Notes under the pieces: model-generated
The model's database searches: none
What the model was told of the DNA's origin: nothing
Seen by the model: the letters and a program-made list of their open reading frames with translations, nothing else
Shown: positions 1-64,000 of the stretch, piece after piece
How positions within the stretch are numbered: position 1 is the stretch's first letter
Layout of the letters: the number at the start of each line of letters is the position of its first letter
From: Chloroflexota bacterium
GTDB lineage: Bacteria; Chloroflexota; Anaerolineae; Promineifilales; Promineifilaceae
DNA length: 64,000 nt
Reading direction: 5' to 3'
Assembly: GCA_022616275.1 (NCBI GenBank)
Contig: JAKEFB010000100.1
Coordinates: 1-64,000, forward strand
Position numbers and translations under genes: made by a program

Positions 1-2132
1 ACGAGCGGGCCTACGTACCCATCGGCCGGCCGGCGGCGAACACGCAGATATACGTGTTGGACGAGGCGTTGTCGCCGGTGGCGGAGAACGTGGTGGGGGA
101 GTTGACCATTGGCGGGGCCGGCCTGGCCCAGGGTTACCTAAACCGGCCGGAACTGACCGCCGAAAAGTTCATTCCCCATCCTTTTAGCCCGGAGGCGGGG
201 GCCCGCCTCTACCAGACTGGCGACCTGGCCCGCACTCTGCCAGGCGGCGATATTGAGTTCCTGGGCCGCAAAGACGCCCAGGTCAAAATCCGGGGCTACC
301 GGATCGAGCCGGGCGAGGTGGAAGCGGTCCTGGGGCAACACCCACTGGTCCGTGAGGCCGTTGTCACCGTCCGCCAGGGCGCAGCCGGCGATAAGTACCT
401 GGCCGCTTACGTCGTGTCCCGGCCGGGAAAGCAGCTCGCCGAAAACGAGATACGCGATTTCTTGCGAGCCAGGCTACCGGAGTACATGGTCCCGGCCGCC
501 TTTGTCGTGCTTGATACCCTGCCGCTAACCCCCAACGGCAAGATAGACCGCCAGGCGCTGCCCGCGCCAGAAAGGAGCAACCTGGAGCTGGCCAAAACGG
601 CCGTCCCCGCCCGGGACGCCCTGGAACTGAAGCTGGTCCGTATTTGGGAGGAAGTTCTCGACGTCCGGCCGGTTGGGGTCAACCACAACTTTTTTGAATT
701 AGGCGGACATTCCCTGTTGGCCGTCCGGCTGATGGCCCGAATTCGCCAGGAGTTGACGGTTGAGTTACCACTGACGACGTTGTTTCAAAGCCCTACCGTG
801 CAAGGGCTGGCGGCCGTTCTGCGCCAGGGCGAAGAAATGACGATCACTTCTTCGTCGCTCGTCCCGCTGCAGGTGGGCAATGAGAAGAAGCGGCCGCTCT
901 TCTTTGTCCACCCCGGTGGAGGCAACGTCTTTAGCTATTCGGACCTGGTCCGTTACCTGGGGCCGGAATGGTCGTTCTACGGTTTCCAGGCCAGGGGGAT
1001 TGCCGACCCGAAAGAAGCGCCGCATACCCGGGTGGAAACGATGGCCGGTTACTACCTGAAACTCCTGCGGCAGGTGCAGCCCGAAGGGCCATACTTCCTC
1101 GGCGGCTGGTCCGTTGGCGGCGTCGTGGCTTTTGAAATGGCCTGGCAATTGCAGAAACAGGGGCACGAGGTGGGTTTGCTGGCGCTGGTAGATAGCCCGG
1201 TGCCGAACCCCCACAAGACGCCAGCCCTGGCCTACCGGGCGCCGCGGAAAAGCTGGTTAAAGGCCAGACGGGGCATCGCCCGGCCAGTATGGTTCCTGCT
1301 TTCTTATTTGCTGCCCCTGGTCTACATCCTGGGTGCGATCCTGTCTCGTCTCGCCTTCCAGAGCTATCGCCTGGTAGCCAGGCTCTACCGGTTGGTCCAG
1401 ATGGCCTATTATGGCTTTGTGCCGGGTAAGCCTTCGGCCGTGCAGCGGCGGGAGAACGCGCTGCGGGCTCTGGCCTTTGTCCAGGAGCTTTTTGCTTTAC
1501 CGGTGGACCGGCCGATCTTCTCCTGGGAGCAACTGTTACAACTTGGCAAGGACGAACAACTGGCTTATATCCTGGACCGGGCTATTGCGGCCAATATCCT
1601 GTCTTCGACGATGAGGTTGCCGTACTTCGGCCGGCTTTTCCAGATCTATGAAGCGAATTCCCAGGCGATGCGGCAATACGTCCTCAAACCGTACGCCGGC
1701 CGGGTGCTCTTCTTCCGGGCAGCCGACCCCTTTCCTGGCCATGCCCGGCTGCAAGAGTCAGCCAGCCGAAAGGCCGCCCGCTGGGCGTTGGGGTTGGGGC
1801 TGGCGTTGGCTGTCTTCCTTTACTTTGATTCAGGCTCCATTCTCACCGCACTCCTGGGCCTGGCCGGGATGATCTTTTACTTTGCCGTTCAGACGCCCCT
1901 GAATCTCCCGCTGGTCAACAAAGTGAAAGAGTTTTTGTGGCCGCTTACCGGCCCGCTGCAGGATCCGACCCAGGGCTGGGGTAAGGTCGTGACAGGGGAA
2001 ATCGAGGCTTACCCTGTTCCAGGAAATCACTTCACCATCATTCGTGACGCCAATGCCGCCCTGGTGGCAGAAGGGCTGAAAGAACATTTTGCTACCCTAG
2101 AAGGATTAGCCGGGTTCCCGCCTGGCGAGTAA
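1..2132 (+). CDS. Non-ribosomal peptide synthetase, C-terminal part (A-PCP-TE), 5' truncated by window edge
   Basis: This is the last module of an NRPS and releases the finished peptide. The frame is open from base 3 and reads an adenylation-domain sequence before the first possible internal start, so the gene begins outside the window. Adenylation motifs are visible: LYQTGDLAR (A7), GRKDAQVKIRGYRIEPGE (A8) and NGKIDRQALP (A10). A carrier domain follows with NFFELGGHSLLAVRL, whose Ser takes phosphopantetheine, then a thioesterase with GGWSVGG and a late PGNHF holding the likely catalytic His. The thioesterase is oddly long, about 400 residues against roughly 240 usual. The extra sequence contains two hydrophobic stretches, near 1290-1390 and 1780-1900, that look like membrane helices. 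An MbtH gene lies 105 bp downstream. The substrate cannot be predicted because the specificity-determining core is outside the window. Confidence 0.95.
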   Translation, partial: ERAYVPIGRPAANTQIYVLDEALSPVAENVVGELTIGGAGLAQGYLNRPELTAEKFIPHPFSPEAGARLYQTGDLARTLPGGDIEFLGRKDAQVKIRGYRIEPGEVEAVLGQHPLVREAVVTVRQGAAGDKYLAAYVVSRPGKQLAENEIRDFLRARLPEYMVPAAFVVLDTLPLTPNGKIDRQALPAPERSNLELAKTAVPARDALELKLVRIWEEVLDVRPVGVNHNFFELGGHSLLAVRLMARIRQELTVELPLTTLFQSPTVQGLAAVLRQGEEMTITSSSLVPLQVGNEKKRPLFFVHPGGGNVFSYSDLVRYLGPEWSFYGFQARGIADPKEAPHTRVETMAGYYLKLLRQVQPEGPYFLGGWSVGGVVAFEMAWQLQKQGHEVGLLALVDSPVPNPHKTPALAYRAPRKSWLKARRGIARPVWFLLSYLLPLVYILGAILSRLAFQSYRLVARLYRLVQMAYYGFVPGKPSAVQRRENALRALAFVQELFALPVDRPIFSWEQLLQLGKDEQLAYILDRAIAANILSSTMRLPYFGRLFQIYEANSQAMRQYVLKPYAGRVLFFRAADPFPGHARLQESASRKAARWALGLGLALAVFLYFDSGSILTALLGLAGMIFYFAVQTPLNLPLVNKVKEFLWPLTGPLQDPTQGWGKVVTGEIEAYPVPGNHFTIIRDANAALVAEGLKEHFATLEGLAGFPPGE

Positions 2133-2237
2133 TCTGAGCCGTGAGCGCAGAGGAGGGTAGAGGGTAATGATCATCAGGAAATTTGGCGTGGGCCTGAATC
2201 GGTGGGGGGTCATGTAGTTTTAATTGAGGAGGATTCG

Positions 2238-2480
2238 ATGGTACAGGAAATAGAGGAAGACAAGACCCTTTATAAAGTTGTGGTGAACCACGAAGAACAG
2301 TATTCAATCTGGCCGAGCGACCGGGAGCCACCACTGGGGTGGCGGGAAGTTGGCATGAGCGGCCCTAAAAACGAGTGTCTGGCTTACATTGAGGAAGTGT
2401 GGACTGACATGCGGCCGCTTAGCCTGCGCAAGAAGATGGAGGAACTGGCTAATCAATCAGAAAGCCAGGCAGAGACATGA
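2238..2480 (+). CDS. MbtH-like NRPS accessory protein
   Basis: An 80-residue protein that, as known for the family, binds NRPS adenylation domains and supports their folding and activity in the cytosol. The MbtH signature is nearly complete: an [10 protein letters not shown] block, PLGWREVG, then [18 protein letters not shown]. The ATG at 2238 is chosen because GAGGAGG (2226-2232) precedes it at good spacing; an in-frame GTG at 2202 would add 12 residues outside the family. It follows the NRPS closely and is probably co-transcribed with it. Confidence 0.95.
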
Positions 2481-2539
2481 TTCCCGGTCTGTTCGTGTAG
2501 TCATTAACTACCAACAACCTAAACAAAATGGAGGTAACT

Positions 2540-2788
2540 ATGTTGTCAACCGTAGATGTCGTGCGTGCATGGAAGGACGAACGGTATCGGCATAACCTGA
2601 GCCAGGAGAAACTGGCGGAGTTGCCAGCCCACCCGGCCGGGCAGATTGAGCTGGCCAGGGAGGATCTGCTCCCCTACAAGGGCCCGGCCCTTTTCTCCGG
2701 CGAAGATTGCCTGGATACCCGGCTCATCTGCTCGCTTGTTTTTGGGTGCTGGCCCATTACCATAACCTACAGGGGAGGTAACGCATAA
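2540..2788 (+). CDS. Type II lanthipeptide precursor, mersacidin/lichenicidin-like leader
   Basis: An 82-residue precursor that should be dehydrated and cyclised by the LanM encoded just downstream. The N-terminal half has the recognisable mersacidin-type leader: VDVVRAWKDERYR, LSQEKLAELP, then HPAGQIEL. The usual double-glycine end of such leaders is replaced by REDLLPYKG. The presumed core carries three Cys (EDC, LIC, FGC) and several Ser/Thr (DTR, CSL, ITIT), enough for up to three lanthionine rings. Start ATG 2540 has GGAGGT at 2530-2535; an in-frame ATG at 2528 lies on top of that site and is less likely. No dedicated LanT with a peptidase domain is visible in the window, so the leader-removal step is unexplained. 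Confidence 0.82.
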   Translation: MLSTVDVVRAWKDERYRHNLSQEKLAELPAHPAGQIELAREDLLPYKGPALFSGEDCLDTRLICSLVFGCWPITITYRGGNA

Positions 2789-2856
2789 GCGCCCCTTCTA
2801 TCAAAGAACGGTAAGGTGGGCAACCACTTTACCGGCCAGACCGGGATGAATAGGGT

Positions 2857-2898
2857 GGGGCAGAGAGGTGGAAGACCCTCTGTCCCGCTCTATTTTTT
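2857..2898 (+). terminator. Hairpin plus T-run between lanthipeptide precursor and lanM
   Basis: GGGGCAGAG (2857-2865) can pair with CTCTGTCCC (2878-2886), nine pairs including one G-T, and six T residues follow at 2893-2898. It sits between the precursor and its modifying enzyme, where partial termination would give more precursor mRNA than enzyme mRNA. The six bases between the stem and the T-run make it less than ideal as an intrinsic terminator. Confidence 0.55.
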
Positions 2899-2900
2899 AG

Positions 2901-2932
2901 TAATTGGGTAATTGCGTAATTGGGTAATTTCC
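2901..2932 (+). repeat. Octamer tandem array upstream of lanM (TAATTGGG type)
   Basis: Four consecutive 8-bp units read TAATTGGG, TAATTGCG, TAATTGGG and TAATTTCC. The array ends about 25 bp before the chosen lanM start. It belongs to a class of 7-8 bp tandem arrays found at several gene starts in this window. Confidence 0.8.
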
Positions 2933-2956
2933 TTGAGCGAAAACGAGATTTTCCAC

Positions 2957-5900
2957 ATGCCTGATTGGTATCGGGCGATGACTTTGCAGGAGAGGGTTGC
3001 TTCCTGGGCCAGCGGCGGCCCACAGCCGGCCGCTGGCTTTGATGCTGACCTGGCCGATTATCGCTGGCAGCGCTGGCTGGCGCAGGAGCCGTTTGGCCAG
3101 GATGACTACTTCGGCAGACGGCTGGCGCTCGATGGCGTGACAGAAGAAGACTTTCGATACCTGCTAGGCGAGCCGGCTTCAGCAATTCGCAGCCGCTTTG
3201 CTGAGCCACCTGGCTGGCTGGTTCAGCTTAAGGAAGCCTTTTCCGCTGCAAAAGCTGAATCTGGCCGGACCGTTTTTGCGCCCCCACAGCAGCCGGCCGG
3301 GCAGGATATGGCCGGATTTCTGAGCCTGGCGGAGCCGCTTATCCGCCAGGGACAGGAACAGCTACATCGGGAAGTGCTGGCCCTTAGCCGGCAGTTTTCT
3401 ATTTTACCTTTTGAACCCGAGGCGGTAGAAGCCGCCCTCCTGGCCGACCTGCCGGAGCGGTTGCTACTGACGATGGTCCGCACGCTCGTCCTGGAACTAA
3501 ACGTCTCCCGGCTGCAGGGCCAACTGCCGGGCGATACGCCCCAGGAACGATTTCAGAGTTTTTTGGCCCGTTTGGGCCAGCGAGATATCACCCTGGCTAT
3601 CCTACAAGAATCGCCCGTCCTGGCGCGGCAGCTTGTCACCGGCATAAACAGGTGGGTGGCCTTTAGCCAGGAGTTTCTGCTTCATCTTGGCCAGGATTGG
3701 CAGGCTATTTGCAAGCGCTTTGGCCCAGAAAATGATCCAGGCATGCTGATCGAAACCAGGGCGGGCGCCGGCGACGTCCACCGGGGCGGCCGGTCAGTTG
3801 TCGTGGCTCGCTTTGATTCTGGCTTGCAACTTGTTTATAAGCCGCGTTCTCTGGCGGTTGACGTTCACTTTCAAGAGCTGCTTGAATGGCTCAACCATCG
3901 GGGAGAGCACCAGCCCTTCCGAACGCTTAAGGTTCTGGACCAGGGATCTTATGGGTGGGTGGAATTTGTCCCCGCCCAAAGCTGCCATTCGCCTGAGGAG
4001 GTAACTCATTTTTATGAACGCCAGGGCGGCTATCTGGCGCTGCTTTATGCGCTGGAGGCGACCGACTTCCATTCTGAAAACCTGATTGCTTTAGGCGAGC
4101 ACCCGGTCCTGATTGACCTGGAGTCCCTGCTCCACCCGCGCGCTGGTCCGAAGCAGGTTGGTTCCCTGGCGGCCCAAAAAATGGCTCATTCTGTCTTGCG
4201 GGTGGGGCTGCTGCCGCAACTTGTCTGGTCAAATGAGGTCTCAGAAGGCGTTGATTTAAGTGGTCTGGGCGCGGCACCGGGGCAACTGACGCCTGCGGCC
4301 GTGCCGGGCTGGGATGGCGTGGGGACCGACAATATGCGCTTTGTTCGCCAGCGGGTGGAAATGCCAGGGGCCAGGAATCGCCCCCAACTGAACGGCGCTG
4401 AGGTCAGGACGCTCGACTACGCTGAGGCCATTAAGACGGGTTTTCGAAAAGTGTACCAGTTGCTGATGGCTTCCCGTGAGGAGCTTCTAGCAGAGACGGG
4501 GCCGCTGGCTCGCTTTGCGGCCGACGAGGTGCGGGTCATTCTGCGGCCGACGCAGACATACGGTAAAATTCTGGCCGAGAGCTTTCATCCCGACGTCCTG
4601 CGCGATGCCCTGGACCGCGAGCGCCATCTTGATCACCTCTGGTTGGGGGTTTTGCACCAACCAGAACTGGCCCAGGTCATCCCGGCCGAGCGGCAGGCGC
4701 TCCACCAGGGCGATATTCCTCTTTTTATGACACGACCCTCGGCAACAGATTTGTGGAGTGACGCCGGCCAGCGTATCGCCGGCTTCTTTGAAGCGTCTGG
4801 GCTGGCATCGGTCTATGAGCGTTTGCGCGAGTTGAGTGAGGCAGACCTGGAAAGGCAACTGTGGTTCATTGGCGCTGCCCTGACTACCCTGGCAGATAGT
4901 GTCGAGCAGCCGGTCCCGGCCGCACCTCACCTGCCAGTACCGGCCACGGTTGGGGCCGAACAACTCATTGCCGCCGCTTGCCGGGTGGGCGACCGCCTCC
5001 AGGCGCTGGCGCTGCAGGACGACGGGGGGGCAGCCTGGCTGGGGTTAAAGCTGGTCAACGGCCGGCGCTGGTCGCCGCTTCCTGTAGAAAGTGACTTGTA
5101 TGGCGGCACACCCGGAATTGCCCTATTTCTGGCCACCCTGGGAGCGGTGACAGGCGAGGCGAGTTACACGGCGCTGGCGCGGGCAGCGCTGCAACCGTTG
5201 CGCCAGGGCCTAGCCGATTCGCAGAGTGGTCTTAAGCTGATCGGTGGCTTTGACGGCTGGGGAGGTATTTTGTACACCCTGACCCACTTAAGCGCTTTGT
5301 GGCACGACCCAGAGCTACTGTCTGAAGCCGAGGCTATCGTTGGCCGACTAGGGTCCCTGATCTCCCAAGACGAGAGCCTGGACGTGGTGGGGGGCGCGGC
5401 CGGGTGCATTGGCGCTTTACTGAGTCTATACCACTACCGGCCCTCGGCGGCCACGCTGGCAACAGCTTTTCGTTGCGGTGAGCATCTCCTTGGCCAGGCC
5501 CGACCAATGACTCAAGGGGCTGGCTGGCTAACCTTGGCGGGTATAGAGCAACCACTCACGGGTTTTTCTCACGGCGCAGCCGGTATCGCCTGGGCATTAC
5601 TGCGGCTGGCCAGCCTGACCAGCGACCGACGATTCCACCAGGCCGCGCTAGACGGCATTCTTTACGAGCGACACGTGTTTGTACCCGAAGCCGGCAACTG
5701 GCCGGATTTTCGTACTCCTGAACACCCGCCAGTTGAGAATCAAGTCCGCTTTATGGCGGCATGGTGTCATGGAGCGCCAGGGATTGGGCTGGCCCGGTTA
5801 CAGCTCCTGCCGACTATAGACGACGACCACATTCGGGCTGAGATTGAGGCGGCCCTGCAAACAACGGTGGCGCAGGGATTTGGCGGTAGCCATTGTTTGT

Positions 5901-6196
5901 GTCACGGGGATTTAGGTAATCTTGAATTGGTGTTACAGGCGAGTAAACAATTGAGTGACGAGCGCTGGCCGGCTGCGCTTGGGCGGCTGGCCGCCACCAT
6001 GCTGGCCAGCATCGGGGCCAGGGGGTGGGTGTGTGGCGTACCTCAGGGAGTCGAGACGCCGGGCTTAATGACCGGGCTGGCCGGGATTGGTTATGGGTTG
6101 CTGCGTCTGGCTGCGCCGGAGCAGGTGCCGTCTGTGCTCGTCTTAGAACCCCCGGCTGGGAACCACCTGTCCCAGCGTGTAGGTGATCATCCTTAA
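2957..6196 (+). CDS. lanM: Class II lanthipeptide synthetase LanM
   Basis: A bifunctional cytosolic enzyme of about 1079 residues. LanM proteins phosphorylate and eliminate Ser/Thr of the precursor in the N-terminal dehydratase (DUF4135) domain, then add Cys thiols in the C-terminal LanC-like cyclase. In the dehydratase part, YKPRSLAVD, YGWVEFV, ATDFHSENL and DLESLLHPR match family motifs. The cyclase part has HGAAGIAWALLRLA, then WCHGAPGIGLARL and CLCHGDLGN, which supply the Cys, Cys and His zinc ligands. Length is typical. The start is uncertain: the frame opens at a TTG at 2912 inside an octamer array, and the first ATG is 2957 with no strong ribosome site; no homology is expected before it. 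The 3' end overlaps the convergent thioesterase gene by 54 bp. Confidence 0.93.
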   Translation: MPDWYRAMTLQERVASWASGGPQPAAGFDADLADYRWQRWLAQEPFGQDDYFGRRLALDGVTEEDFRYLLGEPASAIRSRFAEPPGWLVQLKEAFSAAKAESGRTVFAPPQQPAGQDMAGFLSLAEPLIRQGQEQLHREVLALSRQFSILPFEPEAVEAALLADLPERLLLTMVRTLVLELNVSRLQGQLPGDTPQERFQSFLARLGQRDITLAILQESPVLARQLVTGINRWVAFSQEFLLHLGQDWQAICKRFGPENDPGMLIETRAGAGDVHRGGRSVVVARFDSGLQLVYKPRSLAVDVHFQELLEWLNHRGEHQPFRTLKVLDQGSYGWVEFVPAQSCHSPEEVTHFYERQGGYLALLYALEATDFHSENLIALGEHPVLIDLESLLHPRAGPKQVGSLAAQKMAHSVLRVGLLPQLVWSNEVSEGVDLSGLGAAPGQLTPAAVPGWDGVGTDNMRFVRQRVEMPGARNRPQLNGAEVRTLDYAEAIKTGFRKVYQLLMASREELLAETGPLARFAADEVRVILRPTQTYGKILAESFHPDVLRDALDRERHLDHLWLGVLHQPELAQVIPAERQALHQGDIPLFMTRPSATDLWSDAGQRIAGFFEASGLASVYERLRELSEADLERQLWFIGAALTTLADSVEQPVPAAPHLPVPATVGAEQLIAAACRVGDRLQALALQDDGGAAWLGLKLVNGRRWSPLPVESDLYGGTPGIALFLATLGAVTGEASYTALARAALQPLRQGLADSQSGLKLIGGFDGWGGILYTLTHLSALWHDPELLSEAEAIVGRLGSLISQDESLDVVGGAAGCIGALLSLYHYRPSAATLATAFRCGEHLLGQARPMTQGAGWLTLAGIEQPLTGFSHGAAGIAWALLRLASLTSDRRFHQAALDGILYERHVFVPEAGNWPDFRTPEHPPVENQVRFMAAWCHGAPGIGLARLQLLPTIDDDHIRAEIEAALQTTVAQGFGGSHCLCHGDLGNLELVLQASKQLSDERWPAALGRLAATMLASIGARGWVCGVPQGVETPGLMTGLAGIGYGLLRLAAPEQVPSVLVLEPPAGNHLSQRVGDHP

Positions 6197-6907
6197 AACA
6201 GTCGGCTCGGCCGTGTGCAGAAAGAAATGGCCGCCGGGGAACATGCGGCTAATGAAAGAAACGGCCGTATGTTCACGCCATCCCTCGAGGTGCTCCGGGC
6301 TCATGGGAATATCCTCCAACCCACCGAACACGGCCATGGGGCAGGGGAGGGGGGGCTTTGGTTCGTATAGATATGTATGATACATCTCAAAATCCGCCCG
6401 CAAGATAGGCAACATCAGCTCTACCAATTCGGGGATTTCAAATATTTCCGGTGGCGTCCCTTCAAGAAAGCGAATCTTTTCCAGGAATTCACCATCTGGC
6501 ATGGTATGGGTAATGGCTTCGTTCTTGGCGCATTGAGGAGCGCGGCAGGCAGAGACAAAAAGGTAAAGCGGGCAGAGTTGCTGGCGGCTGTAGAGATAAT
6601 GAGCCAGCTCGTAACAGATAAGCGCGCCCAGGCTATGCCCGAAGAAGGCAAAGGGCCGGTCCAGATAGGGTTGAATCGCACCGGCAAGCTCTTCCACGAG
6701 GGGCAAAAGGCGCCTGGCGGGCTGCTCTCGCACTCGGACGCCATGTCCGGGCAACTCGATGGGTATTAATTCAACGGCTTGAGGCAGCGACTCTGCCCAG
6801 GGATAAAAAGCGGCCGCCCGGCCGCCGGCGTAAGGGAAGCAAAACAGCCTGATTTGCGCACCAGGGTTTGGCTTGTAATGAGGTACCCAGAGATCACGCC
6901 TGTTCAT
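6143..6907 (-). CDS. Type II thioesterase (GrsT-like)
   Basis: A 254-residue alpha/beta hydrolase of the kind that hydrolyses misprimed acyl groups from NRPS/PKS carrier domains. It has LFCFPYAGG near the start, the nucleophile motif GHSLG with Ser92, an Asp at about 199 (GLEDIP) and His227 in PGGHFFL, a full triad. Its start overlaps the end of the upstream permease gene by 14 bp, so it is the last gene of the minus-strand exporter operon. Its job most likely concerns the NRPS at the left edge. Its 3' end runs 54 bp into the convergent lanM. Confidence 0.92.
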   Translation of the reverse strand: MNRRDLWVPHYKPNPGAQIRLFCFPYAGGRAAAFYPWAESLPQAVELIPIELPGHGVRVREQPARRLLPLVEELAGAIQPYLDRPFAFFGHSLGALICYELAHYLYSRQQLCPLYLFVSACRAPQCAKNEAITHTMPDGEFLEKIRFLEGTPPEIFEIPELVELMLPILRADFEMYHTYLYEPKPPLPCPMAVFGGLEDIPMSPEHLEGWREHTAVSFISRMFPGGHFFLHTAEPTVLRMITYTLGQVVPSRGF

Positions 6908-8111
6908 AGCGGAAACGCAACAGACCTAGCAACAGAAAAACAAACCCAAACCCAAGCAAGATACCCACTTCAGCCAGCACGGCGGTAACGTCCAGGCCGC
7001 GGGTAATGATGTCGTGGAAACCATCCATCGCCCAGGCGACCGGCGTCAGGTGGCCCACCGTTTGCATCCAGGAAGGCACAATTTCCAACGGCCACCAGGC
7101 GCCACCCAGGGCAGCCACCGAAAGGACGATGAGCGTGTTCAGCGAGTTGACCTGGGCGGCCGTTCGCGCCCAGGCAGCCATCGCCATACTCAGACCGGTC
7201 ACGGCAAAAGCGAAACTGAGAACCATAAGCGCTAAAGCCAAAGGTGAACGGTCCCATTGAACGTCAAAAAGCAAGAGGCTGGCCACAATCAAAATAGCCA
7301 CCTGGAAAACACCAGACAGGTAAATGCCGAGTGTTTTACCCAGCAGGATGCTGACTCTGCTAATGGGCGCCACCAGCAGACGGCGTAGCGTTCCCATTTC
7401 GCGTTCAAAAAGAAGAACAGCCGCGCCGCCCAGCATCAGGAACATGGCAAACATGACCAACATGCCAGGCGACGACTGGTTGACGCCTGTGGGAATGGCG
7501 TCTTCGGGTGTGGCCAGCGGCGTCTCTGCCTGGGCGGACACGCTAACCGGGGGAGATTGCCAGGCAGCCAAGGCCAGGTCAATCCCCTCGGCCAGGTACG
7601 CATCCCGGTCTACGCCCGCGTCAAACAGTCCCAGGCGCTCGGCGACGCCGGCCGAGAAGCTGGCTGTGGCCAACGCCCCACCTAACTCGCCCGCTTTGGC
7701 CAGGACAATCCGCTCGACGGTTCGCGCCTGCGCTATGGCGGCCGGGTCCACGTAAAAGTCAAGGGTGATGCCTGTAGCCAGGCTCTGGCTAAAGTCGGCC
7801 GGAATGATCAGCAAAGCTACCGCCTCACTTCCCTCGACGGCCGCTACACCAGCCTGCTGGTCAACCTCTTGAACTGACAGCGCCGGCTCAGTCGCCAGCC
7901 GCTCAATCAGGGCCGCTCCCAGCTCACCATTATCGTGATTGGCCACCTTCACGGACAGGATAACCGGCTCGGCATTGCCGTCGTCGGCCAGGGCCTGGCC
8001 AATCAGGAAGGTGAAAAGGATGGGCATCAAGATGTAGGAGACGAAAATTGACGGCCGGTTGAATGTCAGACGCAGGTGCAAACGGGCAATGTTAATGATG
8101 GTTGCTAACAT
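6894..8111 (-). CDS. ABC-2 type exporter permease (second of pair)
   Basis: A 405-residue membrane protein of the ABC-2 exporter class. One N-terminal helix (about 15-35) is followed by a long extracytoplasmic domain of about 180 residues, then five to six helices in the C-terminal half with the typical FEREMGTLRRLLVAPIS segment. This is the ABC2_membrane_3 layout. It lies 5 bp downstream of the sister permease and shares the ATPase at 9406-10362. Export of the NRPS or lanthipeptide product is the natural inference; drug or toxin efflux is equally possible. Confidence 0.9.
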   Translation of the reverse strand: MLATIINIARLHLRLTFNRPSIFVSYILMPILFTFLIGQALADDGNAEPVILSVKVANHDNGELGAALIERLATEPALSVQEVDQQAGVAAVEGSEAVALLIIPADFSQSLATGITLDFYVDPAAIAQARTVERIVLAKAGELGGALATASFSAGVAERLGLFDAGVDRDAYLAEGIDLALAAWQSPPVSVSAQAETPLATPEDAIPTGVNQSSPGMLVMFAMFLMLGGAAVLLFEREMGTLRRLLVAPISRVSILLGKTLGIYLSGVFQVAILIVASLLLFDVQWDRSPLALALMVLSFAFAVTGLSMAMAAWARTAAQVNSLNTLIVLSVAALGGAWWPLEIVPSWMQTVGHLTPVAWAMDGFHDIITRGLDVTAVLAEVGILLGFGFVFLLLGLLRFRYEQA

Positions 8112-8116
8112 GGACG

Positions 8117-9391
8117 TTACCTCGCGATACGGCGCTGGAATTGCCAGAGAGCGGCACTTAAGAGAGCAACGGCGATGAGAAACAGAATGCCAACCTCCAG
8201 GACGATGTCAGTGAGCCCCAGGCCTCGCATCGTCAAATCCGCAAAGCCATCCAACGCCCAGCGATTAATGGTGATTTTACTCAACTGCTGTAGCCACTCC
8301 GGGTAATTGGTTGCCGGAACAAAATTACCGCCCAAGGCGGCCGAAACCAGGATGACAATGCTGCCCAAGGTGGCGGCCTGGTTGGTATCCTTGACGAAGG
8401 CGGCAATGACCGCGCCGAGGCTGGTAAAGGCGAAAACTACGACCAGGGTCATGATAACCAGGCCAGGGAGTGACTCTCCCCAGTCCAGGCTAAAAATAAC
8501 CTGGGAGGCGACGACAAAAACAGCAAACTGCAGGATGCCAGTCAACAGGGTGCCGCCTATTTTGCCCAACAGGATCTCGACGTTACCGGTGGGCGTGCTA
8601 ATCAGGCGATCTAGTGTCCCCTCTACCTGTTCATCGAGAATAGAGCGCGCTCCTCTCATAACGGTGAACATCAAGAAGAAAATACCCATACTAGGAGCGA
8701 AAAAGGCCAATGGATTTGCATCGGCCGTTCCACCTTCACCCTCGCCGGTCGTTATCCAGTTCAATTGCGTCGTCGTTAGCGATTCCGTAACGGCCTCATC
8801 CTCGTCGGCCAGATTTATTTCAATTTCTTCCTGGAGGACGGGGCCGAGTTCGGCCATTGCCGCACCCAATATATCCGCCTGGTCACTTATTTGTTCAGCG
8901 GTGACTCTGGTGCTGACGCCCACACTGCTAAAGCCATTGGCTATTTGGGTCATAACGCTGCGGATGATCAACGGGGTAATCGTTGCCGATGGATCGGTGT
9001 AAATCTGAATGACGCTGCCTGAGGTGTCAATGTATTCTATGGTTTCGCTGAAGCTGGGAGGTATGTAGACGACGGCGCGAACTTCTCCCCTGGCTACAAT
9101 TTGCCGCGCTTCGTCCAAATCATCCATGAAAGATGGCTCCAGCAACTCTGCCAACTCAGGGGAATTGAGTACGGCGAGAAATCTCTGGCCGATTACTCCC
9201 TGGTCGCCGTTGACGACGATCAGCGGAATGTCTCTAATGGGGCTGGCGTTAGCATTGGTAATGAAACCACCAAAGGCAGCGCCAACGATAGCAGAAAGCG
9301 CCAGGGGAGCGGCCAACATCAAGATAAGCGCGTTCCGATCCCGGAAGCGAACCAGGGTGTCTTTCAGGGCAATAGCCCATATCTTTCTCAT
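8117..9391 (-). CDS. ABC-2 type exporter permease (first of pair)
   Basis: About 424 residues with the same layout as its neighbour: an N-terminal helix, a large extracytoplasmic loop rich in acidic residues, and a C-terminal block of helices. The segment ARSILDEQVEGTLDRLISTP is characteristic of ABC-2 permeases. ATG 9391 is preferred because AAAGGA lies 8 bases upstream; a TTG at 9409 overlapping the ATPase stop would add six residues. The two permeases are distinct in sequence and probably form a heterodimer with the single ATPase. Confidence 0.9.
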   Translation of the reverse strand: MRKIWAIALKDTLVRFRDRNALILMLAAPLALSAIVGAAFGGFITNANASPIRDIPLIVVNGDQGVIGQRFLAVLNSPELAELLEPSFMDDLDEARQIVARGEVRAVVYIPPSFSETIEYIDTSGSVIQIYTDPSATITPLIIRSVMTQIANGFSSVGVSTRVTAEQISDQADILGAAMAELGPVLQEEIEINLADEDEAVTESLTTTQLNWITTGEGEGGTADANPLAFFAPSMGIFFLMFTVMRGARSILDEQVEGTLDRLISTPTGNVEILLGKIGGTLLTGILQFAVFVVASQVIFSLDWGESLPGLVIMTLVVVFAFTSLGAVIAAFVKDTNQAATLGSIVILVSAALGGNFVPATNYPEWLQQLSKITINRWALDGFADLTMRGLGLTDIVLEVGILFLIAVALLSAALWQFQRRIAR

Positions 9392-9405
9392 GAGGCGTCC
9401 TTTGT

Positions 9406-10362
9406 TCAATCACGCAGCGCACGGCCGGTCAGGTGGAGGAAGACCGCTTCCAGGTTGGGTTCCTGAATTTTCAGTTGCCTTACGTTCCCCCCGGCAGCGG
9501 ATAATTGCCTGAACACGTGCGGCAATACTTCGTTGGCATTCCGTGCCTGCAGGACGATGTGGCCGTCTTCACTGTAAATGCGGTCAATCGTCGAGATGGC
9601 GGACAGGCTGGCAACCAGTGCGTCTTTCTCCAGAAGATTGTCGTCCAGGTCGAGACGAATGGTGTCGTACTGCCCCAGCGTTTTGGTCAATTCGTCCAAC
9701 GTGCCGATAGCGATTAATTCTCCGTGGTCAATGATGCCAATGCGGTCGCTGAGTTCTTGCGCTTCTTCCATATAGTGGGTGGTGTATAAGACGGTAACGC
9801 CTCTTTCCTTGAGTTCTTTCACCGTATCGAGAATGCGCCGGCGGCTTTGGGGATCAATACCGACCGTGGGCTCATCCAGGTAGAGGATCTTAGGTTCGTG
9901 CAAGAGGCCAATAGCTACGTTGAGGCGCCGCTTCATTCCACCAGAGAAGGTCGAGACTTTGTCGTCCGCCCGGTCGCTGATACCGGCTATTTCCAGGGCG
10001 GCCGCTACCCGCTCGTGTAACCGCCTGCCGGTAAGACCATACATCTTGCCCCAGAAAACCAGGTTTTCTCGGGCGCTAATGGTGTTGTAGATAGCCACCT
10101 CCTGTGGTACCAGGCCAATCACCTGTTTGACCTGTCTGACGGCTGTGTTAATGGAATGGCCGTCAATGATCGCATCTCCCCCGGAAGGAGCCAGCAGGCA
10201 AGCCAACATGGAAATGGTCGTCGTCTTGCCGGCGCCGTTAGGTCCCAGCAGGCTGAAGATTTCCCCACGGTGAATCTCAAAAGAAACGTCCTTAACAGCC
10301 ACGATACCGTCAGGGGGGTTATACTGTTTGTGAAGATTTCTTACTTCAATGATAGGCGACAT
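9406..10362 (-). CDS. ABC exporter ATP-binding protein (DrrA/CcmA-like)
   Basis: A 318-residue nucleotide-binding subunit energising the two downstream permeases. Walker A is GPNGAGKTT (residues 40-48), the Q-loop is GLVPQE, the signature is FSGGMKRRL (about 139-147), Walker B is ILYLDEPTVGID (about 159-170), and the switch His is in YTTHYMEEA. A C-terminal extension of about 100 residues is typical of drug or antibiotic exporters. A GAGGAG site precedes the ATG. It is the first gene of a four-gene minus-strand operon. Confidence 0.94.
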   Translation of the reverse strand: MSPIIEVRNLHKQYNPPDGIVAVKDVSFEIHRGEIFSLLGPNGAGKTTTISMLACLLAPSGGDAIIDGHSINTAVRQVKQVIGLVPQEVAIYNTISARENLVFWGKMYGLTGRRLHERVAAALEIAGISDRADDKVSTFSGGMKRRLNVAIGLLHEPKILYLDEPTVGIDPQSRRRILDTVKELKERGVTVLYTTHYMEEAQELSDRIGIIDHGELIAIGTLDELTKTLGQYDTIRLDLDDNLLEKDALVASLSAISTIDRIYSEDGHIVLQARNANEVLPHVFRQLSAAGGNVRQLKIQEPNLEAVFLHLTGRALRD

Positions 10363-10650
10363 GCGATTCTCCTCTCATCAGCGGAACGCCAGGCGCTGCA
10401 CTGACGCAATTAACTCTCCAATGAGAAAGGGCTCCATAGCTACAACTATAGTTGAAGTTGTGCTCTATACAGGGTACTTGAGTAACCTTTAATGAGTACT
10501 TTAGTACTTTTTTTTCTGTTGCTATTTGGTTATACTGTCCAGGGAGATCCTTTGAGGCAATGAAAAGGATGGGTAACACTTTTTGTCGTCGCTTATGCTT
10601 TTACGTTTAGAGCGGTCCAACAATCTTTGTCGCAGGCGGATCAACACTCG
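10363..10650. promoter_or_regulatory. Upstream region of the exporter operon with small palindromes
   Basis: This 288-bp gap has no convincing gene and should hold the exporter operon's minus-strand promoter. CAACTATAGTTG at 10443-10454 is a perfect 12-bp palindrome. A doubled AGTACT lies at about 10495-10508. Either could be an operator. I could not pick one promoter with confidence. A 77-codon minus-strand frame here has no supporting features. Confidence 0.4.
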
Positions 10651-11679
10651 CTAAGATGACTCCTGGACAATGATGGGGGCCGTTTTTTTCTTAAACAAGC
10701 GGTATAGCTTCAACCCAGACGCTGCAACCGATATCAGGAGACCTAAAGCCAGAGCGACGTCAACAACTATTGAGAGGATTGGGATCACATTCTGTTGAAT
10801 TCGTGCCAGCGGTATTGCTGGCCAGCCATGTAACGCGGCCCAATCGGGAGTTATGCCAATGACTGGTGCTCCTGTAATAAGACGGTAAAGGACGAACATA
10901 CCCAACAGGCTCAGTCCAAGATCAAGCCAGCGACTGGCGCGGCGCCAGCGCCCATCTCGTAGAAGCCAAAGATTCAAAAGTAGATTCAGCCCCAGCCAGA
11001 TGTTTAACCAGGGCAGGTGTGTTTCGAACTCAGTGGCCAGTACCGGCAAGAATCTCGATCCCTCATCGGTAACAATGATTGCGCCAACCCATTGGGGAAA
11101 TAAGTTTAGCAAAATCAGGAGAACGCTGATTATAACTGCTTCCCCAGCTAACCATCCTGCACGGACGCGGTCTGGATCGTCAACAGGCGGCAGCTTACGT
11201 GGATCCCAGCGCCTGGCGGCCGTAGCGCCCTTAGGCTCAATCCTCTCAAGGATGGCAAAAACGAAAACGGCCACACCTAAGAGCATAAAGGCGCTATCCA
11301 GAAAAGTAGAAACAGAATCTAATACCGTAGCTGGTAGTTCGCCGATGGGAACACCAGGTAATGTACGCGCCAAATTGAGGGCAAACAGGATGACCAGCAA
11401 AACCGTGATGATGGCCACGATCCTGGTAAAGACAGGGTAAAGTTTTGGTCCGATGAGGTATTGGTTTGGTGGTGCGTAAGAAGCAGCCACCTTTTCTGGC
11501 GGTCCAAACTCTTCAAGAACCGCTACAACCAGTTCTTCATTCTCTTTTTGCCCGGCCCTGGCAGCACGGTCTTCAACAGTATCTTCTAGCAATGAACGTA
11601 GCTCTGTCTCAACGTCTTTGCGGAGATTGGCCGGCAGATTTTGCCCGACTTCCTGGACGTAGCGATCAATCAACTCCAT
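10651..11679 (-). CDS. HAAS-domain multi-spanning membrane protein
   Basis: About 342 residues. The first 75 form a soluble helical HAAS-type domain (MELIDRYVQEVGQNLP, then RKDVETELRSLLEDTVED and VLEEFGPPEKVAASY), as found in membrane proteins paired with PadR regulators. Six to seven hydrophobic helices follow. ATG 11679 has GAGGT upstream and starts 17 bp after the PadR stop; the longer frame to 11739 overlaps padR. The function is unknown, but the PadR-HAAS pair is a recurrent unit thought to sense membrane or envelope state. Confidence 0.8.
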   Translation of the reverse strand: MELIDRYVQEVGQNLPANLRKDVETELRSLLEDTVEDRAARAGQKENEELVVAVLEEFGPPEKVAASYAPPNQYLIGPKLYPVFTRIVAIITVLLVILFALNLARTLPGVPIGELPATVLDSVSTFLDSAFMLLGVAVFVFAILERIEPKGATAARRWDPRKLPPVDDPDRVRAGWLAGEAVIISVLLILLNLFPQWVGAIIVTDEGSRFLPVLATEFETHLPWLNIWLGLNLLLNLWLLRDGRWRRASRWLDLGLSLLGMFVLYRLITGAPVIGITPDWAALHGWPAIPLARIQQNVIPILSIVVDVALALGLLISVAASGLKLYRLFKKKTAPIIVQESS

Positions 11680-11696
11680 CGTTCGTACCTCGACTG

Positions 11697-12041
11697 TTAG
11701 GGCAACAACTGCTCCGTGACCTTTACCAGGGCGCGCCATTCATTGGAGAGATTATGTAAGACCTGTTCACCAGCCGGGCTAATGGCGTAATACCGCCGGG
11801 GTCTTGAATCTTCGACACGCCACCGGCTATGAAGCAGGTTTTGAGATTCTAGCCGCCGTAATAAAGGATAGAGCGTTCCCTGGTCAATTTCGAGTCCCTG
11901 TTGAGCGAGGGCTCGTTGTAAGGAATAGCCATATTGCTCTTGGCGAAGTTGACTCAGAACAATCAGGGCAAGCACTCCCCGGCGGAGTTCTAAGAGAAGG
12001 TTGTCGTAAGGCTCCATACCTGAGGAATCGCCCTTTGCCAT
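11697..12041 (-). CDS. PadR family transcriptional regulator
   Basis: About 114 residues with a winged helix: LRRGVLALIVLSQL, YGYSLQRALA, GTLYPLLRRLE and SRPRRYYAISPAG are classic PadR features. ATG 12041 is preferred because the farther ATG (12050) lies inside the -10 box; 12017 (MEPYDN) is a further possibility. With the predicted start point near 12041-12042 the mRNA would be leaderless. It is followed by the HAAS protein and is divergent from the pheromone-like cassette, so it may control both directions. Confidence 0.88.
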   Translation of the reverse strand: MAKGDSSGMEPYDNLLLELRRGVLALIVLSQLRQEQYGYSLQRALAQQGLEIDQGTLYPLLRRLESQNLLHSRWRVEDSRPRRYYAISPAGEQVLHNLSNEWRALVKVTEQLLP

Positions 12042-12066
12042 ATGTCGCATTATAGTGTATGTCGCA
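12041..12066. promoter_or_regulatory. Direct repeat TATGTCGCA around the padR -10 box (candidate operator)
   Basis: TATGTCGCA occurs at 12041-12049 and again at 12058-12066, a 17-bp period, bracketing the -10 element of the padR promoter. PadR proteins commonly bind ATGT-containing sites and repress their own genes. The second target could be the divergent comX-like gene 65 bp away. Confidence 0.5.
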
Positions 12067-12078
12067 CAGCATTGTCAA
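12049..12078 (-). promoter_or_regulatory. Near-perfect sigma-70 promoter of padR
   Basis: On the minus strand TTGACA (12078-12073) is separated by 18 bp from TATAAT (12054-12049). Both hexamers are consensus. The start point should fall near 12042, at the first base of the ATG, predicting a leaderless message. Confidence 0.8.
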
Positions 12079-12131
12079 ATTGTTTTTTTTGGCCCCCAGC
12101 GGGCTAAATGTTTTCAGTGAGGAGGTGTAAC

Positions 12132-12341
12132 ATGACGCTACTGCAGCAGTTGGTTTATCAGGTCGCAACGGACTCGGGATCACGGTCTCAATTTCAAACA
12201 GGCGTACTGAATGCAGCGCTGTCGCAAGAAGAACAAGAAGCACTGTTATCTCTTCGCCATTTACTGGGCCTGTCTCCCGAGGAGTTGTTGCAATCTTTGA
12301 CGAACCGCAATCTGTTGGGCTGGATCTGGCCAGACAACTAG
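12132..12341 (+). CDS. ComX-like pheromone precursor peptide (candidate)
   Basis: A 69-residue peptide starting at ATG 12132 behind a strong GAGGAGGTG site. The body is helical and acidic (TLLQQLVYQVA, LSQEEQEALLSLRHLLGL) and the last seven residues are GWIWPDN, with Trp64 and Trp66. ComX precursors have a helical leader of similar size and a short C-terminal segment with an essential Trp that ComQ prenylates. The next gene, 50 bp downstream, is a ComQ-like polyprenyl synthase, then a ComP-like kinase. Gene order and the Trp tail carry this call; sequence identity to Bacillus ComX is not evident by eye. The leader also resembles Os1348/NHLP-type RiPP leaders, so a different prenylated RiPP is the main alternative. 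Confidence 0.62.
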   Translation: MTLLQQLVYQVATDSGSRSQFQTGVLNAALSQEEQEALLSLRHLLGLSPEELLQSLTNRNLLGWIWPDN

Positions 12342-12391
12342 TCGCTTGCCAGATAGCCTGATTCGTTGAGCGTTCTTCCTTAAAGGAGAGA

Positions 12392-13441
12392 ATGGCTCAG
12401 AGTGGTCCTTTGCCCGGTTGCGCCGGCGCCGCCAACCCTGACCAGGAAAGCGGCGCTGACGTTACCGGCCGCTTTTTTTACCTGGTCTCTGAGCAGGTTG
12501 AGACAGTTGTCGCCGGCATTCACAATAATTCGGCGCTGAAGGCAATTGTAGAAAAGCTGGTTCAAAGCGACTGGGAAAAGAAAAAACAGCACTGGCCGCA
12601 CGCCCTCCTGCCACTCCTGACCTGCCAGCTCGTCGGTGGCCCAGTTGAAGCGGCCGTCCACCTGACATGTGCCTGGAATTTACTTCATCTGGCCGCCCAC
12701 GTCCTGGACGACGTCGAGGACGAGGGTTGCTTTGTGGGGCTGGATGGTCCCATACCTCTGGGGGAGACAATCAATCTAGGGACTAGCTTAATTTTTTTAG
12801 CTCAGCTCGCATTCGATCGGTTGTCCGACACTGGCGTGCCATTATCTCTAGCCTGGCGAGTTCGCCACGAACTTCATCAGGTAATTACCCGGATGGGGGC
12901 CGGCCAACACCAGGATCTGGCCGTCATGGCCAGTTCTGAACCGGATTTGGCTACCTATTGGCAGGTGATTGGAGACAAAACCGGTTGTTTCTTCGGCTGG
13001 GCTGCCCAGAGTGGCGCGCTGATTGGCGGGGGGAGTGATTCTCAAGTTGAGGATTGCTATACGTACGGGTATAACATGGGCCTCTTGCTGCAGATATTGG
13101 ACGATTGGACCGGGTTGAGTTCTAATGAAGGCAGCAGCGATCTGGCCCAGGGCAAAAAAACCCTGCCGGTACTTTACGCCCTGGCTGTCGCCCCGGCCTG
13201 GCAGAAAGAGCAGTTGAAAATATTGCTGGAAGAAGCGCATTTTCAGAGCGATGCAGAGAGTAAGATCCGGGAAGAGATTGTTCGTCTAGGAGGGTTGCAT
13301 TACACGTTGATTCAGGCAGAGATCCGGCGTAAGCGAGCTGAAACTGCTCTTTTGAATCTGCCTGGCTCAGAATCTCGTGACTGTCTCTTGATGTTGCTGG
13401 ATCAGGCGTTTCCTATCCGGCCGGGTTCGCACCGTTTATAA
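12392..13441 (+). CDS. ComQ-like polyprenyl synthetase family protein
   Basis: A 349-residue all-helical prenyltransferase. The first Asp-rich motif is intact as VLDDVEDE (about residues 103-110). The second region reads QILDDWTG (about 233-240) followed by SSDLAQGKKTLPVLYAL, where the DLxxGKKTLP block is typical of the isoprenyl-diphosphate synthase/ComQ family. DDWTG lacks the last Asp of the usual DDxxD, which suggests a modified role compared with chain-elongating synthases. AAAGGAGAG precedes the ATG. It lies between the Trp-tailed peptide and a ComP-like kinase, with only 2 bp to the latter, arguing for peptide prenylation. An ordinary isoprenoid synthase is the alternative. Confidence 0.8.
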   Translation: MAQSGPLPGCAGAANPDQESGADVTGRFFYLVSEQVETVVAGIHNNSALKAIVEKLVQSDWEKKKQHWPHALLPLLTCQLVGGPVEAAVHLTCAWNLLHLAAHVLDDVEDEGCFVGLDGPIPLGETINLGTSLIFLAQLAFDRLSDTGVPLSLAWRVRHELHQVITRMGAGQHQDLAVMASSEPDLATYWQVIGDKTGCFFGWAAQSGALIGGGSDSQVEDCYTYGYNMGLLLQILDDWTGLSSNEGSSDLAQGKKTLPVLYALAVAPAWQKEQLKILLEEAHFQSDAESKIREEIVRLGGLHYTLIQAEIRRKRAETALLNLPGSESRDCLLMLLDQAFPIRPGSHRL

Positions 13442-13443
13442 AA

Positions 13444-15936
13444 ATGGCTGGCCTCAACCGATTTCGCACCTACCGGATCAAACACCGGCGCCTGGTTATA
13501 TTGGCCGTGTGCCTGGTCAGCTTTGCGCTCCTGGGCTTTCTTGCTGAGGCAGCTCTCATAGTCGTCCGCCAACCTTACCACGGGCTTTTTTGGTCGTTGA
13601 CGCAAGGCGAAGTCCTGGCGGTGGCGCCTGATAGTCCGGCGGCTGTAGCCGGGCTGCAACCAGGGGATGGCATTGTAGCCATCGGCGGCCGGTCACTGGA
13701 AGAATCGCTGATTAACTCCACTCTCGGGCCAAGCATGGCGTCTTTGGTAGTTGCCCGCGGTGAACAGGAATTCTTGGTGAATCTTCAGTTCGTTCGCCCC
13801 CCGACATTGGAACTCGTCAAGCGTCTGGTCCCTTTGTTAGTTGCCCTATGCTTTGCCCTGTTCAGCTTTGGTATATGGACTTATAAACCATACGATTTGA
13901 CTGTTATTTTTTATTGGCTTTTTAGCCAACTGGGGGCGGCCGGTCTTGCATTGGGTGAGTTATCTAACCTGGCACTGCCTTTTGCGACGAGGTGGTTCGG
14001 AATTCTTCTCTGCATTCTATCTCCTGTCCTGGTCCACTTCCATTTGCTCTTTACCCGTGTTCAACGACGTCCGGTTCAAAAATGGATTCTGGCCGGTTTA
14101 TACACCCTGGCCTTCTTAGCTGCGATCTGGTGGTTGAACTATCCGGTACCTATCAACGACCAGGGATATATGTTGCTCGGCAAGGCAACCCAACTATTCT
14201 TCGTTTTAGCTGTTGGAGGGGCAGGAGGAATCCTGACTTACGCTTATTTCTCCTACACCTCGCCGTCACAGCGTCGCCGCATTCGCCTGGTCGTGTTTGG
14301 GACGTTTGCCGCTTTCTTGCCCCTGATTGGTTTGGCGCTTTTACCTGACGTGTTTGCCGGCCGAAACCTGGTTGCCTACGAATTTACTTTTCCTTTTCTC
14401 CTCTTTATCCCCTTTGCCTACGCGGTGGCGATAAACCAGTATAATTTGTTGCAAATAGAGCGGGCAGTTAACCGTAGCATCGTTCACCTGGTCTTATTTT
14501 TGATTCTGGCCTGGATTTATTTGTCCCTTCTGACGACATTGCCTCGTTTATGGGGAGGCTCGTGGGCTGATCAACCGCTGGCCTGGGGATTAATTACACT
14601 ATTGCTGGCGGCGATTTTCACGCCCTTGCGGAACCGGCTCCAGGCCCTGGCCGACCGTTTATTCTACGGTGGTTGGTATAACTACCGTTCAGTAGTTGGT
14701 GAAATGAGCCGGGGGTTGAGTGGCGTCGTAGACCGTGATGAATTAACACGGCTGCTGGTAGATCGACTATCACAAATATTACACCTGGATGGAGCCGCCT
14801 TTCTCCTGCAAAACAAAGAGGACGAACTGATCCTGGTTAAGACAGTGGGCTTTGCCTCTTTTCCTGCCAGTTTAAGCACGGCCGGGGCACTGGCGCGCCA
14901 ATTGGTCCAGGCGGCGCAACCATTATCGGCCGTAGAATTGCGAACTGCAGTGGCAGGAATTCCGCTGACCGAGGAAGAGCGTGCCTGGCTGGCGCAGCCT
15001 CAGATCAATATATGGGTTCCTATTACCCGCTACCAGGAGTTACGGGGGATTTTATTCCTGGGTATGCGTCTTGACGGTGAATCTTTCGATGCAAACGACC
15101 GCCGCATGTTGGACACGCTTGCCTGGGAAGCCGCAATTGCAGCAGAAAATGTTCAACTAGTGGAAGCCTTGCGGCAGCGGACGGCCGAAGTTAACTTGCT
15201 CTATTCTCAACTGATTCAGAGCCGGGAAGCGGAACGTAAACGGCTGGCGCGGGATTTGCACGATAGTGTCATACAAGACCTTATCAATTTACATTTCTGC
15301 CTGGACCCTGGCGCTTACGACCTGTTAACTGCGCCCAGAGACGAAATTATGGCTCTACGCCGGCGCCTGCAAATTGTTATTGAGGATTTGCGACAGGTAT
15401 GTATCGAGTTGCGGCCGGCAGCACTGGACGATCTAAGTCTCGCTTTTGCTATCCAAGGCTATATAGAAGATGTCGCCGCGCAATACGGTCTGAAGATCAA
15501 TCTGGCGCTGGCCGGCGATCAGAATCCGGCCGTCCAGCGTTTGCCAGAAGAGGTCGAGGTATGTTTATTCAGGGTATCGCAAGAGGCGATTACCAATGTA
15601 CGCCGCCATGCCGAGGCTAAACAAGTCTGGGTGAAGTTGACGATAGAAAGTAATTATGTCTCTTTGGAAGTAGCTGACGATGGGCGAGGTTTCCACTGGT
15701 CCACAAAAGACCTGAGGGCGCTAACCCGTAACCACCATTTTGGTTTAGCCGGGTTGCAGGAGCAATTACATCTAATTGGTGGCGTTCTTCACATCCAGTC
15801 AACGCCAGGGAAGGGGACGGTTTTGCGGGCCGACGTACAGTTAGCCAGTAAAACTGTAGTTGAGGAAGAGGTCTTGTCTGGTAACGCCCTCCTTCTTAAT
15901 CTTGCAGGTCCTCAGGCGACACTAAGTTCTGACTGA
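13444..15936 (+). CDS. ComP-like membrane sensor histidine kinase with PDZ-like loop
   Basis: An 830-residue kinase. Residues about 15-40 form a membrane helix, then an extracytoplasmic PDZ-like domain (VLAVAPDSPAAVAGLQPGD, IVAIGGRSLEES) to about 115. Many hydrophobic helices follow to about 400, a GAF-like segment to about 590, and a HisKA_3 dimerisation domain with ARDLHDSVIQDL (phospho-acceptor His606). The ATPase domain has QEAITNVRRHA, VADDGRGF and FGLAGLQEQL. This is the HPK7 class that includes ComP and NarX. It starts 2 bp after the ComQ-like gene. The natural reading is that it senses the modified peptide and phosphorylates the convergent response regulator. Its 3' end overlaps that gene by 41 bp. 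Confidence 0.9.
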   Translation: MAGLNRFRTYRIKHRRLVILAVCLVSFALLGFLAEAALIVVRQPYHGLFWSLTQGEVLAVAPDSPAAVAGLQPGDGIVAIGGRSLEESLINSTLGPSMASLVVARGEQEFLVNLQFVRPPTLELVKRLVPLLVALCFALFSFGIWTYKPYDLTVIFYWLFSQLGAAGLALGELSNLALPFATRWFGILLCILSPVLVHFHLLFTRVQRRPVQKWILAGLYTLAFLAAIWWLNYPVPINDQGYMLLGKATQLFFVLAVGGAGGILTYAYFSYTSPSQRRRIRLVVFGTFAAFLPLIGLALLPDVFAGRNLVAYEFTFPFLLFIPFAYAVAINQYNLLQIERAVNRSIVHLVLFLILAWIYLSLLTTLPRLWGGSWADQPLAWGLITLLLAAIFTPLRNRLQALADRLFYGGWYNYRSVVGEMSRGLSGVVDRDELTRLLVDRLSQILHLDGAAFLLQNKEDELILVKTVGFASFPASLSTAGALARQLVQAAQPLSAVELRTAVAGIPLTEEERAWLAQPQINIWVPITRYQELRGILFLGMRLDGESFDANDRRMLDTLAWEAAIAAENVQLVEALRQRTAEVNLLYSQLIQSREAERKRLARDLHDSVIQDLINLHFCLDPGAYDLLTAPRDEIMALRRRLQIVIEDLRQVCIELRPAALDDLSLAFAIQGYIEDVAAQYGLKINLALAGDQNPAVQRLPEEVEVCLFRVSQEAITNVRRHAEAKQVWVKLTIESNYVSLEVADDGRGFHWSTKDLRALTRNHHFGLAGLQEQLHLIGGVLHIQSTPGKGTVLRADVQLASKTVVEEEVLSGNALLLNLAGPQATLSSD

Positions 15937-16549
15937 GGGCATACAATACCGCTTCTACTCGCGTTTCCACATCCAGTTTGCGGAATATCCTTCTCACATA
16001 GTTTTTCACCGTTTGCTCTGTCAATGTTAGCTTCGCACCAATTTCCGCGTTTTTATAGCCGCTGGCTATCAAGCGCAGCACTTCGATTTCTCGCTTGGTC
16101 AACTCACTAATTGGCTGTTGGTTGCGTTCACTCGCTGACTTTATCAGTATTTCCATGACCCGTGGCGAAAACCATTGTTGCCCGCGGGCTACGATTCGTA
16201 CAGCCTGGATGAGCGTTTCCTGGGGATCGTCCTTGAGTAGATACCCGGCGGCGCCTACTTCTAACAGACCAATGGCATATTCCCGTCGCCGATAGGCAGA
16301 AAGAACCAAAATTTGCAACTCGGGGTGACGATTGCGCAAAGTCTGCACCGTTTCAAGTACCCTATGGCCTGGCATGTGCGCATCCAGTAGAAGGACGTCA
16401 GGTTTAAGGGCCTTGACCACGTTTAGCAGTACGGTGGCATCAGCAACCTCACCAACCACAGCAATATCCGGCTCTTTGGCCAGTAAGGCTGCCAGGGCGC
16501 CTCGCACCACGTGATGATCTTCAGCTAGAACGACTCTAATTTTGTTCAT
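15896..16549 (-). CDS. ComA-like NarL/FixJ response regulator
   Basis: About 217 residues. The receiver domain has the acidic pocket AEDHH near residue 11, phospho-acceptor Asp56 in LLLDAHMPG, and the conserved Lys in YLLKDD. The C-terminal LuxR-type helix-turn-helix reads LTKREIEVLRLIASGY and LTEQTVKNYVRRIFRKL. Start ATG 16549 begins the receiver fold; 25 extra in-frame codons upstream are not expected. It is encoded convergently to the kinase with a 41-bp tail overlap. Partnership is inferred from class match (HPK7 with NarL) and adjacency. A likely target is the comX-like promoter. Confidence 0.88.
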   Translation of the reverse strand: MNKIRVVLAEDHHVVRGALAALLAKEPDIAVVGEVADATVLLNVVKALKPDVLLLDAHMPGHRVLETVQTLRNRHPELQILVLSAYRRREYAIGLLEVGAAGYLLKDDPQETLIQAVRIVARGQQWFSPRVMEILIKSASERNQQPISELTKREIEVLRLIASGYKNAEIGAKLTLTEQTVKNYVRRIFRKLDVETRVEAVLYALSQNLVSPEDLQD

Positions 16550-16624
16550 GAGAGCCCTGTTTTGAACATCCCCATGCCCAGCCGAGATAGCTTTCTGTTT
16601 TCGTTTCCAGGAAAGTACTGACAT

Positions 16625-16838
16625 ATACTATAGCCTTTCCGTGCCTTTTGCCAAGCCACCTTATAGGATATAGTGTTTGCCGGTTACAAATCTGGAATCA
16701 AAGTGGGCCTAAAAGTGGGCCAATTTGTCGCGATGTCCATTATTTAGCTAAAAGGCGTTAGTTTAAGTATAACTCAAGCAACGATGCCCCGCCCCGGCAA
16801 CTCTCACGCGTAGCCTGGATATCGCCGTCCAGATAACT
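16625..16838. other. Intergenic region between response regulator and sugar operon
   Basis: 214 bp without a supported gene. It lies upstream of the response regulator (minus strand) and downstream of the lacI-type gene. TATAGT- and TATAGG-like words at about 16625-16675 may serve the regulator's promoter, but I cannot define one. No T-tailed hairpin is obvious. Confidence 0.3.
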
Positions 16839-17900
16839 TCAGGCCGAATCCCGGACCACCAGTTGGTAAGGCATCTCTTCGCGGCGCCCTTCCTCCGGCG
16901 CGGTCCCGTTCAGGCGGTCGAAGAGCATTTCGGCCGAGCGCTGGCCCAATTTGTCCTCAAATTGGGCGATGGTCGTCAGCGCCGGGCTGATGAGTTTAGC
17001 AATGGGGATGTCGTCAAAGCCGACGACAGCCACGTCGTCCGGCGCTTTAAGGCCGGCTTCTTTGATAGCTACCAGAGCGCCCACAGCCATCAAATCGCTG
17101 GCGGCAAAGACGGCCGTCGGCCGGGGCGACAGGGCCAGCAGCGCCCGCATACCCTGGTAGCCGCCTTCTTCCCTGAAGTCGCCGTCCTGGATCAGCTTTT
17201 CGTCAACGGCCAGGCCATATTCGGCCAGCGTCTGCCAGTAGCCGAGTTCGCGCTGCCGGCGAGGCGGCGTATCTTTTTGCCCGGCGATCAGGCCAATGCG
17301 CCGGTGACCCCGTTCAATCAGGTAGGAAACGGCGGCCCGCGCGGCCGCCACGTCGTTGACGTGGACGCTGTCGAGAGGAAAGCCCTCTACCTGCAACGGC
17401 ATGACGTTGGGCCCCTGGACCACGACCGGGATGTTGAGCCTGAGCAAGGGCAGAAAATCTTCGGCCGTCAGGTGCAGGGCCGTCATGATGATCCCGTCCA
17501 CCCGCCCTTGCTGCAGCAGGCGAAGCGAGGCGCGCTCTTTATGAGGGATGCGGTCGGTGTTGTATAAGATCAGATCGTAGCCGTGGCGCTCAACCACGTC
17601 TTGAATCCCTCTGGCAAAGACGGTATGGAAGGGGTTGGTAATGTCGGGAACGACGCAGGCAATGGTTTTCGTCTTGCGGGTGCGCAGGCTACGAGCCACT
17701 TTGTTGGGCATATAGCCCAGTTCCTCAATAGCGTCCAGGATGCGCTGGCGCGTTTCTGGCGGTACTGAGATATTGGAGTTGTCGTTCAGCACGTAAGAGA
17801 CCATCGCCTGAGAGACGCCGGCCAGCCGGGCGACATCGGCTTGCGTTGGTACTTTCTTAGGAGAACTCTTTTTCAAGTCGTTCACACTGTAACCTGTCAC
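16839..17900 (-). CDS. LacI family transcriptional regulator
   Basis: A 353-residue repressor. The N-terminal helix-turn-helix and hinge helix read QADVARLAGVSQAMVSYVLN and NKVARSLRTRKTKT, followed by a periplasmic-binding-protein-like effector domain (VVGFDDIPIAKLISPALTT). The start is GTG 17900, overlapping the SDR stop in a GTGA junction, so translation is probably coupled. It is the last gene of the minus-strand sugar operon. The multi-palindrome downstream of that operon's promoter has CG-centred half sites of the type LacI proteins bind, so autoregulation by a sugar-derived ligand is likely. Confidence 0.93.
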   Translation of the reverse strand: MTGYSVNDLKKSSPKKVPTQADVARLAGVSQAMVSYVLNDNSNISVPPETRQRILDAIEELGYMPNKVARSLRTRKTKTIACVVPDITNPFHTVFARGIQDVVERHGYDLILYNTDRIPHKERASLRLLQQGRVDGIIMTALHLTAEDFLPLLRLNIPVVVQGPNVMPLQVEGFPLDSVHVNDVAAARAAVSYLIERGHRRIGLIAGQKDTPPRRQRELGYWQTLAEYGLAVDEKLIQDGDFREEGGYQGMRALLALSPRPTAVFAASDLMAVGALVAIKEAGLKAPDDVAVVGFDDIPIAKLISPALTTIAQFEDKLGQRSAEMLFDRLNGTAPEEGRREEMPYQLVVRDSA

Positions 17901-18709
17901 TGACTGGCCGTGATGCCCCCATCAATATAGAGAACCTGGCCGGTAATGTAGTTGGCGGCCGGCGCGGCAAAGAACAGGGTCGCGCCCACAATGTCCTTCG
18001 GGTCGGCAATGCGCCCTAGCGGAATGCGTGACAACAGTTGGGCGCGGAATTCATCGTTCTCCATGACGTGGCGAATCATCTCGGTGTAGGTGAAAGTGGG
18101 GGCGATGCCGTTGACCGTAATGTGGTAGCGGGCCAGTTCCATAGCATGTTGTTTGACGAGCATCAACAAGCCGCCTTTGGTGCTGCTATAGGCTGAGTAG
18201 CCCCGGTCTCGCAGGCCGAGCTGGGAACGGACCGAGAGCAGATGTATTTGCTTACCGCCCTGCCCCCAGGCAACCTGGTGACGGGCCGCAGCCTGAGCCA
18301 GGAACATCGCCGCTTTTAAATTGACAGCGTACACTTCGTCAAAGGCCTCCTCCGTCACCTCCAGCAGTGGTTCTTCCCGCTGCACCCCCACGCAGTTGAC
18401 CAGTATATCGAGACGGCCGTATTGGTCCACTACAAAGCCGGCCGATTCGCGGATCTCGGCCACCGATTTGACGTCTACGGCGACGGCCGTGGCCTCATAC
18501 CCGGCCTCTTGCAGCCGGCCGGCCAGCGCCTCAGCCCTGGCCAGGGAACGGCCGGAGATGACCACCCTGGCCCCGTGTAGCGCCAGCCCCCAGGCCAGTG
18601 ATTCTCCAATGCCGCCATATCCGCCGGGCAGATAGGCCACTTTACCGGTCAGGTCGAAGAGATTGGCCAGTTCGGTAGAAAAGTTAATGCGTGGAGTAAT
18701 CTGTTCCAT
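17897..18709 (-). CDS. Short-chain dehydrogenase/reductase, gluconate 5-dehydrogenase-like
   Basis: A 270-residue cytosolic NAD(P)-dependent SDR. The nucleotide-binding glycine motif is PGGYGGIGE, slightly unusual in starting with Pro; NCVGVQ replaces NNAG, and the catalytic pair is in YSAYSSTKGG. The CVGVQREEPLLE region resembles gluconate/sorbose-type sugar dehydrogenases. It sits in one operon with a CUT1 transporter and its LacI regulator, so it probably oxidises or reduces the imported sugar or sugar acid. The start overlaps the permease stop (TAATG). Confidence 0.87.
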   Translation of the reverse strand: MEQITPRINFSTELANLFDLTGKVAYLPGGYGGIGESLAWGLALHGARVVISGRSLARAEALAGRLQEAGYEATAVAVDVKSVAEIRESAGFVVDQYGRLDILVNCVGVQREEPLLEVTEEAFDEVYAVNLKAAMFLAQAAARHQVAWGQGGKQIHLLSVRSQLGLRDRGYSAYSSTKGGLLMLVKQHAMELARYHITVNGIAPTFTYTEMIRHVMENDEFRAQLLSRIPLGRIADPKDIVGATLFFAAPAANYITGQVLYIDGGITASQ

Positions 18710-19581
18710 TAGAAGCCTGCCAGCGCCCCTTCGCTGATGCCCTTGACGTAGTAACGTTGCAAGACGATGAAGACAATCAACGTTGGGATCATAGCCAGTA
18801 GAATAACGGCGCTTAAAATGCCGAAGGCAAACGATTGCCCTTCGTCGGCCAGGATGCGTAAGCCGACGTTGATGTTGGCGATGATCGGATTTTTAGCCAG
18901 GGTAGCTGCCAGCAAAACCTCGTTCCAGACCTGGATGAAGGTCAACAAGACAACGGTGGCCAGGCCGCCTTTGGCCATTGGCAGGTAGACACGCCAGAAG
19001 ACAAAAAACTCGCTGGCCCCATCAATGCGGGCTGCCTCGCCCAGTTCCCGGGGAAGACCCGTAAAAGAGCCGCGCATAATCCAGATAGCGAACGGTAGAA
19101 AGAGGCCAATGTAAGGCAGGATCAGGCCCAGGCGCGTGTTCCAGATGCCCAGGCGAAACTCGAACATTAATAACGGGACTAATAAAATCACCCAGGGCAC
19201 CGACAATAGCAGCAGCACGGCGCTGATCATCGCTTGCGATCCCCTCGGTCGGAGCATGCCCAGCGCGTAGCCGGCCATCGAGCCAAATAAGACGACGACG
19301 CCAATGGTAGCGGCCGAATAAACCAGGGTGTTGAAAACGTAGCTGGGCAACTGGTCGCCTTTGCTAATTACCTTGCGGAAATGTTCCAGGGTTGGTTGAT
19401 CCGGCAAGAAATGCTGGCTGACGGCGTAAATTTCCGTATTGGGCTTGATGGCGGTGACGATGACCCACAAGAAGGGGGCCACGGTAAGGCCGCACAACAC
19501 TGCCAGCGCCACAATGAGGCTTAGCTGGTAACGGCCGGATTTGGTCGCCAACAACTTCGGCCAACGTCTATTAAGCGTCAT
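18709..19581 (-). CDS. CUT1 sugar ABC transporter permease (MalG-like)
   Basis: About 290 residues with six predicted helices and the EAA loop ELGEAARIDGASEFFVFWRV that contacts the ATPase. MalG-type proteins carry a short N-terminus and end just after the last helix, as here. ATG 19581 follows GGCGGT and overlaps the upstream permease by 11 bp. No ATPase gene is in the operon, so a shared MsmK/UgpC-type ATPase encoded elsewhere must energise it. Confidence 0.92.
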   Translation of the reverse strand: MTLNRRWPKLLATKSGRYQLSLIVALAVLCGLTVAPFLWVIVTAIKPNTEIYAVSQHFLPDQPTLEHFRKVISKGDQLPSYVFNTLVYSAATIGVVVLFGSMAGYALGMLRPRGSQAMISAVLLLLSVPWVILLVPLLMFEFRLGIWNTRLGLILPYIGLFLPFAIWIMRGSFTGLPRELGEAARIDGASEFFVFWRVYLPMAKGGLATVVLLTFIQVWNEVLLAATLAKNPIIANINVGLRILADEGQSFAFGILSAVILLAMIPTLIVFIVLQRYYVKGISEGALAGF

Positions 19582-20518
19582 CTTTACCGCCGCGAAAAGC
19601 AACCGCCGTCATAATGGCCAGAATCACGACAATAAGCGTAAATATCCAGCCGACGGTTGTGCTGTAGTCAAGCTTGTTGGAGTTAATTTTCTCAAAGGCT
19701 AAATAGTAGAGCGATTTGCTCTGGCCGGCCGGGCCGCCACCGGTGATGACGTAAATAGGGACAAAGATCTTTAAGGCGAAGATCATCTGGTACGTGGTGA
19801 CGACCATCAGGGTATTGCGTAACTGCGGCAAGGTGATGTGGCGGAATTCCTGGAGGTGAGTGGCTCCATCCACGCGAGCCGCATCGTATAACTCGGTGGG
19901 AATGGCCAGCAGACCGGCCAGGATCAATATCCACGGGCCAAAGCCCCACAGCGTAACGGCTATCAGAGCGCTAAAGACAGTCTGAGGATCGGAAAACCAG
20001 TTTCGCGCCAATTCCGGCGCGCCGAGCGCGTTGCGGAGCAGGTAGTTGACGATGCCGTTGGCCGGGTCCAGGACCCATTGGAACATTAGAAAGCCCATGG
20101 TGATCGGTACCACCGTCGGCAGGAACAAGAGGCTGCGAAAAAAAGTGATCCCCACCCGGATTTGCTGCAACAAGACACTGACCAGGAGCGCCAGGCCCAC
20201 GCTCAAGGGCACGTACACGGCCGTAAACTTTAAGGTAAACCCTAGCGCCGAACGAAAAGCCGGATCCCCCCAAACCTTCTGGTAATTGCCCAACCCGGCT
20301 GCAAACCAGCGCTGTTCGCGGACTGTAAATTCGGAAAATGTCAGGAAAAAAGAGTAGACAATCGGATAAGCGATGAATAGGATGATCATGACGGCCGACG
20401 GCAATAGGAGTAAGAGGGCAAACCGCTCTTGGCGGCGTCTCAAATCCCACAGTCGTGCTCTTTGCTTCACCACGCTTCCGATTGGACTGCCTACACGACT
20501 CGTTGCCATTTGATTCAT
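19571..20518 (-). CDS. CUT1 sugar ABC transporter permease (MalF/UgpA-like)
   Basis: About 315 residues, six predicted helices, with the EAA loop ELYDAARVDGATHLQEFRHI. The N-terminal extension before the first helix is typical of the MalF partner. ATG 20518 is chosen because GGGGAGG precedes it; 19 further in-frame codons upstream lack support. It pairs with the MalG-like protein. A strong hairpin separates it from the binding-protein gene. Confidence 0.92.
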   Translation of the reverse strand: MNQMATSRVGSPIGSVVKQRARLWDLRRRQERFALLLLLPSAVMIILFIAYPIVYSFFLTFSEFTVREQRWFAAGLGNYQKVWGDPAFRSALGFTLKFTAVYVPLSVGLALLVSVLLQQIRVGITFFRSLLFLPTVVPITMGFLMFQWVLDPANGIVNYLLRNALGAPELARNWFSDPQTVFSALIAVTLWGFGPWILILAGLLAIPTELYDAARVDGATHLQEFRHITLPQLRNTLMVVTTYQMIFALKIFVPIYVITGGGPAGQSKSLYYLAFEKINSNKLDYSTTVGWIFTLIVVILAIMTAVAFRGGKDDA

Positions 20519-20553
20519 GATCACGCCTCCCCAAAGAAAACAGCACTCCAGGT

Positions 20554-20587
20554 GGCGCCAGGCACTGTTTTTCAAGTGCCTGGCGCC
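20554..20587. repeat. Stem-loop between binding-protein and permease genes
   Basis: GGCGCCAGGCACT (20554-20566) and AGTGCCTGGCGCC (20575-20587) form a perfect 13-bp stem with an 8-nt loop. It follows the binding-protein stop in the direction of transcription and lacks a clear T-run. Such hairpins can protect the upstream message so that the binding protein is made in excess. Confidence 0.8.
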
Positions 20588-20610
20588 TGAACGTGAATAT
20601 TATCTCGCTT

Positions 20611-22038
20611 TTATTGGCCGGGGAGGGTCAAATCGGCCTCATTATCCTGGAATTCTACCAGAGCAGTGATCATCTCGTCCAAGGACTGGGCGCCGGTGAG
20701 GTAGAGCTGCAACTGGTCAACGTAAGCCTGGCGGAGGGCCTGGCTGTCCCGGAATTGCCACTGGGGCATAGCCGGACCAGAGAGGGACTGGCGAACCTGG
20801 GCGAAATTGGGATCGTTTTGATCCAGGGCGTCGTAGTTGGCCCACAAGGTGGGCATTTTGCCGAAGTTTTCGGCCGACCATGTCTGGGCGAATTCGCTCA
20901 AGATCGCTTCTCTGGCAAAGGCGCGGGCCAGCTCAGAATTGGCCGCCACCCGGGGGATGTAAATTTGGTGGGAGAAAGCCAGCGTGCCGCCATCGCCGGG
21001 ATAGGCAAACATCTGGACCACGTTTTGGCCCAGGACGGCATTGGCCTCGGTTGAGCGCGAGTTGGAAGCGTTGATCATGGCAATCTGGGCCGCCTTCAAG
21101 CCGTTGCGAGCGCCGTTGTTGTCGGTGAAGGTCAAGGTGCCGCCGCAACCCTGGTCAATAATTTGCTTCTGAAATTCAATCCAGTCGCGGCCGGCCTGGC
21201 TGTCCCAGTTGATTTTACCGTCGTCGGTGAGATACGTTCCTTCGGCGGCAATAACGGCCGCCATCCACGTATCCGGGGCAAAGTTGATGCCGTATTCCAT
21301 TTCCAGGCCGGTAATGGCCTGGCCCTCAACGGTCAGTTCGGCCAAGCGGCAGGCGTAGTCGGCAATCTCTTCGTAGGTGGCCGGCATAATTGGCGTTCCG
21401 TCGTCGCTGACGGCGCCAATCTCCGCCAGGTAATTGACGTTGGCCTGGAAATTCATCGTTTCGCCCAATCCGGGTAGCGTCGGATAGTTGCTGCCGGCCG
21501 GGCCGGGGACGTACGCGCCGCTTAAGAAGGCGTCAATCCATTTATCTGGCGCCAACTCGTCCGTCATCATGTCATCCCAGGGCAGCAACTGGTCGTCAAT
21601 CATCGCCGGGGCGATCTGGCCAGGCAAACCGCCAAAGTAGAGATCGGCCGTAGACTTCCCCGTCTGTTCCCACTCCAGGAAGATAGTCAGGTAATTAGCC
21701 CCCAGCCCCTCGTGGGTCAGGAGGTTCACCGTGACGCCAGGGTGGGCCTCTTGAAAGCGGGCAATGATCTCTTCCATGTTATACTTTTCGACCATCCAGC
21801 TCTCGACCGAAACGGCCATCGTGCCGGATAGCTCCGCTGCAGTTTCTTCCGCGGGTTCTTCCGCGGCCGGTTCTTCTGCAGTCTCCCCTTCCCCTTCAGC
21901 CGGTTCTTCGGCTGCGGCCGGCTCTTCGGCCGCCACTTCTGGTCCCGTAGAGCTGGCACCCTGGCCGGCGCAGGCAACCAGCAAGCTCAAAGCAACCAGG
22001 ATCAGCAAAGCTCGGAAAAGTTGATTTACCAATTTCAT
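20611..22038 (-). CDS. Extracellular sugar-binding lipoprotein of CUT1 ABC transporter
   Basis: A 475-residue solute-binding protein. The signal peptide ends in a lipobox, SLLVAC, so the mature protein is anchored through Cys23. Next comes an acidic Glu/Pro/Ala linker (repeats of AEEPAEE) of about 45 residues, then a bacterial SBP family 1 fold (TADLYFGGLPGQIAP, NDDF-like loops, LYLTGAQSLDEM). It is the first gene of the operon and is preceded by a consensus-like promoter and a 38-bp palindrome. The sugar is not predictable from sequence. Confidence 0.92.
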   Translation of the reverse strand: MKLVNQLFRALLILVALSLLVACAGQGASSTGPEVAAEEPAAAEEPAEGEGETAEEPAAEEPAEETAAELSGTMAVSVESWMVEKYNMEEIIARFQEAHPGVTVNLLTHEGLGANYLTIFLEWEQTGKSTADLYFGGLPGQIAPAMIDDQLLPWDDMMTDELAPDKWIDAFLSGAYVPGPAGSNYPTLPGLGETMNFQANVNYLAEIGAVSDDGTPIMPATYEEIADYACRLAELTVEGQAITGLEMEYGINFAPDTWMAAVIAAEGTYLTDDGKINWDSQAGRDWIEFQKQIIDQGCGGTLTFTDNNGARNGLKAAQIAMINASNSRSTEANAVLGQNVVQMFAYPGDGGTLAFSHQIYIPRVAANSELARAFAREAILSEFAQTWSAENFGKMPTLWANYDALDQNDPNFAQVRQSLSGPAMPQWQFRDSQALRQAYVDQLQLYLTGAQSLDEMITALVEFQDNEADLTLPGQ

Positions 22039-22083
22039 CTGAGGGCCTCCTTTTTACAGAACTTAACCATCCATCTCTGCTTC

Positions 22084-22121
22084 TTATACGTATAAGTGAT
22101 TCGAATCACTTATACGTATAA
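22084..22121. promoter_or_regulatory. 38-bp perfect palindrome, candidate multi-site operator
   Basis: Two 19-bp arms (22084-22102 and 22103-22121) are exact reverse complements. The element contains TTATACGTATAA at each end and AGTGATTCGAATCACT in the centre, each itself a palindrome with a central CG. The three CG centres are exactly 13 bp apart. It lies immediately downstream of the predicted start point of the sugar operon, a classic repressor position. Confidence 0.85.
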
Positions 22122-22129
22122 ATGAAAAC

Positions 22130-22158
22130 AGAATAAAGGAAAACCGTGGATTTGTCAA
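22130..22158 (-). promoter_or_regulatory. Promoter of the minus-strand sugar operon
   Basis: TTGACA (22158-22153) and TATTCT (22135-22130) on the minus strand are separated by 17 bp. Transcription should start near 22123, just ahead of the palindrome at 22084-22121. Confidence 0.75.
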
Positions 22159-22165
22159 GACAGGA

Positions 22166-22193
22166 TTGATTTTTCCTTATTTTGAAATATAAT
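22166..22193 (+). promoter_or_regulatory. Promoter of the ArsR-type regulator gene
   Basis: TTGATT (22166-22171) and a consensus TATAAT (22188-22193) with a 16-bp spacer point rightward, giving a leader of about 65 nt before the ATG at 22266. It is divergent from the sugar operon promoter across the palindrome region. Confidence 0.65.
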
Positions 22194-22265
22194 ATGTTGC
22201 ATCGAAACATAAAAACATATTTCTTTCTTGGACCTCCTGGTGATTGTTTAGGAAGGACGTGGTGT

Positions 22266-23258
22266 ATGGACAGTCCCACCACCCCGCCGGAAGCTCCAAC
22301 CGGCCGTGTGCTGAACTTAACGCCTAAAGATGTTAACCTGGGAATGCTGGCCGCGGTCACCAAAGCGCTTGGCTCTGACAAGCGGCTGGCTATCCTACAT
22401 CTTCTCGGCGCCAACACCTGTAGCGTCCTGGAAATCGCCGAAACCCTCGACATTCCCCAATCTACCGCCACCTTACACATCAACATCCTGGAAAAAGCCG
22501 GCCTGATCAAGACCGATCTCCAGCCGGCGAAACGCGGCTTGCAGCGGGTCTGCGCCCGGCTCTACGACCAGGTGGTCATTCAGCTTCCCACGGAACGCAC
22601 CAGCGAAGAAACGGCCGTGGAGGTCTCTATGCCCATTGGCGCTTTCGTGGACGTCGAGGTAGCCCCGACGTGCGGCCTGGCCAGCGAAAGTGGCATCATT
22701 GGCCACCTGGACGACCCGGCCGCTTTTTACGAGCCGGAGCGTATCCAGGCCCAACTGCTCTGGTTCCGGCGTGGTTACGTGGAGTACCGTTTCCCCAATC
22801 GCCTGCCCCCTGACGCCATAGTGGACAGCCTGGAAGTCAGCTTTGAAATTTGCTCCGAAGCGCCGTTGCACCATTCCGACTGGCCTTCCGACGTTACGGT
22901 GTGGATTAACGGCCGGGAAGTCGGCGCCTGGACCAGTCCGGCCGATTTTGGCGGCGAGCGGGGCGCGTTGACCCCGGCCTGGTGGGACAATAGTAACTCC
23001 CAGTATGGCCTGCTGAAAGTGTGGAAGCTGACTGCTCAGGGCAGCTTTGTGGATGGCAGACACGTTTCTAACGTCACCCTGGACGACCTGGGTCTGGCGG
23101 CCGGCGCTTTTATCCGGGTCCGTATCGGCGTTAAGGAAGACGCGCGTAACGTCGGGGGGCTGAACCTGTTTGGCAGCAAGTTCGGCAACTACGCCCAAGA
23201 TATTGTCCTGAAGCAGCGCTTTCAGCGCAGTGGCAACAGCCGCGCCACTCAGAAATGA
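22266..23258 (+). CDS. ArsR-type helix-turn-helix regulator with large C-terminal sensor domain
   Basis: About 330 residues. Residues about 15-105 form a winged helix (LGSDKRLAILHLLGAN, EIAETLDIPQSTATLHINIL, LEKAGLIKTDLQPAKRG). Metal-binding Cys of classic ArsR proteins are absent. The C-terminal 220 residues are beta-rich (ADIV-like strands, VTVWINGREVGAWTSPADFG) and resemble carbohydrate-sensing effector domains attached to HTH proteins in sugar loci. ATG 22266 follows AGGAAGGA. It lies between two sugar operons and probably controls one or both. Confidence 0.82.
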   Translation: MDSPTTPPEAPTGRVLNLTPKDVNLGMLAAVTKALGSDKRLAILHLLGANTCSVLEIAETLDIPQSTATLHINILEKAGLIKTDLQPAKRGLQRVCARLYDQVVIQLPTERTSEETAVEVSMPIGAFVDVEVAPTCGLASESGIIGHLDDPAAFYEPERIQAQLLWFRRGYVEYRFPNRLPPDAIVDSLEVSFEICSEAPLHHSDWPSDVTVWINGREVGAWTSPADFGGERGALTPAWWDNSNSQYGLLKVWKLTAQGSFVDGRHVSNVTLDDLGLAAGAFIRVRIGVKEDARNVGGLNLFGSKFGNYAQDIVLKQRFQRSGNSRATQK

Positions 23259-23288
23259 AAAAGACTCAGTAGATCCAGAATCAGCTCG

Positions 23289-23338
23289 CCGGGGATTGAC
23301 AAATCCCCGGCTTTAACCCGGATTTGTCAATCCGGGTT
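23289..23338. repeat. Twin hairpins with complementary loops
   Basis: Hairpin 1 pairs CCGGGGATT (23289-23297) with AATCCCCGG (23302-23310) around the loop GACA. Hairpin 2 pairs AACCCGGATT (23315-23324) with AATCCGGGTT (23329-23338) around TGTC. The loops are complementary, so kissing or a switch to one long stem is possible. It lies between the regulator gene and the second sugar operon. Confidence 0.7.
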
Positions 23339-23355
23339 GAGCAAAATTGGATGAA

Positions 23356-23376
23356 AGCTGATAGCTGATAGCTAAA
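23356..23376. repeat. Heptamer array AGCTGAT
   Basis: Two copies of AGCTGAT and a degenerate third (AGCTAAA) lie just before AAGGAGGTGA at 23377-23386. That is a perfect anti-Shine-Dalgarno complement, yet no start codon sits at a proper distance; the real site of the next gene is AGGAGGA at 23447-23453. Confidence 0.5.
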
Positions 23377-23461
23377 AAGGAGGTGACCCAATCAAAAAGC
23401 CTTAACTCTCGGCAACGGTTTGTTTTTCCCTGGTTGAACTACGGTTAGGAGGAGATTGAAA

Positions 23462-24943
23462 ATGAAACAGTTTAGTCGTTCCCTCTTTGTCTTACTGTTC
23501 ATCCTGGTTTTTACCCTCGCCGCCTGTGGCGGCGGTGCAACCCAGGATACGCCCGAGGCCACAGAAGCCCCTGGGGCAAACGAAGCGCCGGACGAGCCAG
23601 AAACGGATAGTGAAACCGATACAGAACCTTCTGGGGAGCCAATACACCTGAGCTTTGTTGGCTGGGGCGGGCCGGAGGAGCAGGAAGTCTTCCAGCAACT
23701 CGTCGAAACGTTCAACGCTAACAACCCCGACATTGTCATCGAATACACACCCATGCCCGACGATTACGTCACCAAGCTCAAGACAATGGTCGCCGGCGGC
23801 ACGCCGCCCGACATTGCCTACATTCCCGATGGGGACTTTTCCTTCTTCGTCACGGCCGGCGGGTTGGTCAGCCTCCAAGAGTTCGTGGACACTAGCGAGG
23901 TGATTGACCCGGACAACATCTGGCCGTCGGCCCTCGGCCGCTATCGTTACGACGCGGAGACCAAGACCATCGGCAGCGGGGACATTTATGCCCTGCCCAA
24001 GGATATAGGCCCAACGGTCCTCTACATCAATAAAGACCTCTTCGAGGCGGCCGGCGTTCCCCTGCCCAGCACCACCGAGCCGCTCACCTGGGATGAGGTC
24101 GTCGAAATCGGCCAGCAGATTACCGTGGACGCCAACGGCAACCACCCCGGCGACGAAGGCTTTGACATTAACACCGTAGAGGTCTTCGGCGTCGGTGACC
24201 TGTGGTTTGAAGACATCGTCTACGGCAACGGCGGGCAGATCGTCTCTGACGACGGCCGGACCTTTGTCGCCGACATGCCCGAAACCATCGAAGCTGTGCA
24301 GTTCCTCTCCGATTTGAACCATGTCCATCAGGTCCGCCCCACCTCGCAGCAGGTCGCTTCCCAGTCATATGGCCAGTTGTTTGAGACTGGCAAACTGGCC
24401 ATGACCACCTGCGGCCGGTGGTGTGTCACCGGTTACCGCGACACGCTCTCCTTCGATTGGGACGCGATCCCCAACCCCGTTGGGCCGAGCGGTAAGATTT
24501 ATGCTGCCGACGACAATTGTAGCTTTGGCGGCTGGTCTGGTTCAGTGGGCCTGGCCATCATCGCTGGTTCCAACGGCGCCGAAAATCCCGAAGCAGCCTA
24601 CCGCTTCATCGAGTTTATTGCCGGCCCCGAAGGGCAGACTGAACAGGCCGCTCTCGGCTTCCAGATCCCCAACCAGATTGACCTGGCCAACAGCGACATC
24701 TTCCTGCAGCCGGACCAGAAGCCGGAAAACGCCGAGGTATTCATTGAAGCCGCCCGTTGCGAGCATCCCGGCCCGTGGACACGCACCCCGCTCTACGGCC
24801 AGTGGTTCGACGACAACTGGTGGCAGGGTGTCTGGCCAGAAGTGGTGGTAGACGGCGTCAAAACGGCCGAGGAAGCCATTACCGAACGCAAAGCTGCCTT
24901 CCAGGCTGGCCTGGACGAAGCCTGGGCGAGTATTGAAGAGTAA
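23462..24943 (+). CDS. Extracellular sugar-binding lipoprotein, second CUT1 system
   Basis: About 493 residues with a signal peptide ending in lipobox TLAAC, a Glu/Pro/Thr-rich linker, then an SBP family 1 fold (LSFVGWGGPEEQEVFQQLVE, GGTPPDIAYIPDG, YALPKDIGPTVLYINKDLF). ATG 23462 follows AGGAGGA. It heads a rightward operon with two permeases and then catabolic enzymes including GH43 enzymes, so xylo- or arabino-oligosaccharides are plausible ligands; this is inference from context. Confidence 0.93.
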   Translation: MKQFSRSLFVLLFILVFTLAACGGGATQDTPEATEAPGANEAPDEPETDSETDTEPSGEPIHLSFVGWGGPEEQEVFQQLVETFNANNPDIVIEYTPMPDDYVTKLKTMVAGGTPPDIAYIPDGDFSFFVTAGGLVSLQEFVDTSEVIDPDNIWPSALGRYRYDAETKTIGSGDIYALPKDIGPTVLYINKDLFEAAGVPLPSTTEPLTWDEVVEIGQQITVDANGNHPGDEGFDINTVEVFGVGDLWFEDIVYGNGGQIVSDDGRTFVADMPETIEAVQFLSDLNHVHQVRPTSQQVASQSYGQLFETGKLAMTTCGRWCVTGYRDTLSFDWDAIPNPVGPSGKIYAADDNCSFGGWSGSVGLAIIAGSNGAENPEAAYRFIEFIAGPEGQTEQAALGFQIPNQIDLANSDIFLQPDQKPENAEVFIEAARCEHPGPWTRTPLYGQWFDDNWWQGVWPEVVVDGVKTAEEAITERKAAFQAGLDEAWASIEE

Positions 24944-24945
24944 TT

Positions 24946-25009
24946 GGAGATTGGAGATAGGAGATTAGAGATTAGGGAGAAGGGAAGCAATCTCCAATCT
25001 CTAATCTCC
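24946..25009. repeat. Inverted heptamer arrays forming a hairpin between SBP and permease genes
   Basis: Four heptamers (GGAGATT, GGAGATA, GGAGATT, AGAGATT; 24946-24973) face three inverted copies (AATCTCC, AATCTCT, AATCTCC; 24989-25009). GGAGATTAGAGATT (24960-24973) pairs perfectly with 24996-25009. As in the first sugar operon, a strong stem-loop follows the binding-protein gene. Confidence 0.85.
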
Positions 25010-25027
25010 CTCCTTGTGGAGGTGGTT

Positions 25028-25954
25028 ATGGCTGCCGTGGCGCTTCCTCGCTCACGCCTCAGCCGTGGGCAACAAATTGATGCGGTCTGGGGCTACTTGT
25101 TTGTTGCGGCGCCCCTGCTCGGCTTCCTCATCTTTGCCGCCGGGCCGCTGGTTGCTTCGCTCTTTTTAAGCTTCACCGAGTGGAACCTGCTCAGCGATCC
25201 GGAATGGGTGGGGCTGGAAAACTGGCGCAAGCTGTTGTTTGACGATCCCATCGTCTGGCAGGCAATGGGCAATACCGCCTTCTTACTGCTGGGCATTCCC
25301 ATTTCGATGGCCATCGCCCTGTTCCTGGCCTCGATGATGAACCAGCCTGTTCCCGGCAGCCACGTCTTCCGGGTCATCTACTACATGCCCACTGTCCTGA
25401 CCATTGCCGCCCTCTCCTTGCTGTGGTTATGGGTGCTGAACCCGGATTATGGCCTGTTCAACAATGGCCTCCGTTCGCTGGGGATGCCGGCCGCCTGGAC
25501 GCGCCTGAACTGGTGGCAAGACCGCAACCTGGTTAAACCGGCGTTCATCATTATGGGTATCTGGCGCGGGGTGGGCTACCAAGCCCTGGTCTACCTGGCC
25601 GCTCTCCAGGGCGTCCAACGGACCCTCTACGAGGCGGCCGAGATTGACGGGGCCAACGCCTGGCAGAAATTCTGGGCCGTCACCTGGCCGGCCCTGACGC
25701 CGACAACGTTCTTCTTGCTGATCACAGCCCTGATAGGCGGCTTTCAAATCTTTGTCGAACCGGCCATTATGACCAACGGCGGCCCGGCCAACGCCTCGAT
25801 TACGATGGTCATGTTGATCTGGAAAAAAGCTTTTCGCGATTTTGCGATGGGCTACGCTTCAGCCCAGGCCTGGCTGTTGGGCGTGATTATTATGACTATC
25901 ACCATCGCCAACTTTCTCCTCGCCCGCCGCTGGGTATTTACCGAACAGGAATAG
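25028..25954 (+). CDS. CUT1 sugar ABC transporter permease (MalF/UgpA-like)
   Basis: About 308 residues with six predicted helices and an EAA loop (LYEAAEIDGANAWQKFWAVT). ATG 25028 is preceded by GGAGGTGGTT; the frame extends 28 codons farther up but through the repeat array. It partners the MalG-like protein 12 bp downstream; again no ATPase is encoded nearby. Confidence 0.92.
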   Translation: MAAVALPRSRLSRGQQIDAVWGYLFVAAPLLGFLIFAAGPLVASLFLSFTEWNLLSDPEWVGLENWRKLLFDDPIVWQAMGNTAFLLLGIPISMAIALFLASMMNQPVPGSHVFRVIYYMPTVLTIAALSLLWLWVLNPDYGLFNNGLRSLGMPAAWTRLNWWQDRNLVKPAFIIMGIWRGVGYQALVYLAALQGVQRTLYEAAEIDGANAWQKFWAVTWPALTPTTFFLLITALIGGFQIFVEPAIMTNGGPANASITMVMLIWKKAFRDFAMGYASAQAWLLGVIIMTITIANFLLARRWVFTEQE

Positions 25955-25966
25955 GAGGAACCCACG

Positions 25967-26863
25967 ATGGCCACCATAACGTCCTCTCCCACAACAGAGC
26001 TGCCCGCTACGGCGGCCGGCCGTCGCCTGGGACGGCGGTCGTCACGCCACCTCAGCGTAGTGGTCGTTTTCCTCATCCTCACCTGCGGCGCAATGACCCA
26101 ACTGGCCCCCCTGGCTTACATGGTCTCTACTTCGCTCAAGGACAGCCGGGGTATCTTCGAGTTGCCCATCCGCTGGATTCCCGATCCGATTGTCTGGCGG
26201 AACTACGTCGAGGTCTGGTCGAAAATTGAACTATGGCGCGGCTTTGCCAACTCGTTGCTTGTGGCTGTCACCACGACGGTGGCCGAGGTCTTCGTCAGCG
26301 CCGCGGCCGGCTACGCTTTTGCCCGGATGAGGTTCCCCGGCCGGAACACGCTGTTTATCATGCTGCTGATCACCATGATGATTCCCGGCGTGGTGACGCT
26401 CATCCCGTCCTTCGTCCTGTTCCGCTATCTCGAGTGGATTGACACCTTCAAGCCGCTCATCGTCCCACTTTTCTTTGGCACAGCCTTTGCCACCTTCCTG
26501 TCGCGCCAATTCTTCCTCACCCTACCGCGCGAACTGGAAGACGCCGCCAAGGTGGATGGAGCGAGCCCTCTCCAGACGTTCTGGTACATCTTCCTGCCCC
26601 TGGCCGGGCCTATCCTGGCCACGCTGGGCGGCCTGGGCTTTATTGCCCGCTGGAACGACTACCTCGGCCCGCTCATCTACATCAACAGCCAGGAAAAGTA
26701 CACCGTTCCTCTCATGCTGGCCCAATTGAACGGGCTCTACGAGCGGGAGTGGAATTTGCTGATGGCCGGTTCGGTTATTGCCCTGCTCCCCATCGTGGTT
26801 ATCCTGCTGGTGATGCAAAAGTACTTTGTCGAGAGTGTGGCGACGACGGGTCTGAAGGGATAA
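25967..26863 (+). CDS. CUT1 sugar ABC transporter permease (MalG-like)
   Basis: A 298-residue membrane protein with six predicted helices and EAA loop PRELEDAAKVDGASPLQTFW. AGGAGGA precedes the ATG. It completes the second binding-protein-dependent sugar importer. A 14-bp-stem hairpin follows the gene. Confidence 0.92.
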   Translation: MATITSSPTTELPATAAGRRLGRRSSRHLSVVVVFLILTCGAMTQLAPLAYMVSTSLKDSRGIFELPIRWIPDPIVWRNYVEVWSKIELWRGFANSLLVAVTTTVAEVFVSAAAGYAFARMRFPGRNTLFIMLLITMMIPGVVTLIPSFVLFRYLEWIDTFKPLIVPLFFGTAFATFLSRQFFLTLPRELEDAAKVDGASPLQTFWYIFLPLAGPILATLGGLGFIARWNDYLGPLIYINSQEKYTVPLMLAQLNGLYEREWNLLMAGSVIALLPIVVILLVMQKYFVESVATTGLKG

Positions 26864-26873
26864 AGTGGAGCAA

Positions 26874-26911
26874 GCAGCCTCAGATGCCGGGCGGGTCGCA
26901 TCTGAGGCTGC
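26874..26911. repeat. 14-bp stem-loop after the permease gene
   Basis: GCAGCCTCAGATGC (26874-26887) and GCATCTGAGGCTGC (26898-26911) are perfect inverted repeats around a 10-nt loop. No T-run follows, so mRNA processing or stability is a better guess than termination. Confidence 0.8.
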
Positions 26912-26937
26912 CGGACTCCTCAATGGTAGGAAAGTAG

Positions 26938-27984
26938 ATGGGAAGAATGCTTGTCTTTACCGGGCCACGGCAGGCCGGTTTTGAGGAATACGAAGAGCCG
27001 GCCTTGCGGCCGGACGAGGTCCGGCTGCGAACGCTTTACTCCGGCATCAGCGCCGGCACGGAATTGACTGCCTACCGCGGCACCAACCCGTACCTACACA
27101 AACGCTGGGAGCCTGGGCCGAGACTCTTTGTGCCGGCCGAAAAAACCAGCCTGGAATATCCCGTGCGCGGTTGGGGCTACGAAGAAGTCGGCGAAGTCAT
27201 CGAAGCAGGATCGGCCGTGGCCGACGTCCCCCTTGGGGCGCGGGTCTTTGGCGCCTGGGGCCACCGCAGCCACCACGTCGTTCCGGCCGACTACGCCCGC
27301 AGCCGGCTGCTGCCCCCTGGCCTGGAACCAATCCTGGGCATCTTCTCCCAAATCGGGGCCATTGCCCTCAACGGCGTCCACGACGGCCGGATTCGCCTGG
27401 GCGAGACGGTGGCCGTCTTTGGCCTGGGCGGGCTGGGGCAAATTGTCGCCCAGGCAGCCCGTCACTCCGGCGCACAGGTCATTGCCGTGGACCTGCACGA
27501 CGCCCGGCTGGAGATGGCTGCTCAACTGGGAGTACACGCGACCATCAACGCCGGCCGGGAAAAGGCGGCCGAGGTTATTAAAGAAGTGACCGGCGGCCGG
27601 GGGGCCGATGTTTGCTTTGAAGTCTCCGGCTATACGGCTGCCTTAAACGAAGCCATCCGCGCCGCCGCCTATTCGGCTCGCGTCGTGGCTATGGGCTTCT
27701 TTCAGGGTGAGGCCCAGGGACTATACCTGGGCGAAGAGTTCCACCACAACCGGATCAACGTGGTTGGTTCCCAGATTTTCGGCCCAGATCCGGAGCTGAA
27801 ATACCGATGGGACCAACTGCGCCTGGCGCAAACAGCCATCCGGCTGCAGGCCGAAGGTGTCTTGAACCTGCGCCCGCTGATTACCCACGTCGAGCCGTTC
27901 GACAACGGCCCGGCGTTGTTCGCCACGTTGGATCGCACACCAGAACAGGTGGTGCAGGCAGTGATCGAATTTCCGGCCGGTTAA
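26938..27984 (+). CDS. Medium-chain alcohol dehydrogenase family protein
   Basis: A 348-residue MDR protein. The Rossmann motif is VAVFGLGGLGQIVAQAARH, and the catalytic-domain start GISAGTELTAYRG resembles the zinc-poor MDR subgroup (bacteriochlorophyllide/L-threonine-like dehydrogenases), since the usual GHE zinc motif is replaced by GWGYEEVGEV. GGTAGGAAAG precedes the ATG. It is followed 8 bp later by a Gfo/Idh/MocA oxidoreductase, and the pair probably converts the imported sugar. Substrate unknown. Confidence 0.87.
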   Translation: MGRMLVFTGPRQAGFEEYEEPALRPDEVRLRTLYSGISAGTELTAYRGTNPYLHKRWEPGPRLFVPAEKTSLEYPVRGWGYEEVGEVIEAGSAVADVPLGARVFGAWGHRSHHVVPADYARSRLLPPGLEPILGIFSQIGAIALNGVHDGRIRLGETVAVFGLGGLGQIVAQAARHSGAQVIAVDLHDARLEMAAQLGVHATINAGREKAAEVIKEVTGGRGADVCFEVSGYTAALNEAIRAAAYSARVVAMGFFQGEAQGLYLGEEFHHNRINVVGSQIFGPDPELKYRWDQLRLAQTAIRLQAEGVLNLRPLITHVEPFDNGPALFATLDRTPEQVVQAVIEFPAG

Positions 27985-27992
27985 GGTAGGCT

Positions 27993-28997
27993 ATGATCTT
28001 ACGCGCTGCTATTCTTGGCTGTGGCGGCTTTGCTCACAAACACGCCCACATTCTGACGACCTTTTTCCAGGAAGAGGTTGAGCTGGTTGCTTTTTGCGAC
28101 CGCAACGAGTGGAAGGCCCGCGCCTTTGGCGACCAATACAGTGCCGGCCGGGCGGCCGTCTTTAACGATCACCGCACGTTATTAGACCAGGCTAAGTTAA
28201 ATCTCCTGGTCGTCTGCCTGCCGCCTTACGGCCACTCTGACGAAGTGGAATTAGCGGCCGCGCATGGGGTCCATTTGTTGATGGAAAAACCTATTGCCCT
28301 TTCTTCGGAGCACGCCTGGCGCATGGTGGCCGCGGCCGAGCAGGCAGGAATTCAGACGCAGGTCGGCTTTATGAACCGCTTTGGCGAAGCGGTCGAGCAG
28401 TTCCACTCGTTGCTGGCCTCCGGCGCGGCCGGGCCGGCCGGGCTGATGAGCGCTCGCTACTTCTGCAACTCCCTCCACGCCCCGTGGTGGCGGGTCCGTG
28501 AGAAATCGGGCGGGCAACTGGTCGAGCAAGTCATTCACATGGTTGACCTGATGCGCTACCTGTTGGGCGAACCGGCAACCGTCTACAGCCGCCAGGCTAA
28601 CCTCTTCCACCGGGACGTGCCGAACTACACGGTGGAGGACGTCAGCGCCACGGTGATCAGCTTTGCCGGCGGCGCGCTGGGGGTGATTTACGCCACCAAT
28701 GGGGCCATCCTGGACCGCTGGATCAGCGATTATCGTGTGGTTGCTCAAAACGTAACCGCCGACTTCGCCGACGCCAACCAGGCCACGTTTTACTGGACCG
28801 ATGAGCCCGGCCGGCGGCCGACAACCATTACTTCTACCAAAGATATTTACCTGAGCCAGATGCAGGATTTGCTGGCTGCCATCCGCAACGGCGGCGCTAC
28901 CCGGACTCCACTACGCGAAGGAGCCAAAACGCTTGACCTGGCCCTGGCGGCCGCTCGCTCGGCCGAAGTGCGGGCGGAAATATCTATCGAGCAATGA
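27993..28997 (+). CDS. Gfo/Idh/MocA family oxidoreductase
   Basis: A 334-residue NAD(P)-dependent sugar or cyclitol dehydrogenase. The N-terminal Rossmann fold is AILGCGGFAHKHAHIL, the conserved Lys is in LLMEKPIALS (EKP motif), and GGQLVEQVIHMVDLMRYL is the typical C-terminal-domain helix with catalytic-region His. It lies in the carbohydrate operon after the MDR protein. Confidence 0.92.
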   Translation: MILRAAILGCGGFAHKHAHILTTFFQEEVELVAFCDRNEWKARAFGDQYSAGRAAVFNDHRTLLDQAKLNLLVVCLPPYGHSDEVELAAAHGVHLLMEKPIALSSEHAWRMVAAAEQAGIQTQVGFMNRFGEAVEQFHSLLASGAAGPAGLMSARYFCNSLHAPWWRVREKSGGQLVEQVIHMVDLMRYLLGEPATVYSRQANLFHRDVPNYTVEDVSATVISFAGGALGVIYATNGAILDRWISDYRVVAQNVTADFADANQATFYWTDEPGRRPTTITSTKDIYLSQMQDLLAAIRNGGATRTPLREGAKTLDLALAAARSAEVRAEISIEQ

Positions 28998-29001
28998 GCG
29001 C

Positions 29002-29036
29002 AGTTGGCGGAGTTGGGCGGCCCAACTCCGCCAACT
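29002..29036. repeat. 16-bp stem hairpin downstream of the Gfo/Idh gene
   Basis: AGTTGGCGGAGTTGGG (29002-29017) and CCCAACTCCGCCAACT (29021-29036) pair perfectly around a 3-nt loop. There is no T-run, so termination is uncertain. Confidence 0.8.
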
Positions 29037-29038
29037 AC

Positions 29039-29073
29039 GAGCAATGAGCAAGGAGCGATGAGTGATGAGTATT
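29039..29073 (+). repeat. Heptamer array overlapping a start codon (GAGCAAT type)
   Basis: Five 7-bp units: GAGCAAT, GAGCAAG, GAGCGAT, GAGTGAT, GAGTATT. The ATG of the next gene (29065) lies inside the array, and one unit supplies the AAGGAG ribosome site. The same unit type recurs at about 60180-60240. Confidence 0.8.
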
Positions 29074-30099
29074 AAAGGTGGTGGTTGGATCCTGATTATG
29101 TTGGTTGCCTTCTGCTTGGTTGCTTGCGCGGGTGGGGCAGCTCCCTCCCCCACGCCGACGGCGACGGCCGAGCCGACGGTGGTCCCCACTTACACCAATC
29201 CTGTTTTTCCCGGCGATTTTCCTGACCCGTTTATTCTCCGCGTCGGCGACGTTTACTACGCTTACGCTACTAACGGCGGCGATACTAACGTGCAGACCAT
29301 TCGCCTGCCGGCCGATTTTTCCGATTACGAGTGGCTGGGCGACGCCCTGCCTCGTTTGCCCGATTGGGCTGCCTGGCACCAGAGCCTCACCTGGGCGCCT
29401 GGCGTCTTCCAGCGGGGCAACAGCTACGTTCTATATTACACCGCCCGCTACCGGGAAGCTGGCTTGCAGTGCATTTCCCGCGCTGTGAGCGACAGACCGG
29501 AAGGCCCTTTTCAAGACGATTCGAGCGAGCCATTCATCTGCCAGACAGAGATTGGCGGCTCGATTGACCCTTACCCGTTTGTGGATCAGGACGGCCGGGC
29601 GTACCTCTTCTGGAAAAACGACGGCAACTGTTGCGGCAAGCCGACCGGCCTGTGGGTCCAGCAGTTAAGCGACGACGGCCTTTCCCTGGCCGGCGAGCTG
29701 GTTGAATTAATCCGCAAAGACCAGTTGTGGGAACACCCACTCATTGAAAACCCGGCTATGGTCGAGGATAATGGCAATTACTACCTTTTCTATTCCGGCA
29801 ACTGGTGGGAAAGCCACACATACGCCGTGGGCTACGCCGTTTGCGAGAGCGTGACCGGACCATGCATCAAACCTCAGAAACAGCCAATTTTCGATTACGA
29901 GGGCAAGGTCATGGGGCCTGGCGGTGAAGCCTTTTTTACCGACGTAGAAGGTAATCTCTGGATGGCCTATCACGCCTGGACGGCGCCCAACGTGGGCTAC
30001 CCGGGCGGTTCACGCAGTTTACGGATCGAGCCTGTTACCTTTAACGACGGCGCGCCGCTCATCACTGGACCAACGGAGGGCCCCCAACCACTCCCCTGA
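29065..30099 (+). CDS. GH43-type glycoside hydrolase, secreted lipoprotein
   Basis: A 344-residue five-bladed beta-propeller enzyme. The signal peptide ends in CLVAC (lipobox), followed by a Pro/Thr spacer. The GH43 start YTNPVFPGDFPDPFIL carries the catalytic-base Asp; SIDPYPFVDQDGRAYLFW has the second Asp and GEAFFTDVEG a candidate general acid. GH43 members cleave arabino- or xylo-linkages. Being surface-anchored, it should act outside the cell before import by the upstream ABC system. Confidence 0.88.
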   Translation: MSIKGGGWILIMLVAFCLVACAGGAAPSPTPTATAEPTVVPTYTNPVFPGDFPDPFILRVGDVYYAYATNGGDTNVQTIRLPADFSDYEWLGDALPRLPDWAAWHQSLTWAPGVFQRGNSYVLYYTARYREAGLQCISRAVSDRPEGPFQDDSSEPFICQTEIGGSIDPYPFVDQDGRAYLFWKNDGNCCGKPTGLWVQQLSDDGLSLAGELVELIRKDQLWEHPLIENPAMVEDNGNYYLFYSGNWWESHTYAVGYAVCESVTGPCIKPQKQPIFDYEGKVMGPGGEAFFTDVEGNLWMAYHAWTAPNVGYPGGSRSLRIEPVTFNDGAPLITGPTEGPQPLP

Positions 30100-30100
30100 C

Positions 30101-32080
30101 ATGACCGCCCGAACCTATTTGAATCCCGTTTACGGCCGTGACTTTCCCGATCCGTTCGTCCTCAAATACTGCGGCGACTATTGGGCTTACGGCACAGGCT
30201 TTTGGGACGATGGCCGGGTCTTTGGCGTTTTGCGCTCACGCGACCTGGTTCAGTGGAGCGCGGTGGGCGGAGCGATGGAACCCCTGCCTGGCCATCAGTC
30301 GTGCTACTGGGCGCCGGAAGTGACCTACGATAACGGCCGATTTTATCTCTATTACAGTGCGGGCGACGGCAATCTCATGCACCTTCGTGTGGCCGTCGCT
30401 ACCCAGCCGGCCGGGCCGTTTGTTGATAGTGGCCGCCGCCTGACCAACGAGCCATTTGCCATTGACGCCCACGTTTTCACCGACGAAGACGGCCGGCGCT
30501 ACCTCTTCTACGCCACCGATTTTCTCGATCACAGCTACATTGGGACGGGGGCCGTTTATGACCAACTGCTCGACCCGTACAGGCTGGCTGGCCGCCCCCG
30601 GCCGGTGACGCGCGCCTGCTACGACTGGCAGGTCTATGATCCGCACCGGGTAGAAAAAGGGGGCGTTCGCTGGCACACTGTGGAAGGGTCGTTTGTCCTG
30701 AAGCGTAAAGGGCGTTACTACCACATGTTTAGCGGCGGCAACTGGCAAAACCCCAGTTACGGCGTCGGCTACGCCACCAGCGACCACCTGGAACGCCCGA
30801 ATGAATGGCCGCAAGCGTGCGACGGCGAGCGGGTGCAACCGATTTTGCGCACGGCGCCAGGCCAGGTTATTGGACCAGGCCACAATTCAGTCATCCGTGG
30901 TCCAGACAACCGGCAGTTATTCTGCGTCTACCACCGCTGGACGCCTGGCGGCAGTGGGCGTCGCCTGGCCATTGACCCGCTCGACTGGGCCGGCGAACGA
31001 CTGCTCGTCCTTGGTCCCAGCTACAGCCCAGAGCCGGCGCCGCTGGCACCCACGTTTGCCGACTTTTTTGATGGCGAACAGCCAAACGGCCTGGGAGGCG
31101 GGTGGCGCATCGCCGGCGGAGAGTGGTTGGTTCGGGACGGCGCGGCAATGCAGGTAGCTGTCGAGAGCGCGGCCGGAGCCTGCTACACCATCGGCGCCTC
31201 GGCTTTTGTCACTGAGCTGAGTCTGCGCGCCCTGAAAACGGCCGGCGCCGGCATTTTTGGCGTCAATCTCGGCAAGGGGGAACAGCCCGCCCTTCGCTTC
31301 CGGTTGGCCCCGGCTGCCAACCAGGCCATTATTGCCTGGTGTGATGGCGCTGGTTGGAATGGGCAGGTTATCCCTCTTCCTAGAACGTTTAACCACCATG
31401 TCTATCACCTGTTGCGTCTGGAGGTGGATGGCAACGCCGTTTGTCTCTCTCTGGATGATCCCAGGGTCCGCTGGCACGGCCGGCTGGCGGTTGAGCCGTC
31501 GGAAATTGCTCTCTGTACCGAAGGGGCGGCGGCTGCCTTTGCCGGTTTCACCACAACCGTCGGCTGGGAAGATCGGTTCACGGTTGGCGATGTGGCCCTT
31601 CAGGATCATGGCTGGCAAAGCCATGATATGGCTGGCTGGCGCTTAAACAACCAACAACTATGGTTTACGGACCAGAAACGCGAGGGGTGCTTGAGCAAAG
31701 GGCCGGACCTGGTCGCCTATGAACTGGTCGTCAACGCCCGGCTCGGCGACGAAAGCCTTCCGGGCGGCCGGTACGGCATCTACCCGGCGCTAACTGAGGA
31801 CGGCCGCGGACCATTACTCACCGTTGAGTGGGATGAAGCTGGCTGGGCTTTGTGGTGGCGAGAAGCAGAAACGGCCCATCGCTATCCCCTCCCGGCCCAT
31901 TTTGACCCTACCGTTTACCAGCAATTCCGCTTCCGCAAAGAAAACGGCCGTTTAACGATTCATTGGGAGAATGATGGGATTGGCGAAGCGCTTATTGAGG
32001 CGGCTCCGACCCGGGTAGGCTTATATGCCGGCCGGGCCGTGGCGGCGTTTGATCTGGTGCGTGTAACAGCCATTCCCTGA
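30101..32080 (+). CDS. GH43-type glycoside hydrolase with C-terminal beta-sandwich, cytosolic
   Basis: A 659-residue protein without a signal peptide. Residues 1-315 are a GH43 propeller: YLNPVYGRDFPDPFVL (base Asp), FAIDAHVFTDEDGRRYLF (second Asp) and TVEGSFVLKRKGRYY (likely acid Glu). Residues about 330-659 are beta-rich and resemble concanavalin-like xylosidase C-terminal domains (EIALCTEGAAAAFAGF). It starts 1 bp after the secreted GH43 stop, so the two are co-translated. A beta-xylosidase or arabinofuranosidase acting on imported oligosaccharides is the best guess. Confidence 0.88.
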   Translation: MTARTYLNPVYGRDFPDPFVLKYCGDYWAYGTGFWDDGRVFGVLRSRDLVQWSAVGGAMEPLPGHQSCYWAPEVTYDNGRFYLYYSAGDGNLMHLRVAVATQPAGPFVDSGRRLTNEPFAIDAHVFTDEDGRRYLFYATDFLDHSYIGTGAVYDQLLDPYRLAGRPRPVTRACYDWQVYDPHRVEKGGVRWHTVEGSFVLKRKGRYYHMFSGGNWQNPSYGVGYATSDHLERPNEWPQACDGERVQPILRTAPGQVIGPGHNSVIRGPDNRQLFCVYHRWTPGGSGRRLAIDPLDWAGERLLVLGPSYSPEPAPLAPTFADFFDGEQPNGLGGGWRIAGGEWLVRDGAAMQVAVESAAGACYTIGASAFVTELSLRALKTAGAGIFGVNLGKGEQPALRFRLAPAANQAIIAWCDGAGWNGQVIPLPRTFNHHVYHLLRLEVDGNAVCLSLDDPRVRWHGRLAVEPSEIALCTEGAAAAFAGFTTTVGWEDRFTVGDVALQDHGWQSHDMAGWRLNNQQLWFTDQKREGCLSKGPDLVAYELVVNARLGDESLPGGRYGIYPALTEDGRGPLLTVEWDEAGWALWWREAETAHRYPLPAHFDPTVYQQFRFRKENGRLTIHWENDGIGEALIEAAPTRVGLYAGRAVAAFDLVRVTAIP

Positions 32081-32100
32081 TAAACCGACGACAGACGCGT

Positions 32101-32120
32101 GTCCAGGGCGAAGCCTGGAC
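32101..32120. repeat. Small hairpin after the GH43 pair
   Basis: GTCCAGG (32101-32107) pairs with CCTGGAC (32114-32120). A run of seven T residues appears only about 10 bases later, so this is at best a weak terminator. Confidence 0.4.
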
Positions 32121-32193
32121 CAGCAACGGATGATTTTTTTCTCTGGCCATGTCGTCCATCATCATACTGTAAAGCTAATCTGAACTAACCCTT

Positions 32194-33477
32194 ATGTCTG
32201 ATCTTTTTTCATCCTCTCCGGCCGGTTTTTGCTGGGCGACTGGCATCGAAGACACCTTCATTCCCCAGGCGCGCCCTGGCCTGCGGGCCCTGGACGAGTA
32301 CAAACTGACCCAGCACGATAAGTTGTGGCAGAGTGATTTTGACCTGGTCGCCGAGAGCGGCGTGCGGGCCTTGCGCTGGGGGATTCCCTGGTATCAGGTG
32401 CAGCCCAGGCCCGATGAATGGGACTGGCGCTGGACAGACAAGGCGCTGGAGTATCTGGTCACCGTCAAAGGGATTACCCCCATCCTCGACCTGATGCACT
32501 ACGGCACGCCGCTGTGGTTGGATAACAGCTTTATCAACAACCGCTATCCGGAGCTGGTTGCCGGCTATACCCGCGCCGTCGCCGAACGCTACCACTCGTT
32601 GGTCCAATACTACACCCCTCTCAACGAGCCAACGGTCAACGCCGACATGTGCGGCCGCCAGGGGGAATGGCCCCCCTACCTTTCCGGCGACGATGGCTAC
32701 GTCAAGGTTGCTCTGGCCCTGGCCCGGGGTATAGTTCTGGCCACCCAGGCGTTGAAAGCTGAGCAACCCGGCGCTGTCACCGTACAGGTGGAAGCATTAT
32801 GGCACACCTCGACTCGTGTGGAGTCGCTGGCGTCCACCGTAGAGCAGAACAATGCCAGGCAATACCTTTGCTTTGATCTGGTCACCGGCCGGGTGGCAGA
32901 CGATTACCCCCTGGCCGGTTACCTGTATGAGCATGGGGCTACGTCCGCCGATCTCGCCTGGTTCCGCCAGAACGCCGTTACCTTCGACCTCTTCGGTGCT
33001 AACTTTTACCCCTGGTCCTACACGGAGCTGGGCCTGCAGAAGAACGGCCGGCCCCGGCGTATCCTGCGCCACACGCACGGCGACAAGATTGCCGAGGTTA
33101 TCAATGACGCCTATAGCCGCTACCATATGCCGGTCGCTATCACCGAGACCTCGGCCAGGCGGGACGTGGCCGGCCGGGCGCAGTGGATGGACGAGACGAT
33201 CGATGCCGTGCGCAACCTGCGCCGCCAGGGCATTCCCGTCGTGGGTTACACCTGGTTCCCCTTCCTGACGATGATAGATTGGGCCTACCGGCGCGGCCGC
33301 CGGCCGGTTGAGAGCTATTTACTCTATCTTGGTCTATACGACTCGACCTTTGACGCCGGCAGAATCCTCCAACGCCACCGGACTCCCCTGGTTGATCATT
33401 ACCAACAACATATGGCCCAGCCCATGCCCCCAGTATTTATACCTGACAAGGTGACGGCCGCTCACAGAGCGGGGTGA
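32194..33477 (+). CDS. Glycoside hydrolase family 1 (beta-glycosidase)
   Basis: A 427-residue (beta/alpha)8-barrel enzyme without a signal peptide. The general acid/base lies in TPLNEPTVN (Glu145) and the nucleophile in VAITETSA (Glu318), where ITE replaces the more common ITENG. The N-terminal FCWATGIEDTF and late YTWFPFLTMIDWAY fit a divergent GH1 branch. It releases terminal sugars from beta-linked oligosaccharides and belongs with the GH43 and GH2 enzymes. Confidence 0.87.
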   Translation: MSDLFSSSPAGFCWATGIEDTFIPQARPGLRALDEYKLTQHDKLWQSDFDLVAESGVRALRWGIPWYQVQPRPDEWDWRWTDKALEYLVTVKGITPILDLMHYGTPLWLDNSFINNRYPELVAGYTRAVAERYHSLVQYYTPLNEPTVNADMCGRQGEWPPYLSGDDGYVKVALALARGIVLATQALKAEQPGAVTVQVEALWHTSTRVESLASTVEQNNARQYLCFDLVTGRVADDYPLAGYLYEHGATSADLAWFRQNAVTFDLFGANFYPWSYTELGLQKNGRPRRILRHTHGDKIAEVINDAYSRYHMPVAITETSARRDVAGRAQWMDETIDAVRNLRRQGIPVVGYTWFPFLTMIDWAYRRGRRPVESYLLYLGLYDSTFDAGRILQRHRTPLVDHYQQHMAQPMPPVFIPDKVTAAHRAG

Positions 33478-33509
33478 AGGAGGTGACAAGGTGAAGAAAC
33501 CCTTAGTTT

Positions 33510-36320
33510 ATGGCCGTGCTGAGTATAGCTAACTGTATGGATGGAATCACGCGCCCGCACTTTTTTCTTGATGGCTACTGGAACTTTTGGACCGATCCTG
33601 ACGCTTCTTTCTCGCCTGTCTCATTGGTTGCCGATCAAGCTATTACCATTCGTGTCCCTGCGCCCTGGCAGTCTCACGCTGAGGAACTGCGCTTCTATTC
33701 CGGGGTCGGTTGGTACCGCCGCACGATGGAACTGCCTGCCGAATGGTTTAACGGCCGGGTGATTGTCCTCGGCTTTGAGGCGGCCGATTATCTGGCCGAA
33801 GTGTGGGTCAACAACGTGCCAATTGGCGAGCACGAAGGTGGCTACCTGCCTTTCGAGTGGGACGTGACTCACGCCGCCCAGCCTGGCCTTAATACCATTA
33901 CCGTCCGGGTGAACGACCCAATTGAGCTATTCCCCGAAATCCCACATGGCAAGCAGTCCTGGTACGGCCCGCTCTCCGGCCTGTGGCAATCCGTGTGGAT
34001 TGAGAGCCGGCCGCCCAGCCACCTGCTCAAAGCGCAGATAACGACCCGTGGTGAAGAGGTAGAAGTAGCCGTCCGCCTCAACCGGCCGCTCGACCCAGGC
34101 CAGCGCCTGGTCTACGAAATTATCGCCCCCGATGGGCGGCTTTGCGCCCGTAGCGAGTCAGAAGCGACCGGCGAGTCGAAAGCGACCGGCGAGTCGAAAG
34201 CGACCGGGGTGTCTATCCCTGTCCCCTCTCCCCGACCGTGGGATGTGACCTCGCCCAACCTCTACACCGTGCAAGTAACGTTGTACGATCAACTCGTGCG
34301 GCCGGTTGATGCGCTGGCCAACACCTTTGGCTTCCGGACGATCGAGACGCGGAACGGCCTGCTGTTTCTCAACGGCCGCCCTCTCTACCTGCGCGGCGCG
34401 CTGGACCAGGACTATTACCCGGACCTGATTTGCACACCGCCGTCAACTGAATACATTGAGGACCAGTTCCGCAAAGCGAAAGCAATGGGGCTGAATTGTC
34501 TGCGGCTGCACATCAAGATTGCCGACCGGCGCTATTACCAGGCGGCCGACCGCCTGGGCCTGCTCCTGTGGGTGGATTTGCCCAACTGGCGGACCCTGAC
34601 CCCGGCCGCCAGGCAGCGGGCCGCAGATACCCTGACCGGCATGGTTGAGCGCGATTGGAACCACCCTTCAGTGATCATTCGTACCATTATCAACGAGAGT
34701 TGGGGCGTGGACCTGACTAATCCTGACCACCGCGCCTGGCTGGCCGACATGGTTGGTTATCTGAAATCCCTGGACCCAGACCGGCTGGTCATCGGCAACT
34801 CGGCCTGCCACGGCAACTTTCACGTCGCCGGTGACATTGCCGACTTCCACAACTATTGCGCCATCCCTGATAACTACGAGCAGTGGCGCGATTGGGTCGA
34901 AAATTTCGCCGGCCGGCCGGCCTGGATTTACGCTCACCCGTACGAAAATTTCGAAGCCTGGCGGCTATTCCTGCGCCAGCCCCGGGAGCCCCGGCCGGGG
35001 CCGGCCGCGCCGGAGGTGCGCTTTCGGGGCGACGAGCCGTTGATCGTCTCGGAATTCGGCAACTGGGGCCTGCCGGACGTGGCCGGGTTACGCCGCCACT
35101 ACGGTGGCGAGCCGTGGTGGTTTGAAACGGGCCTGGAGTGGGCCGACGGCATCGTCTATCCCCACGGCATTGAAGAGCGTTTCAAGCACTACCACCTCGA
35201 CCGGATTTTCCCCACCCTGTCCGACCTCTCGGCCGCCAGCCAGCGGCTGCAATTCGCCGGCCTCAAATACGAGATCGAACAAATGCGCCGCCACCCCACC
35301 ATTGCCGGCTACGTCATCACCGAATTGACCGACGTCCATTGGGAGTGCAATGGGCTGTTAGATATGTGCCGCCACCCCAAGCTTTTCTACGAGGCCATTG
35401 GCCGGATCAACAGCGACGACCTTATCATTCCCCATTGGCGGCGGGTTGCTTTCTGGGAAGGGGAACAGGGCGACGTGGAATTGCTGCTGTCGCACTTCTC
35501 GATGGCCGACCTGGCCGGCAGTCGCCTGGAGTGGCGTCTCGACATCGCTCCAGACATCGCCGGGTCGTTTGCCGGGTTAGCGCCGCGGCCGGCTGCGGTG
35601 ACGGCCGTGGGGGTGGCTTCGTTTACCGTTCCGGCCGTCGAGCGCGGCACGCGAGCGCGCCTGGAATTTCGCCTGTTCGACGCGGCCGGGATGTTGGTGG
35701 CCAGTAATGAACAGGAGTTGTATTTCTTCCCGTGCCAGGCGGCCGGGCCCGGCGCGATAAAGGTGTACGCACCCACCCTGGCCTGGTCACTGAGCGAGTT
35801 GGGCTATTCCCTGGTTGACTCTCCGGCTACGGCCGACGTCGTATTAGTTGAGGAGCTGACCGACGAGCTGCGCCCCTACCTCTTGCAAGGCGGGCGGGTG
35901 CTGTGGCTGGCCGAATCCTCCCAGTCGCGGCAAACATTCGCCGGTCACCTCAACGTCGTCGAACGGAAGGGCAGCAGTTGGCAAGGAGATTGGGCCAGCA
36001 CGTTGAGTTGGATTCGCCAGGACAGGCTGTTTGGCGCCTTGCCCACCCAAGGGGTGGTGGATTTTGCCTTTGCCGGCCTGACGCCCGAACACGTCATCAC
36101 TGGCTTTAGCCCGGACGAGTTTGCCACCGACGTATACGCCGGTTTGTTCGTCGGCTGGCTACACAAACCGGTCGCCCTGGTCGGCGAGCGGCGGGTCGGC
36201 GAGGGACGGCTGATGATTTCAACCTTCCGCCTCTCCCAACGCCTGACCACTCATCCGGCCGCCGCCATCCTGCTCAGCCACATGCTCAGCCACATGCTCA
36301 CTCACCGCGCCTCCCCATGA
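33510..36320 (+). CDS. Glycoside hydrolase family 2 (beta-galactosidase/glucuronidase-like)
   Basis: A 936-residue enzyme with the GH2 order: jelly-roll domain (GVGWYRRTMELPAEW, AADYLAEVWVNN), immunoglobulin-like domain, then a TIM barrel with acid/base Glu396 in IINESWG and nucleophile Glu515 in VSEFGNWG. The C-terminal 250 residues are an extra region. In the second domain an 18-bp tandem repeat (34164-34208) encodes ATGESK units. The start is uncertain: ATG 33510 has no close ribosome site, although a perfect AAGGAGGTGA lies 25 bp upstream ahead of a 13-codon GTG frame at 33491; ATG 33537 is an alternative. No signal peptide is seen. Confidence 0.88.
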   Translation: MAVLSIANCMDGITRPHFFLDGYWNFWTDPDASFSPVSLVADQAITIRVPAPWQSHAEELRFYSGVGWYRRTMELPAEWFNGRVIVLGFEAADYLAEVWVNNVPIGEHEGGYLPFEWDVTHAAQPGLNTITVRVNDPIELFPEIPHGKQSWYGPLSGLWQSVWIESRPPSHLLKAQITTRGEEVEVAVRLNRPLDPGQRLVYEIIAPDGRLCARSESEATGESKATGESKATGVSIPVPSPRPWDVTSPNLYTVQVTLYDQLVRPVDALANTFGFRTIETRNGLLFLNGRPLYLRGALDQDYYPDLICTPPSTEYIEDQFRKAKAMGLNCLRLHIKIADRRYYQAADRLGLLLWVDLPNWRTLTPAARQRAADTLTGMVERDWNHPSVIIRTIINESWGVDLTNPDHRAWLADMVGYLKSLDPDRLVIGNSACHGNFHVAGDIADFHNYCAIPDNYEQWRDWVENFAGRPAWIYAHPYENFEAWRLFLRQPREPRPGPAAPEVRFRGDEPLIVSEFGNWGLPDVAGLRRHYGGEPWWFETGLEWADGIVYPHGIEERFKHYHLDRIFPTLSDLSAASQRLQFAGLKYEIEQMRRHPTIAGYVITELTDVHWECNGLLDMCRHPKLFYEAIGRINSDDLIIPHWRRVAFWEGEQGDVELLLSHFSMADLAGSRLEWRLDIAPDIAGSFAGLAPRPAAVTAVGVASFTVPAVERGTRARLEFRLFDAAGMLVASNEQELYFFPCQAAGPGAIKVYAPTLAWSLSELGYSLVDSPATADVVLVEELTDELRPYLLQGGRVLWLAESSQSRQTFAGHLNVVERKGSSWQGDWASTLSWIRQDRLFGALPTQGVVDFAFAGLTPEHVITGFSPDEFATDVYAGLFVGWLHKPVALVGERRVGEGRLMISTFRLSQRLTTHPAAAILLSHMLSHMLTHRASP
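34164..34208 (+). repeat. In-frame 18-bp tandem repeat within the GH2 gene
   Basis: Two and a half copies of an 18-bp unit beginning GCGACCGGCGAG encode repeated ATGESK. It lies in a surface linker of the second beta domain and keeps the frame; its copy number could vary among strains. Confidence 0.85.
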
Positions 36321-36423
36321 CTCTGGTACTAAGAAGAAGGTTACCCAGGCACTAAGAAAATCAGCACTGCCGCATCAGGTATAACTCCTCCAACTGGACT
36401 ACAAAAGGCCAGGTAGTGCGAGT

Positions 36424-37689
36424 ATGAACACTGAGCGCAATAATAGACCGCTTTTTTTCGTCGGTTGCGGGTTTTTGTTACTCTTACTGGTCGGGGCCGC
36501 CCTCCTCGTATTCCTGGTTGTGCCTAACTTGCTTTTCCGGGTAGCAGAAAACGGCCCGGAACCCCCGGCCGTATCAGGCCAGTCACCCCCTCAAGAGGCT
36601 ATCCCTACCCTGACCCTGCCCCCAGAGGAGGCTACAGTCCCGTTCACCCCGACTGTAGCTTCGGGGGAGGCCAGCGCGACGGCTCAATTTGTTCCGGCGC
36701 AGCCGGATTTATTAAGCGCGTTGTTTGAGCAGACAAACCCTGGCGTCGTCAACGTCCAGGTCTTCCTGGAAGAGGCCCTGGGCGGCCAGGGAGCAGGTTC
36801 GGGTTTCATCCTGGACGAACAGGGGCACATCGTGACCAACAACCACGTCGTTGCCGGCGCCTCGCAGGTGATTGTCGTCTTCTACGATGGAACCGAAGCG
36901 GCGGCCGAGATTGTCGGGACGGACGACGACAGCGACCTGGCCGTCATTCGCGTTCAACAACTGGCCGAAGGGGCCCATCCTCTGCCCTTAGGCGATTCGG
37001 ACCAGACTGCGGTGGGCGAGTGGGTCATTGCCATCGGCAATCCGTTTGGCCTGGGGAGCAGCATGACGGTGGGGATTGTCAGCGCCCTCGGCCGGACGAT
37101 TGCTTCCGGGATAACACCTTTCTCGATTCCCCAGGCTATCCAGACCGATGCTGCTATTAACCCTGGTAATTCCGGTGGGCCACTGCTTAACCTGGAGGGA
37201 GAAGTGATTGGCGTCAACGCCCAAATTGCGACGGGTGGCGCTTCACGGGGCAACGTCGGCGTCGGTTTTGCCATTCCGTCCAACGTCGTCCGCCTGGTCG
37301 CGCCGGCGTTAATCGAGGCTGGAGCGTACGACTGGCCCTGGCTGGGCGTCAGTGGTGGTAGCGTTAACCTGATAGTGATGGAAGCCAACAACCTTGAGAC
37401 CCAACAGGGCGCCTACATCCACCAGGTCATCCCCGGCGGGCCGGCGGACGAGGCCGGCCTGCAAGGCACCACGGGCGTAGCCAACGTCAATGGTGTTGAA
37501 GCTCCTGTCGGCGGCGACGTTGTCGTGGCGGTGGATGGGCAGCCGGTCCAGACCTTTGACGATATGTTAGCCCGGATCGCCTTCATGAACCCCGGCGACA
37601 CCGTCACGCTAACCATTCTACGTGACGGCCAGCAGCGCGAGGTTGACGTTACCCTCCAGGCCCGGCCGTCGGAGTTTGCCTCTCCCTAA
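36424..37689 (+). CDS. HtrA/DegP-type serine protease with PDZ domain
   Basis: A 421-residue membrane-anchored protease. One N-terminal helix (about 10-38) is followed by a Pro/Thr-rich spacer to about 90. The trypsin-like domain has its triad at His141 (TNNHVV), Asp171 (DSDLAVI) and Ser250 (NPGNSGGP). A single PDZ domain fills the C-terminus (IHQVIPGGPADEAGLQG, VVVAVDGQPV). It acts in envelope protein quality control. It is monocistronic or starts the following envelope group. Confidence 0.95.
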   Translation: MNTERNNRPLFFVGCGFLLLLLVGAALLVFLVVPNLLFRVAENGPEPPAVSGQSPPQEAIPTLTLPPEEATVPFTPTVASGEASATAQFVPAQPDLLSALFEQTNPGVVNVQVFLEEALGGQGAGSGFILDEQGHIVTNNHVVAGASQVIVVFYDGTEAAAEIVGTDDDSDLAVIRVQQLAEGAHPLPLGDSDQTAVGEWVIAIGNPFGLGSSMTVGIVSALGRTIASGITPFSIPQAIQTDAAINPGNSGGPLLNLEGEVIGVNAQIATGGASRGNVGVGFAIPSNVVRLVAPALIEAGAYDWPWLGVSGGSVNLIVMEANNLETQQGAYIHQVIPGGPADEAGLQGTTGVANVNGVEAPVGGDVVVAVDGQPVQTFDDMLARIAFMNPGDTVTLTILRDGQQREVDVTLQARPSEFASP

Positions 37690-37770
37690 CCCCCAGGAAC
37701 CCCATCTACCTCCGCCAATGGCGAGCGAAAGCGGTGCTGCTCAGACAATACACCCAAACTAGGGCAACGC

Positions 37771-37798
37771 CTTCACTTTTTCCTGAACATGCTATAAT
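37771..37798 (+). promoter_or_regulatory. Extended -10 promoter giving a leaderless message
   Basis: TGCTATAAT (TATAAT at 37793-37798) is an extended -10 with a weak -35 (CTTCAC, 37771-37776). The expected start point falls within a base or two of the GTG at 37806, the first codon of the flippase-like gene. Confidence 0.6.
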
Positions 37799-37805
37799 TT
37801 TGCCC

Positions 37806-38786
37806 GTGCTCAAGAACAAAAAGCTCCGGGGCCTTCTGCAACTGGTCTTAAGTGTGGCGCTGCTGGCCTTTTTAGTCAGTCGTGTGGGTCTGGAAGCCAT
37901 CACCACGACCCTTAGCGATCTGAACTGGCCCTGGTATCTGTTTGCCTTTCTTCTCTTTCTACTCAACGTCGTTATCCGCGCCTACCGCTGGTCCGTTTTA
38001 CTGGCCGGGTTAGGGGAACGGCCGCTTTTCGGCCGCCTACTCTACCTCTACTTTGTTAGCCTCTTTTTCAACAACTTCCTGCCTTCCGGTTTTGGCGGCG
38101 ACGCGTTCAAAGTGCTGGAGCTGCGCCAGGAGCGCGGCCGGGGGGCGGAGGCGCTCAGCTCGGTGGTCATGGACCGGTTGATAGGTCTGCTTGGCTCCTC
38201 TCTCATTGCCGTTGCTGCCCTGCTATGGAACAGCGCCCGGCCGGCGGCCGTTGACCTCCCCCCTGCCCTGGGAGTGACAATTGCTCTCGTTAGCCTGGGC
38301 ATTCCGGCTCTTTTCGTTCTGCTACGCCGGGGCGACCCTCTTGACTGGCTGGCCAGCGCCCTGCCTCTGCTGCGGCCAATCACCGACAACGCCAGGGTGC
38401 GGCGGCTGGCCAATACGATCCACCGCTACCCTTTTCCGGCTTTACTGAAAGCGCTTCTGGCCAGCATACCCTTTACGCTGTCTCTTATCCTGGCCCAGTT
38501 TGCTATCTCTGAAGCTTTATCGGCCGGCGTGCCTTTTTACCTGTTTCCCCTGTTCGTGCCTCTCATTTCTCTGATAACTTTGCTACCCATTTCCTTCAAC
38601 GGGCTGGGCACACGGGAGGGGGCCTACATCCTGCTCTTCGTCCCGGCCGGCGTTTCTTACGAACATGCCCTGGCCATGTCGCTGGCATTTTATTTTCTCC
38701 GCTTCGCGACCGGCCTGGTTGGCGGTATACTCTACGCCATCCGCAGCGCCGGTGGTATCATCCGGGCCGCTTACGCCAACGAATAG
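37806..38786 (+). CDS. UPF0104/LPG-synthase-like flippase domain protein
   Basis: About 326 residues with eight or more predicted helices. The family signature region (FNNFLPSGFGGDAFKVLEL, VVMDRLIGL, then LPISFNGLGTREGAYILLF) matches the lysylphosphatidylglycerol synthase transmembrane/UPF0104 family, whose members move or modify lipids. GTG 37806 starts the conserved part; the frame is open upstream but a TATAAT box lies there. It precedes a phosphodiesterase-like gene by 10 bp, and both probably handle lipid-linked glycans. Confidence 0.85.
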   Translation: MLKNKKLRGLLQLVLSVALLAFLVSRVGLEAITTTLSDLNWPWYLFAFLLFLLNVVIRAYRWSVLLAGLGERPLFGRLLYLYFVSLFFNNFLPSGFGGDAFKVLELRQERGRGAEALSSVVMDRLIGLLGSSLIAVAALLWNSARPAAVDLPPALGVTIALVSLGIPALFVLLRRGDPLDWLASALPLLRPITDNARVRRLANTIHRYPFPALLKALLASIPFTLSLILAQFAISEALSAGVPFYLFPLFVPLISLITLLPISFNGLGTREGAYILLFVPAGVSYEHALAMSLAFYFLRFATGLVGGILYAIRSAGGIIRAAYANE

Positions 38787-38796
38787 GAAGAAATTG

Positions 38797-40458
38797 ATGG
38801 TTCAACGGAAAGTGGCCGTTTTTGGCCTTGACGGTATTACTTTTGACCTGTTGCAGCCCTGGCTGGACGAGGGACGGCTGCCGAACCTGGCCAGGCTCCT
38901 GGCCGAAGGGGCCAGCGGCCGGCTGCGCTCGACCATCCCCCCTGTTTCAGCCTCGGCCTGGGCCTCTTTCGCCACAGGAGCGAATCCTGGCCAACACGGG
39001 CTGGTTGATTTTACTTACCCGTCCCCAGACAGCTACGAGATAAAAATCAGCAACGGCCGGACCCGCGCTGCGCCGGCCATCTGGGAAATCGTTGGCCAGG
39101 CCGGCGGGCAGGTCGGTGTGGTTAGTATGCCCATGACTTACCCGCCGCAGCCCCTCAATGGCTTTATGCTCTGCTCGTTTCTAACCCCCAGCCAGGACAG
39201 CGAATACACTTACCCGCCCGAATTAAAGCAGGAATTGGCCGCCGCCGTTGGCCCTTTTCCCTTGCATATGTCTGAAAAGGGACGGGGAACTGACCCGGCC
39301 CGCTTTGTCGAGGCCGTCAAGCAGATGGAGATTGGCCGCGCTCGCGCCGTCTGCCATATGCTGCAAACCCGGCCATGGGACCTGTTTCTGTACGTGATCG
39401 AGACGACCGATAACCTGCAACATGAGGTCTGGCACCTGCTCGACAAGAGCCACCCCCGCCACGACCCGCATCTGGCAGCCGCCCTCGCGCCCAAAATTCT
39501 CGACTACTATGAAACGGTAGACCGGCTGCTGGGCGAGATGGTCGCTTTGGTCCCGGAAGATGCTTTGATCGTCATTCTGTCTGATCACGGCTTCGGCCCG
39601 TTTCACAAATTTTTCCACATCAATAACTGGCTGGCGGCCCAGGGCTGGCTCAAGTTCCGGCGCAGGCCGTTGAGCCTGGCCAAACGCCTCGCCTTCCGGC
39701 TTGGGGTCACGCCCATTAATGCGCTCAGGTGGGTGGTGCGGCTGCGTTTGAGTGGAATGCGCAAAAACGTCAAGCGCGGCCGCGGCCGGGGCATGTTGCG
39801 GCGACTATTCCTGTCCTTTGACGACGTAGACTGGTCCAGGACCAGCGCTTTTTCAGTCGGCAATTTTGGCCAGGTCTATTTGAACGTCCGCGGCCAGCGG
39901 CCCCAGGGCCTGGTAGCGCCGGAGGCGGTTGAGCGGCTGCGCGACGACATTGCCGCGGCCGCGCTGGCCTTGCACGACCCGGCCGATAATGCCCGGGTCG
40001 TGCAGCAGGTCTACCGGCGCGAAGAGATTTTTCACGGGCCAAGCGTTGACCGGCTGCCCGACCTGGTGCTGCACACCGACCGCGCCCGTTACGTTTCCTT
40101 TGGCCACGCCGACTTTGGTTCGAATAAGATTCTTGAGCCGAGCACAGGCCAGACCGGCCACCACCACATGGTCGGCGTTGTCGGTCTTAAAGGGCCCGGG
40201 GTGCGCCAGGGCTTTGTCCTCGAGGAACCCTCCATTCTCGACCTTGCTCCGACCATCCTCCATTACCTGGGACTGCCCGTGCCGGAGCACATGGACGGCC
40301 AGGTGCTGACCCAGGCTTTCACCGATTCTTTCAACGAAGCCAACCTGGTCCGGCGCCAGGAAAGCGATCAAGGGCCGATAGTCGGGGACAAGGCCTATCA
40401 AATCGAGGAAGAAGAAATGGTGATGGCCAAGCTGCGTGACCTGGGTTACGTCGCTTAA
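38797..40458 (+). CDS. Alkaline-phosphatase-superfamily phosphodiesterase/nucleotide pyrophosphatase
   Basis: About 553 residues. FGLDGITFDLL gives the first metal-ligand Asp, STIPPVSASAWASFATG the nucleophile region, and VILSDHGFGPFHKFFHIN and TGHHHMVGV the later metal ligands, all features of type I phosphodiesterases. No signal peptide is evident. Such proteins often lie in surface-polysaccharide loci and may add or remove phosphate-linked groups; the substrate is unknown. ATG 38797 lies 10 bp after the previous stop with GGAAGAAA upstream. Confidence 0.87.
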   Translation: MVQRKVAVFGLDGITFDLLQPWLDEGRLPNLARLLAEGASGRLRSTIPPVSASAWASFATGANPGQHGLVDFTYPSPDSYEIKISNGRTRAAPAIWEIVGQAGGQVGVVSMPMTYPPQPLNGFMLCSFLTPSQDSEYTYPPELKQELAAAVGPFPLHMSEKGRGTDPARFVEAVKQMEIGRARAVCHMLQTRPWDLFLYVIETTDNLQHEVWHLLDKSHPRHDPHLAAALAPKILDYYETVDRLLGEMVALVPEDALIVILSDHGFGPFHKFFHINNWLAAQGWLKFRRRPLSLAKRLAFRLGVTPINALRWVVRLRLSGMRKNVKRGRGRGMLRRLFLSFDDVDWSRTSAFSVGNFGQVYLNVRGQRPQGLVAPEAVERLRDDIAAAALALHDPADNARVVQQVYRREEIFHGPSVDRLPDLVLHTDRARYVSFGHADFGSNKILEPSTGQTGHHHMVGVVGLKGPGVRQGFVLEEPSILDLAPTILHYLGLPVPEHMDGQVLTQAFTDSFNEANLVRRQESDQGPIVGDKAYQIEEEEMVMAKLRDLGYVA

Positions 40459-40507
40459 ACGGTTCCACCGGCAACCGCTGTCATTGCCCGTACTGATAAG
40501 CGCCTCT

Positions 40508-42667
40508 ATGCGACCAACTGTGTCTGTAAAAATGTCCGGCCGCTCCAGCCGGCTTCCGGCGCTGATGGTGTCGTTCGCTGGCCCACTCTTGTTACTCCTG
40601 GTGGGGCCTGTCCTCCTCTTTCCCGATCGCTTCCCGCTCCCGGTTGTCCTGGCCAGCCTGGGCTTGTTGCTGGCCCCTTTTATTTTGCGCCGGGCCACAA
40701 AGGGGGTTTTCATTGCCCCAACCCCCCTCAATCTGCCCATTCTTCTGCTCCTGGTCGTGGCCCTGCCAGTCACGCTGTGGGTGACGCCGCTTTTCTGGCA
40801 GGCCACCTGGCCCAAGCTGACCAGCCTGCTGTGGGCTATGGCCGTCTTCTTTGAGGTAGTCAACTGGCCCTATGAGCCGGACCACCAGCCCCTGGCCCGG
40901 CCGGCCGGCCGGCGGATCGCCTGGTTGACGCTGGTTTACCTGGCGTTGGGTAGCGCTTTCACCGTTGTTGGCCTGCTTGGCCTGGGGGATACGGGAAAAC
41001 TTCCCTTTCTCGGCCAGATCACTATTGCCTTGCCCAATCTGACCGGGGTCGCGCTGGGCCTGCCTGGAGGTATCCAGCCCAACGAAGTCGCCGGCACGTT
41101 GACCCTGTTTGCTCCCCTGGCGCTGGCTTTAAGCCTGGCTCTGCTTCTGGCCAGGCGACGAGAAGAGCCGGAAAGGATCACCTTTCACCCGCTCGGACTC
41201 GCGCCACGCCGCCTGGTCCCGGCCGTGGCCGGATTAAGCCTGCTGCTGGCGCTCTTCTTTACGGGCGTGCTACTCTTGACCCAATCCCGCAGTGGGCTAT
41301 TAGGCTTTGGCCTGGCGCTGGTCCTGATGCTGCTCCTGATGGGCCGGCGTGGCTGGATTTTGCTGGGTGGACTGTCCGTCGTTGGCCTGGCCACGTTCCT
41401 GGTCGCCGGCCCCCAGCGGCTCATTTACATCTTTCTCTATGCCAGCTCCAGTTCCTGGCAATATGGGTCGGTCGGCCTCCGGCTCGAAATCTGGCAGCGT
41501 GCCCTCCGGGGCATCGCCGATTTCCCCTTGACCGGGATTGGGCTGGGAACGTTTCGCCATGCCTTAAACTTTCTCTATCCCTGGCCCCAGCCAAAAGGTG
41601 AAACCACAGCCGTCTTAGACTTAGATTTGGCTCACGCCCACAATCTTTTTCTGCAAACAGCGTTGGACCTGGGTCTGCCAGCGATGCTTATAGTCGTCGC
41701 CATTGTGGCCATTACCCTGGTCTGCCTGGCCCGGCTTTTCCGGCGCGTACCGGCCGGTTCGCCGGATCGCTACTGGGTCATTGGCCTGACCGGCGCTCTA
41801 ACCGCTCACCTGGTTTTTAGCCTGACAGACACCATCGCCCTGGGTGCTCGCCCAGGTGTAGGCTTGTGGTTTCTCCTTGGCTTGACGATGGCTGCCTTCA
41901 GCCAGACCCGGACGACCCAGGGACAGCCGGCCGGCGAGATAGCGCCAGCCAGAAGAGTCCGGCCTGGTATTATGGTTGCCGGACTTGGCCTCTTGCTCCT
42001 GGCCTTAGTCTGGCTCTGGCTACGCCCGGCGGCCAGGCTAAACCGTGTGGCGACCCAGGCCACGGCCGCGTTATTGGCCGAACCGGAGCTGTTACCGGCG
42101 GTCGAGGCTACCCTTTCAGAACTGGCTCGCTACAACTGCCACGCGAACTGGTATTGGGGGCTGGTCTTACAGGCCCAGCAAAACGAGGCCGGCCGGGACG
42201 GGGCCTGGTCCGTCTTGTTGCAATGCACGGACCGTTTTACCCCCTACGTGGCCATCCTGGCCCCCGACCACCAGGCGCTGGCTGAATTTGCCGTCCAGGT
42301 CCAGCCGGAGAGCGCGGCGGCTCATTTCTGGCTGGCCGGCATCCAGGCCGAACAGTCGCCGGCCCTGGCCGTCGAACTCTACCGGCAAGGGTTGCGTCTA
42401 ACCCCAGGGGACGGTCTGCGCTGGCTAGAGTTAGGCGACCTGTTGGTAGACAGTGATCGCCAGGCAGCGATTGCCGCTTACCTGGAAGCCTGCCGGCACG
42501 GCGACCCGGCCGGCAATGGCTGCTGGCGGGCGGGACAGACGGCCGAAATGGAAGGGGACGTCACCGCTGCGGTTGCTTATTATCGCCAATCGCACCTGGC
42601 CAAAGCATTAGACCGGGCGGCGCAGTTGGAATCCGGCGCACTCCCTGGCCCCCGCTCAAACAAATAA
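40508..42667 (+). CDS. O-antigen ligase/polymerase-like membrane protein with TPR tail
   Basis: About 719 residues. Ten or more helices span residues 10-500, including the Wzy_C/O-antigen ligase region LTQSRSGLLGFGLALVL and the large loop GIGLGTFRHALNF with AHAHNLFLQTALDLGLP. The C-terminal 190 residues carry tetratricopeptide-like repeats (AAHFWLAGIQAEQ, LRWLELGDLLVDS). It should polymerise or transfer lipid-linked glycans outside the membrane. The start is uncertain; 40508 and 40532 are both possible and neither has a strong ribosome site. Confidence 0.88.
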   Translation: MRPTVSVKMSGRSSRLPALMVSFAGPLLLLLVGPVLLFPDRFPLPVVLASLGLLLAPFILRRATKGVFIAPTPLNLPILLLLVVALPVTLWVTPLFWQATWPKLTSLLWAMAVFFEVVNWPYEPDHQPLARPAGRRIAWLTLVYLALGSAFTVVGLLGLGDTGKLPFLGQITIALPNLTGVALGLPGGIQPNEVAGTLTLFAPLALALSLALLLARRREEPERITFHPLGLAPRRLVPAVAGLSLLLALFFTGVLLLTQSRSGLLGFGLALVLMLLLMGRRGWILLGGLSVVGLATFLVAGPQRLIYIFLYASSSSWQYGSVGLRLEIWQRALRGIADFPLTGIGLGTFRHALNFLYPWPQPKGETTAVLDLDLAHAHNLFLQTALDLGLPAMLIVVAIVAITLVCLARLFRRVPAGSPDRYWVIGLTGALTAHLVFSLTDTIALGARPGVGLWFLLGLTMAAFSQTRTTQGQPAGEIAPARRVRPGIMVAGLGLLLLALVWLWLRPAARLNRVATQATAALLAEPELLPAVEATLSELARYNCHANWYWGLVLQAQQNEAGRDGAWSVLLQCTDRFTPYVAILAPDHQALAEFAVQVQPESAAAHFWLAGIQAEQSPALAVELYRQGLRLTPGDGLRWLELGDLLVDSDRQAAIAAYLEACRHGDPAGNGCWRAGQTAEMEGDVTAAVAYYRQSHLAKALDRAAQLESGALPGPRSNK

Positions 42668-42783
42668 AACCTCGCGTGATTGCCAAAAGAGACGTTGTTG
42701 TGACGTTCCTCTCTCTATTTTCACCTGATCATTAACCGGCCCCCCGATAAGAAACAGCATTACCAATACCCTTTAACTTCGGC

Positions 42784-42789
42784 TATAAT
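42784..42789 (+). promoter_or_regulatory. Candidate -10 element before the lipoprotein gene
   Basis: TATAAT at 42784-42789 lies 49 bp ahead of the ATG at 42838. No -35 hexamer is convincing at the right distance, so confidence is low. Confidence 0.35.
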
Positions 42790-42837
42790 AACTTTTACCG
42801 AATGGGACTAATGTCCTAGATTTTTAAGCAAGGCAGG

Positions 42838-43716
42838 ATGACGACTTTGGAACTAAAGCGACACCTAAATTTGGGTCGTGAGCAAAGAATACGACAGTGG
42901 CTGTTCCTCTTTTTGCTTTCAACTGTCTTGCTGTTTGGTAGTAGCTGCCAGGAATCAGGCGGTTTAGAGCTACCTTCGGCCGGCCCTGGCCGGCCGGGGA
43001 TTCAACCGGTCACCGCCGCGCCAACCGAAACGCCTAAAGGACCGTTACCTTCATCTACCCCAGGGCTACAGGCAGCAACACCCACCTCTATTCCTACAGT
43101 CACCTTGATACCTGGCGCCGTAATGCCGGCGCAGCCAGGGAGCGCTGATGGTGGCGACTCGGAAGGTGACTCAAACAAAGACGTTTCGCCGCCGGCCGAC
43201 GAGGACGACGAATGCAAGACCTGCCCGTTTGGTGACGGCCAGAGTTCTGACTCCGGCCCTGTCATCCCACCGACACCCACTCCTGTATTAAACGCGGCCG
43301 ACGCGCCGCGCTTCCCGGAAACGCCCATTAATTCTTCCTTTGATGCGACTGTCTTTATTACTAACCTGGGACTGGTGCGTGATTCTTTCCGCAGTTTTAC
43401 CCTGGATTGGTTCCCTATTCTTCGTGAGGAGCGGGAACGCAACCGGGGGGACTGTGGCTCCTATCTTGGTTGGTATACGCTATGGGTGACCCTGGCGCCC
43501 GCCTTTGCCTCGGTCCCTCCAGAATGGGAAAGCTTATATATTGAATATCGCGTTCTTTTGGAACAGGCAGTGATCATCACCACAGATATTCGGGTGATCT
43601 GTCCTGCAGTGCAACCAGGGCCGTATGCTCGGAACGTAGATCCTATTCCCTTTTTTACAGCCGCCTATCCTCGAATCGAGCAAATGGTAGCCGAAGGTTC
43701 ACAACTGGCGCCATAG
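42838..43716 (+). CDS. Hypothetical secreted (lipo)protein with Pro/Thr-rich linker
   Basis: A 292-residue protein I do not recognise. A positively charged start and a hydrophobic stretch end at LFGSSCQESG, a plausible though imperfect lipobox. Residues about 40-155 are Pro/Thr/Asp-rich and probably disordered, with a small CKTCPFGDG motif. The C-terminal 130 residues look globular (SFRSFTLDWFPIL, GDCGSYLGWYTLWVTLAP) with paired Cys. AAGGCAGG precedes the ATG. It lies between the polymerase gene and the polysaccharide exporter. Confidence 0.72.
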   Translation: MTTLELKRHLNLGREQRIRQWLFLFLLSTVLLFGSSCQESGGLELPSAGPGRPGIQPVTAAPTETPKGPLPSSTPGLQAATPTSIPTVTLIPGAVMPAQPGSADGGDSEGDSNKDVSPPADEDDECKTCPFGDGQSSDSGPVIPPTPTPVLNAADAPRFPETPINSSFDATVFITNLGLVRDSFRSFTLDWFPILREERERNRGDCGSYLGWYTLWVTLAPAFASVPPEWESLYIEYRVLLEQAVIITTDIRVICPAVQPGPYARNVDPIPFFTAAYPRIEQMVAEGSQLAP

Positions 43717-43751
43717 CCCGGCCTCTAATTTCAATAACTGGATATGTCTGG

Positions 43752-43757
43752 TATAAT
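43752..43757 (+). promoter_or_regulatory. Extended -10 promoter of the candidate RNA
   Basis: TGGTATAAT (TATAAT at 43752-43757) is an extended -10. A weak TTTCAA at 43729-43734 lies 17 bp upstream. Transcription would start near 43764, within a region without an open frame. Confidence 0.6.
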
Positions 43758-43763
43758 TCAGGC

Positions 43764-43895
43764 TACCCTTTGGGTAAAGCCTAAGTTCCCGGCTCTTACC
43801 TTCGCGTTCTCTCACTCTGTGCTGGTTCATTGGTAGTGCCAGTCTGCCCTATGACCGGGAGTGACAACGGCCCGCGTGGATAGTGCGGGCCTTTT
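43764..43895 (+). ncRNA. Candidate structured small RNA or leader RNA (~130 nt)
   Basis: A promoter and an intrinsic terminator bracket about 130 nt without an ORF. From the 5' end: a hairpin from AGGCT-ACCC pairing with GGGT-AA-AGCCT (about 43760-43782); a larger domain closed by TCCCGG and CCGGGA with an inner CTGG/CCAG stem; then the terminator GGCCCGC (43869-43875) with GCGGGCC (43885-43891) and TTTT. It may be a stand-alone RNA or an attenuating leader for the exporter gene 61 bp downstream. I do not recognise an Rfam family; 6S RNA was considered and not supported. Confidence 0.5.
43869..43895 (+). terminator. Intrinsic terminator upstream of the Wzm gene
   Basis: A 7-bp perfect stem GGCCCGC/GCGGGCC with a 9-nt loop is followed directly by TTTT. 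It ends the candidate RNA and precedes the polysaccharide exporter operon. Confidence 0.7.
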
Positions 43896-43956
43896 CCATA
43901 CCTGATTTTAGTGATCCCTTGTCGGAAGGGTGGAACTTGCCTGACGGTAATTACTC

Positions 43957-44829
43957 ATGGCCAACATCGATCTCCCTCTAGAAAGCGTGTCCCACCCGGC
44001 CACCGGCCGGAAAGCCTTGTACCGGGTCCAACCCTCGCCAGGTTGGGTCTCTCTCAAGCTGCGCGAGCTGTGGGCCTATCGTGAGCTGCTTTACTTCCTG
44101 ACCTGGCGCGACATTAAAGTCCGCTATAAGCAGTCGGTCTTGGGCGCGGCCTGGGCGATTATTCAACCAGTTGGCACGATGATTGTTTTTTCGATTTTCT
44201 TCGGCCGGCTGGCTAAACTGCCGTCCGATGGCGTTCCCTACCCGATCTTTAGCTACGCCGCGTTGCTGCCCTGGAACTACTTTGCCTTTTCGCTGGCCCA
44301 GTCGTCCAACAGCCTGGTAGGCAGCGCCAATCTCATCAAAAAGATTTACTTCCCCCGGTTGGTCGTCCCCATTTCCAGCGTACTGTCGGGCCTGGTTGAC
44401 TTCGCCATTGCCTTTATCATCCTCCTGGGAATGATGCTCTACTTTAACATCCGGCCGACGGCCGGGATATTGCTGTTACCCTTTTTGATGCTGCTGGCGC
44501 TGGTCGCCTCGCTCGGCGTCGGCTTGTGGTTGTCGGCGCTCAATGTCCACTTCCGCGACGTGCGCCAGATTATCCCCTTTCTCACCCAGTTTTGGTTTTT
44601 TGTTACACCCGTCGTCTATTCCAGCAGCCTGCTGGAAGAGCCCTGGCGGACCCTTTACGGCTTGAACCCCATGGCCGGCGTGGTCGAAGGTTTCCGCTGG
44701 GCCTTGCTTGGCACGGATACACCTCCCGGCCCGATGTTGCTGGTCTCAACCCTCATCTCCTTCATTCTCCTGGTCACCGGGGCCCTGTACTTCCGGCGCA
44801 TGGAAAAAAGCTTTGCCGATGTGGTTTAA
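43957..44829 (+). CDS. wzm: Polysaccharide ABC-2 exporter permease (Wzm-like)
   Basis: A 290-residue permease with six predicted helices. ELLYFLTWRDIKVRYKQS and GAAWAIIQPVGTMIVFSIFF are hallmark sequences of the TagG/Wzm family that exports lipid-linked polysaccharide. The ATPase gene starts 29 bp downstream. This gene opens the surface-polysaccharide operon. Confidence 0.95.
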   Translation: MANIDLPLESVSHPATGRKALYRVQPSPGWVSLKLRELWAYRELLYFLTWRDIKVRYKQSVLGAAWAIIQPVGTMIVFSIFFGRLAKLPSDGVPYPIFSYAALLPWNYFAFSLAQSSNSLVGSANLIKKIYFPRLVVPISSVLSGLVDFAIAFIILLGMMLYFNIRPTAGILLLPFLMLLALVASLGVGLWLSALNVHFRDVRQIIPFLTQFWFFVTPVVYSSSLLEEPWRTLYGLNPMAGVVEGFRWALLGTDTPPGPMLLVSTLISFILLVTGALYFRRMEKSFADVV

Positions 44830-44831
44830 TA

Positions 44832-44852
44832 GACGACGGACGACGGACGACG
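44832..44852 (+). repeat. Perfect heptamer array (GACGACG x3) between wzm and wzt
   Basis: Three exact copies of GACGACG end 6 bp before the wzt start codon. It belongs to the class of short tandem arrays preceding genes in this window. Confidence 0.85.
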
Positions 44853-44858
44853 GGTAAT

Positions 44859-46160
44859 ATGAGTGACATTGCCATCCACGTCGAAAAATTGAGTAAGCAA
44901 TACTTCCTGGGCGAACAGGTGAAATATGGCACACTGCGCGACAGCCTGGTGCGGATAGCCGGTTACCCATTACGCCGCCTGCGTGGGCGGGCCAGGCCCA
45001 CCAGGCGCGAAGCTATTTGGGCGCTGAAGGACGTTTCCTTTACTGTCCGGGATGGGGAAGTGGTCGGGATTATCGGCCGAAACGGGGCCGGCAAAACTAC
45101 CCTCCTGAAAATCCTGTCGCGCATCACCGAGCCAACGGCCGGTTACGCCGATATTTACGGGCGGGTCGGCTCTTTGCTGGAAGTGGGCACGGGTTTCCAC
45201 CTGGAATTGACCGGCCGGGAAAATATCTTCCTCAACGGCGCGATTCTGGGTATGAAACGTCGCGACATCGAGCGCAAATTTGACGAGATCGTGGAGTTCG
45301 CCGGGGTGGAACAGTTCGTGGATACACCCGTCAAGCATTATTCGACCGGCATGTATTTACGCCTGGCTTTCTCGGTGGCAGCGTACCTGGAGCCTGATAT
45401 TTTACTGGTGGACGAAGTGCTGGCCGTCGGCGACGCCGATTTCCAGAAAAAGTGCCTGGGTAAGATGGAAAACGTGGCCCGGGCCGGGCGTACCGTGCTT
45501 TTCGTCAGCCACAACATGGCCGCCGTCAGCGTCCTTTGCCAGCAGGCCATTCAGTTGGAGCAAGGGCAGATCGTCCAAATAGGTCCGGTGGCCGACGTGA
45601 TCCAGGCTTATCTGGCCACGGCCGGCTCGGAGGGCGCTCCACGCCGCACCAACAGCTACAACCCCTCAGCTCCCGTCTACATTGAAAGCGCTACACTCCA
45701 ATCAGTGCAGCAATCCGACGAGGGGCGCACCACCGTTTCTCTGGTTGCCAACTGCCACGCCTCGCGGCCGGCGCCCTTTACCGTCGAATGGCATCTTACC
45801 TCCCTGTTGGGCCAGCGCCTGGCCTTCGGCAGCCCGGCCCATTTTCGTCGCCAACCGCTGGAAGCGCCGGCCGGCCGCTTCGACGTCCACATTACGATCA
45901 GCGACATGCCCCTGGGCGCCGGCCGTTACTACTTTGACCTGCGCCTGGGCGACCTGCGGGAAAAGATCTACTACGACGTTTTTGACCGGGCAGTCGCCGT
46001 GGACGTCGAGTCATACGACCCCTACAAGACGGGCCGATCCTTCAGCCCTAAAAAAGATTTCGGGGCCTTCCACTTCCCGGACCAATTTACGATTACAATA
46101 CCAGCCTACAGTGGTAATGGAATTCAAAGCGAAGCCACAATCATCTCTGGCCGAGAGTGA
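44859..46160 (+). CDS. wzt: Polysaccharide ABC exporter ATP-binding protein (Wzt-like, with C-terminal domain)
   Basis: About 433 residues. Walker A is IGRNGAGKTT, the signature region VKHYSTGMYLRLAFSVA and Walker B DILLVDEVLAVGD, all typical of Wzt/TagH. The extra C-terminal domain of about 180 residues (VEWHLTSLLGQRLAFG, FDVHITISDMPLGAGRYY) is the carbohydrate-recognising Wzt_C fold, which in known systems reads a terminal cap on the glycan. Methylation and sulfation genes follow. A longer frame from 44526 overlaps wzm and is not used. Confidence 0.95.
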   Translation: MSDIAIHVEKLSKQYFLGEQVKYGTLRDSLVRIAGYPLRRLRGRARPTRREAIWALKDVSFTVRDGEVVGIIGRNGAGKTTLLKILSRITEPTAGYADIYGRVGSLLEVGTGFHLELTGRENIFLNGAILGMKRRDIERKFDEIVEFAGVEQFVDTPVKHYSTGMYLRLAFSVAAYLEPDILLVDEVLAVGDADFQKKCLGKMENVARAGRTVLFVSHNMAAVSVLCQQAIQLEQGQIVQIGPVADVIQAYLATAGSEGAPRRTNSYNPSAPVYIESATLQSVQQSDEGRTTVSLVANCHASRPAPFTVEWHLTSLLGQRLAFGSPAHFRRQPLEAPAGRFDVHITISDMPLGAGRYYFDLRLGDLREKIYYDVFDRAVAVDVESYDPYKTGRSFSPKKDFGAFHFPDQFTITIPAYSGNGIQSEATIISGRE

Positions 46161-47097
46161 CGGCCAGGCCGTTGCTAACACCGCGGCCGATATGACGGCC
46201 GCCATCTGCCACTACAACCCCACCCGGCATCCTTATTTGCAGCGCCTGGCCAGCCTGTGCGTCGCCGCGCTGCAAAAGGTCCCGGACGACCACCTGACGA
46301 TCCTGGTCTGTGATGGTAGCCCGGAGCCGGACCCCACCCTGGCTGAGATGGTGACCGGCGACCGGGTCTGCTACCTGCACGCCGGCCGGCAGCTCTCCTT
46401 TGGGGCCACTTACAACCTGGGCGTCGCGGCAGCCCAGACCGACTACGTGGCCCTGATTGCCAACGACATTCTCATTTCTTCTCTCCAACTCCAGCGCCTG
46501 GCGCATGAGTTGAAAGGCGACGTCGGCTGCGCCATGCCCTATCTCATTCGTTCCGATTACGCCACCCAGGTCGCCCGGCGGGCGCGTGTTCCCCGTCGTT
46601 GCTATCCAGCCTCCATGACCCTCAACGTCAACGTCTTTCGCCGTGACGTATTGCAGGCCGCCGGCCAGGTGCCGGAAGAGCTGTCCGGTTCCTTCAACGA
46701 CATGGTTGTTTTTCATCGCCTGCAAGCCCAGGGTTATCGCATTGCCCTGGTTAACGTCGGAGAAGTAGACCATCTGCGGGCCATTACCCGCCGCATCGCC
46801 TCCAACATGGCTTATGAACAGGACCTGGCGGCCGCGCCTGCCCTGGCCCTTGATCTCTTCCACGGGGTTCAGCCAGGGCGGCAGAAAAATTTCTGGGCGC
46901 GGCTGTATGCCAACGCCGCCCAATACCCTCTCTCCCGCCTGCTCTGGCGGCTGGTCAGCGCCATTCCCTGGCAGCTCAACCAGCAGCGCGGGCTTGGCTA
47001 CGCGGCCGCCTGGCTGGAGCCCTACCTGGCCTGTGACCTCAGCCTTTACGGCCGGGCTTTGACCCGCCGCCGGCCGGCGTGGAGGGAGAAACCGTGA
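46117..47097 (+). CDS. Glycosyltransferase family 2-like
   Basis: About 326 residues with a GT-A fold: AAICHYNP, ILVCDGSPEPDPTLAEM, LSFGATYNLGVAAAQTDYVALIAND (DxD-like region as AND), and NVNVFRRDVLQAAG. It transfers a sugar from a nucleotide donor to the growing glycan in the cytosol. The start is uncertain: ATG 46117 overlaps wzt by 44 bp with a weak ribosome site and ATG 46192 is an alternative. The end overlaps the FkbM gene by a GTGA junction. Confidence 0.83.
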   Translation: MEFKAKPQSSLAESDGQAVANTAADMTAAICHYNPTRHPYLQRLASLCVAALQKVPDDHLTILVCDGSPEPDPTLAEMVTGDRVCYLHAGRQLSFGATYNLGVAAAQTDYVALIANDILISSLQLQRLAHELKGDVGCAMPYLIRSDYATQVARRARVPRRCYPASMTLNVNVFRRDVLQAAGQVPEELSGSFNDMVVFHRLQAQGYRIALVNVGEVDHLRAITRRIASNMAYEQDLAAAPALALDLFHGVQPGRQKNFWARLYANAAQYPLSRLLWRLVSAIPWQLNQQRGLGYAAAWLEPYLACDLSLYGRALTRRRPAWREKP

Positions 47098-48020
47098 TCC
47101 CAACAGCGGTAGCTCTGGCTATAGCGGCCGGCACCTTCATCTTGGGCGCGGCGACCGCCCTGGCCTGGCAGCGGCGGCGCCACCGCTCCAAAACTGGCCG
47201 GCGGTTGAACCGCCAACCTTTAGCCGGTTGCGAGGACGTATTCCCGGTTGGCATCGCCCCTTTCCGGGCCCTGGTCAGGCTGGCCGGCGAGCGGAAAGCG
47301 GCCACCCTGAGCACCCAATTCGGCCACCCGCTGACTTTCACCGCCCAGGATGGCGAAGATATTTTGCTGGCTGAGCTTTTTGCCTGTAAACCGGCCGGCT
47401 ATTACGTCGAGATCGGCGCTTACGACGGCGTCCACCTCAGCAACACCTATTTTTTCGAGCAGTTGGGCTGGCAAGGGCTGCTCATTGAGCCGCTGCCGGA
47501 CCAGGTCGAAGCCTGCCGGCGCAACCGCCCCGGCAGCATTGTCGTCCACGCTGCCGTCGGCAACCGGGGCAGCGGCACGATCCAGATTACCGAGGTGCTC
47601 GGCGGCGATAACGGCACCTTTTCACCGGCCGAGCTTTCCTTCGTCGAGACCACTATCCAATCGGAGGCCAAAGCTCGCCAGCTTGGCCAGCAGTTTAAGA
47701 GCCACGACGTTCCTCTGCGCACCTTTGAGGCCATTGCCGAAGAAGTTGGCCTGGAGCCTGGTACAGCCATTGACCTTATTTCTATTGACTGTGAAGGCAT
47801 GGACTTCGAGGTACTGCAATCCATTGACCTGAAGAAGTGGCGGCCGCGCCTCCTGCTCATTGAACGCGTCGAGCCGGCCCTGGTGGCTTACCTGGCGCAG
47901 CGGGGTTACGGACCACTCCTTCGCATTCGCGCCAACACCATCTTTAGCCGCGAGCCGGGGGATCGAGCCGTCTTATCACGCCAGGGCTATTGGCAGGCGC
48001 TTGGCCTGGGTAGGTGGTAA
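47094..48020 (+). CDS. FkbM family methyltransferase, membrane-anchored
   Basis: About 308 residues. An N-terminal hydrophobic helix (about 3-25) followed by Arg-rich sequence suggests membrane attachment. The SAM-binding domain has YYVEIGAYDGVHLSNTYF, LLIEPLPDQVEACRRN and LISIDCEGMDFEVLQSID, diagnostic of FkbM-type O-methyltransferases. GTG 47094 is chosen because GGAGGGAG precedes it and GTGA overlaps the upstream stop. It may methylate a hydroxyl of the glycan. Confidence 0.9.
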   Translation: MIPTAVALAIAAGTFILGAATALAWQRRRHRSKTGRRLNRQPLAGCEDVFPVGIAPFRALVRLAGERKAATLSTQFGHPLTFTAQDGEDILLAELFACKPAGYYVEIGAYDGVHLSNTYFFEQLGWQGLLIEPLPDQVEACRRNRPGSIVVHAAVGNRGSGTIQITEVLGGDNGTFSPAELSFVETTIQSEAKARQLGQQFKSHDVPLRTFEAIAEEVGLEPGTAIDLISIDCEGMDFEVLQSIDLKKWRPRLLLIERVEPALVAYLAQRGYGPLLRIRANTIFSREPGDRAVLSRQGYWQALGLGRW

Positions 48021-48024
48021 GGCC

Positions 48025-48840
48025 ATGCCTGTAATCGTTTGTAACGGGATGAACCGGGCCGGGTCTACGCTGCAATATAACCTGGTCCGCGGCCTGGTGG
48101 AAAAGATGGGCTTAGGACAGGGCGAGGGGTTTATCCTGCGGGAACAAATCCACGACTGCCAGACACTGCTGCAGGCCTGGGGCCAGGACGGCCGGTGGCA
48201 CGTCGTTAAGATGCACGATCTGCCCCCCGGCGCGGCCGAGATGACTGCCGCCGGGACGATGGTCATTGGCTACATTTACCGGGATATTCGCGGCGTCGCC
48301 GCCTCCTACAAGCGGGTCTGGCAATTTGAAGGAGAAAAACTGCTGGAAGAGTTAGACAGGGCGGTAGCCACCTATTACGCCGTCGGCCGGTTGCCACAGC
48401 ACGTTCTGTGGCAGAAGTACGAAGAGGTCATGGCCGACCTGCCCCAGGCAGCGCGAGAATTGGCGGCTTTTCTTAACCTGGCCCCTTCGCCTGCTTTGCT
48501 GGACGAAGTCGTCCGCGAATGTTCGGTTGACAGCATGAAGAAGGTCTTGCAGCGCCTGGAGTGGAAGCTGCGGCTACAGAAATTTTTATCGCTGGCCCGC
48601 CGTAGTTTGCGCCGCCTGGGCATCGCCGTCGCCCGGCCGCAAACACAACCTGGAACCAAACAACGTATTGACCAGCAGACGTTGCTGCACCCCAATCACA
48701 TCTCGGCCAACGGCGGCGCGCCCGACAATTGGCAAAGTTTGTTAAGCGAATCGGAAAAAGAATGGTTGACCGCCCGCTACGGGCAGTGGTTGCAAGAAGC
48801 CGGCTACCCGGCCGATACGGTGGCTCAGGTGGCAAAATGA
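48025..48840 (+). CDS. Sulfotransferase-like protein 1
   Basis: About 271 residues. NGMNRAGSTLQYNLVRGL is a P-loop-like 5'-phosphosulfate-binding motif, and YIYRDIRGVAASYKRVWQF matches the 3'-phosphate-binding region of PAPS-dependent sulfotransferases. It would transfer sulfate to a carbohydrate. The gene ends in an ATGA overlap with the next one. Confidence 0.78.
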   Translation: MPVIVCNGMNRAGSTLQYNLVRGLVEKMGLGQGEGFILREQIHDCQTLLQAWGQDGRWHVVKMHDLPPGAAEMTAAGTMVIGYIYRDIRGVAASYKRVWQFEGEKLLEELDRAVATYYAVGRLPQHVLWQKYEEVMADLPQAARELAAFLNLAPSPALLDEVVRECSVDSMKKVLQRLEWKLRLQKFLSLARRSLRRLGIAVARPQTQPGTKQRIDQQTLLHPNHISANGGAPDNWQSLLSESEKEWLTARYGQWLQEAGYPADTVAQVAK

Positions 48841-49742
48841 AACTCTCCAGCCCGGTAAAGTGGAAAGTGCGCTCGGTGTTGCAGCGGGCCAATCTGTTAG
48901 CCCCTAGTTCAGAACAACTCCTGAGCCGCCGCTTAAAGGGCCGGCAGACGCAAGAAAAACCGGCCCGGCAGGAGTACCGCTTTATCTTCATCGTCGGCGC
49001 TTCAGGGTCAGGTACGACCATGCTGACACGGGTGCTCAGCGGCCCGCCGGGAGTGGTATGCCTGGGCGGGCAGTTCACCACTATTCCCGCAACAGATGAA
49101 ACAGCCACCCTGTTAGCCAGGTACTTTAACAAAGCCATTACCCGTCTATGGGATCGTAAAGGACCGTTGGCGCTGTATCAACAGAGCCGCCAAATGTTGC
49201 CTCATCTGGTCGCTGCGCTGCTCGAGGAAGAAGGATACCGCAACCGGTCGCATGTCATTTATAAGCGTTCGGCCCCGTTTAACCCTGGCGACCGCAACCG
49301 GCCGGACCTGTCCGACCTGTTCGAGACGTTTAGCGATGCTCGCATTGTCGTCATTTATCGCGATCCCCGGGCCTCAACTTATTCCTCGATGCGGCGTGGT
49401 TTTGCCGAAAATCTGCGGGCCTGCGCCGTTATTTGTGAAGAACAGTTGACTTACCTGTCCGCCCAACTGGCGACTTTTGACCCAGGCAGTTACCTGGTGG
49501 TCAATTACGAGGATTTTTGTGCCCGGCCGGAGGCCTGGACCGGTCCCCTGGCCCGTTTTTGTGGGCTGGCGGAGGAGGATATTGCCCAGGCCATCCGGCA
49601 AGAAGGAGTGAAAGCCAGGACCAACGAACGCTGGCAACAGGAGCTGGGGACAGCCGAGGTGGAGTTCTTGCGCCAATTTTTTAATTCACGCCGCCTGACC
49701 CAATGGCCGCTTCTGTCGGCTGCTCCAGTTACTTTGTTGTAG
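48837..49742 (+). CDS. Sulfotransferase-like protein 2
   Basis: About 301 residues. FIVGASGSGTTMLTRVLSG is the PAPS loop, and VVIYRDPRASTYSSMRRGF contains the RDPRxxxxS motif of sulfotransferases. ATG 48837 overlaps the previous stop. The RDPRA element is closer to the classic family than in its upstream neighbour. Confidence 0.87.
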   Translation: MKLSSPVKWKVRSVLQRANLLAPSSEQLLSRRLKGRQTQEKPARQEYRFIFIVGASGSGTTMLTRVLSGPPGVVCLGGQFTTIPATDETATLLARYFNKAITRLWDRKGPLALYQQSRQMLPHLVAALLEEEGYRNRSHVIYKRSAPFNPGDRNRPDLSDLFETFSDARIVVIYRDPRASTYSSMRRGFAENLRACAVICEEQLTYLSAQLATFDPGSYLVVNYEDFCARPEAWTGPLARFCGLAEEDIAQAIRQEGVKARTNERWQQELGTAEVEFLRQFFNSRRLTQWPLLSAAPVTLL

Positions 49743-49769
49743 AAGCGTTTTCTCCACTCCCGTCCTGGT

Positions 49770-50705
49770 ATGGTCGCGAACAATCCAATCTATATCACCG
49801 GCTCCCAGCGCTCCGGCTCTTCCTGGGTGGCCCAGATGCTGGCCACCAGCCCTGGTCTCGCCTGGCTGGACGAGCCTTTTAGCCGAAAGAAACATTCCCA
49901 GGGCATCTGCGCGGCCGACTTTCCCTACTGGTTTACCTATATCAGCAAGCATAACGAAGCTTTCTTTCGCAAACCAATTCAAGATACCCTTTCCTGCCGC
50001 TACAATCTGACGGCCGAGCTACCGTCTATGTGGCAATGGCGACATTTGCGGCGGGTGATCCGAGAGTATCGTTCTTTTGTCACCTACCAGGCACGTTGTG
50101 CCCGGCCGTTAATCAAAGAGCCAACCGGACTCTTCATGGCCGAGTGGCTGGCCAACACCTTCGGCGCTCAAATCGTCGTCCTGATCCGCCACCCGGCCGC
50201 CTTCGTCAACAGCCGCCTGCGGCTAGGCTGGCCCCATGACTTCAACGACTTCCTGGCCCAACCGCGATTAATGAACGACCACCTGGCCTGTTTTGAAGAA
50301 GAAATTCGCGACTTCGCCGCTCACCCGCACGACCTGATAGACCAGCTCAGCCTGCTGTGGAAGCTTCTCTACCACACGGCCGCCTGGTATCGTCGCTGCT
50401 ACCCAGATTGGCTTTTCATCCGCCATGAAGACCTGGCCCGCGACCCTATCGGCGGCTTTCAGGCCTTGTTCCAGAAGCTGGACCTGGACTTTTCGGCCGC
50501 CGTGCAGCAGATGATTCAAGAGTACTCTGATCCCGCCAACCCGGCCGAAGTACCTGTCAGCCAGTGGAAATCCCTTAAGCGCCACAGCCAGGCCAGCGTG
50601 GGGATATGGAAAGAGCGGCTGACGGCCACGGAAATTGAGCGAGTCCACGCCTGTGTTAACGAGGTGGCGCGTGTGTTTTACTCCGACGAGGAATGGCTGG
50701 TATGA
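49770..50705 (+). CDS. Sulfotransferase-like protein 3
   Basis: A 311-residue protein with ITGSQRSGSSWVAQMLATS (PAPS loop) and IVVLIRHPAAFVNSRLRLGW (RHPxxxxxS motif), close to sulfotransferase family 1/3. The region WLFIRHEDLARDP is also typical. It is the third sulfotransferase in a row, so the exported glycan probably carries several sulfates. Confidence 0.9.
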   Translation: MVANNPIYITGSQRSGSSWVAQMLATSPGLAWLDEPFSRKKHSQGICAADFPYWFTYISKHNEAFFRKPIQDTLSCRYNLTAELPSMWQWRHLRRVIREYRSFVTYQARCARPLIKEPTGLFMAEWLANTFGAQIVVLIRHPAAFVNSRLRLGWPHDFNDFLAQPRLMNDHLACFEEEIRDFAAHPHDLIDQLSLLWKLLYHTAAWYRRCYPDWLFIRHEDLARDPIGGFQALFQKLDLDFSAAVQQMIQEYSDPANPAEVPVSQWKSLKRHSQASVGIWKERLTATEIERVHACVNEVARVFYSDEEWLV

Positions 50706-51406
50706 ACCGCCGCCTGAAACGTTATCGGCGTTGGTGGCGCAACAACCTCGTCGAGCCGGTCCGGCAATTGGGGCTAGGCAATTTTCGCCGCTACCTGGGC
50801 GACCGCCTGATTCTGCGTTTTAAGATTCGCCCGGTGAAAAGTATTGAGGGCTGGCTGACGCCGGCCGAAGCGGCGGCCCTGTATCGTACGGCTGCCAGCC
50901 TGCCGCCGGGTTGCACCGTCGTCGAAATCGGCTCCTGGAAAGGAAAAAGTACCTTTTGCCTGGCCCGAGGGCTGCCGCCCGGCGGCCGGGTGATTGCCAT
51001 TGACCCTTTCGACGCCTCTGGCGAGAGCGGTAGCAGTGAAGTGTACCAGCGGCGCAAGGGCGACCAATCGCTCTACCTGCAGTTCCAGGAGAAAATGCGC
51101 CGCCTGGGCGTAGACGGCTGCGTCGAGGCGTGGCAGGGGTATTCACACGAATTCGTCGGCCGGCTGCCCGCAATGGATTTCCTGTTTATTGACGGCGACC
51201 ATTCCCGGGAAGGCTGCGAATTTGACTTTTTGAACTACGCGCCCTGCCTGGCCAGCGGTGGCTACCTCGGCTTCCACGATTACCACCCCGGCCGGGGCGA
51301 AACCTGGGGACCTAACTGGGTCATCCAGCACCGCGTGCTGCCCTCCGGCGATTTTGAGTTCGCCAGCGTCTTTGACTCCCTCTGGCTGGCCCGTAAAAAA
51401 CGGTAG
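50702..51406 (+). CDS. Class I SAM-dependent methyltransferase (Methyltransf_24-like)
   Basis: About 234 residues. VVEIGSWKGKSTFCLARGL is the SAM-binding motif, IAIDPFDA a second, and LFIDGDHSREGCEFDFLNY a third; FHDYHPGRGETWGPNWV gives the C-terminal metal-type His/Asp. ATG 50702 overlaps the sulfotransferase stop. It probably O-methylates the glycan. Confidence 0.88.
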   Translation: MNRRLKRYRRWWRNNLVEPVRQLGLGNFRRYLGDRLILRFKIRPVKSIEGWLTPAEAAALYRTAASLPPGCTVVEIGSWKGKSTFCLARGLPPGGRVIAIDPFDASGESGSSEVYQRRKGDQSLYLQFQEKMRRLGVDGCVEAWQGYSHEFVGRLPAMDFLFIDGDHSREGCEFDFLNYAPCLASGGYLGFHDYHPGRGETWGPNWVIQHRVLPSGDFEFASVFDSLWLARKKR

Positions 51407-51457
51407 AGCACAGATGGATTGTGATGGACTTTTATCGCGAATGACCCGAATGGGCGA

Positions 51458-52465
51458 ATGGCGCGAATATTTTTGATTATGATTCGTAGTTCCGTGTTCC
51501 CATCGCTTAACACCCTCCCCCCACCCCCACCGGATAGAAGCGGCTGGCCGTGGACCGAAGCCAGCCCGCAACTGCCGGAGCAGATGCCGGACGGCTCGCC
51601 CTGGCCGCGCATTAGCGTGGTCACCCCCAACTATAACTACGCCCACTTTGTCGAGGAGACGATCCGCTCGGTGTTGCTCCAGGGCTATCCTAACCTGGAG
51701 TACATTGTCATTGACGGTGGAAGCAACGATGGCAGTGTCGAGATTGTTCGCCGTTACGAGTCGTGGCTGACTTGTTGGCTCAGCGAGTCAGACAAAGGAC
51801 AGAGCCAAGCCATCAACAAAGGTTTCGCACAGGCTAGCGGCGAACTCTGGGGATGGCTTAACAGTGACGACGTTTATTATCCAGGCGCCCTAGCCGTAGT
51901 AGCCCAGATGCTGGCTCAACACTCTCGCACAATGCTGGTAGGAGCAGCCACGTTGACGGATGATCCTCACCAACTGGCCGGCCGGGAAGATCGCCGGCAA
52001 CCGGACTGGGAGGAAATGGCCTACGACGGCCGGACCTTCCCCCAACCCAGCACTTTCTGGACGGCCGACCTGTGGGAACTATCAGGACCGCTGGCACAAG
52101 ACCTACACTATGCGATGGACTTTGAACTATGGCTGCGGATGCGTCCCTATGCCAGTAATGTGTTCTTCACTGATGCATTGTTGTCATATGAACGCCTGCA
52201 CGAAGAACAGGCACCCCTCCGAGCTGTGCGTCGGGGTGAATTTGAACCAGTCAACAGTGAAAAGGCTTATGCCGTTTTACAGGCTGCCAGGAGACGGGGT
52301 GAACGTCCTTTGAAATGGTTGCTAAAGAGCTATGGCCGGCGCTTCCAAACGGCTCACCGCTATGGGCGATATTCCATGCTGTGGAGGTCTGGATTCCATC
52401 GGGTTGCCCTAAAGATGGCTTTGGGTCGAGGATTGCGTAATAATCGTCGGCATGGTTCAAATTAG
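51458..52465 (+). CDS. Glycosyltransferase family 2
   Basis: A 335-residue GT-A enzyme: RISVVTPNYNYAHFVEETI at the N-terminus, YIVIDGGSNDGSVEIVRRY, GWLNSDDVYYPGALAV (DxD as SDD) and a late FTDALLSYERLHEEQ. Its stop codon falls inside the left arm of an inverted repeat at the boundary of the AT-rich island. Start choice (51458 or 51479) is uncertain. Confidence 0.92.
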   Translation: MARIFLIMIRSSVFPSLNTLPPPPPDRSGWPWTEASPQLPEQMPDGSPWPRISVVTPNYNYAHFVEETIRSVLLQGYPNLEYIVIDGGSNDGSVEIVRRYESWLTCWLSESDKGQSQAINKGFAQASGELWGWLNSDDVYYPGALAVVAQMLAQHSRTMLVGAATLTDDPHQLAGREDRRQPDWEEMAYDGRTFPQPSTFWTADLWELSGPLAQDLHYAMDFELWLRMRPYASNVFFTDALLSYERLHEEQAPLRAVRRGEFEPVNSEKAYAVLQAARRRGERPLKWLLKSYGRRFQTAHRYGRYSMLWRSGFHRVALKMALGRGLRNNRRHGSN

Positions 52466-52592
52466 CTTGACACTTTTATGTGAAGTGCTTTGGGAATAAC
52501 CGCGATACTGCATCTTTTTCCAGAGTAACGAGTGCGAATCATTGAGAATAAGCGAAAAATTTTTCAAGGTCCTTTTCAAAGTGTCAAGCTAA
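52462..52592. repeat. MITE-like 131-bp segment bounded by 15-bp perfect inverted repeats
   Basis: TTAGCTTGACACTTT (52462-52476) and AAAGTGTCAAGCTAA (52578-52592) are exact inverted repeats separated by 101 bp of AT-rich sequence without an ORF. The left arm overlaps the glycosyltransferase stop codon. No target-site duplication is visible. It marks the left edge of the AT-rich island. Confidence 0.55.
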
Positions 52593-52673
52593 CTTTCCGG
52601 GTTTTTGAACTATGCCTAATCGTCATAAGAATCTTTAACCCTTTTTGTCAATCTTTTTTTGAGGCTCGGGACA
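52593..52673. other. AT-rich leader of the island operon
   Basis: 81 bp of AT-rich sequence with a T-tract at about 52652-52660 separate the inverted repeat from the first island gene. I see no clear promoter hexamers and no RNA gene. Confidence 0.3.
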
Positions 52674-52949
52674 ATGGCGAAACAAGGAAAGCAGTCTATT
52701 GGGGAGTTAGCAGTACTGATTAGTGCTATTGCGCTAATCATTGGTCTTATAGCGGATGGCGCTGATTTAGTAGAATTAGTTTCGGTTAACCCTTCCGATC
52801 CACAAGGGACATTCGTGGGCAAAGCCTTCTTCTTCTTGCTACTAACCCTGTATGGGCCAATTGCCTTACTTGCATGGATGCATGCTCGATCTTTGACTTC
52901 ACGTAAAAGTCAGAATGCTATTGCCATGATGGCCGGGTGGGCTCATTGA
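52674..52949 (+). CDS. Small two-helix membrane protein (AT-rich island)
   Basis: A 91-residue protein of unknown function. Two hydrophobic segments are clear: ELAVLISAIALIIGLIADG (about 12-30) and FFFLLLTLYGPIALLAWMHA (about 52-72). It overlaps the next gene by 13 bp with a change of frame. The next protein begins with another hydrophobic segment, so these two could once have been one four-helix membrane protein. Base composition is far lower in G+C than the flanks. Confidence 0.6.
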   Translation: MAKQGKQSIGELAVLISAIALIIGLIADGADLVELVSVNPSDPQGTFVGKAFFFLLLTLYGPIALLAWMHARSLTSRKSQNAIAMMAGWAH

Positions 52950-54847
52950 CTGTTTGGGAAATCAAGTTTTTCGTCAATCCGCTTGGAGCTAATCTTTCTC
53001 AACCCCAGCAAGCTTTGGCTTCATTACTTGCTCTAATAATCGCAGCGTTGCTGGGAACAGTTGTCTTTCGCAAAGTGGTTGTGCCCCTAGCGGATAGTCT
53101 TGCCGGACGGTTGTCACCGTTGTATGAAATAATGGGTGGTGAATATGATTTCCCTGTAGTGTGCTTTAGGATTTTACCGCAACCTGACTGGCGTCAACGG
53201 AAAATCCGGATGAAAGTTTTTAGTCAAGCAATAGCTAAAGTATTACACAGTCATTACGATTGGGGAAATACCGATTTGGCTACGTTACAAACAGGGACCG
53301 AATGGGTAGTTGTCGGGATTAAGCTGACTGCCACAGAGATATTTGACCTGACAAGAGAAACCTTAAGAACCTATAGAGCTGCTCTTCTGACAGAAGGAAT
53401 AGCTTTAGAAATAAGCGAGGTCGATGTGGGGGTAGGAATGGAACGTGGGCAGGTTTTTTCGATCAGCCACCCGATCAGGGAATTAGATACAGTACCCGCT
53501 GGCATTGGTGTGGATGGCGCATGCCGTCTGGCTTCAGTTTCGGAGAAAGGTACCGTTCTGCTAACGAAGAATTTCTTAAATGCGCTAGAGGCAAGTGATG
53601 ATGGTTATGATTTAGCCAAAAAGTTCACGAGGCGCCTTGGATACCTTGATCTCGGCTCACTACGACCGGATGTATATGAGGTTTATATCAGTGGTGAGAT
53701 AGGTCGTCCACAGGTAACAGTTCCACAGGCATCAATTTTGTATGATACTGACGCTCTATCTGTTCGCCTTCTAGAACTTTTATCCCGGGCAGGAATACAG
53801 CCATGGCCTCAAGTGGAGAAGCTTAGAGATAATGCAGATAAATCAGTTCTTGCTATTGATGGTGTCATCTCGATAGTTGAGCCTCCTGGCTATAAAGGAT
53901 GGAAACCAGATCCTAATCTCGTTGTTATCAATTTGCGTCAAAGGGCTGAAACTATAACCTACTGGCCGCCCAACTGGCATGAAGAGCTAAGAGAAAAATA
54001 TGGTCAATTAGAGGAAGGCGCCATAAATAGGAATAAAGTGTTCATAGACAAATGGGATCCCCCGATACTTGATCGTGGAGGTAAACTGCGGCTCTGGTTG
54101 GGAATAAGCACATATAGAGACAATAGGGCGTTGGAAGCGGTCTTGAACCTGAACAGGAAGAAGAGACAAAGTCAGGAACAAGAGGGTGAGTTTGATTGGA
54201 TCACATTTGAGTGGAAATCTGAGGATGAATGGGACCGAGTCTTTCGTTGGCGCGACGGCCGTCTTGTCGATCTTCGGTGGGAGTATTTTAATAACACTAT
54301 AGACTTTTGGGAATACTTACCCAATATGATAGTTTTGACGCCAATTGTAATCTCCAGTGATAACAAAATAGTGTTTATGCGGAGAAGCAACAAGGTAAAG
54401 TACTACCCTGGTCACTGGTCTATCTCGCTAGAAGAACAGATCGATCCAAACCAGGATGCATTAAGTGAAACTTTGCTCAGGAAGGCAACTGAAAGGGCTG
54501 TTGAAGAAGAGCTTGGAGTTAAAATTAGAGAGATGGAGATCTTATCTATTTATAGAGAGTGGCATAACGGGGTCATAAATGTTGCCATTCTGGCACATGT
54601 TGATAGGATGTCTGGCTCTATTGAAAATGCATGGCGGCAAGCTGTGGACGAACATGAAGCTCAACAAATTCACTTTGAACCTTTTATGGATTTGGACAAC
54701 ATGCTTAATATCCTGCGAACTTCCAGTTATAAAGGGGGTAAATTTCATCCAGGCTCAAGATACCGATTATTGTTAGCACTGTTAGCAGAGCATGGCTTTG
54801 AAACAGTAATCCAAAAGCTAGGCGAGATCGTGAACTACGAAAATTAA
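52937..54847 (+). CDS. Membrane protein with degenerate cyclase-like domain and Nudix-like domain
   Basis: A 636-residue protein of unknown function. Residues about 25-60 hold a membrane helix (ALASLLALIIAALLGTVVF). Residues about 70-235 resemble the fold of class III nucleotide cyclases: VGVGMERGQVF and GVDGACRLASVSEKGTVLL mirror the RIGIHxG and VNxAARLxxxAxPGxIL elements. The metal-binding Asp of the first strand and the GD turn are missing, so it is probably inactive as a cyclase. Residues about 455-600 form a Nudix-like domain with ERAVEEELGV resembling the Nudix helix and a conserved YYPGHWSISLEEQIDPNQ upstream. Start GTG 52937 overlaps the small membrane-protein gene. The region from about 250 onward is paralogous to the next protein. 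Confidence 0.72.
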   Translation: MGSLTVWEIKFFVNPLGANLSQPQQALASLLALIIAALLGTVVFRKVVVPLADSLAGRLSPLYEIMGGEYDFPVVCFRILPQPDWRQRKIRMKVFSQAIAKVLHSHYDWGNTDLATLQTGTEWVVVGIKLTATEIFDLTRETLRTYRAALLTEGIALEISEVDVGVGMERGQVFSISHPIRELDTVPAGIGVDGACRLASVSEKGTVLLTKNFLNALEASDDGYDLAKKFTRRLGYLDLGSLRPDVYEVYISGEIGRPQVTVPQASILYDTDALSVRLLELLSRAGIQPWPQVEKLRDNADKSVLAIDGVISIVEPPGYKGWKPDPNLVVINLRQRAETITYWPPNWHEELREKYGQLEEGAINRNKVFIDKWDPPILDRGGKLRLWLGISTYRDNRALEAVLNLNRKKRQSQEQEGEFDWITFEWKSEDEWDRVFRWRDGRLVDLRWEYFNNTIDFWEYLPNMIVLTPIVISSDNKIVFMRRSNKVKYYPGHWSISLEEQIDPNQDALSETLLRKATERAVEEELGVKIREMEILSIYREWHNGVINVAILAHVDRMSGSIENAWRQAVDEHEAQQIHFEPFMDLDNMLNILRTSSYKGGKFHPGSRYRLLLALLAEHGFETVIQKLGEIVNYEN

Positions 54848-54891
54848 GTGGTTGTAATCGTTGGTTCACTATTACGAGGGTGATTAACGGT

Positions 54892-55911
54892 GTGAAGAAT
54901 AGTACGCAGTTGCTCCAACAAATTGGAGAATCATTACAAAGTGCAGGCATAAAAGCCGCTCCTAAAGCCAAAAGAATTCTTGAAGCATATAAACGCGACA
55001 CATTAGCTATTGATGATGCGGTCTTAATTATAGCACCCTCAGATTTAAAGGGCTGGATGTCCCCATCACAATTTATGGTGACCCTGTCCCAGGATGATCG
55101 CTTGCTTAATTTACCCTCTCTAAGCGAACTAGAAAAGCAGTATGGTTTTATTCGAAAGCCACAAAGAAATGAGTCGAAGTTTACGATACTTCACTGGGAA
55201 CAACATTGTGTAAACGACGAGTGGGTCCTAGAATTGCAAATGGGCAGAAGTTCAACGGAAGTAAACGTTGTAATCGAGTTTATGATTGATCATCCTGTAT
55301 TGGAAATTTCTCCGGGGCGACACTGCACGCTTTATGAAGCCTATCTTACCAAGATCTTTGACTTTTGGACTCATTTACCTAATCTCGTTACAGTAACGCC
55401 CGTGATTAAAACCTTGGACAATAAAGTGTTATTCACCAAGCGCTCTGCAAAAGTTTTCTACTACCCTGCCCATTGGGAGGTGTCTATTTCGGAACAGATG
55501 AACCCGAACCAGTTGAGCGACAAAAGATTTTTCTTCCATGGAGCCATTGAGAGGAGTATCCGAGAAGAACTTGGTCAGGTTGAAATTTCACAAATCCAAG
55601 TTTTAGGATTTTATCGCGAAGTTTCAAATTTAAACGTGGATGTCGGTGCATTAGTCATGGTGAATGAGAAAGAAAATGAGATACGAAAGGCAATAGCTGC
55701 AGCACCGGATTTAGACGAACACTCTAACATTGAATTCGAGCCGTGGAACCCTGAAAACTCAGTACAACTTATTTCTAGCACTCACTACAAAGCTCGAAGT
55801 TCATCTGCATTATCTGGGCCATACCATCCAAGTGCGCGAATGCGACTACTGTTGGCCATGTTGGCAGACTTTCCCCACGAAACATTACTGAGTTTAATCA
55901 ATCAGCAATAG
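54892..55911 (+). CDS. Nudix-like paralogue of the preceding protein (AT-rich island)
   Basis: About 339 residues, soluble. It shares with its neighbour IDDAVLII, HLPNLVTVTPVI, LFTKRSAKVFYYPAHWEVS and SEQMNPNQ, and a Nudix-helix-like ERSIREELGQVEI, at matching spacing, so the two are paralogues. The N-terminal membrane and cyclase-like parts are absent. GTG 54892 is chosen because GAGGGTG lies 8 bp upstream; GTG 54880 is an alternative. Whether the Nudix domains still hydrolyse a nucleotide is not clear from the incomplete boxes. Confidence 0.72.
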   Translation: MKNSTQLLQQIGESLQSAGIKAAPKAKRILEAYKRDTLAIDDAVLIIAPSDLKGWMSPSQFMVTLSQDDRLLNLPSLSELEKQYGFIRKPQRNESKFTILHWEQHCVNDEWVLELQMGRSSTEVNVVIEFMIDHPVLEISPGRHCTLYEAYLTKIFDFWTHLPNLVTVTPVIKTLDNKVLFTKRSAKVFYYPAHWEVSISEQMNPNQLSDKRFFFHGAIERSIREELGQVEISQIQVLGFYREVSNLNVDVGALVMVNEKENEIRKAIAAAPDLDEHSNIEFEPWNPENSVQLISSTHYKARSSSALSGPYHPSARMRLLLAMLADFPHETLLSLINQQ

Positions 55912-55945
55912 CTAAGAAACACTTGTCTGGCAGTTCTCCAAATAA

Positions 55946-56095
55946 AACCAGACCAGCGACCACATCTGGTGGATCAGCGATAACGGCCGCTTCATGAGCG
56001 ACTACCCCCGTTGGGAACCAGCTTACGACGTTCCTGCCATTCTGCAAGAGATTTACGCTATGAACCGGGAGCGGTGGGGTGGAAAGACCCCGTAG
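55946..56095 (+). pseudogene. C-terminal remnant of an NAD-dependent sugar-nucleotide epimerase
   Basis: The frame from 55946 to the TAG at 56093-56095 reads [20 protein letters not shown] followed by [18 protein letters not shown], which matches the end of CDP-paratose 2-epimerase/NAD-dependent epimerase proteins. An in-frame TAA lies immediately upstream at 55943-55945 and no start precedes the homologous part. About 280 residues of the enzyme are missing. The remnant begins where the AT-rich island ends, so the island or its insertion removed the 5' part. Confidence 0.7.
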
Positions 56096-56153
56096 GTCTC
56101 CAAGAGCACGCTTCGTGCTCCGGGCACGCTACGTGCCCCAACCTACGGGGTCT
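56085..56153. repeat. Cloverleaf-like three-stem element
   Basis: A 13-bp outer stem (AGACCCCGTAGGT at 56085-56097 with ACCTACGGGGTCT at 56141-56153) encloses two 7-bp hairpins with 3-nt loops: GAGCACG/CGTGCTC (56104-56120) and GGGCACG/CGTGCCC (56122-56138). All stems are perfect. It overlaps the epimerase-remnant stop and ends 9 bp before the next start codon. Confidence 0.9.
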
Positions 56154-56161
56154 CAGTGACC

Positions 56162-57337
56162 ATGAACGTCGCTTTCGTCACTATCTTCGACAGCCTGGAT
56201 ATGAGCCGGGGATCGGGTACTTATTACTTCATGAGCCGGGAGATGGAGCGGCAGGGGCACACCGTGTACCGGGTGGGTCCACTTGATTTCCATTACCCGC
56301 CAGCCAGCCGGGCCATCCGGCGACTGCACCAACAGATGGGCAAACGGTACGTGGCCTTCCTGGACCCCTTTGTGGCCCGGCACACCGGCCGGCGAGTCGC
56401 CCGCAAACTGGCCGCCATCCCTCATGACGTGATCATCACCAACGACGTCGGCGTGGCCGGCTACACCCCGACGGAAAAACCGCTCGTTCTCTATACGGAC
56501 GTGATGATTACCTACAACTACGCCGAGCGAAAGTTACCCCAGGCCCGCCTGTCCAACCTCTCTCCTTTGAGCCTGTGGCTCTGCCGCCAGACCATCCGCC
56601 AGGGAATCAAGCGGGCCGACTTGTGCGTCTTTCCGGTCCAGTGGGTGGCCGACGAGGCGCTGAAGTACCACCCGGCCGGGCAAAAGGTGCGGGTTATTCC
56701 CTTCGGGGCCAATATCATTGACCCCGGCCCGGCCGTGGCCGCCGGCCGCAACTTGGCTCAGGCTATTGAGCAAAACCGTATTGACCTGCTCTTTGTCGGC
56801 AAAGATTGGGCCAGAAAGGGCGGCGACGTGGCCGTGGCCGTGACGGCCGAACTGCACCGCCGGGGCATCCAGGCCACGCTGCACTGCGTTGGCTCTACGC
56901 CCTCTTCCCCGGTTGACGAAACTTTTGTCAGGCGCTACGGCTTGCTGGACAAGGCCAACGAGCAGCAGCGGAAGCAACTATACGACCTCTACCGTTGCTG
57001 TGACGCTTTTATTTTACCTAGCAGCTCAGAAGGCTTTGTCATCGTCGCCCTGGAGGCGGCCGCGTTTGGCCTGCCCAGCCTGGCGTACTGGGCGATGGGC
57101 GTCACCGATGCCGTCAAAGACGATCAAAGCGGCCTTCTCTTCCCCCTGGGCGCGCCGGCCGAAACCTTTGCCGAGGCGATAGCCGGTTGGCTGCAGGACC
57201 CGGCTGCATATAGCCGCCTGGCCACAGGCGCCCGGGCCTACTATGAAAACAGCGTCAACTGGCAGAAGGCGATCAGCACCCTCTTTGCCGAAATCGAACA
57301 GTGGCTGGCCGCCCGGCCGGCACGGAGGCAGGCATGA
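56162..57337 (+). CDS. Glycosyltransferase family 4
   Basis: About 391 residues, GT-B fold. The C-terminal donor-binding half has LLFVGKDWARKGGDVAVAV and the family motif SSSEGFVIVALEAAAFGLP (EX7E-type). It probably adds a sugar to the surface glycan. ATG 56162 directly follows the cloverleaf element; a GTG at 56156 is in frame. It ends in an ATGA overlap with the next glycosyltransferase. Confidence 0.9.
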   Translation: MNVAFVTIFDSLDMSRGSGTYYFMSREMERQGHTVYRVGPLDFHYPPASRAIRRLHQQMGKRYVAFLDPFVARHTGRRVARKLAAIPHDVIITNDVGVAGYTPTEKPLVLYTDVMITYNYAERKLPQARLSNLSPLSLWLCRQTIRQGIKRADLCVFPVQWVADEALKYHPAGQKVRVIPFGANIIDPGPAVAAGRNLAQAIEQNRIDLLFVGKDWARKGGDVAVAVTAELHRRGIQATLHCVGSTPSSPVDETFVRRYGLLDKANEQQRKQLYDLYRCCDAFILPSSSEGFVIVALEAAAFGLPSLAYWAMGVTDAVKDDQSGLLFPLGAPAETFAEAIAGWLQDPAAYSRLATGARAYYENSVNWQKAISTLFAEIEQWLAARPARRQA

Positions 57338-58461
57338 AAGTTCTCTACGCCGCTCTGCGCAACGACCCTCGCGACCTGGACCGCTCCAGCAGCGTGGATT
57401 ACGGCTTTTACACCGCCATCTGCGATAACGGCCACGAGGTCCACATTGTCGGCCCCTTCCCACCCCGGCCGCCCCTGGCCGAGCGTGTCGTCAAGAAAGT
57501 CCACGACGCCATTACCCGCAAGCGCTACCTGAAATGGGACTTGGCCTCAATCTGGCGCGCTTCTCAGGCCGTCAACCGGGCTGTGGCCACCTGGCGGCCG
57601 GACGTGGTCTTCTCCATGTTCCCGGCCACTCTGGCTTTTTACAACCGCCAGGCCCCGGCCGTCTTCAACACCGATTTGACCTTTTACTCCTGGCAGGCCC
57701 ACGGGGCCGGTTTCAGCCGCCCGGCGCTGCGGCTGCTGCATTGGATCGAAGGCCGGGCCATTCGTAACAGCGCCCGGGTCATTCTCCACAGCCAATGGTC
57801 CAAACAGGACATCATCGCCCGCCACGGCGCGCCGGCCGAAAAACTGTGTATCATGCCCATGCCGGCTGCCATCCCCGCCCACGTCGTTCCCGAAACCATT
57901 GACGTTCAAACCCTCAAACGGCTGGAATTCCCGCTGCGGCTGCTGCTGGTCGGCAAGGAATACCATCGCAAGGGCGTGGATATTGCCACGGAAGCCGTCG
58001 TCCGGCTCAACGATCAGGGTATCCCGGCCGAACTCACCGTCTGCGCCACGGCCGGGCCGGCGGCCCCTTACGTCACCTACGTGGGGCCGTTTCGCAAGAG
58101 CGACCCGGCCCAATTGGCCCAATACGCCGAGCTTTACCGCCGGGCGCACCTGCTCATTCACCCGGCCCGCTTTGAGCCGGCCGGCATTGTCCCCGGCGAA
58201 GCGGCCGCCTTCGGCACGCCGACCATTACCAACGACGCCGGCGGCCTGGGCACGACCGTCAGACACGACGTTTCCGGCCTCGTCCTGCCCAGGCACAGCC
58301 CGGCCGAAACCTACGTCGCCGCCATCACCAACCTAGTCAACCAGCCCGACTGCTACTACGCCCTCTGCCACAGCGCCCGGAAACGGTACGAAGCTGAACT
58401 CAACTGGCGCTCCGCCGGCCAGACGGTCGAAGCTGTTTTTCAGGAAGCGGCGCACTTGTAG
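57334..58461 (+). CDS. Glycosyltransferase family 4
   Basis: About 375 residues, GT-B fold, with LLLVGKEYHRKGVDIATEA and HPARFEPAGIVPGEAAAFGTP as the donor-binding EX7E-type region. ATG 57334 overlaps the previous stop and GGAGGCAGG precedes it. It is similar in plan to its upstream neighbour and may be an old duplicate. Confidence 0.9.
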   Translation: MKVLYAALRNDPRDLDRSSSVDYGFYTAICDNGHEVHIVGPFPPRPPLAERVVKKVHDAITRKRYLKWDLASIWRASQAVNRAVATWRPDVVFSMFPATLAFYNRQAPAVFNTDLTFYSWQAHGAGFSRPALRLLHWIEGRAIRNSARVILHSQWSKQDIIARHGAPAEKLCIMPMPAAIPAHVVPETIDVQTLKRLEFPLRLLLVGKEYHRKGVDIATEAVVRLNDQGIPAELTVCATAGPAAPYVTYVGPFRKSDPAQLAQYAELYRRAHLLIHPARFEPAGIVPGEAAAFGTPTITNDAGGLGTTVRHDVSGLVLPRHSPAETYVAAITNLVNQPDCYYALCHSARKRYEAELNWRSAGQTVEAVFQEAAHL

Positions 58462-58465
58462 TAAA

Positions 58466-58493
58466 GTGTCAGGTGTCAAGTGTCAAGTGTCAA
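58466..58493. repeat. Heptamer array GTGTCAA, left flank of the four-helix-bundle gene
   Basis: Four units: GTGTCAG, GTGTCAA, GTGTCAA, GTGTCAA. A degenerate partial copy recurs near 58540-58565 just before the next gene. The same words occur as the reverse complement on the other side of that gene. Confidence 0.85.
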
Positions 58494-58572
58494 GTAAAAG
58501 GGGAGAGTTTGCTGCGCCACACCTGGCGGACGCCGTATACAGGTGTCAAGTGTTAGGTAAAAGGGGAAGAAA

Positions 58573-58947
58573 ATGGCTTTGATCAAGCGATTCGAGGATG
58601 TGCAGGCCTGGCAGGAAGCGCGTAACCTAACGAGGCAAATCTACAGGCTTAGCTCCACTGGTTCGTTTGCACACGACTTTGGATTACGAGACCAGATCCG
58701 CCGGGCGGCCGTTTCAAGTATGGCTAATATCGCCGAAGGGTTTGATTGTGGCTCTACCAAAGAGTTTGCCCGTTTTTTAGGCATTGCCCGCCGTTCGGTC
58801 GTGGAAGTTCAGTCGCTCCTATATGTAGCCCTCGACGCTGGCCATATTGACGAAGACGCGTTTACAGAACATTACGCACAGGCAACAAAAACCAAGGCCC
58901 TGATAGGAGGCTTCCTCCATTCCCTGAACAAACGCACCAACACCTGA
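58573..58947 (+). CDS. Four-helix-bundle protein (S23/bAvd-like family)
   Basis: A 124-residue helical protein: FEDVQAWQEARNLTRQIYR, FGLRDQIRRAAVSSMANIAEG, RFLGIARRSVVEVQS and ALIGGFLHSLNKR are typical of the TIGR02436 four-helix-bundle family. Members are encoded in 23S rRNA intervening sequences or as free-standing genes, and relate to the Avd protein of diversity-generating retroelements. No reverse transcriptase is nearby. It is flanked by inverted heptamer arrays, its stop codon lies inside the right one, and it interrupts a row of glycosyltransferases, suggesting a mobile cassette. Confidence 0.92.
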   Translation: MALIKRFEDVQAWQEARNLTRQIYRLSSTGSFAHDFGLRDQIRRAAVSSMANIAEGFDCGSTKEFARFLGIARRSVVEVQSLLYVALDAGHIDEDAFTEHYAQATKTKALIGGFLHSLNKRTNT

Positions 58948-58996
58948 CACCTGACACCTGACACCTGGCACCTGACACCTGACACTTGACACTTAA
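58941..58996. repeat. Heptamer array CACCTGA, right flank of the four-helix-bundle gene
   Basis: Eight consecutive 7-bp units, five CACCTGA plus CACCTGG, CACTTGA and CACTTAA. The units are the reverse complement of the left-flank array, so both flanks form one long inverted repeat. The next gene starts 5 bp after it. Confidence 0.9.
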
Positions 58997-59000
58997 CTCC

Positions 59001-60224
59001 ATGCGTATTCTTTTCATCGTCTCCCAGGACCCCCTTTCGCCCCATTATCGCGGCGGCAGCTCGGCCATCTACTACGAACAACTGGCCTCGCTGGCGGCGT
59101 TAGGGCATGACGTGTATTTGTGGCACTTTGCTTATCCACACAAGCGCCCTCGCTTCGACGAATTTGTCGCCTCCGACGCCGAGGTCTGGTCCGAAGTCCA
59201 GGCAATGTGCGCCTGGGTGGCGATGACGACGATGCCTTACCCCGGCACCTTGTGGGACCGGGCGCAGAACAAGGTCGCGACTTTGTTATCTGGGGAAGAC
59301 GTGGTTTTCCCAACTCTACGCACCGCCGGCTACTCCCAGTTAAAGGGACTGGTCGCGAAGCTGCGGCCGGACCTTATTTGGGCCCAGCATTTCTGGGCCG
59401 CTCAGGTCGCCGTCTTGCAAAAAGAGATACCGGTCGTCTTCTCTCACATTGACTGGCTTTACCGCATCAAGGCCCTGCGCGGCCGGGGGCACGAAAATGG
59501 GCGGATGCAGCGGGCCGAAGAGCGGGTCGCCCGCCAATCGGCCGCCGTCGTCAGCGGTTCCAGCGTCGAGTGCGAGGAGTTACGCCAGTTGGGCTGCCGC
59601 CACGTGGCCTACATCCCTGTCGCCTACCGGCCTTTTGACCTGGACTTCGACCACGTCCCGGCCGACCTGCGGCTGGTCCACTTTGGCGGGCTGGCCACCA
59701 CGGCCACCCGGGTGGGGTTAGAACGTTTCTTCGAGGTTGTCTGGCCGGCCCTGGCCCCGGCCGAAAGGCCCCAATTTTACGCCGCGGGCGACACCTCCAC
59801 CGCCACTCCGGCGCTTCAACAACACCTGGCCCAGGTCGTCTGCACCGGCCACGTCACCGATTGGCCGGCGGTGCTCCGGCCTTATGACCTGCACCTGATC
59901 CCCTGGGAACACAGCACCGGCCAGCGCACCCGGCTGCCGGTCGCCTTCAACTTTGGCCAGGTCGTCGTCGCCGTGCGGGCCGGCGTGGCCGGCTTCCCGG
60001 AGGCCGAGGATGGCGTCAACTGCCGCCTGGTCGAGCGCCTGGAGGAGATGGCCGGCGTTATCCGCGAGCTGGCTGCCGACCCCGACCAGCGCCTCCGCCT
60101 CGGCCGGGCCGCCCGCCAGACGTTCGACAGCCATTTCACGCGCGCGGCGCTCCTGCCTCGCTATGAGCAGGTGATTAAAGCGATGAGCGATGAGCAACGA
60201 GCAATGAGCAGCAATGAGCAATGA
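59001..60224 (+). CDS. Glycosyltransferase family 4
   Basis: About 407 residues, GT-B fold. The N-terminus reads RILFIVSQDPLSPHYRGGSS; the C-terminal half has HLIPWEHSTGQRTRLPVAFNFG and a C-terminal helix-rich tail. The usual EX7E motif is not clear, so donor specificity is unknown. Its ATG follows the heptamer array and lacks a strong ribosome site. Confidence 0.82.
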   Translation: MRILFIVSQDPLSPHYRGGSSAIYYEQLASLAALGHDVYLWHFAYPHKRPRFDEFVASDAEVWSEVQAMCAWVAMTTMPYPGTLWDRAQNKVATLLSGEDVVFPTLRTAGYSQLKGLVAKLRPDLIWAQHFWAAQVAVLQKEIPVVFSHIDWLYRIKALRGRGHENGRMQRAEERVARQSAAVVSGSSVECEELRQLGCRHVAYIPVAYRPFDLDFDHVPADLRLVHFGGLATTATRVGLERFFEVVWPALAPAERPQFYAAGDTSTATPALQQHLAQVVCTGHVTDWPAVLRPYDLHLIPWEHSTGQRTRLPVAFNFGQVVVAVRAGVAGFPEAEDGVNCRLVERLEEMAGVIRELAADPDQRLRLGRAARQTFDSHFTRAALLPRYEQVIKAMSDEQRAMSSNEQ

Positions 60225-60240
60225 GCGATGAGTGATGAGC
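60180..60240. repeat. Heptamer array (GCRATGA) at the NeuA-like gene start
   Basis: About eight degenerate units of GCGATGA, GCAATGA or GTGATGA run from the end of the glycosyltransferase gene into the next start codon. Several units contain ATG, so the start (60232 GTG or 60235 ATG) lies within the array. The unit is the same as that at 29039-29073. Confidence 0.85.
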
Positions 60241-60942
60241 AATCCAAAATCCAAAATAATTTGGGCGCTCATCCCGGCTCGCGGTGGCTCGAAGGGGATT
60301 CCCCGCAAAAATATCCGGCCGCTGGCCGGCAAGCCGCTCCTGGCCCACACCGTCGAGCAGGCCCTGGCGGCCAGCCAGGTCAGCCGGGTGATTGTCTCCA
60401 CTGACGACGAGGAGATTGGCGCGGTCGCTCAACACTATGGGGCTGAGGTCGTCTGGCGGCCGGCGGAAATCAGCGGCGACACGGCCACCTCGGAGTCGGC
60501 TTTGCGGCACGCCCTGGACGCCCTGGCCAAATCTGAAGGGTACGAACCCGACCTGGTGCTTTTTCTGCAATGCACCTCGCCGCTGCGCCGGCCGGGGGAC
60601 ATTGACCAGGCCATTCAGACCCTGGTCGCGGCCGGGGCTGATTCTCTGCTCTCCGTTGTGCCCTCCCACCGCTTTTTGTGGCGCGTCGCCGAAGAGGGCC
60701 AGCCTGCTTCGCTCAATTACGATTACCGCCACCGGCCGCGCCGCCAGGACCGGCCGCCGGAGTACGTCGAAAATGGCTCCATTTACCTTTTCAAGCCCTG
60801 GGTGCTGCGCCAGGGTAACAACCGGCTAGGCGGCAAAATAGCTCTCTACGTTATGGACGAGTGGAGCGCCATTGACGTTGACTCCCCGGCCGACTGGCAA
60901 TTGTGCGAATGTTTACTGGCAGCCAACGACATAACCACATAA
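60235..60942 (+). CDS. neuA: Acylneuraminate cytidylyltransferase (NeuA-like)
   Basis: About 235 residues. ALIPARGGSKGIPRKNIRPL is the nucleotide-binding signature of CMP-sialic acid synthetases, followed by VIVSTDDEEIG and LQCTSPLRRPGDID. It activates a nonulosonic acid (sialic-, legionaminic- or pseudaminic-type) as the CMP-sugar. It lies 38 bp ahead of the NeuB-like gene. Confidence 0.93.
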   Translation: MSNPKSKIIWALIPARGGSKGIPRKNIRPLAGKPLLAHTVEQALAASQVSRVIVSTDDEEIGAVAQHYGAEVVWRPAEISGDTATSESALRHALDALAKSEGYEPDLVLFLQCTSPLRRPGDIDQAIQTLVAAGADSLLSVVPSHRFLWRVAEEGQPASLNYDYRHRPRRQDRPPEYVENGSIYLFKPWVLRQGNNRLGGKIALYVMDEWSAIDVDSPADWQLCECLLAANDITT

Positions 60943-60969
60943 CCACACAACTACATAACTACAACCCTA
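60930..60969 (+). repeat. Octamer array (CATAACCA type) before the NeuB-like gene
   Basis: Five 8-bp units: CATAACCA, CATAACCA, CACAACTA, CATAACTA, CAACCCTA. It ends immediately before AGGAGG and spans the last codons of the NeuA-like gene. Confidence 0.85.
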
Positions 60970-60980
60970 CAGGAGGATTC

Positions 60981-62867
60981 TTGCATACTCCATATTTACA
61001 AATCGAAGACCGCCGCGTTGGCCCTGGCGAACCTTGCTTCATCATTGCCGAGGCCGGGGTCAACCACAACGGCAGCCTGGCGATGGCTCTGCAGTTGGTA
61101 GACGTAGCCGTCCAGTCCGGGGCCGACGCCGTCAAGTTCCAAAAGCGCGAATTGCATAGTCTCTACCCACCCGAGCTGCTGGCCAATCCGAACTCGGCCG
61201 AGTGGGCCTACCAGTACATCCTGCCCCACTTGATTGAATCCGAGTTAAGCAACGACGACTTCCGGCAGGTCAAGGCGCACTGCGACGAACACGGCATCCG
61301 CTTCATGTGTACGCCCTGGGACAAGGGCAGCCTTGATTTCCTGGAAGAACTGGGGGTGAGCGTCTACAAGGTCTCCTCAGCCGACGTGGTCAACCTGCCG
61401 CTGCTGGAGCAACTGGTGGCCACCGGCAAACCTCTCATCCTCTCTACCGGCATGGCCACCCTGGACGAAATTGAGCGTACGGTCGAGTTTCTCCAGGAGC
61501 GGGGCGCGTCCTTTGCCCTGCTGCACTGCGTCAGCACCTACCCCGCTCCCTTTGAAAACCTCAACCTGCGTTTCATTGAAACGCTCAAGCAATTTGATGT
61601 CCCTGTTGGTTATAGCAGCCACGAGCGGGGCATCGCCATACCCCTGGTGGCTCTCTCGCTGGGGGCCTGCATCATCGAAAAGCACATCACCCTCGACCGC
61701 ACCCTGCCCGGACCGGACCACGCTGCCAGCCTGGAACCCCAGGGGATCGGCAAAATGATCCGGGATATTCGCCACGTCGAAGCCGCCCTGGGCCATACGG
61801 AGAAGCAGTTGTCGGCCATGGAGAAGTTAAACCGCCAGGTGTTGCGCAAGAGCCTGGTAGCCGCCGCCGACCTGCCGGCCGGAACGGTCATCACCCATCC
61901 GATGGTCAAAGTCCAGGGGCCAGGCAAAGGGTTGTCACCCCAACATATTGACGAGCTGCTTGGCACGGTCCTGAAGCGGGACGTGAAGCGCGACGATTAC
62001 TTCACCGAGAGCGATCTGCGCATCAGCCACAACGGCGTGATCCGGGCCAACGGCCTGCGCCGGCCGTGGGGCTTCAAAGCCCGCTTCCACGACCTGCCGG
62101 CTATCCTGGCCCAGCAGCCCCGGCTCGTCGAACTGCACTTCAGCCAGGTAGACGTGGACCATCCCTTTGTGCCGCCCCCCCACCCCTACCCGCAGCAGTT
62201 ATTCATCCACGCCCCTGAGTTTGCCGACAGCAAACTACTCGACCTCTGCTCGGACAACGATCAGGTCTGGGAGCGGGCCGTGGATTTGATGCAACGGACC
62301 ATTGACAAGGCGGCCGAGATGCGGCCGTTCTTTTCCGGGCCGGTTGGCGTCGTCATTCACGTCGGCGGGATGAGTATGGACGAACCGGTGACCAGCCATG
62401 ACCGGCTACTCCGGCGAGCGGCGGCCGCTTTCCGGCGCCTGGACCCCAAAGGGACCATCCTCTTGCCAGAAAATTTGCCACCCCGGCCGTGGTACCTGGG
62501 TGGGCAATGGTTCCAGAACGTCTTTATCCGGCCGGAAGAGATGGTCGAGTTTTGCCAGGAACTGAAGTTGGGCATGGCCCTGGACATCTCGCACGCCCAG
62601 CTCTACTGCAACATGGCCGGCGAGAGTTTATACGACTACGTCCGCTGCTGCCTGCCCTACGCTCGCCACCTGCACCTGGCCGATGCCAGCGGCATTGACG
62701 GGGAGGGCTTACAGATTGGCGACGGGGTGATTGCCTGGGACGAAATCCTGGCCTTGTTAGCCGACCAGGACTTTACCTGGGTTCCTGAGATCTGGAGCGG
62801 CCACCTGGATAATGCGGCCGGCTTTATTGAGGCGGTTAACCGCCTGGCTGAATACGAGGTGTTGTAA
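60981..62867 (+). CDS. neuB: NeuB-family nonulosonate synthase fused to a sugar-phosphate-isomerase-like domain
   Basis: About 628 residues. Residues 1-285 are the NeuB TIM barrel (FIIAEAGVNHNG, GADAVKFQKRE, KVSSADVVNLPLL, GYSSHERGIAIP, IIEKHITLDRTLPGPDHAAS), which condenses phosphoenolpyruvate with a sugar. An SAF/antifreeze-like domain follows (LVAAADLPAGTVIT to KRDDYFTESDL). From about 355 to the end lies a xylose-isomerase-like barrel (LVELHFSQVDVDHPF, MALDISHAQLYCNMAG, HLADASGIDGEGLQIGDG). The start is TTG 60981 behind AGGAGG; in-frame starts upstream run through the octamer array. It should make a nonulosonic acid, with the second domain possibly preparing the substrate. Confidence 0.92.
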   Translation: MHTPYLQIEDRRVGPGEPCFIIAEAGVNHNGSLAMALQLVDVAVQSGADAVKFQKRELHSLYPPELLANPNSAEWAYQYILPHLIESELSNDDFRQVKAHCDEHGIRFMCTPWDKGSLDFLEELGVSVYKVSSADVVNLPLLEQLVATGKPLILSTGMATLDEIERTVEFLQERGASFALLHCVSTYPAPFENLNLRFIETLKQFDVPVGYSSHERGIAIPLVALSLGACIIEKHITLDRTLPGPDHAASLEPQGIGKMIRDIRHVEAALGHTEKQLSAMEKLNRQVLRKSLVAAADLPAGTVITHPMVKVQGPGKGLSPQHIDELLGTVLKRDVKRDDYFTESDLRISHNGVIRANGLRRPWGFKARFHDLPAILAQQPRLVELHFSQVDVDHPFVPPPHPYPQQLFIHAPEFADSKLLDLCSDNDQVWERAVDLMQRTIDKAAEMRPFFSGPVGVVIHVGGMSMDEPVTSHDRLLRRAAAAFRRLDPKGTILLPENLPPRPWYLGGQWFQNVFIRPEEMVEFCQELKLGMALDISHAQLYCNMAGESLYDYVRCCLPYARHLHLADASGIDGEGLQIGDGVIAWDEILALLADQDFTWVPEIWSGHLDNAAGFIEAVNRLAEYEVL

Positions 62868-62871
62868 TCTT

Positions 62872-63141
62872 ATGGCCCTGGATCAAAGCTACATCAAAGA
62901 CGAGTTGCGGAAGTACATTCGCCGGGAGTTGTTGCGCAATACGAATTACCCGTTGCAAGACCACGATTCGCTCATCAACGGGGGGTTTTTAGATTCTTTT
63001 GCTGTGGTGGACCTGATCGTTTTCATTGAGGAGAAATTTGGCGTCTACATTCCTAACGAGGTCATAGACGCCGATAAGATGGACTCCCTGGAACAGATGG
63101 CCATTTTTGTCCTGGAGTGGGAAAATCATGATCCGCTATAA
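62872..63141 (+). CDS. Acyl carrier protein
   Basis: An 89-residue carrier protein. GGFLDSFAVVDLIVFIEEKF contains the phosphopantetheine attachment Ser42 in the DSF variant of the DSL motif, and VIDADKMDSLEQMAIFV is the typical helix III/IV region. It starts 4 bp after the NeuB stop and overlaps the acyl-AMP ligase gene by 14 bp, so the ligase probably loads it. Confidence 0.92.
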   Translation: MALDQSYIKDELRKYIRRELLRNTNYPLQDHDSLINGGFLDSFAVVDLIVFIEEKFGVYIPNEVIDADKMDSLEQMAIFVLEWENHDPL

Positions 63142-64000
63142 TTATCAAAACCTCATTCAGCCTGTTGTCGAGCGCGCCGAGCACGACCCGGAGCACCTGA
63201 GCCTGGTCTTGATCGGCGAGGACGGCGCCCACACGCCGATCACGGCCGGCCAGTTCCATGACGGCGCAGCCCGTTGGGCGCAGGCGCTGCAATACATAGG
63301 CATTGGTCCAGGCGACATCGTCTTGCTCGTCCTGGGCCATTCCCAGAAACTGATCTTTTCCTTCTGGGGTGCGCTGTACCTGGGGGCTTTACCTTCCATT
63401 TACCCCACGCCGACTACCCGCATGGACCAGGAGTTATACGTCGGGCAGGTCCGCTCGCTGGTGGCGCAGTCGGGCATCAAGGCGGTCATCACGCCCAACG
63501 AGTTCAAGGAGTCTACCCAGGCCCTCCTGGCCGGAACTGGCTGCGCGGTTATCAGCACCGACGAGATACCGCCGGAGGCCAGGCAAGAGGGCGGTTTCCG
63601 GCCGGCCTGGGAGAAGTTTGGCTCTGACAAGATTGCTTTCCTCCAATTTAGCAGCGGCACCACCGGCGCTAAAAAAGGCGTCCTGATCTCTCACCAGGCG
63701 ATTATGAACCAGGGGCGCACCCTCAACCAGGTATTGGATTTGCAGTTGGGAGACACGGTCATAAGCTGGTTGCCACTCCACCACGACATGGGCCTGACGA
63801 CCGGCTTTTTGATCCCTATCGTTACAGGCGTGAAAACGGTCCTGATGTCCCCCGTTCACTGGGTCCGCGACCCGAAGATCCTCCTTTGGGCGGTCAATGA
63901 TTACAAAGGCACGCACTCCTGGATGCCCAACTTTGCCTACAACCACCTGATGCGCGCCGTCCGCCCCGGCGACATTGAGGGCGTGGACCTGAGTTCCTGG
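63128..64000 (+). CDS. Fatty-acyl-AMP ligase/AMP-binding enzyme, 3' truncated by window edge
   Basis: The frame opens at ATG 63128 and stays open to the window end (291 codons seen). FSSGTTGAKKGVLISH is the adenylate-forming enzyme P-loop (A3), and WLPLHHDMGLTTGFLIP is a hallmark of FadD32/FAAL-type enzymes that activate fatty acids for transfer to carrier proteins. Its start overlaps the ACP gene. It suggests an acyl group is attached to the nonulosonate or glycan, or that a lipopeptide or polyketide locus begins here. Confidence 0.92.
   Translation, partial: MIRYNYQNLIQPVVERAEHDPEHLSLVLIGEDGAHTPITAGQFHDGAARWAQALQYIGIGPGDIVLLVLGHSQKLIFSFWGALYLGALPSIYPTPTTRMDQELYVGQVRSLVAQSGIKAVITPNEFKESTQALLAGTGCAVISTDEIPPEARQEGGFRPAWEKFGSDKIAFLQFSSGTTGAKKGVLISHQAIMNQGRTLNQVLDLQLGDTVISWLPLHHDMGLTTGFLIPIVTGVKTVLMSPVHWVRDPKILLWAVNDYKGTHSWMPNFAYNHLMRAVRPGDIEGVDLSSW

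Follow-up and report, generated by a model that had tools for sequence, protein, structure and literature searches.

A candidate ComQXPA-like prenylated-peptide signalling cassette in Chloroflexota

Do four adjacent genes of a Chloroflexota bacterium form a peptide-pheromone system of the ComQXPA kind, which a published census (PMC4008528), as far as its available text goes, places in Firmicutes and in no other phylum? In the window (the whole analysed stretch of 64,000 nucleotides), genes for a peptide, a synthase homologue, a kinase and a convergent regulator were confirmed on the sequence at 12132-16549 (Table 1). An earlier note had described here a 69-residue peptide ending in GWIWPDN, a polyprenyl synthase with DDVED and DLAQGKKTLP motifs 50 bp downstream, an HPK7 kinase 2 bp after it and a convergent NarL-type regulator, and had matched this set to ComQXPA in a different order (X-Q-P plus convergent regulator); all of these were recovered, together with the domains given in Table 1. 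The regulator and kinase genes overlap at their 3' ends. An alternative in-frame ATG upstream at 12108 would give a 77-aa peptide, and the start at 12132 was preferred because the ribosome-binding site fits it. Since genes for a peptide, a ComQ-like enzyme, a ComP-related sensor and a regulator lie side by side, signalling by a prenyl-tagged peptide is likely, and we consider it quite probable that the four genes are a ComQXPA-like cassette for cell-to-cell signalling outside Firmicutes.

Table 1. Features of the cassette, in window coordinates
Feature	Position	Strand	Remark
Ribosome-binding site AGGAGG of the peptide gene	12120..12125	+	six bases 5' of ATG 12132
Precursor peptide, 69 aa	12132..12341	+	leader (about residues 1-58) conserved; Trp tail RNLLGWIWPDN variable
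Trp64-Ile65-Trp66, candidate prenylation site(s)	12321..12329	+	Trp64 aligned with a Trp shared by all of 17 peptides
ComQ-like trans-prenyltransferase homologue, 349 aa	12392..13441	+	PF00348, 87.6 bits; no GGKRxRP, no RRG
DDVED, first Asp-rich motif (allylic diphosphate site)	12707..12721	+	
QILDD (Q234-D238), second Asp-rich motif region	13091..13105	+	DDWTG: last Asp replaced
ComP-like sensor histidine kinase, 830 aa	13444..15936	+	
PDZ-like segment of the kinase sensor half	13612..13707	+	PDZ_6, residues 57-88
Kinase GAF domain	14740..15150	+	GAF_3, residues 433-569
Kinase HisKA_3 and HATPase_c	15232..15843	+	residues 597-661 and 706-800
NarL/ComA-type response regulator, 217 aa, convergent	15896..16549	-	Response_reg 76.2 bits, GerE 69 bits

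The same four genes, arranged alike, were found in a second MAG from the window's family (L002), with identities of 62% for the peptide leader, 54% for the kinase and 66% for the regulator. Furthermore, when the 465 small ORFs of the window were scored with a leader profile built from the peptides of other groups only, the window peptide came 1st (E 1.4e-4); under leave-one-group-out profiles the right ORF came first in 16 of 22 loci and not first in the other six. Because the arrangement recurs in L002 and the leader profile singles out the window peptide, the cassette, as judged from sequence, is more than a chance association. Across the scored ComQ-like loci, a small W-tail gene with a ribosome-binding site lay just upstream in 22/22, while among 18 distinct canonical-synthase control loci (L008 duplicates L016) a W-tail ORF was found in four, two of them with a ribosome-binding site (Fisher p 1.3e-7; 5.0e-7 if L080-L083, four species of one genus, are counted once). 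A sensor gene followed directly 3' of the enzyme in 21/22, the remaining locus (L081) being cut by the contig end.

The module occurs in several Chloroflexota lineages with changing output partners (NarL regulator, hybrid kinase, HisKA kinase or HD-GYP protein), and in other Chloroflexota the part joined to this sensor is either an HD-GYP phosphodiesterase or a hybrid kinase. A second ComQ-like locus of the source genome (L040) has no clear peptide and a sensor without a match to the ComP profile. The ABC transporter, HAAS and PadR genes upstream of the cassette (8117-12050) were considered as exporter and rejected, as they were not seen next to it in L002 or among the ORFs tabulated for other loci. 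A scan of viral contigs and a phage search with Anoxybacillus ComQ returned nothing, and a plasmid search with the window synthase gave distant matches only (25-31%).

The peptide has the general traits of ComX (a length of 52-73 aa, a variable tail and a Trp no further than 5-10 residues from the C-terminus), being 69 aa long with two Trp one residue apart in its tail. Trp is the sole invariant residue across 17 aligned peptides, and 0-6 residues follow the last Trp across module peptides (three in the window peptide). A single-sequence search matched only the peptide itself; an alignment-based search found 327 homologues and the Trp tail was kept in the best 120 of the 327, a count partly selected by the Trp column in the search profile. 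Loss of the Trp tail among homologues, named earlier as grounds for refutation, was not found, the tail being kept at every scored ComQ-like locus. Among 117 of the best 120 of the 327 homologues (Ktedonobacteria-type), mean pairwise identity was 76% in the leader and 26% in the 8 residues before Trp, i.e., a fixed leader with a hypervariable tail around Trp. On the other hand, the proposed search against PF05952 showed that the window peptide is not a member of that family (control Anoxybacillus ComX matched at E 2.7e-20), and no Pfam or NCBIfam entry matched it at E up to 1. Comparison with the ComX profile gave probabilities of 8.8-25%, suggestive only (0.5% for groups C and D alone). A ComX family search of the peptide's own genome found no match and was weak, because its control, although ringing in 9/14 genomes, passed the cut-off in 0/14, B. 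subtilis included.

The kinase has the ComP composition (polytopic N-terminal sensor, PF07730 and PF02518) and the regulator that of ComA (PF00072 and PF00196). Moreover, the kinase sensor half was homologous to Bacillota ComP by hhalign (probability 98.9, E 2.3e-17, 292 columns), which bears out the ComP-like reading of the kinase. Five further module sensors scored 115-164 against the Chloroflexota sensor profile and 30 membrane controls at most 40. Eight proteins of the source genome, window kinase included, match that profile at least in part, so pheromone sensing is not the only use of the sensor domain. A structure of the sensor half predicted from two sequences (pLDDT 48) was discarded.

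An alternative that we regard as improbable is a prenylated RiPP that acts chiefly as something else, such as an antimicrobial or a membrane lipopeptide, with the kinase doing no more than tune RiPP production. Nif11-like leaders are typical of natural-product precursors. Peptides of other groups matched LigA and Nif11 weakly, below curated cut-offs; one homologue among the best 120 of 327 is named 'Nif11-like leader peptide family natural product precursor'; and at L027 genes for a LanM-type protein and a C39 peptidase lie close by. However, inspection by eye of the loci's ORF tables showed no gene for transport, proteolysis or immunity that recurs beside the set, the sensor is of the ComP type, and diverse tails under a fixed leader resemble pherotypes.

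The enzyme's second motif (DDWTG) departs from the pseudo-SARM of ComQ (NDxxx/GDxxx): ComQ is described as needing ND or GD there (PMC5331326), groups C, D and K have ND, and groups A and B, the window enzyme's group included, have DD; Asp at that position is also described for Ord1 (PMC13290415) and PalQ (PMC10853753). The Q upstream of the motif is not diagnostic, being present in 24/24 canonical and 69/69 ComQ-like rows. This unusual motif, the two candidate Trp one residue apart and the reliance on analogy for prenylation of the peptide would fit an enzyme that prenylates another substrate while the unmodified peptide is the signal; but the invariance of Trp alone among the aligned peptides, and the action of characterised enzymes of this type on Trp, as described in PMC13290415, make this very doubtful.

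Like Bacillus ComQ, the enzyme keeps the allylic DDxxD site and lacks the IPP-site residues (GGKRxRP and RRG) that, with two DDxxD motifs, mark canonical polyprenyl diphosphate synthases; the GGKRxRP position shifts between alignments, while the absence of RRG is stable. These residues were absent from four real ComQ and present in 24/24 canonical rows, which were partly chosen by them. Further loci were sorted by eye on this very motif, so independent motif evidence comes only from the four ComQ, from groups A and B and from the tree's P rows; P0027, P0034, the second ORF of L016, L038, the repeats L044-L046 and L049 were left out of the count. An hhalign comparison with ComQ gave E 7e-25, not specific by itself. 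In an unrooted tree, computed after 14 rows, near-copies for the most part, had been taken out of the set and without group C, all canonical rows fell on one side of a branch with support 100/99; placing the root among them would allow a single ComQ-like clade. Clustering of the enzyme's relatives with ordinary synthases, the other proposed ground for refutation, was thus not found. The AlphaFold model (pLDDT 86.8) has a trans-prenyl-synthase fold with a GGPP synthase as best structural match, and matches Ord1 (9v4g) at TM 0.73. It is scarcely credible that the enzyme is a usual polyprenyl diphosphate synthase whose gene happens to lie next to a small ORF and two-component genes with which it has nothing to do: the PF00348 domain, source annotation names that include GGPP synthase and the model fold favour this reading, but we rejected a GGPP synthase identity on the lost IPP residues, the tree and the constant peptide and sensor neighbours, and the genome already has two canonical synthases.

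Thus the ComQXPA-like reading of the earlier note held for the enzyme, the Trp tail and the sensor; PF05952 membership did not hold, and the output half varies. By analogy, i) the ComQ-like enzyme would attach a prenyl group to Trp in the peptide tail; ii) the peptide would be trimmed by proteolysis and then exported; iii) the ComP-like kinase would sense this product; and iv) the kinase would phosphorylate the neighbouring regulator, which would act on target genes. We infer prenylation, chain length, Trp choice, trimming, export, binding, phosphotransfer and targets from what is established for ComQ and PalQ, and 'pheromone' and 'prenylated' are applied to this peptide in that same sense. 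With some hesitation we lean toward a broader view, in which Trp-prenylated peptide pheromones would be an old family present throughout the Chloroflexota, with a hundred pherotypes or more and with Bacillus ComQXPA as one branch, and the ComP-type receptor would be a plug-in wired to a NarL pair, hybrid kinases or HD-GYP c-di-GMP phosphodiesterases. If so, in some lineages the receptor and HD-GYP fusion would let a pheromone control a second messenger within a single protein. A family spread across Chloroflexota lineages is a candidate peptide language for the phylum; it adds many natural enzymes, each with its peptide, to the candidate Trp-prenyltransferases; what stays conserved from one output type to the next marks the bounds of the receptor domain; and the origin of ComQXPA can be put to the test.

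Compared with ComQXPA of Bacillus subtilis and relatives, the cassette shares the four components, an enzyme without an IPP site, a variable-tailed precursor that has Trp close to the C-terminus, a PDZ-like and polytopic sensor, a HisKA_3 kinase and a NarL-type regulator. It differs in gene order (Q-X-P-A on one strand in ComQXPA), in a peptide outside PF05952, in the DD of groups A and B, in the GAF domain of its kinase and in its phylum. Ord1 is an indole prenyltransferase for which we know of no precursor-peptide gene. The window enzyme resembles it in predicted fold and in the Q-x-x-D arrangement (Ord1 Q216 and D219 mutants are listed among the structure matches), while the Ord1 substrate is described as free tryptophan (PMC13290415). 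PalX-PalQ-PalP of Paenibacillus alvei, as described in PMC10853753, has three genes with no regulator among them, and PalQ requires Trp as the last residue, unlike the window peptide; it is similar in its natural-product-type leader (NHLP there, weak Nif11/LigA here), its Trp at or near the C-terminus, its trans-prenyl-synthase-like Trp prenyltransferase and its adjacent histidine kinase.

The cassette genes are a unit. All four genes of the window's cassette were found, in unchanged arrangement, at L002, a locus of genome G424, which belongs to the family of the window's genome (assembly of 8.53 Mb in 309 contigs). The kinases of the two loci are 54% identical and the regulators 66%; the peptide leaders are 62% identical over residues 1-58, and the tails (GWIWPDN in the window, PLAEWG in L002) gave no alignment. 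An order scan (E <= 1e-40) matched 7 of 57 genomes, those of the window and L002 included, and in five further loci (L025-L029) a W-tail peptide, synthase, kinase and regulator stand in line (Pfam was run on two of these kinases, and the regulators were identified by eye). The peptide-synthase-kinase triplet for which the earlier note proposed a synteny search is present in L002 and L025-L029, regulator included.

Coordinates of the cassette genes and of other features
Locus	Coordinates	Feature	Remarks
Window	12132-12341	Peptide ORF, 69 aa	starts cassette; strong ribosome site
Window	12392-13441	PF00348 protein, 349 aa	50 bp after peptide ORF
Window	13444-15936	Kinase, 830 aa	2 bp after PF00348 protein
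Window	15896-16549	Regulator, 217 aa	convergent to kinase
Window	12041-12078	Direct repeat TATGTCGCA	copies 17 bp apart, between PadR and peptide genes
Window	8117-12050	PadR, HAAS, ABC ATPase, ABC permease genes	divergent from cassette
Window	52001-56000	Low-GC stretch	GC 0.43-0.47; contig ~0.6
L013	10005-12251	ComP-type sensor fused to GAF + HD-GYP	beside ComQ-like enzyme
L018	787-3150	ComP-type sensor fused to GAF + HD-GYP	beside ComQ-like enzyme
L027	1874-8108	LanM-type gene (DUF4135 + LANC_like), C39 peptidase gene	upstream of cassette
L038	5833-6780	Synthase, DDCTD as in ComQ-like enzymes, RRG missing	Acaryochloris marina plasmid (cyanobacterial, conjugative)
L040 (G000:C248)	7990-12623	ComQ-like enzyme, kinase, regulator	window's genome; rearranged

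The repeat TATGTCGCA overlaps a perfect minus-strand TTGACA-18-TATAAT promoter ahead of the PadR gene and is perhaps a PadR operator; none of the four divergent genes was seen adjoining the other cassettes. The low-GC stretch is a possible mobile island.

Some synthase relatives among the protein matches are named Promineifilaceae (Chloroflexota in NCBI taxonomy), Anaerolineae or Chloroflexota; these names, with the family of L002's genome, point to Chloroflexota as the phylum of the window. A phylum scan matched 8 of 400 genomes and led to L013-L015 and L018. A wider profile matched 338 of the 400, catching ordinary synthases too, and yielded 28 further loci, 13 ComQ-like and 15 canonical by motif; since only part of the 338 matches was examined, the survey is not a census. 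Nine new loci of those 13, with three unsorted matches of the same family, form the extended regions L072-L083 (12/12 ComQ-like by motif).

All 24 rows of canonical synthases have GKxxR, which binds IPP, and an RR/RH behind their first Asp motif; RR/RH is missing in all 69 ComQ-like rows, a sorting that itself partly used the IPP motif. K and R of GKxxR occur in only two of these 69 (P0028 and P0029), where the glycine is missing. DDxxD is kept in all rows of both kinds, and four genuine ComQ sequences, taken from plasmid records of Bacillota, show the ComQ-like pattern. The tree (57 rows) made no use of the motif: the nine canonical rows form one side of a 100/99 branch, so the clustering with ordinary synthases that the earlier note had weighed against its reading was not found. 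The window's group (A), the Chloroflexota groups B and D, and ComQ are each set apart by a starred branch; ComQ groups with D and Ktedonobacteria-type rows (94/88), and A with B and the second such enzyme of the window's genome (98/97). The window enzyme is modelled (pLDDT 86.8) with a trans-prenyl-synthase fold that GGPP synthases fit best, and the predicted fold alone would not separate a GGPP synthase from a ComQ-like function. As to plasmids, L039 (CP031730.1), entered under the name Stenotrophomonas rhizophila, has comQXPA in a gene context like that of the Lysinibacillus plasmid L036, and its record is probably mislabelled or contaminating.

For the sensor, a profile (A8) covering residues 1-420 of seven kinases aligned with one of three Bacillota ComP sensor halves (A9) over 292 columns (hhalign probability 98.9, E 2.3e-17). 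A8 matched the five sensors of groups C and D (Chloroflexota) and L040 (E 2e-15 to 2e-22, scores 115-164) and A9 four of them (73-110), the L040 sensor giving no match to A9 (score 22); 30 membrane-protein controls from the same loci reached at most 40 (A8) and 24 (A9). Among L072-L083 (groups K and D; K is called Ktedonobacteria because of the names of protein matches), A8 found the sensor in all but one of the 12 and A9 in 7. As a caution on specificity, the sensor profile has full or partial matches in eight proteins of the window's genome, one of them the cassette kinase.

Sensor outputs vary: a HisKA_3 kinase with a NarL-type regulator in groups A and B; a PAS-HisKA-HATPase-receiver hybrid in L014, L015, L072 and L077; and, by Pfam, a GAF-HisKA kinase in L073, L074 and L080, such kinases having a small MarR-like gene beside them in some group K loci. 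The GAF-HD-GYP fusion of L013 and L018 is possibly a pheromone-controlled c-di-GMP phosphodiesterase. At L040 the synthase (DDMLD, without the IPP site) lies on the opposite strand and the kinase has a PYAGL-type sensor; all that stands upstream of the synthase is an ORF of 48 aa, which ends in SWSDWSAQAE (Trp close to the end) and has no leader likeness.

We scored 22 ComQ-like loci (window, L002, L013-L015, L025-L029, L072-L083), leaving out L040 and L018 (gene cut by contig end), for a same-strand ORF of 45-110 aa that ends -500 to +60 from the enzyme with Trp within the last nine residues. Such an ORF, with a ribosome site, was present in 22/22, as against 4 of 19 canonical-synthase loci (2 with ribosome site), which are 18 distinct loci because L008 repeats L016; L017 is canonical. 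The Trp tail, whose loss would have spoken against the earlier note, is kept in all 22. Leader profiles built without the tested group put the correct ORF at rank 1 in 16 of the 22 loci and at rank 2 or 3 in two, and failed in L080-L083, four species of one genus (enzymes 82-96% identical). The sensor directly follows the enzyme in 21 of 22; L081 stops at the contig end.

A peptide-profile (A11) search returned 327 proteins at E <= 10. In the best 120 of these, Trp lies within the last four residues in 120/120, a count partly selected because A11 contained the Trp column, and nowhere outside the last twelve in 118; their tails comprise 96 different last-six and 107 different last-ten sequences. 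Among 117 of these 120, mean identity is 76% over the 42-aa leader and 26% over the eight residues before Trp. The peptide's assignment to the ComX family failed, as the PF05952 search returned no peptide match. Weak hits came from peptides of other groups, to LigA at 25.2 bits, under its cut-off of 25.3, and to Nif11 at 21.6 (cut-off 23.8); the window peptide had neither. A joint peptide profile scored 20.3 against ComX (probability only 25%; 40 column-shuffled controls <=11.3), and group C and D peptides alone gave nothing; the joint match is suggestive of a relation to ComX.

ComQ and the enzymes of groups C, D and K have ND or GD in the second Asp motif; those of A and B have DD. In the passages available, DD is deemed unsuitable for ComQ (PMC5331326); PalQ has Asp at this site and stays active without those Asp (PMC10853753); and Ord1 structures, among the structure matches, include Q216A and D219A mutants of Q-x-x-D (PMC13290415). 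The passages also include a census of ComQXPA-like loci in genomes to 2013, with 'none outside the phylum Firmicutes' (PMC4008528), and a report of only the HK-RR pair for chloroflexi (PMC8895600). Titles and abstract openings of the papers listed in literature searches, a scope outside which subscription papers and preprints fall, held no report of the full set in Chloroflexota. The earlier note's reading, a ComQXPA-like cassette outside Firmicutes, is supported. Strict membership fails on three of the features tested, i) PF05952, the ComX family, ii) the ND/GD motif of ComQ, which is DD in the window enzyme, and iii) gene order, which differs from that of ComQXPA; on the other hand, there is good support that the cassette works like ComQXPA.
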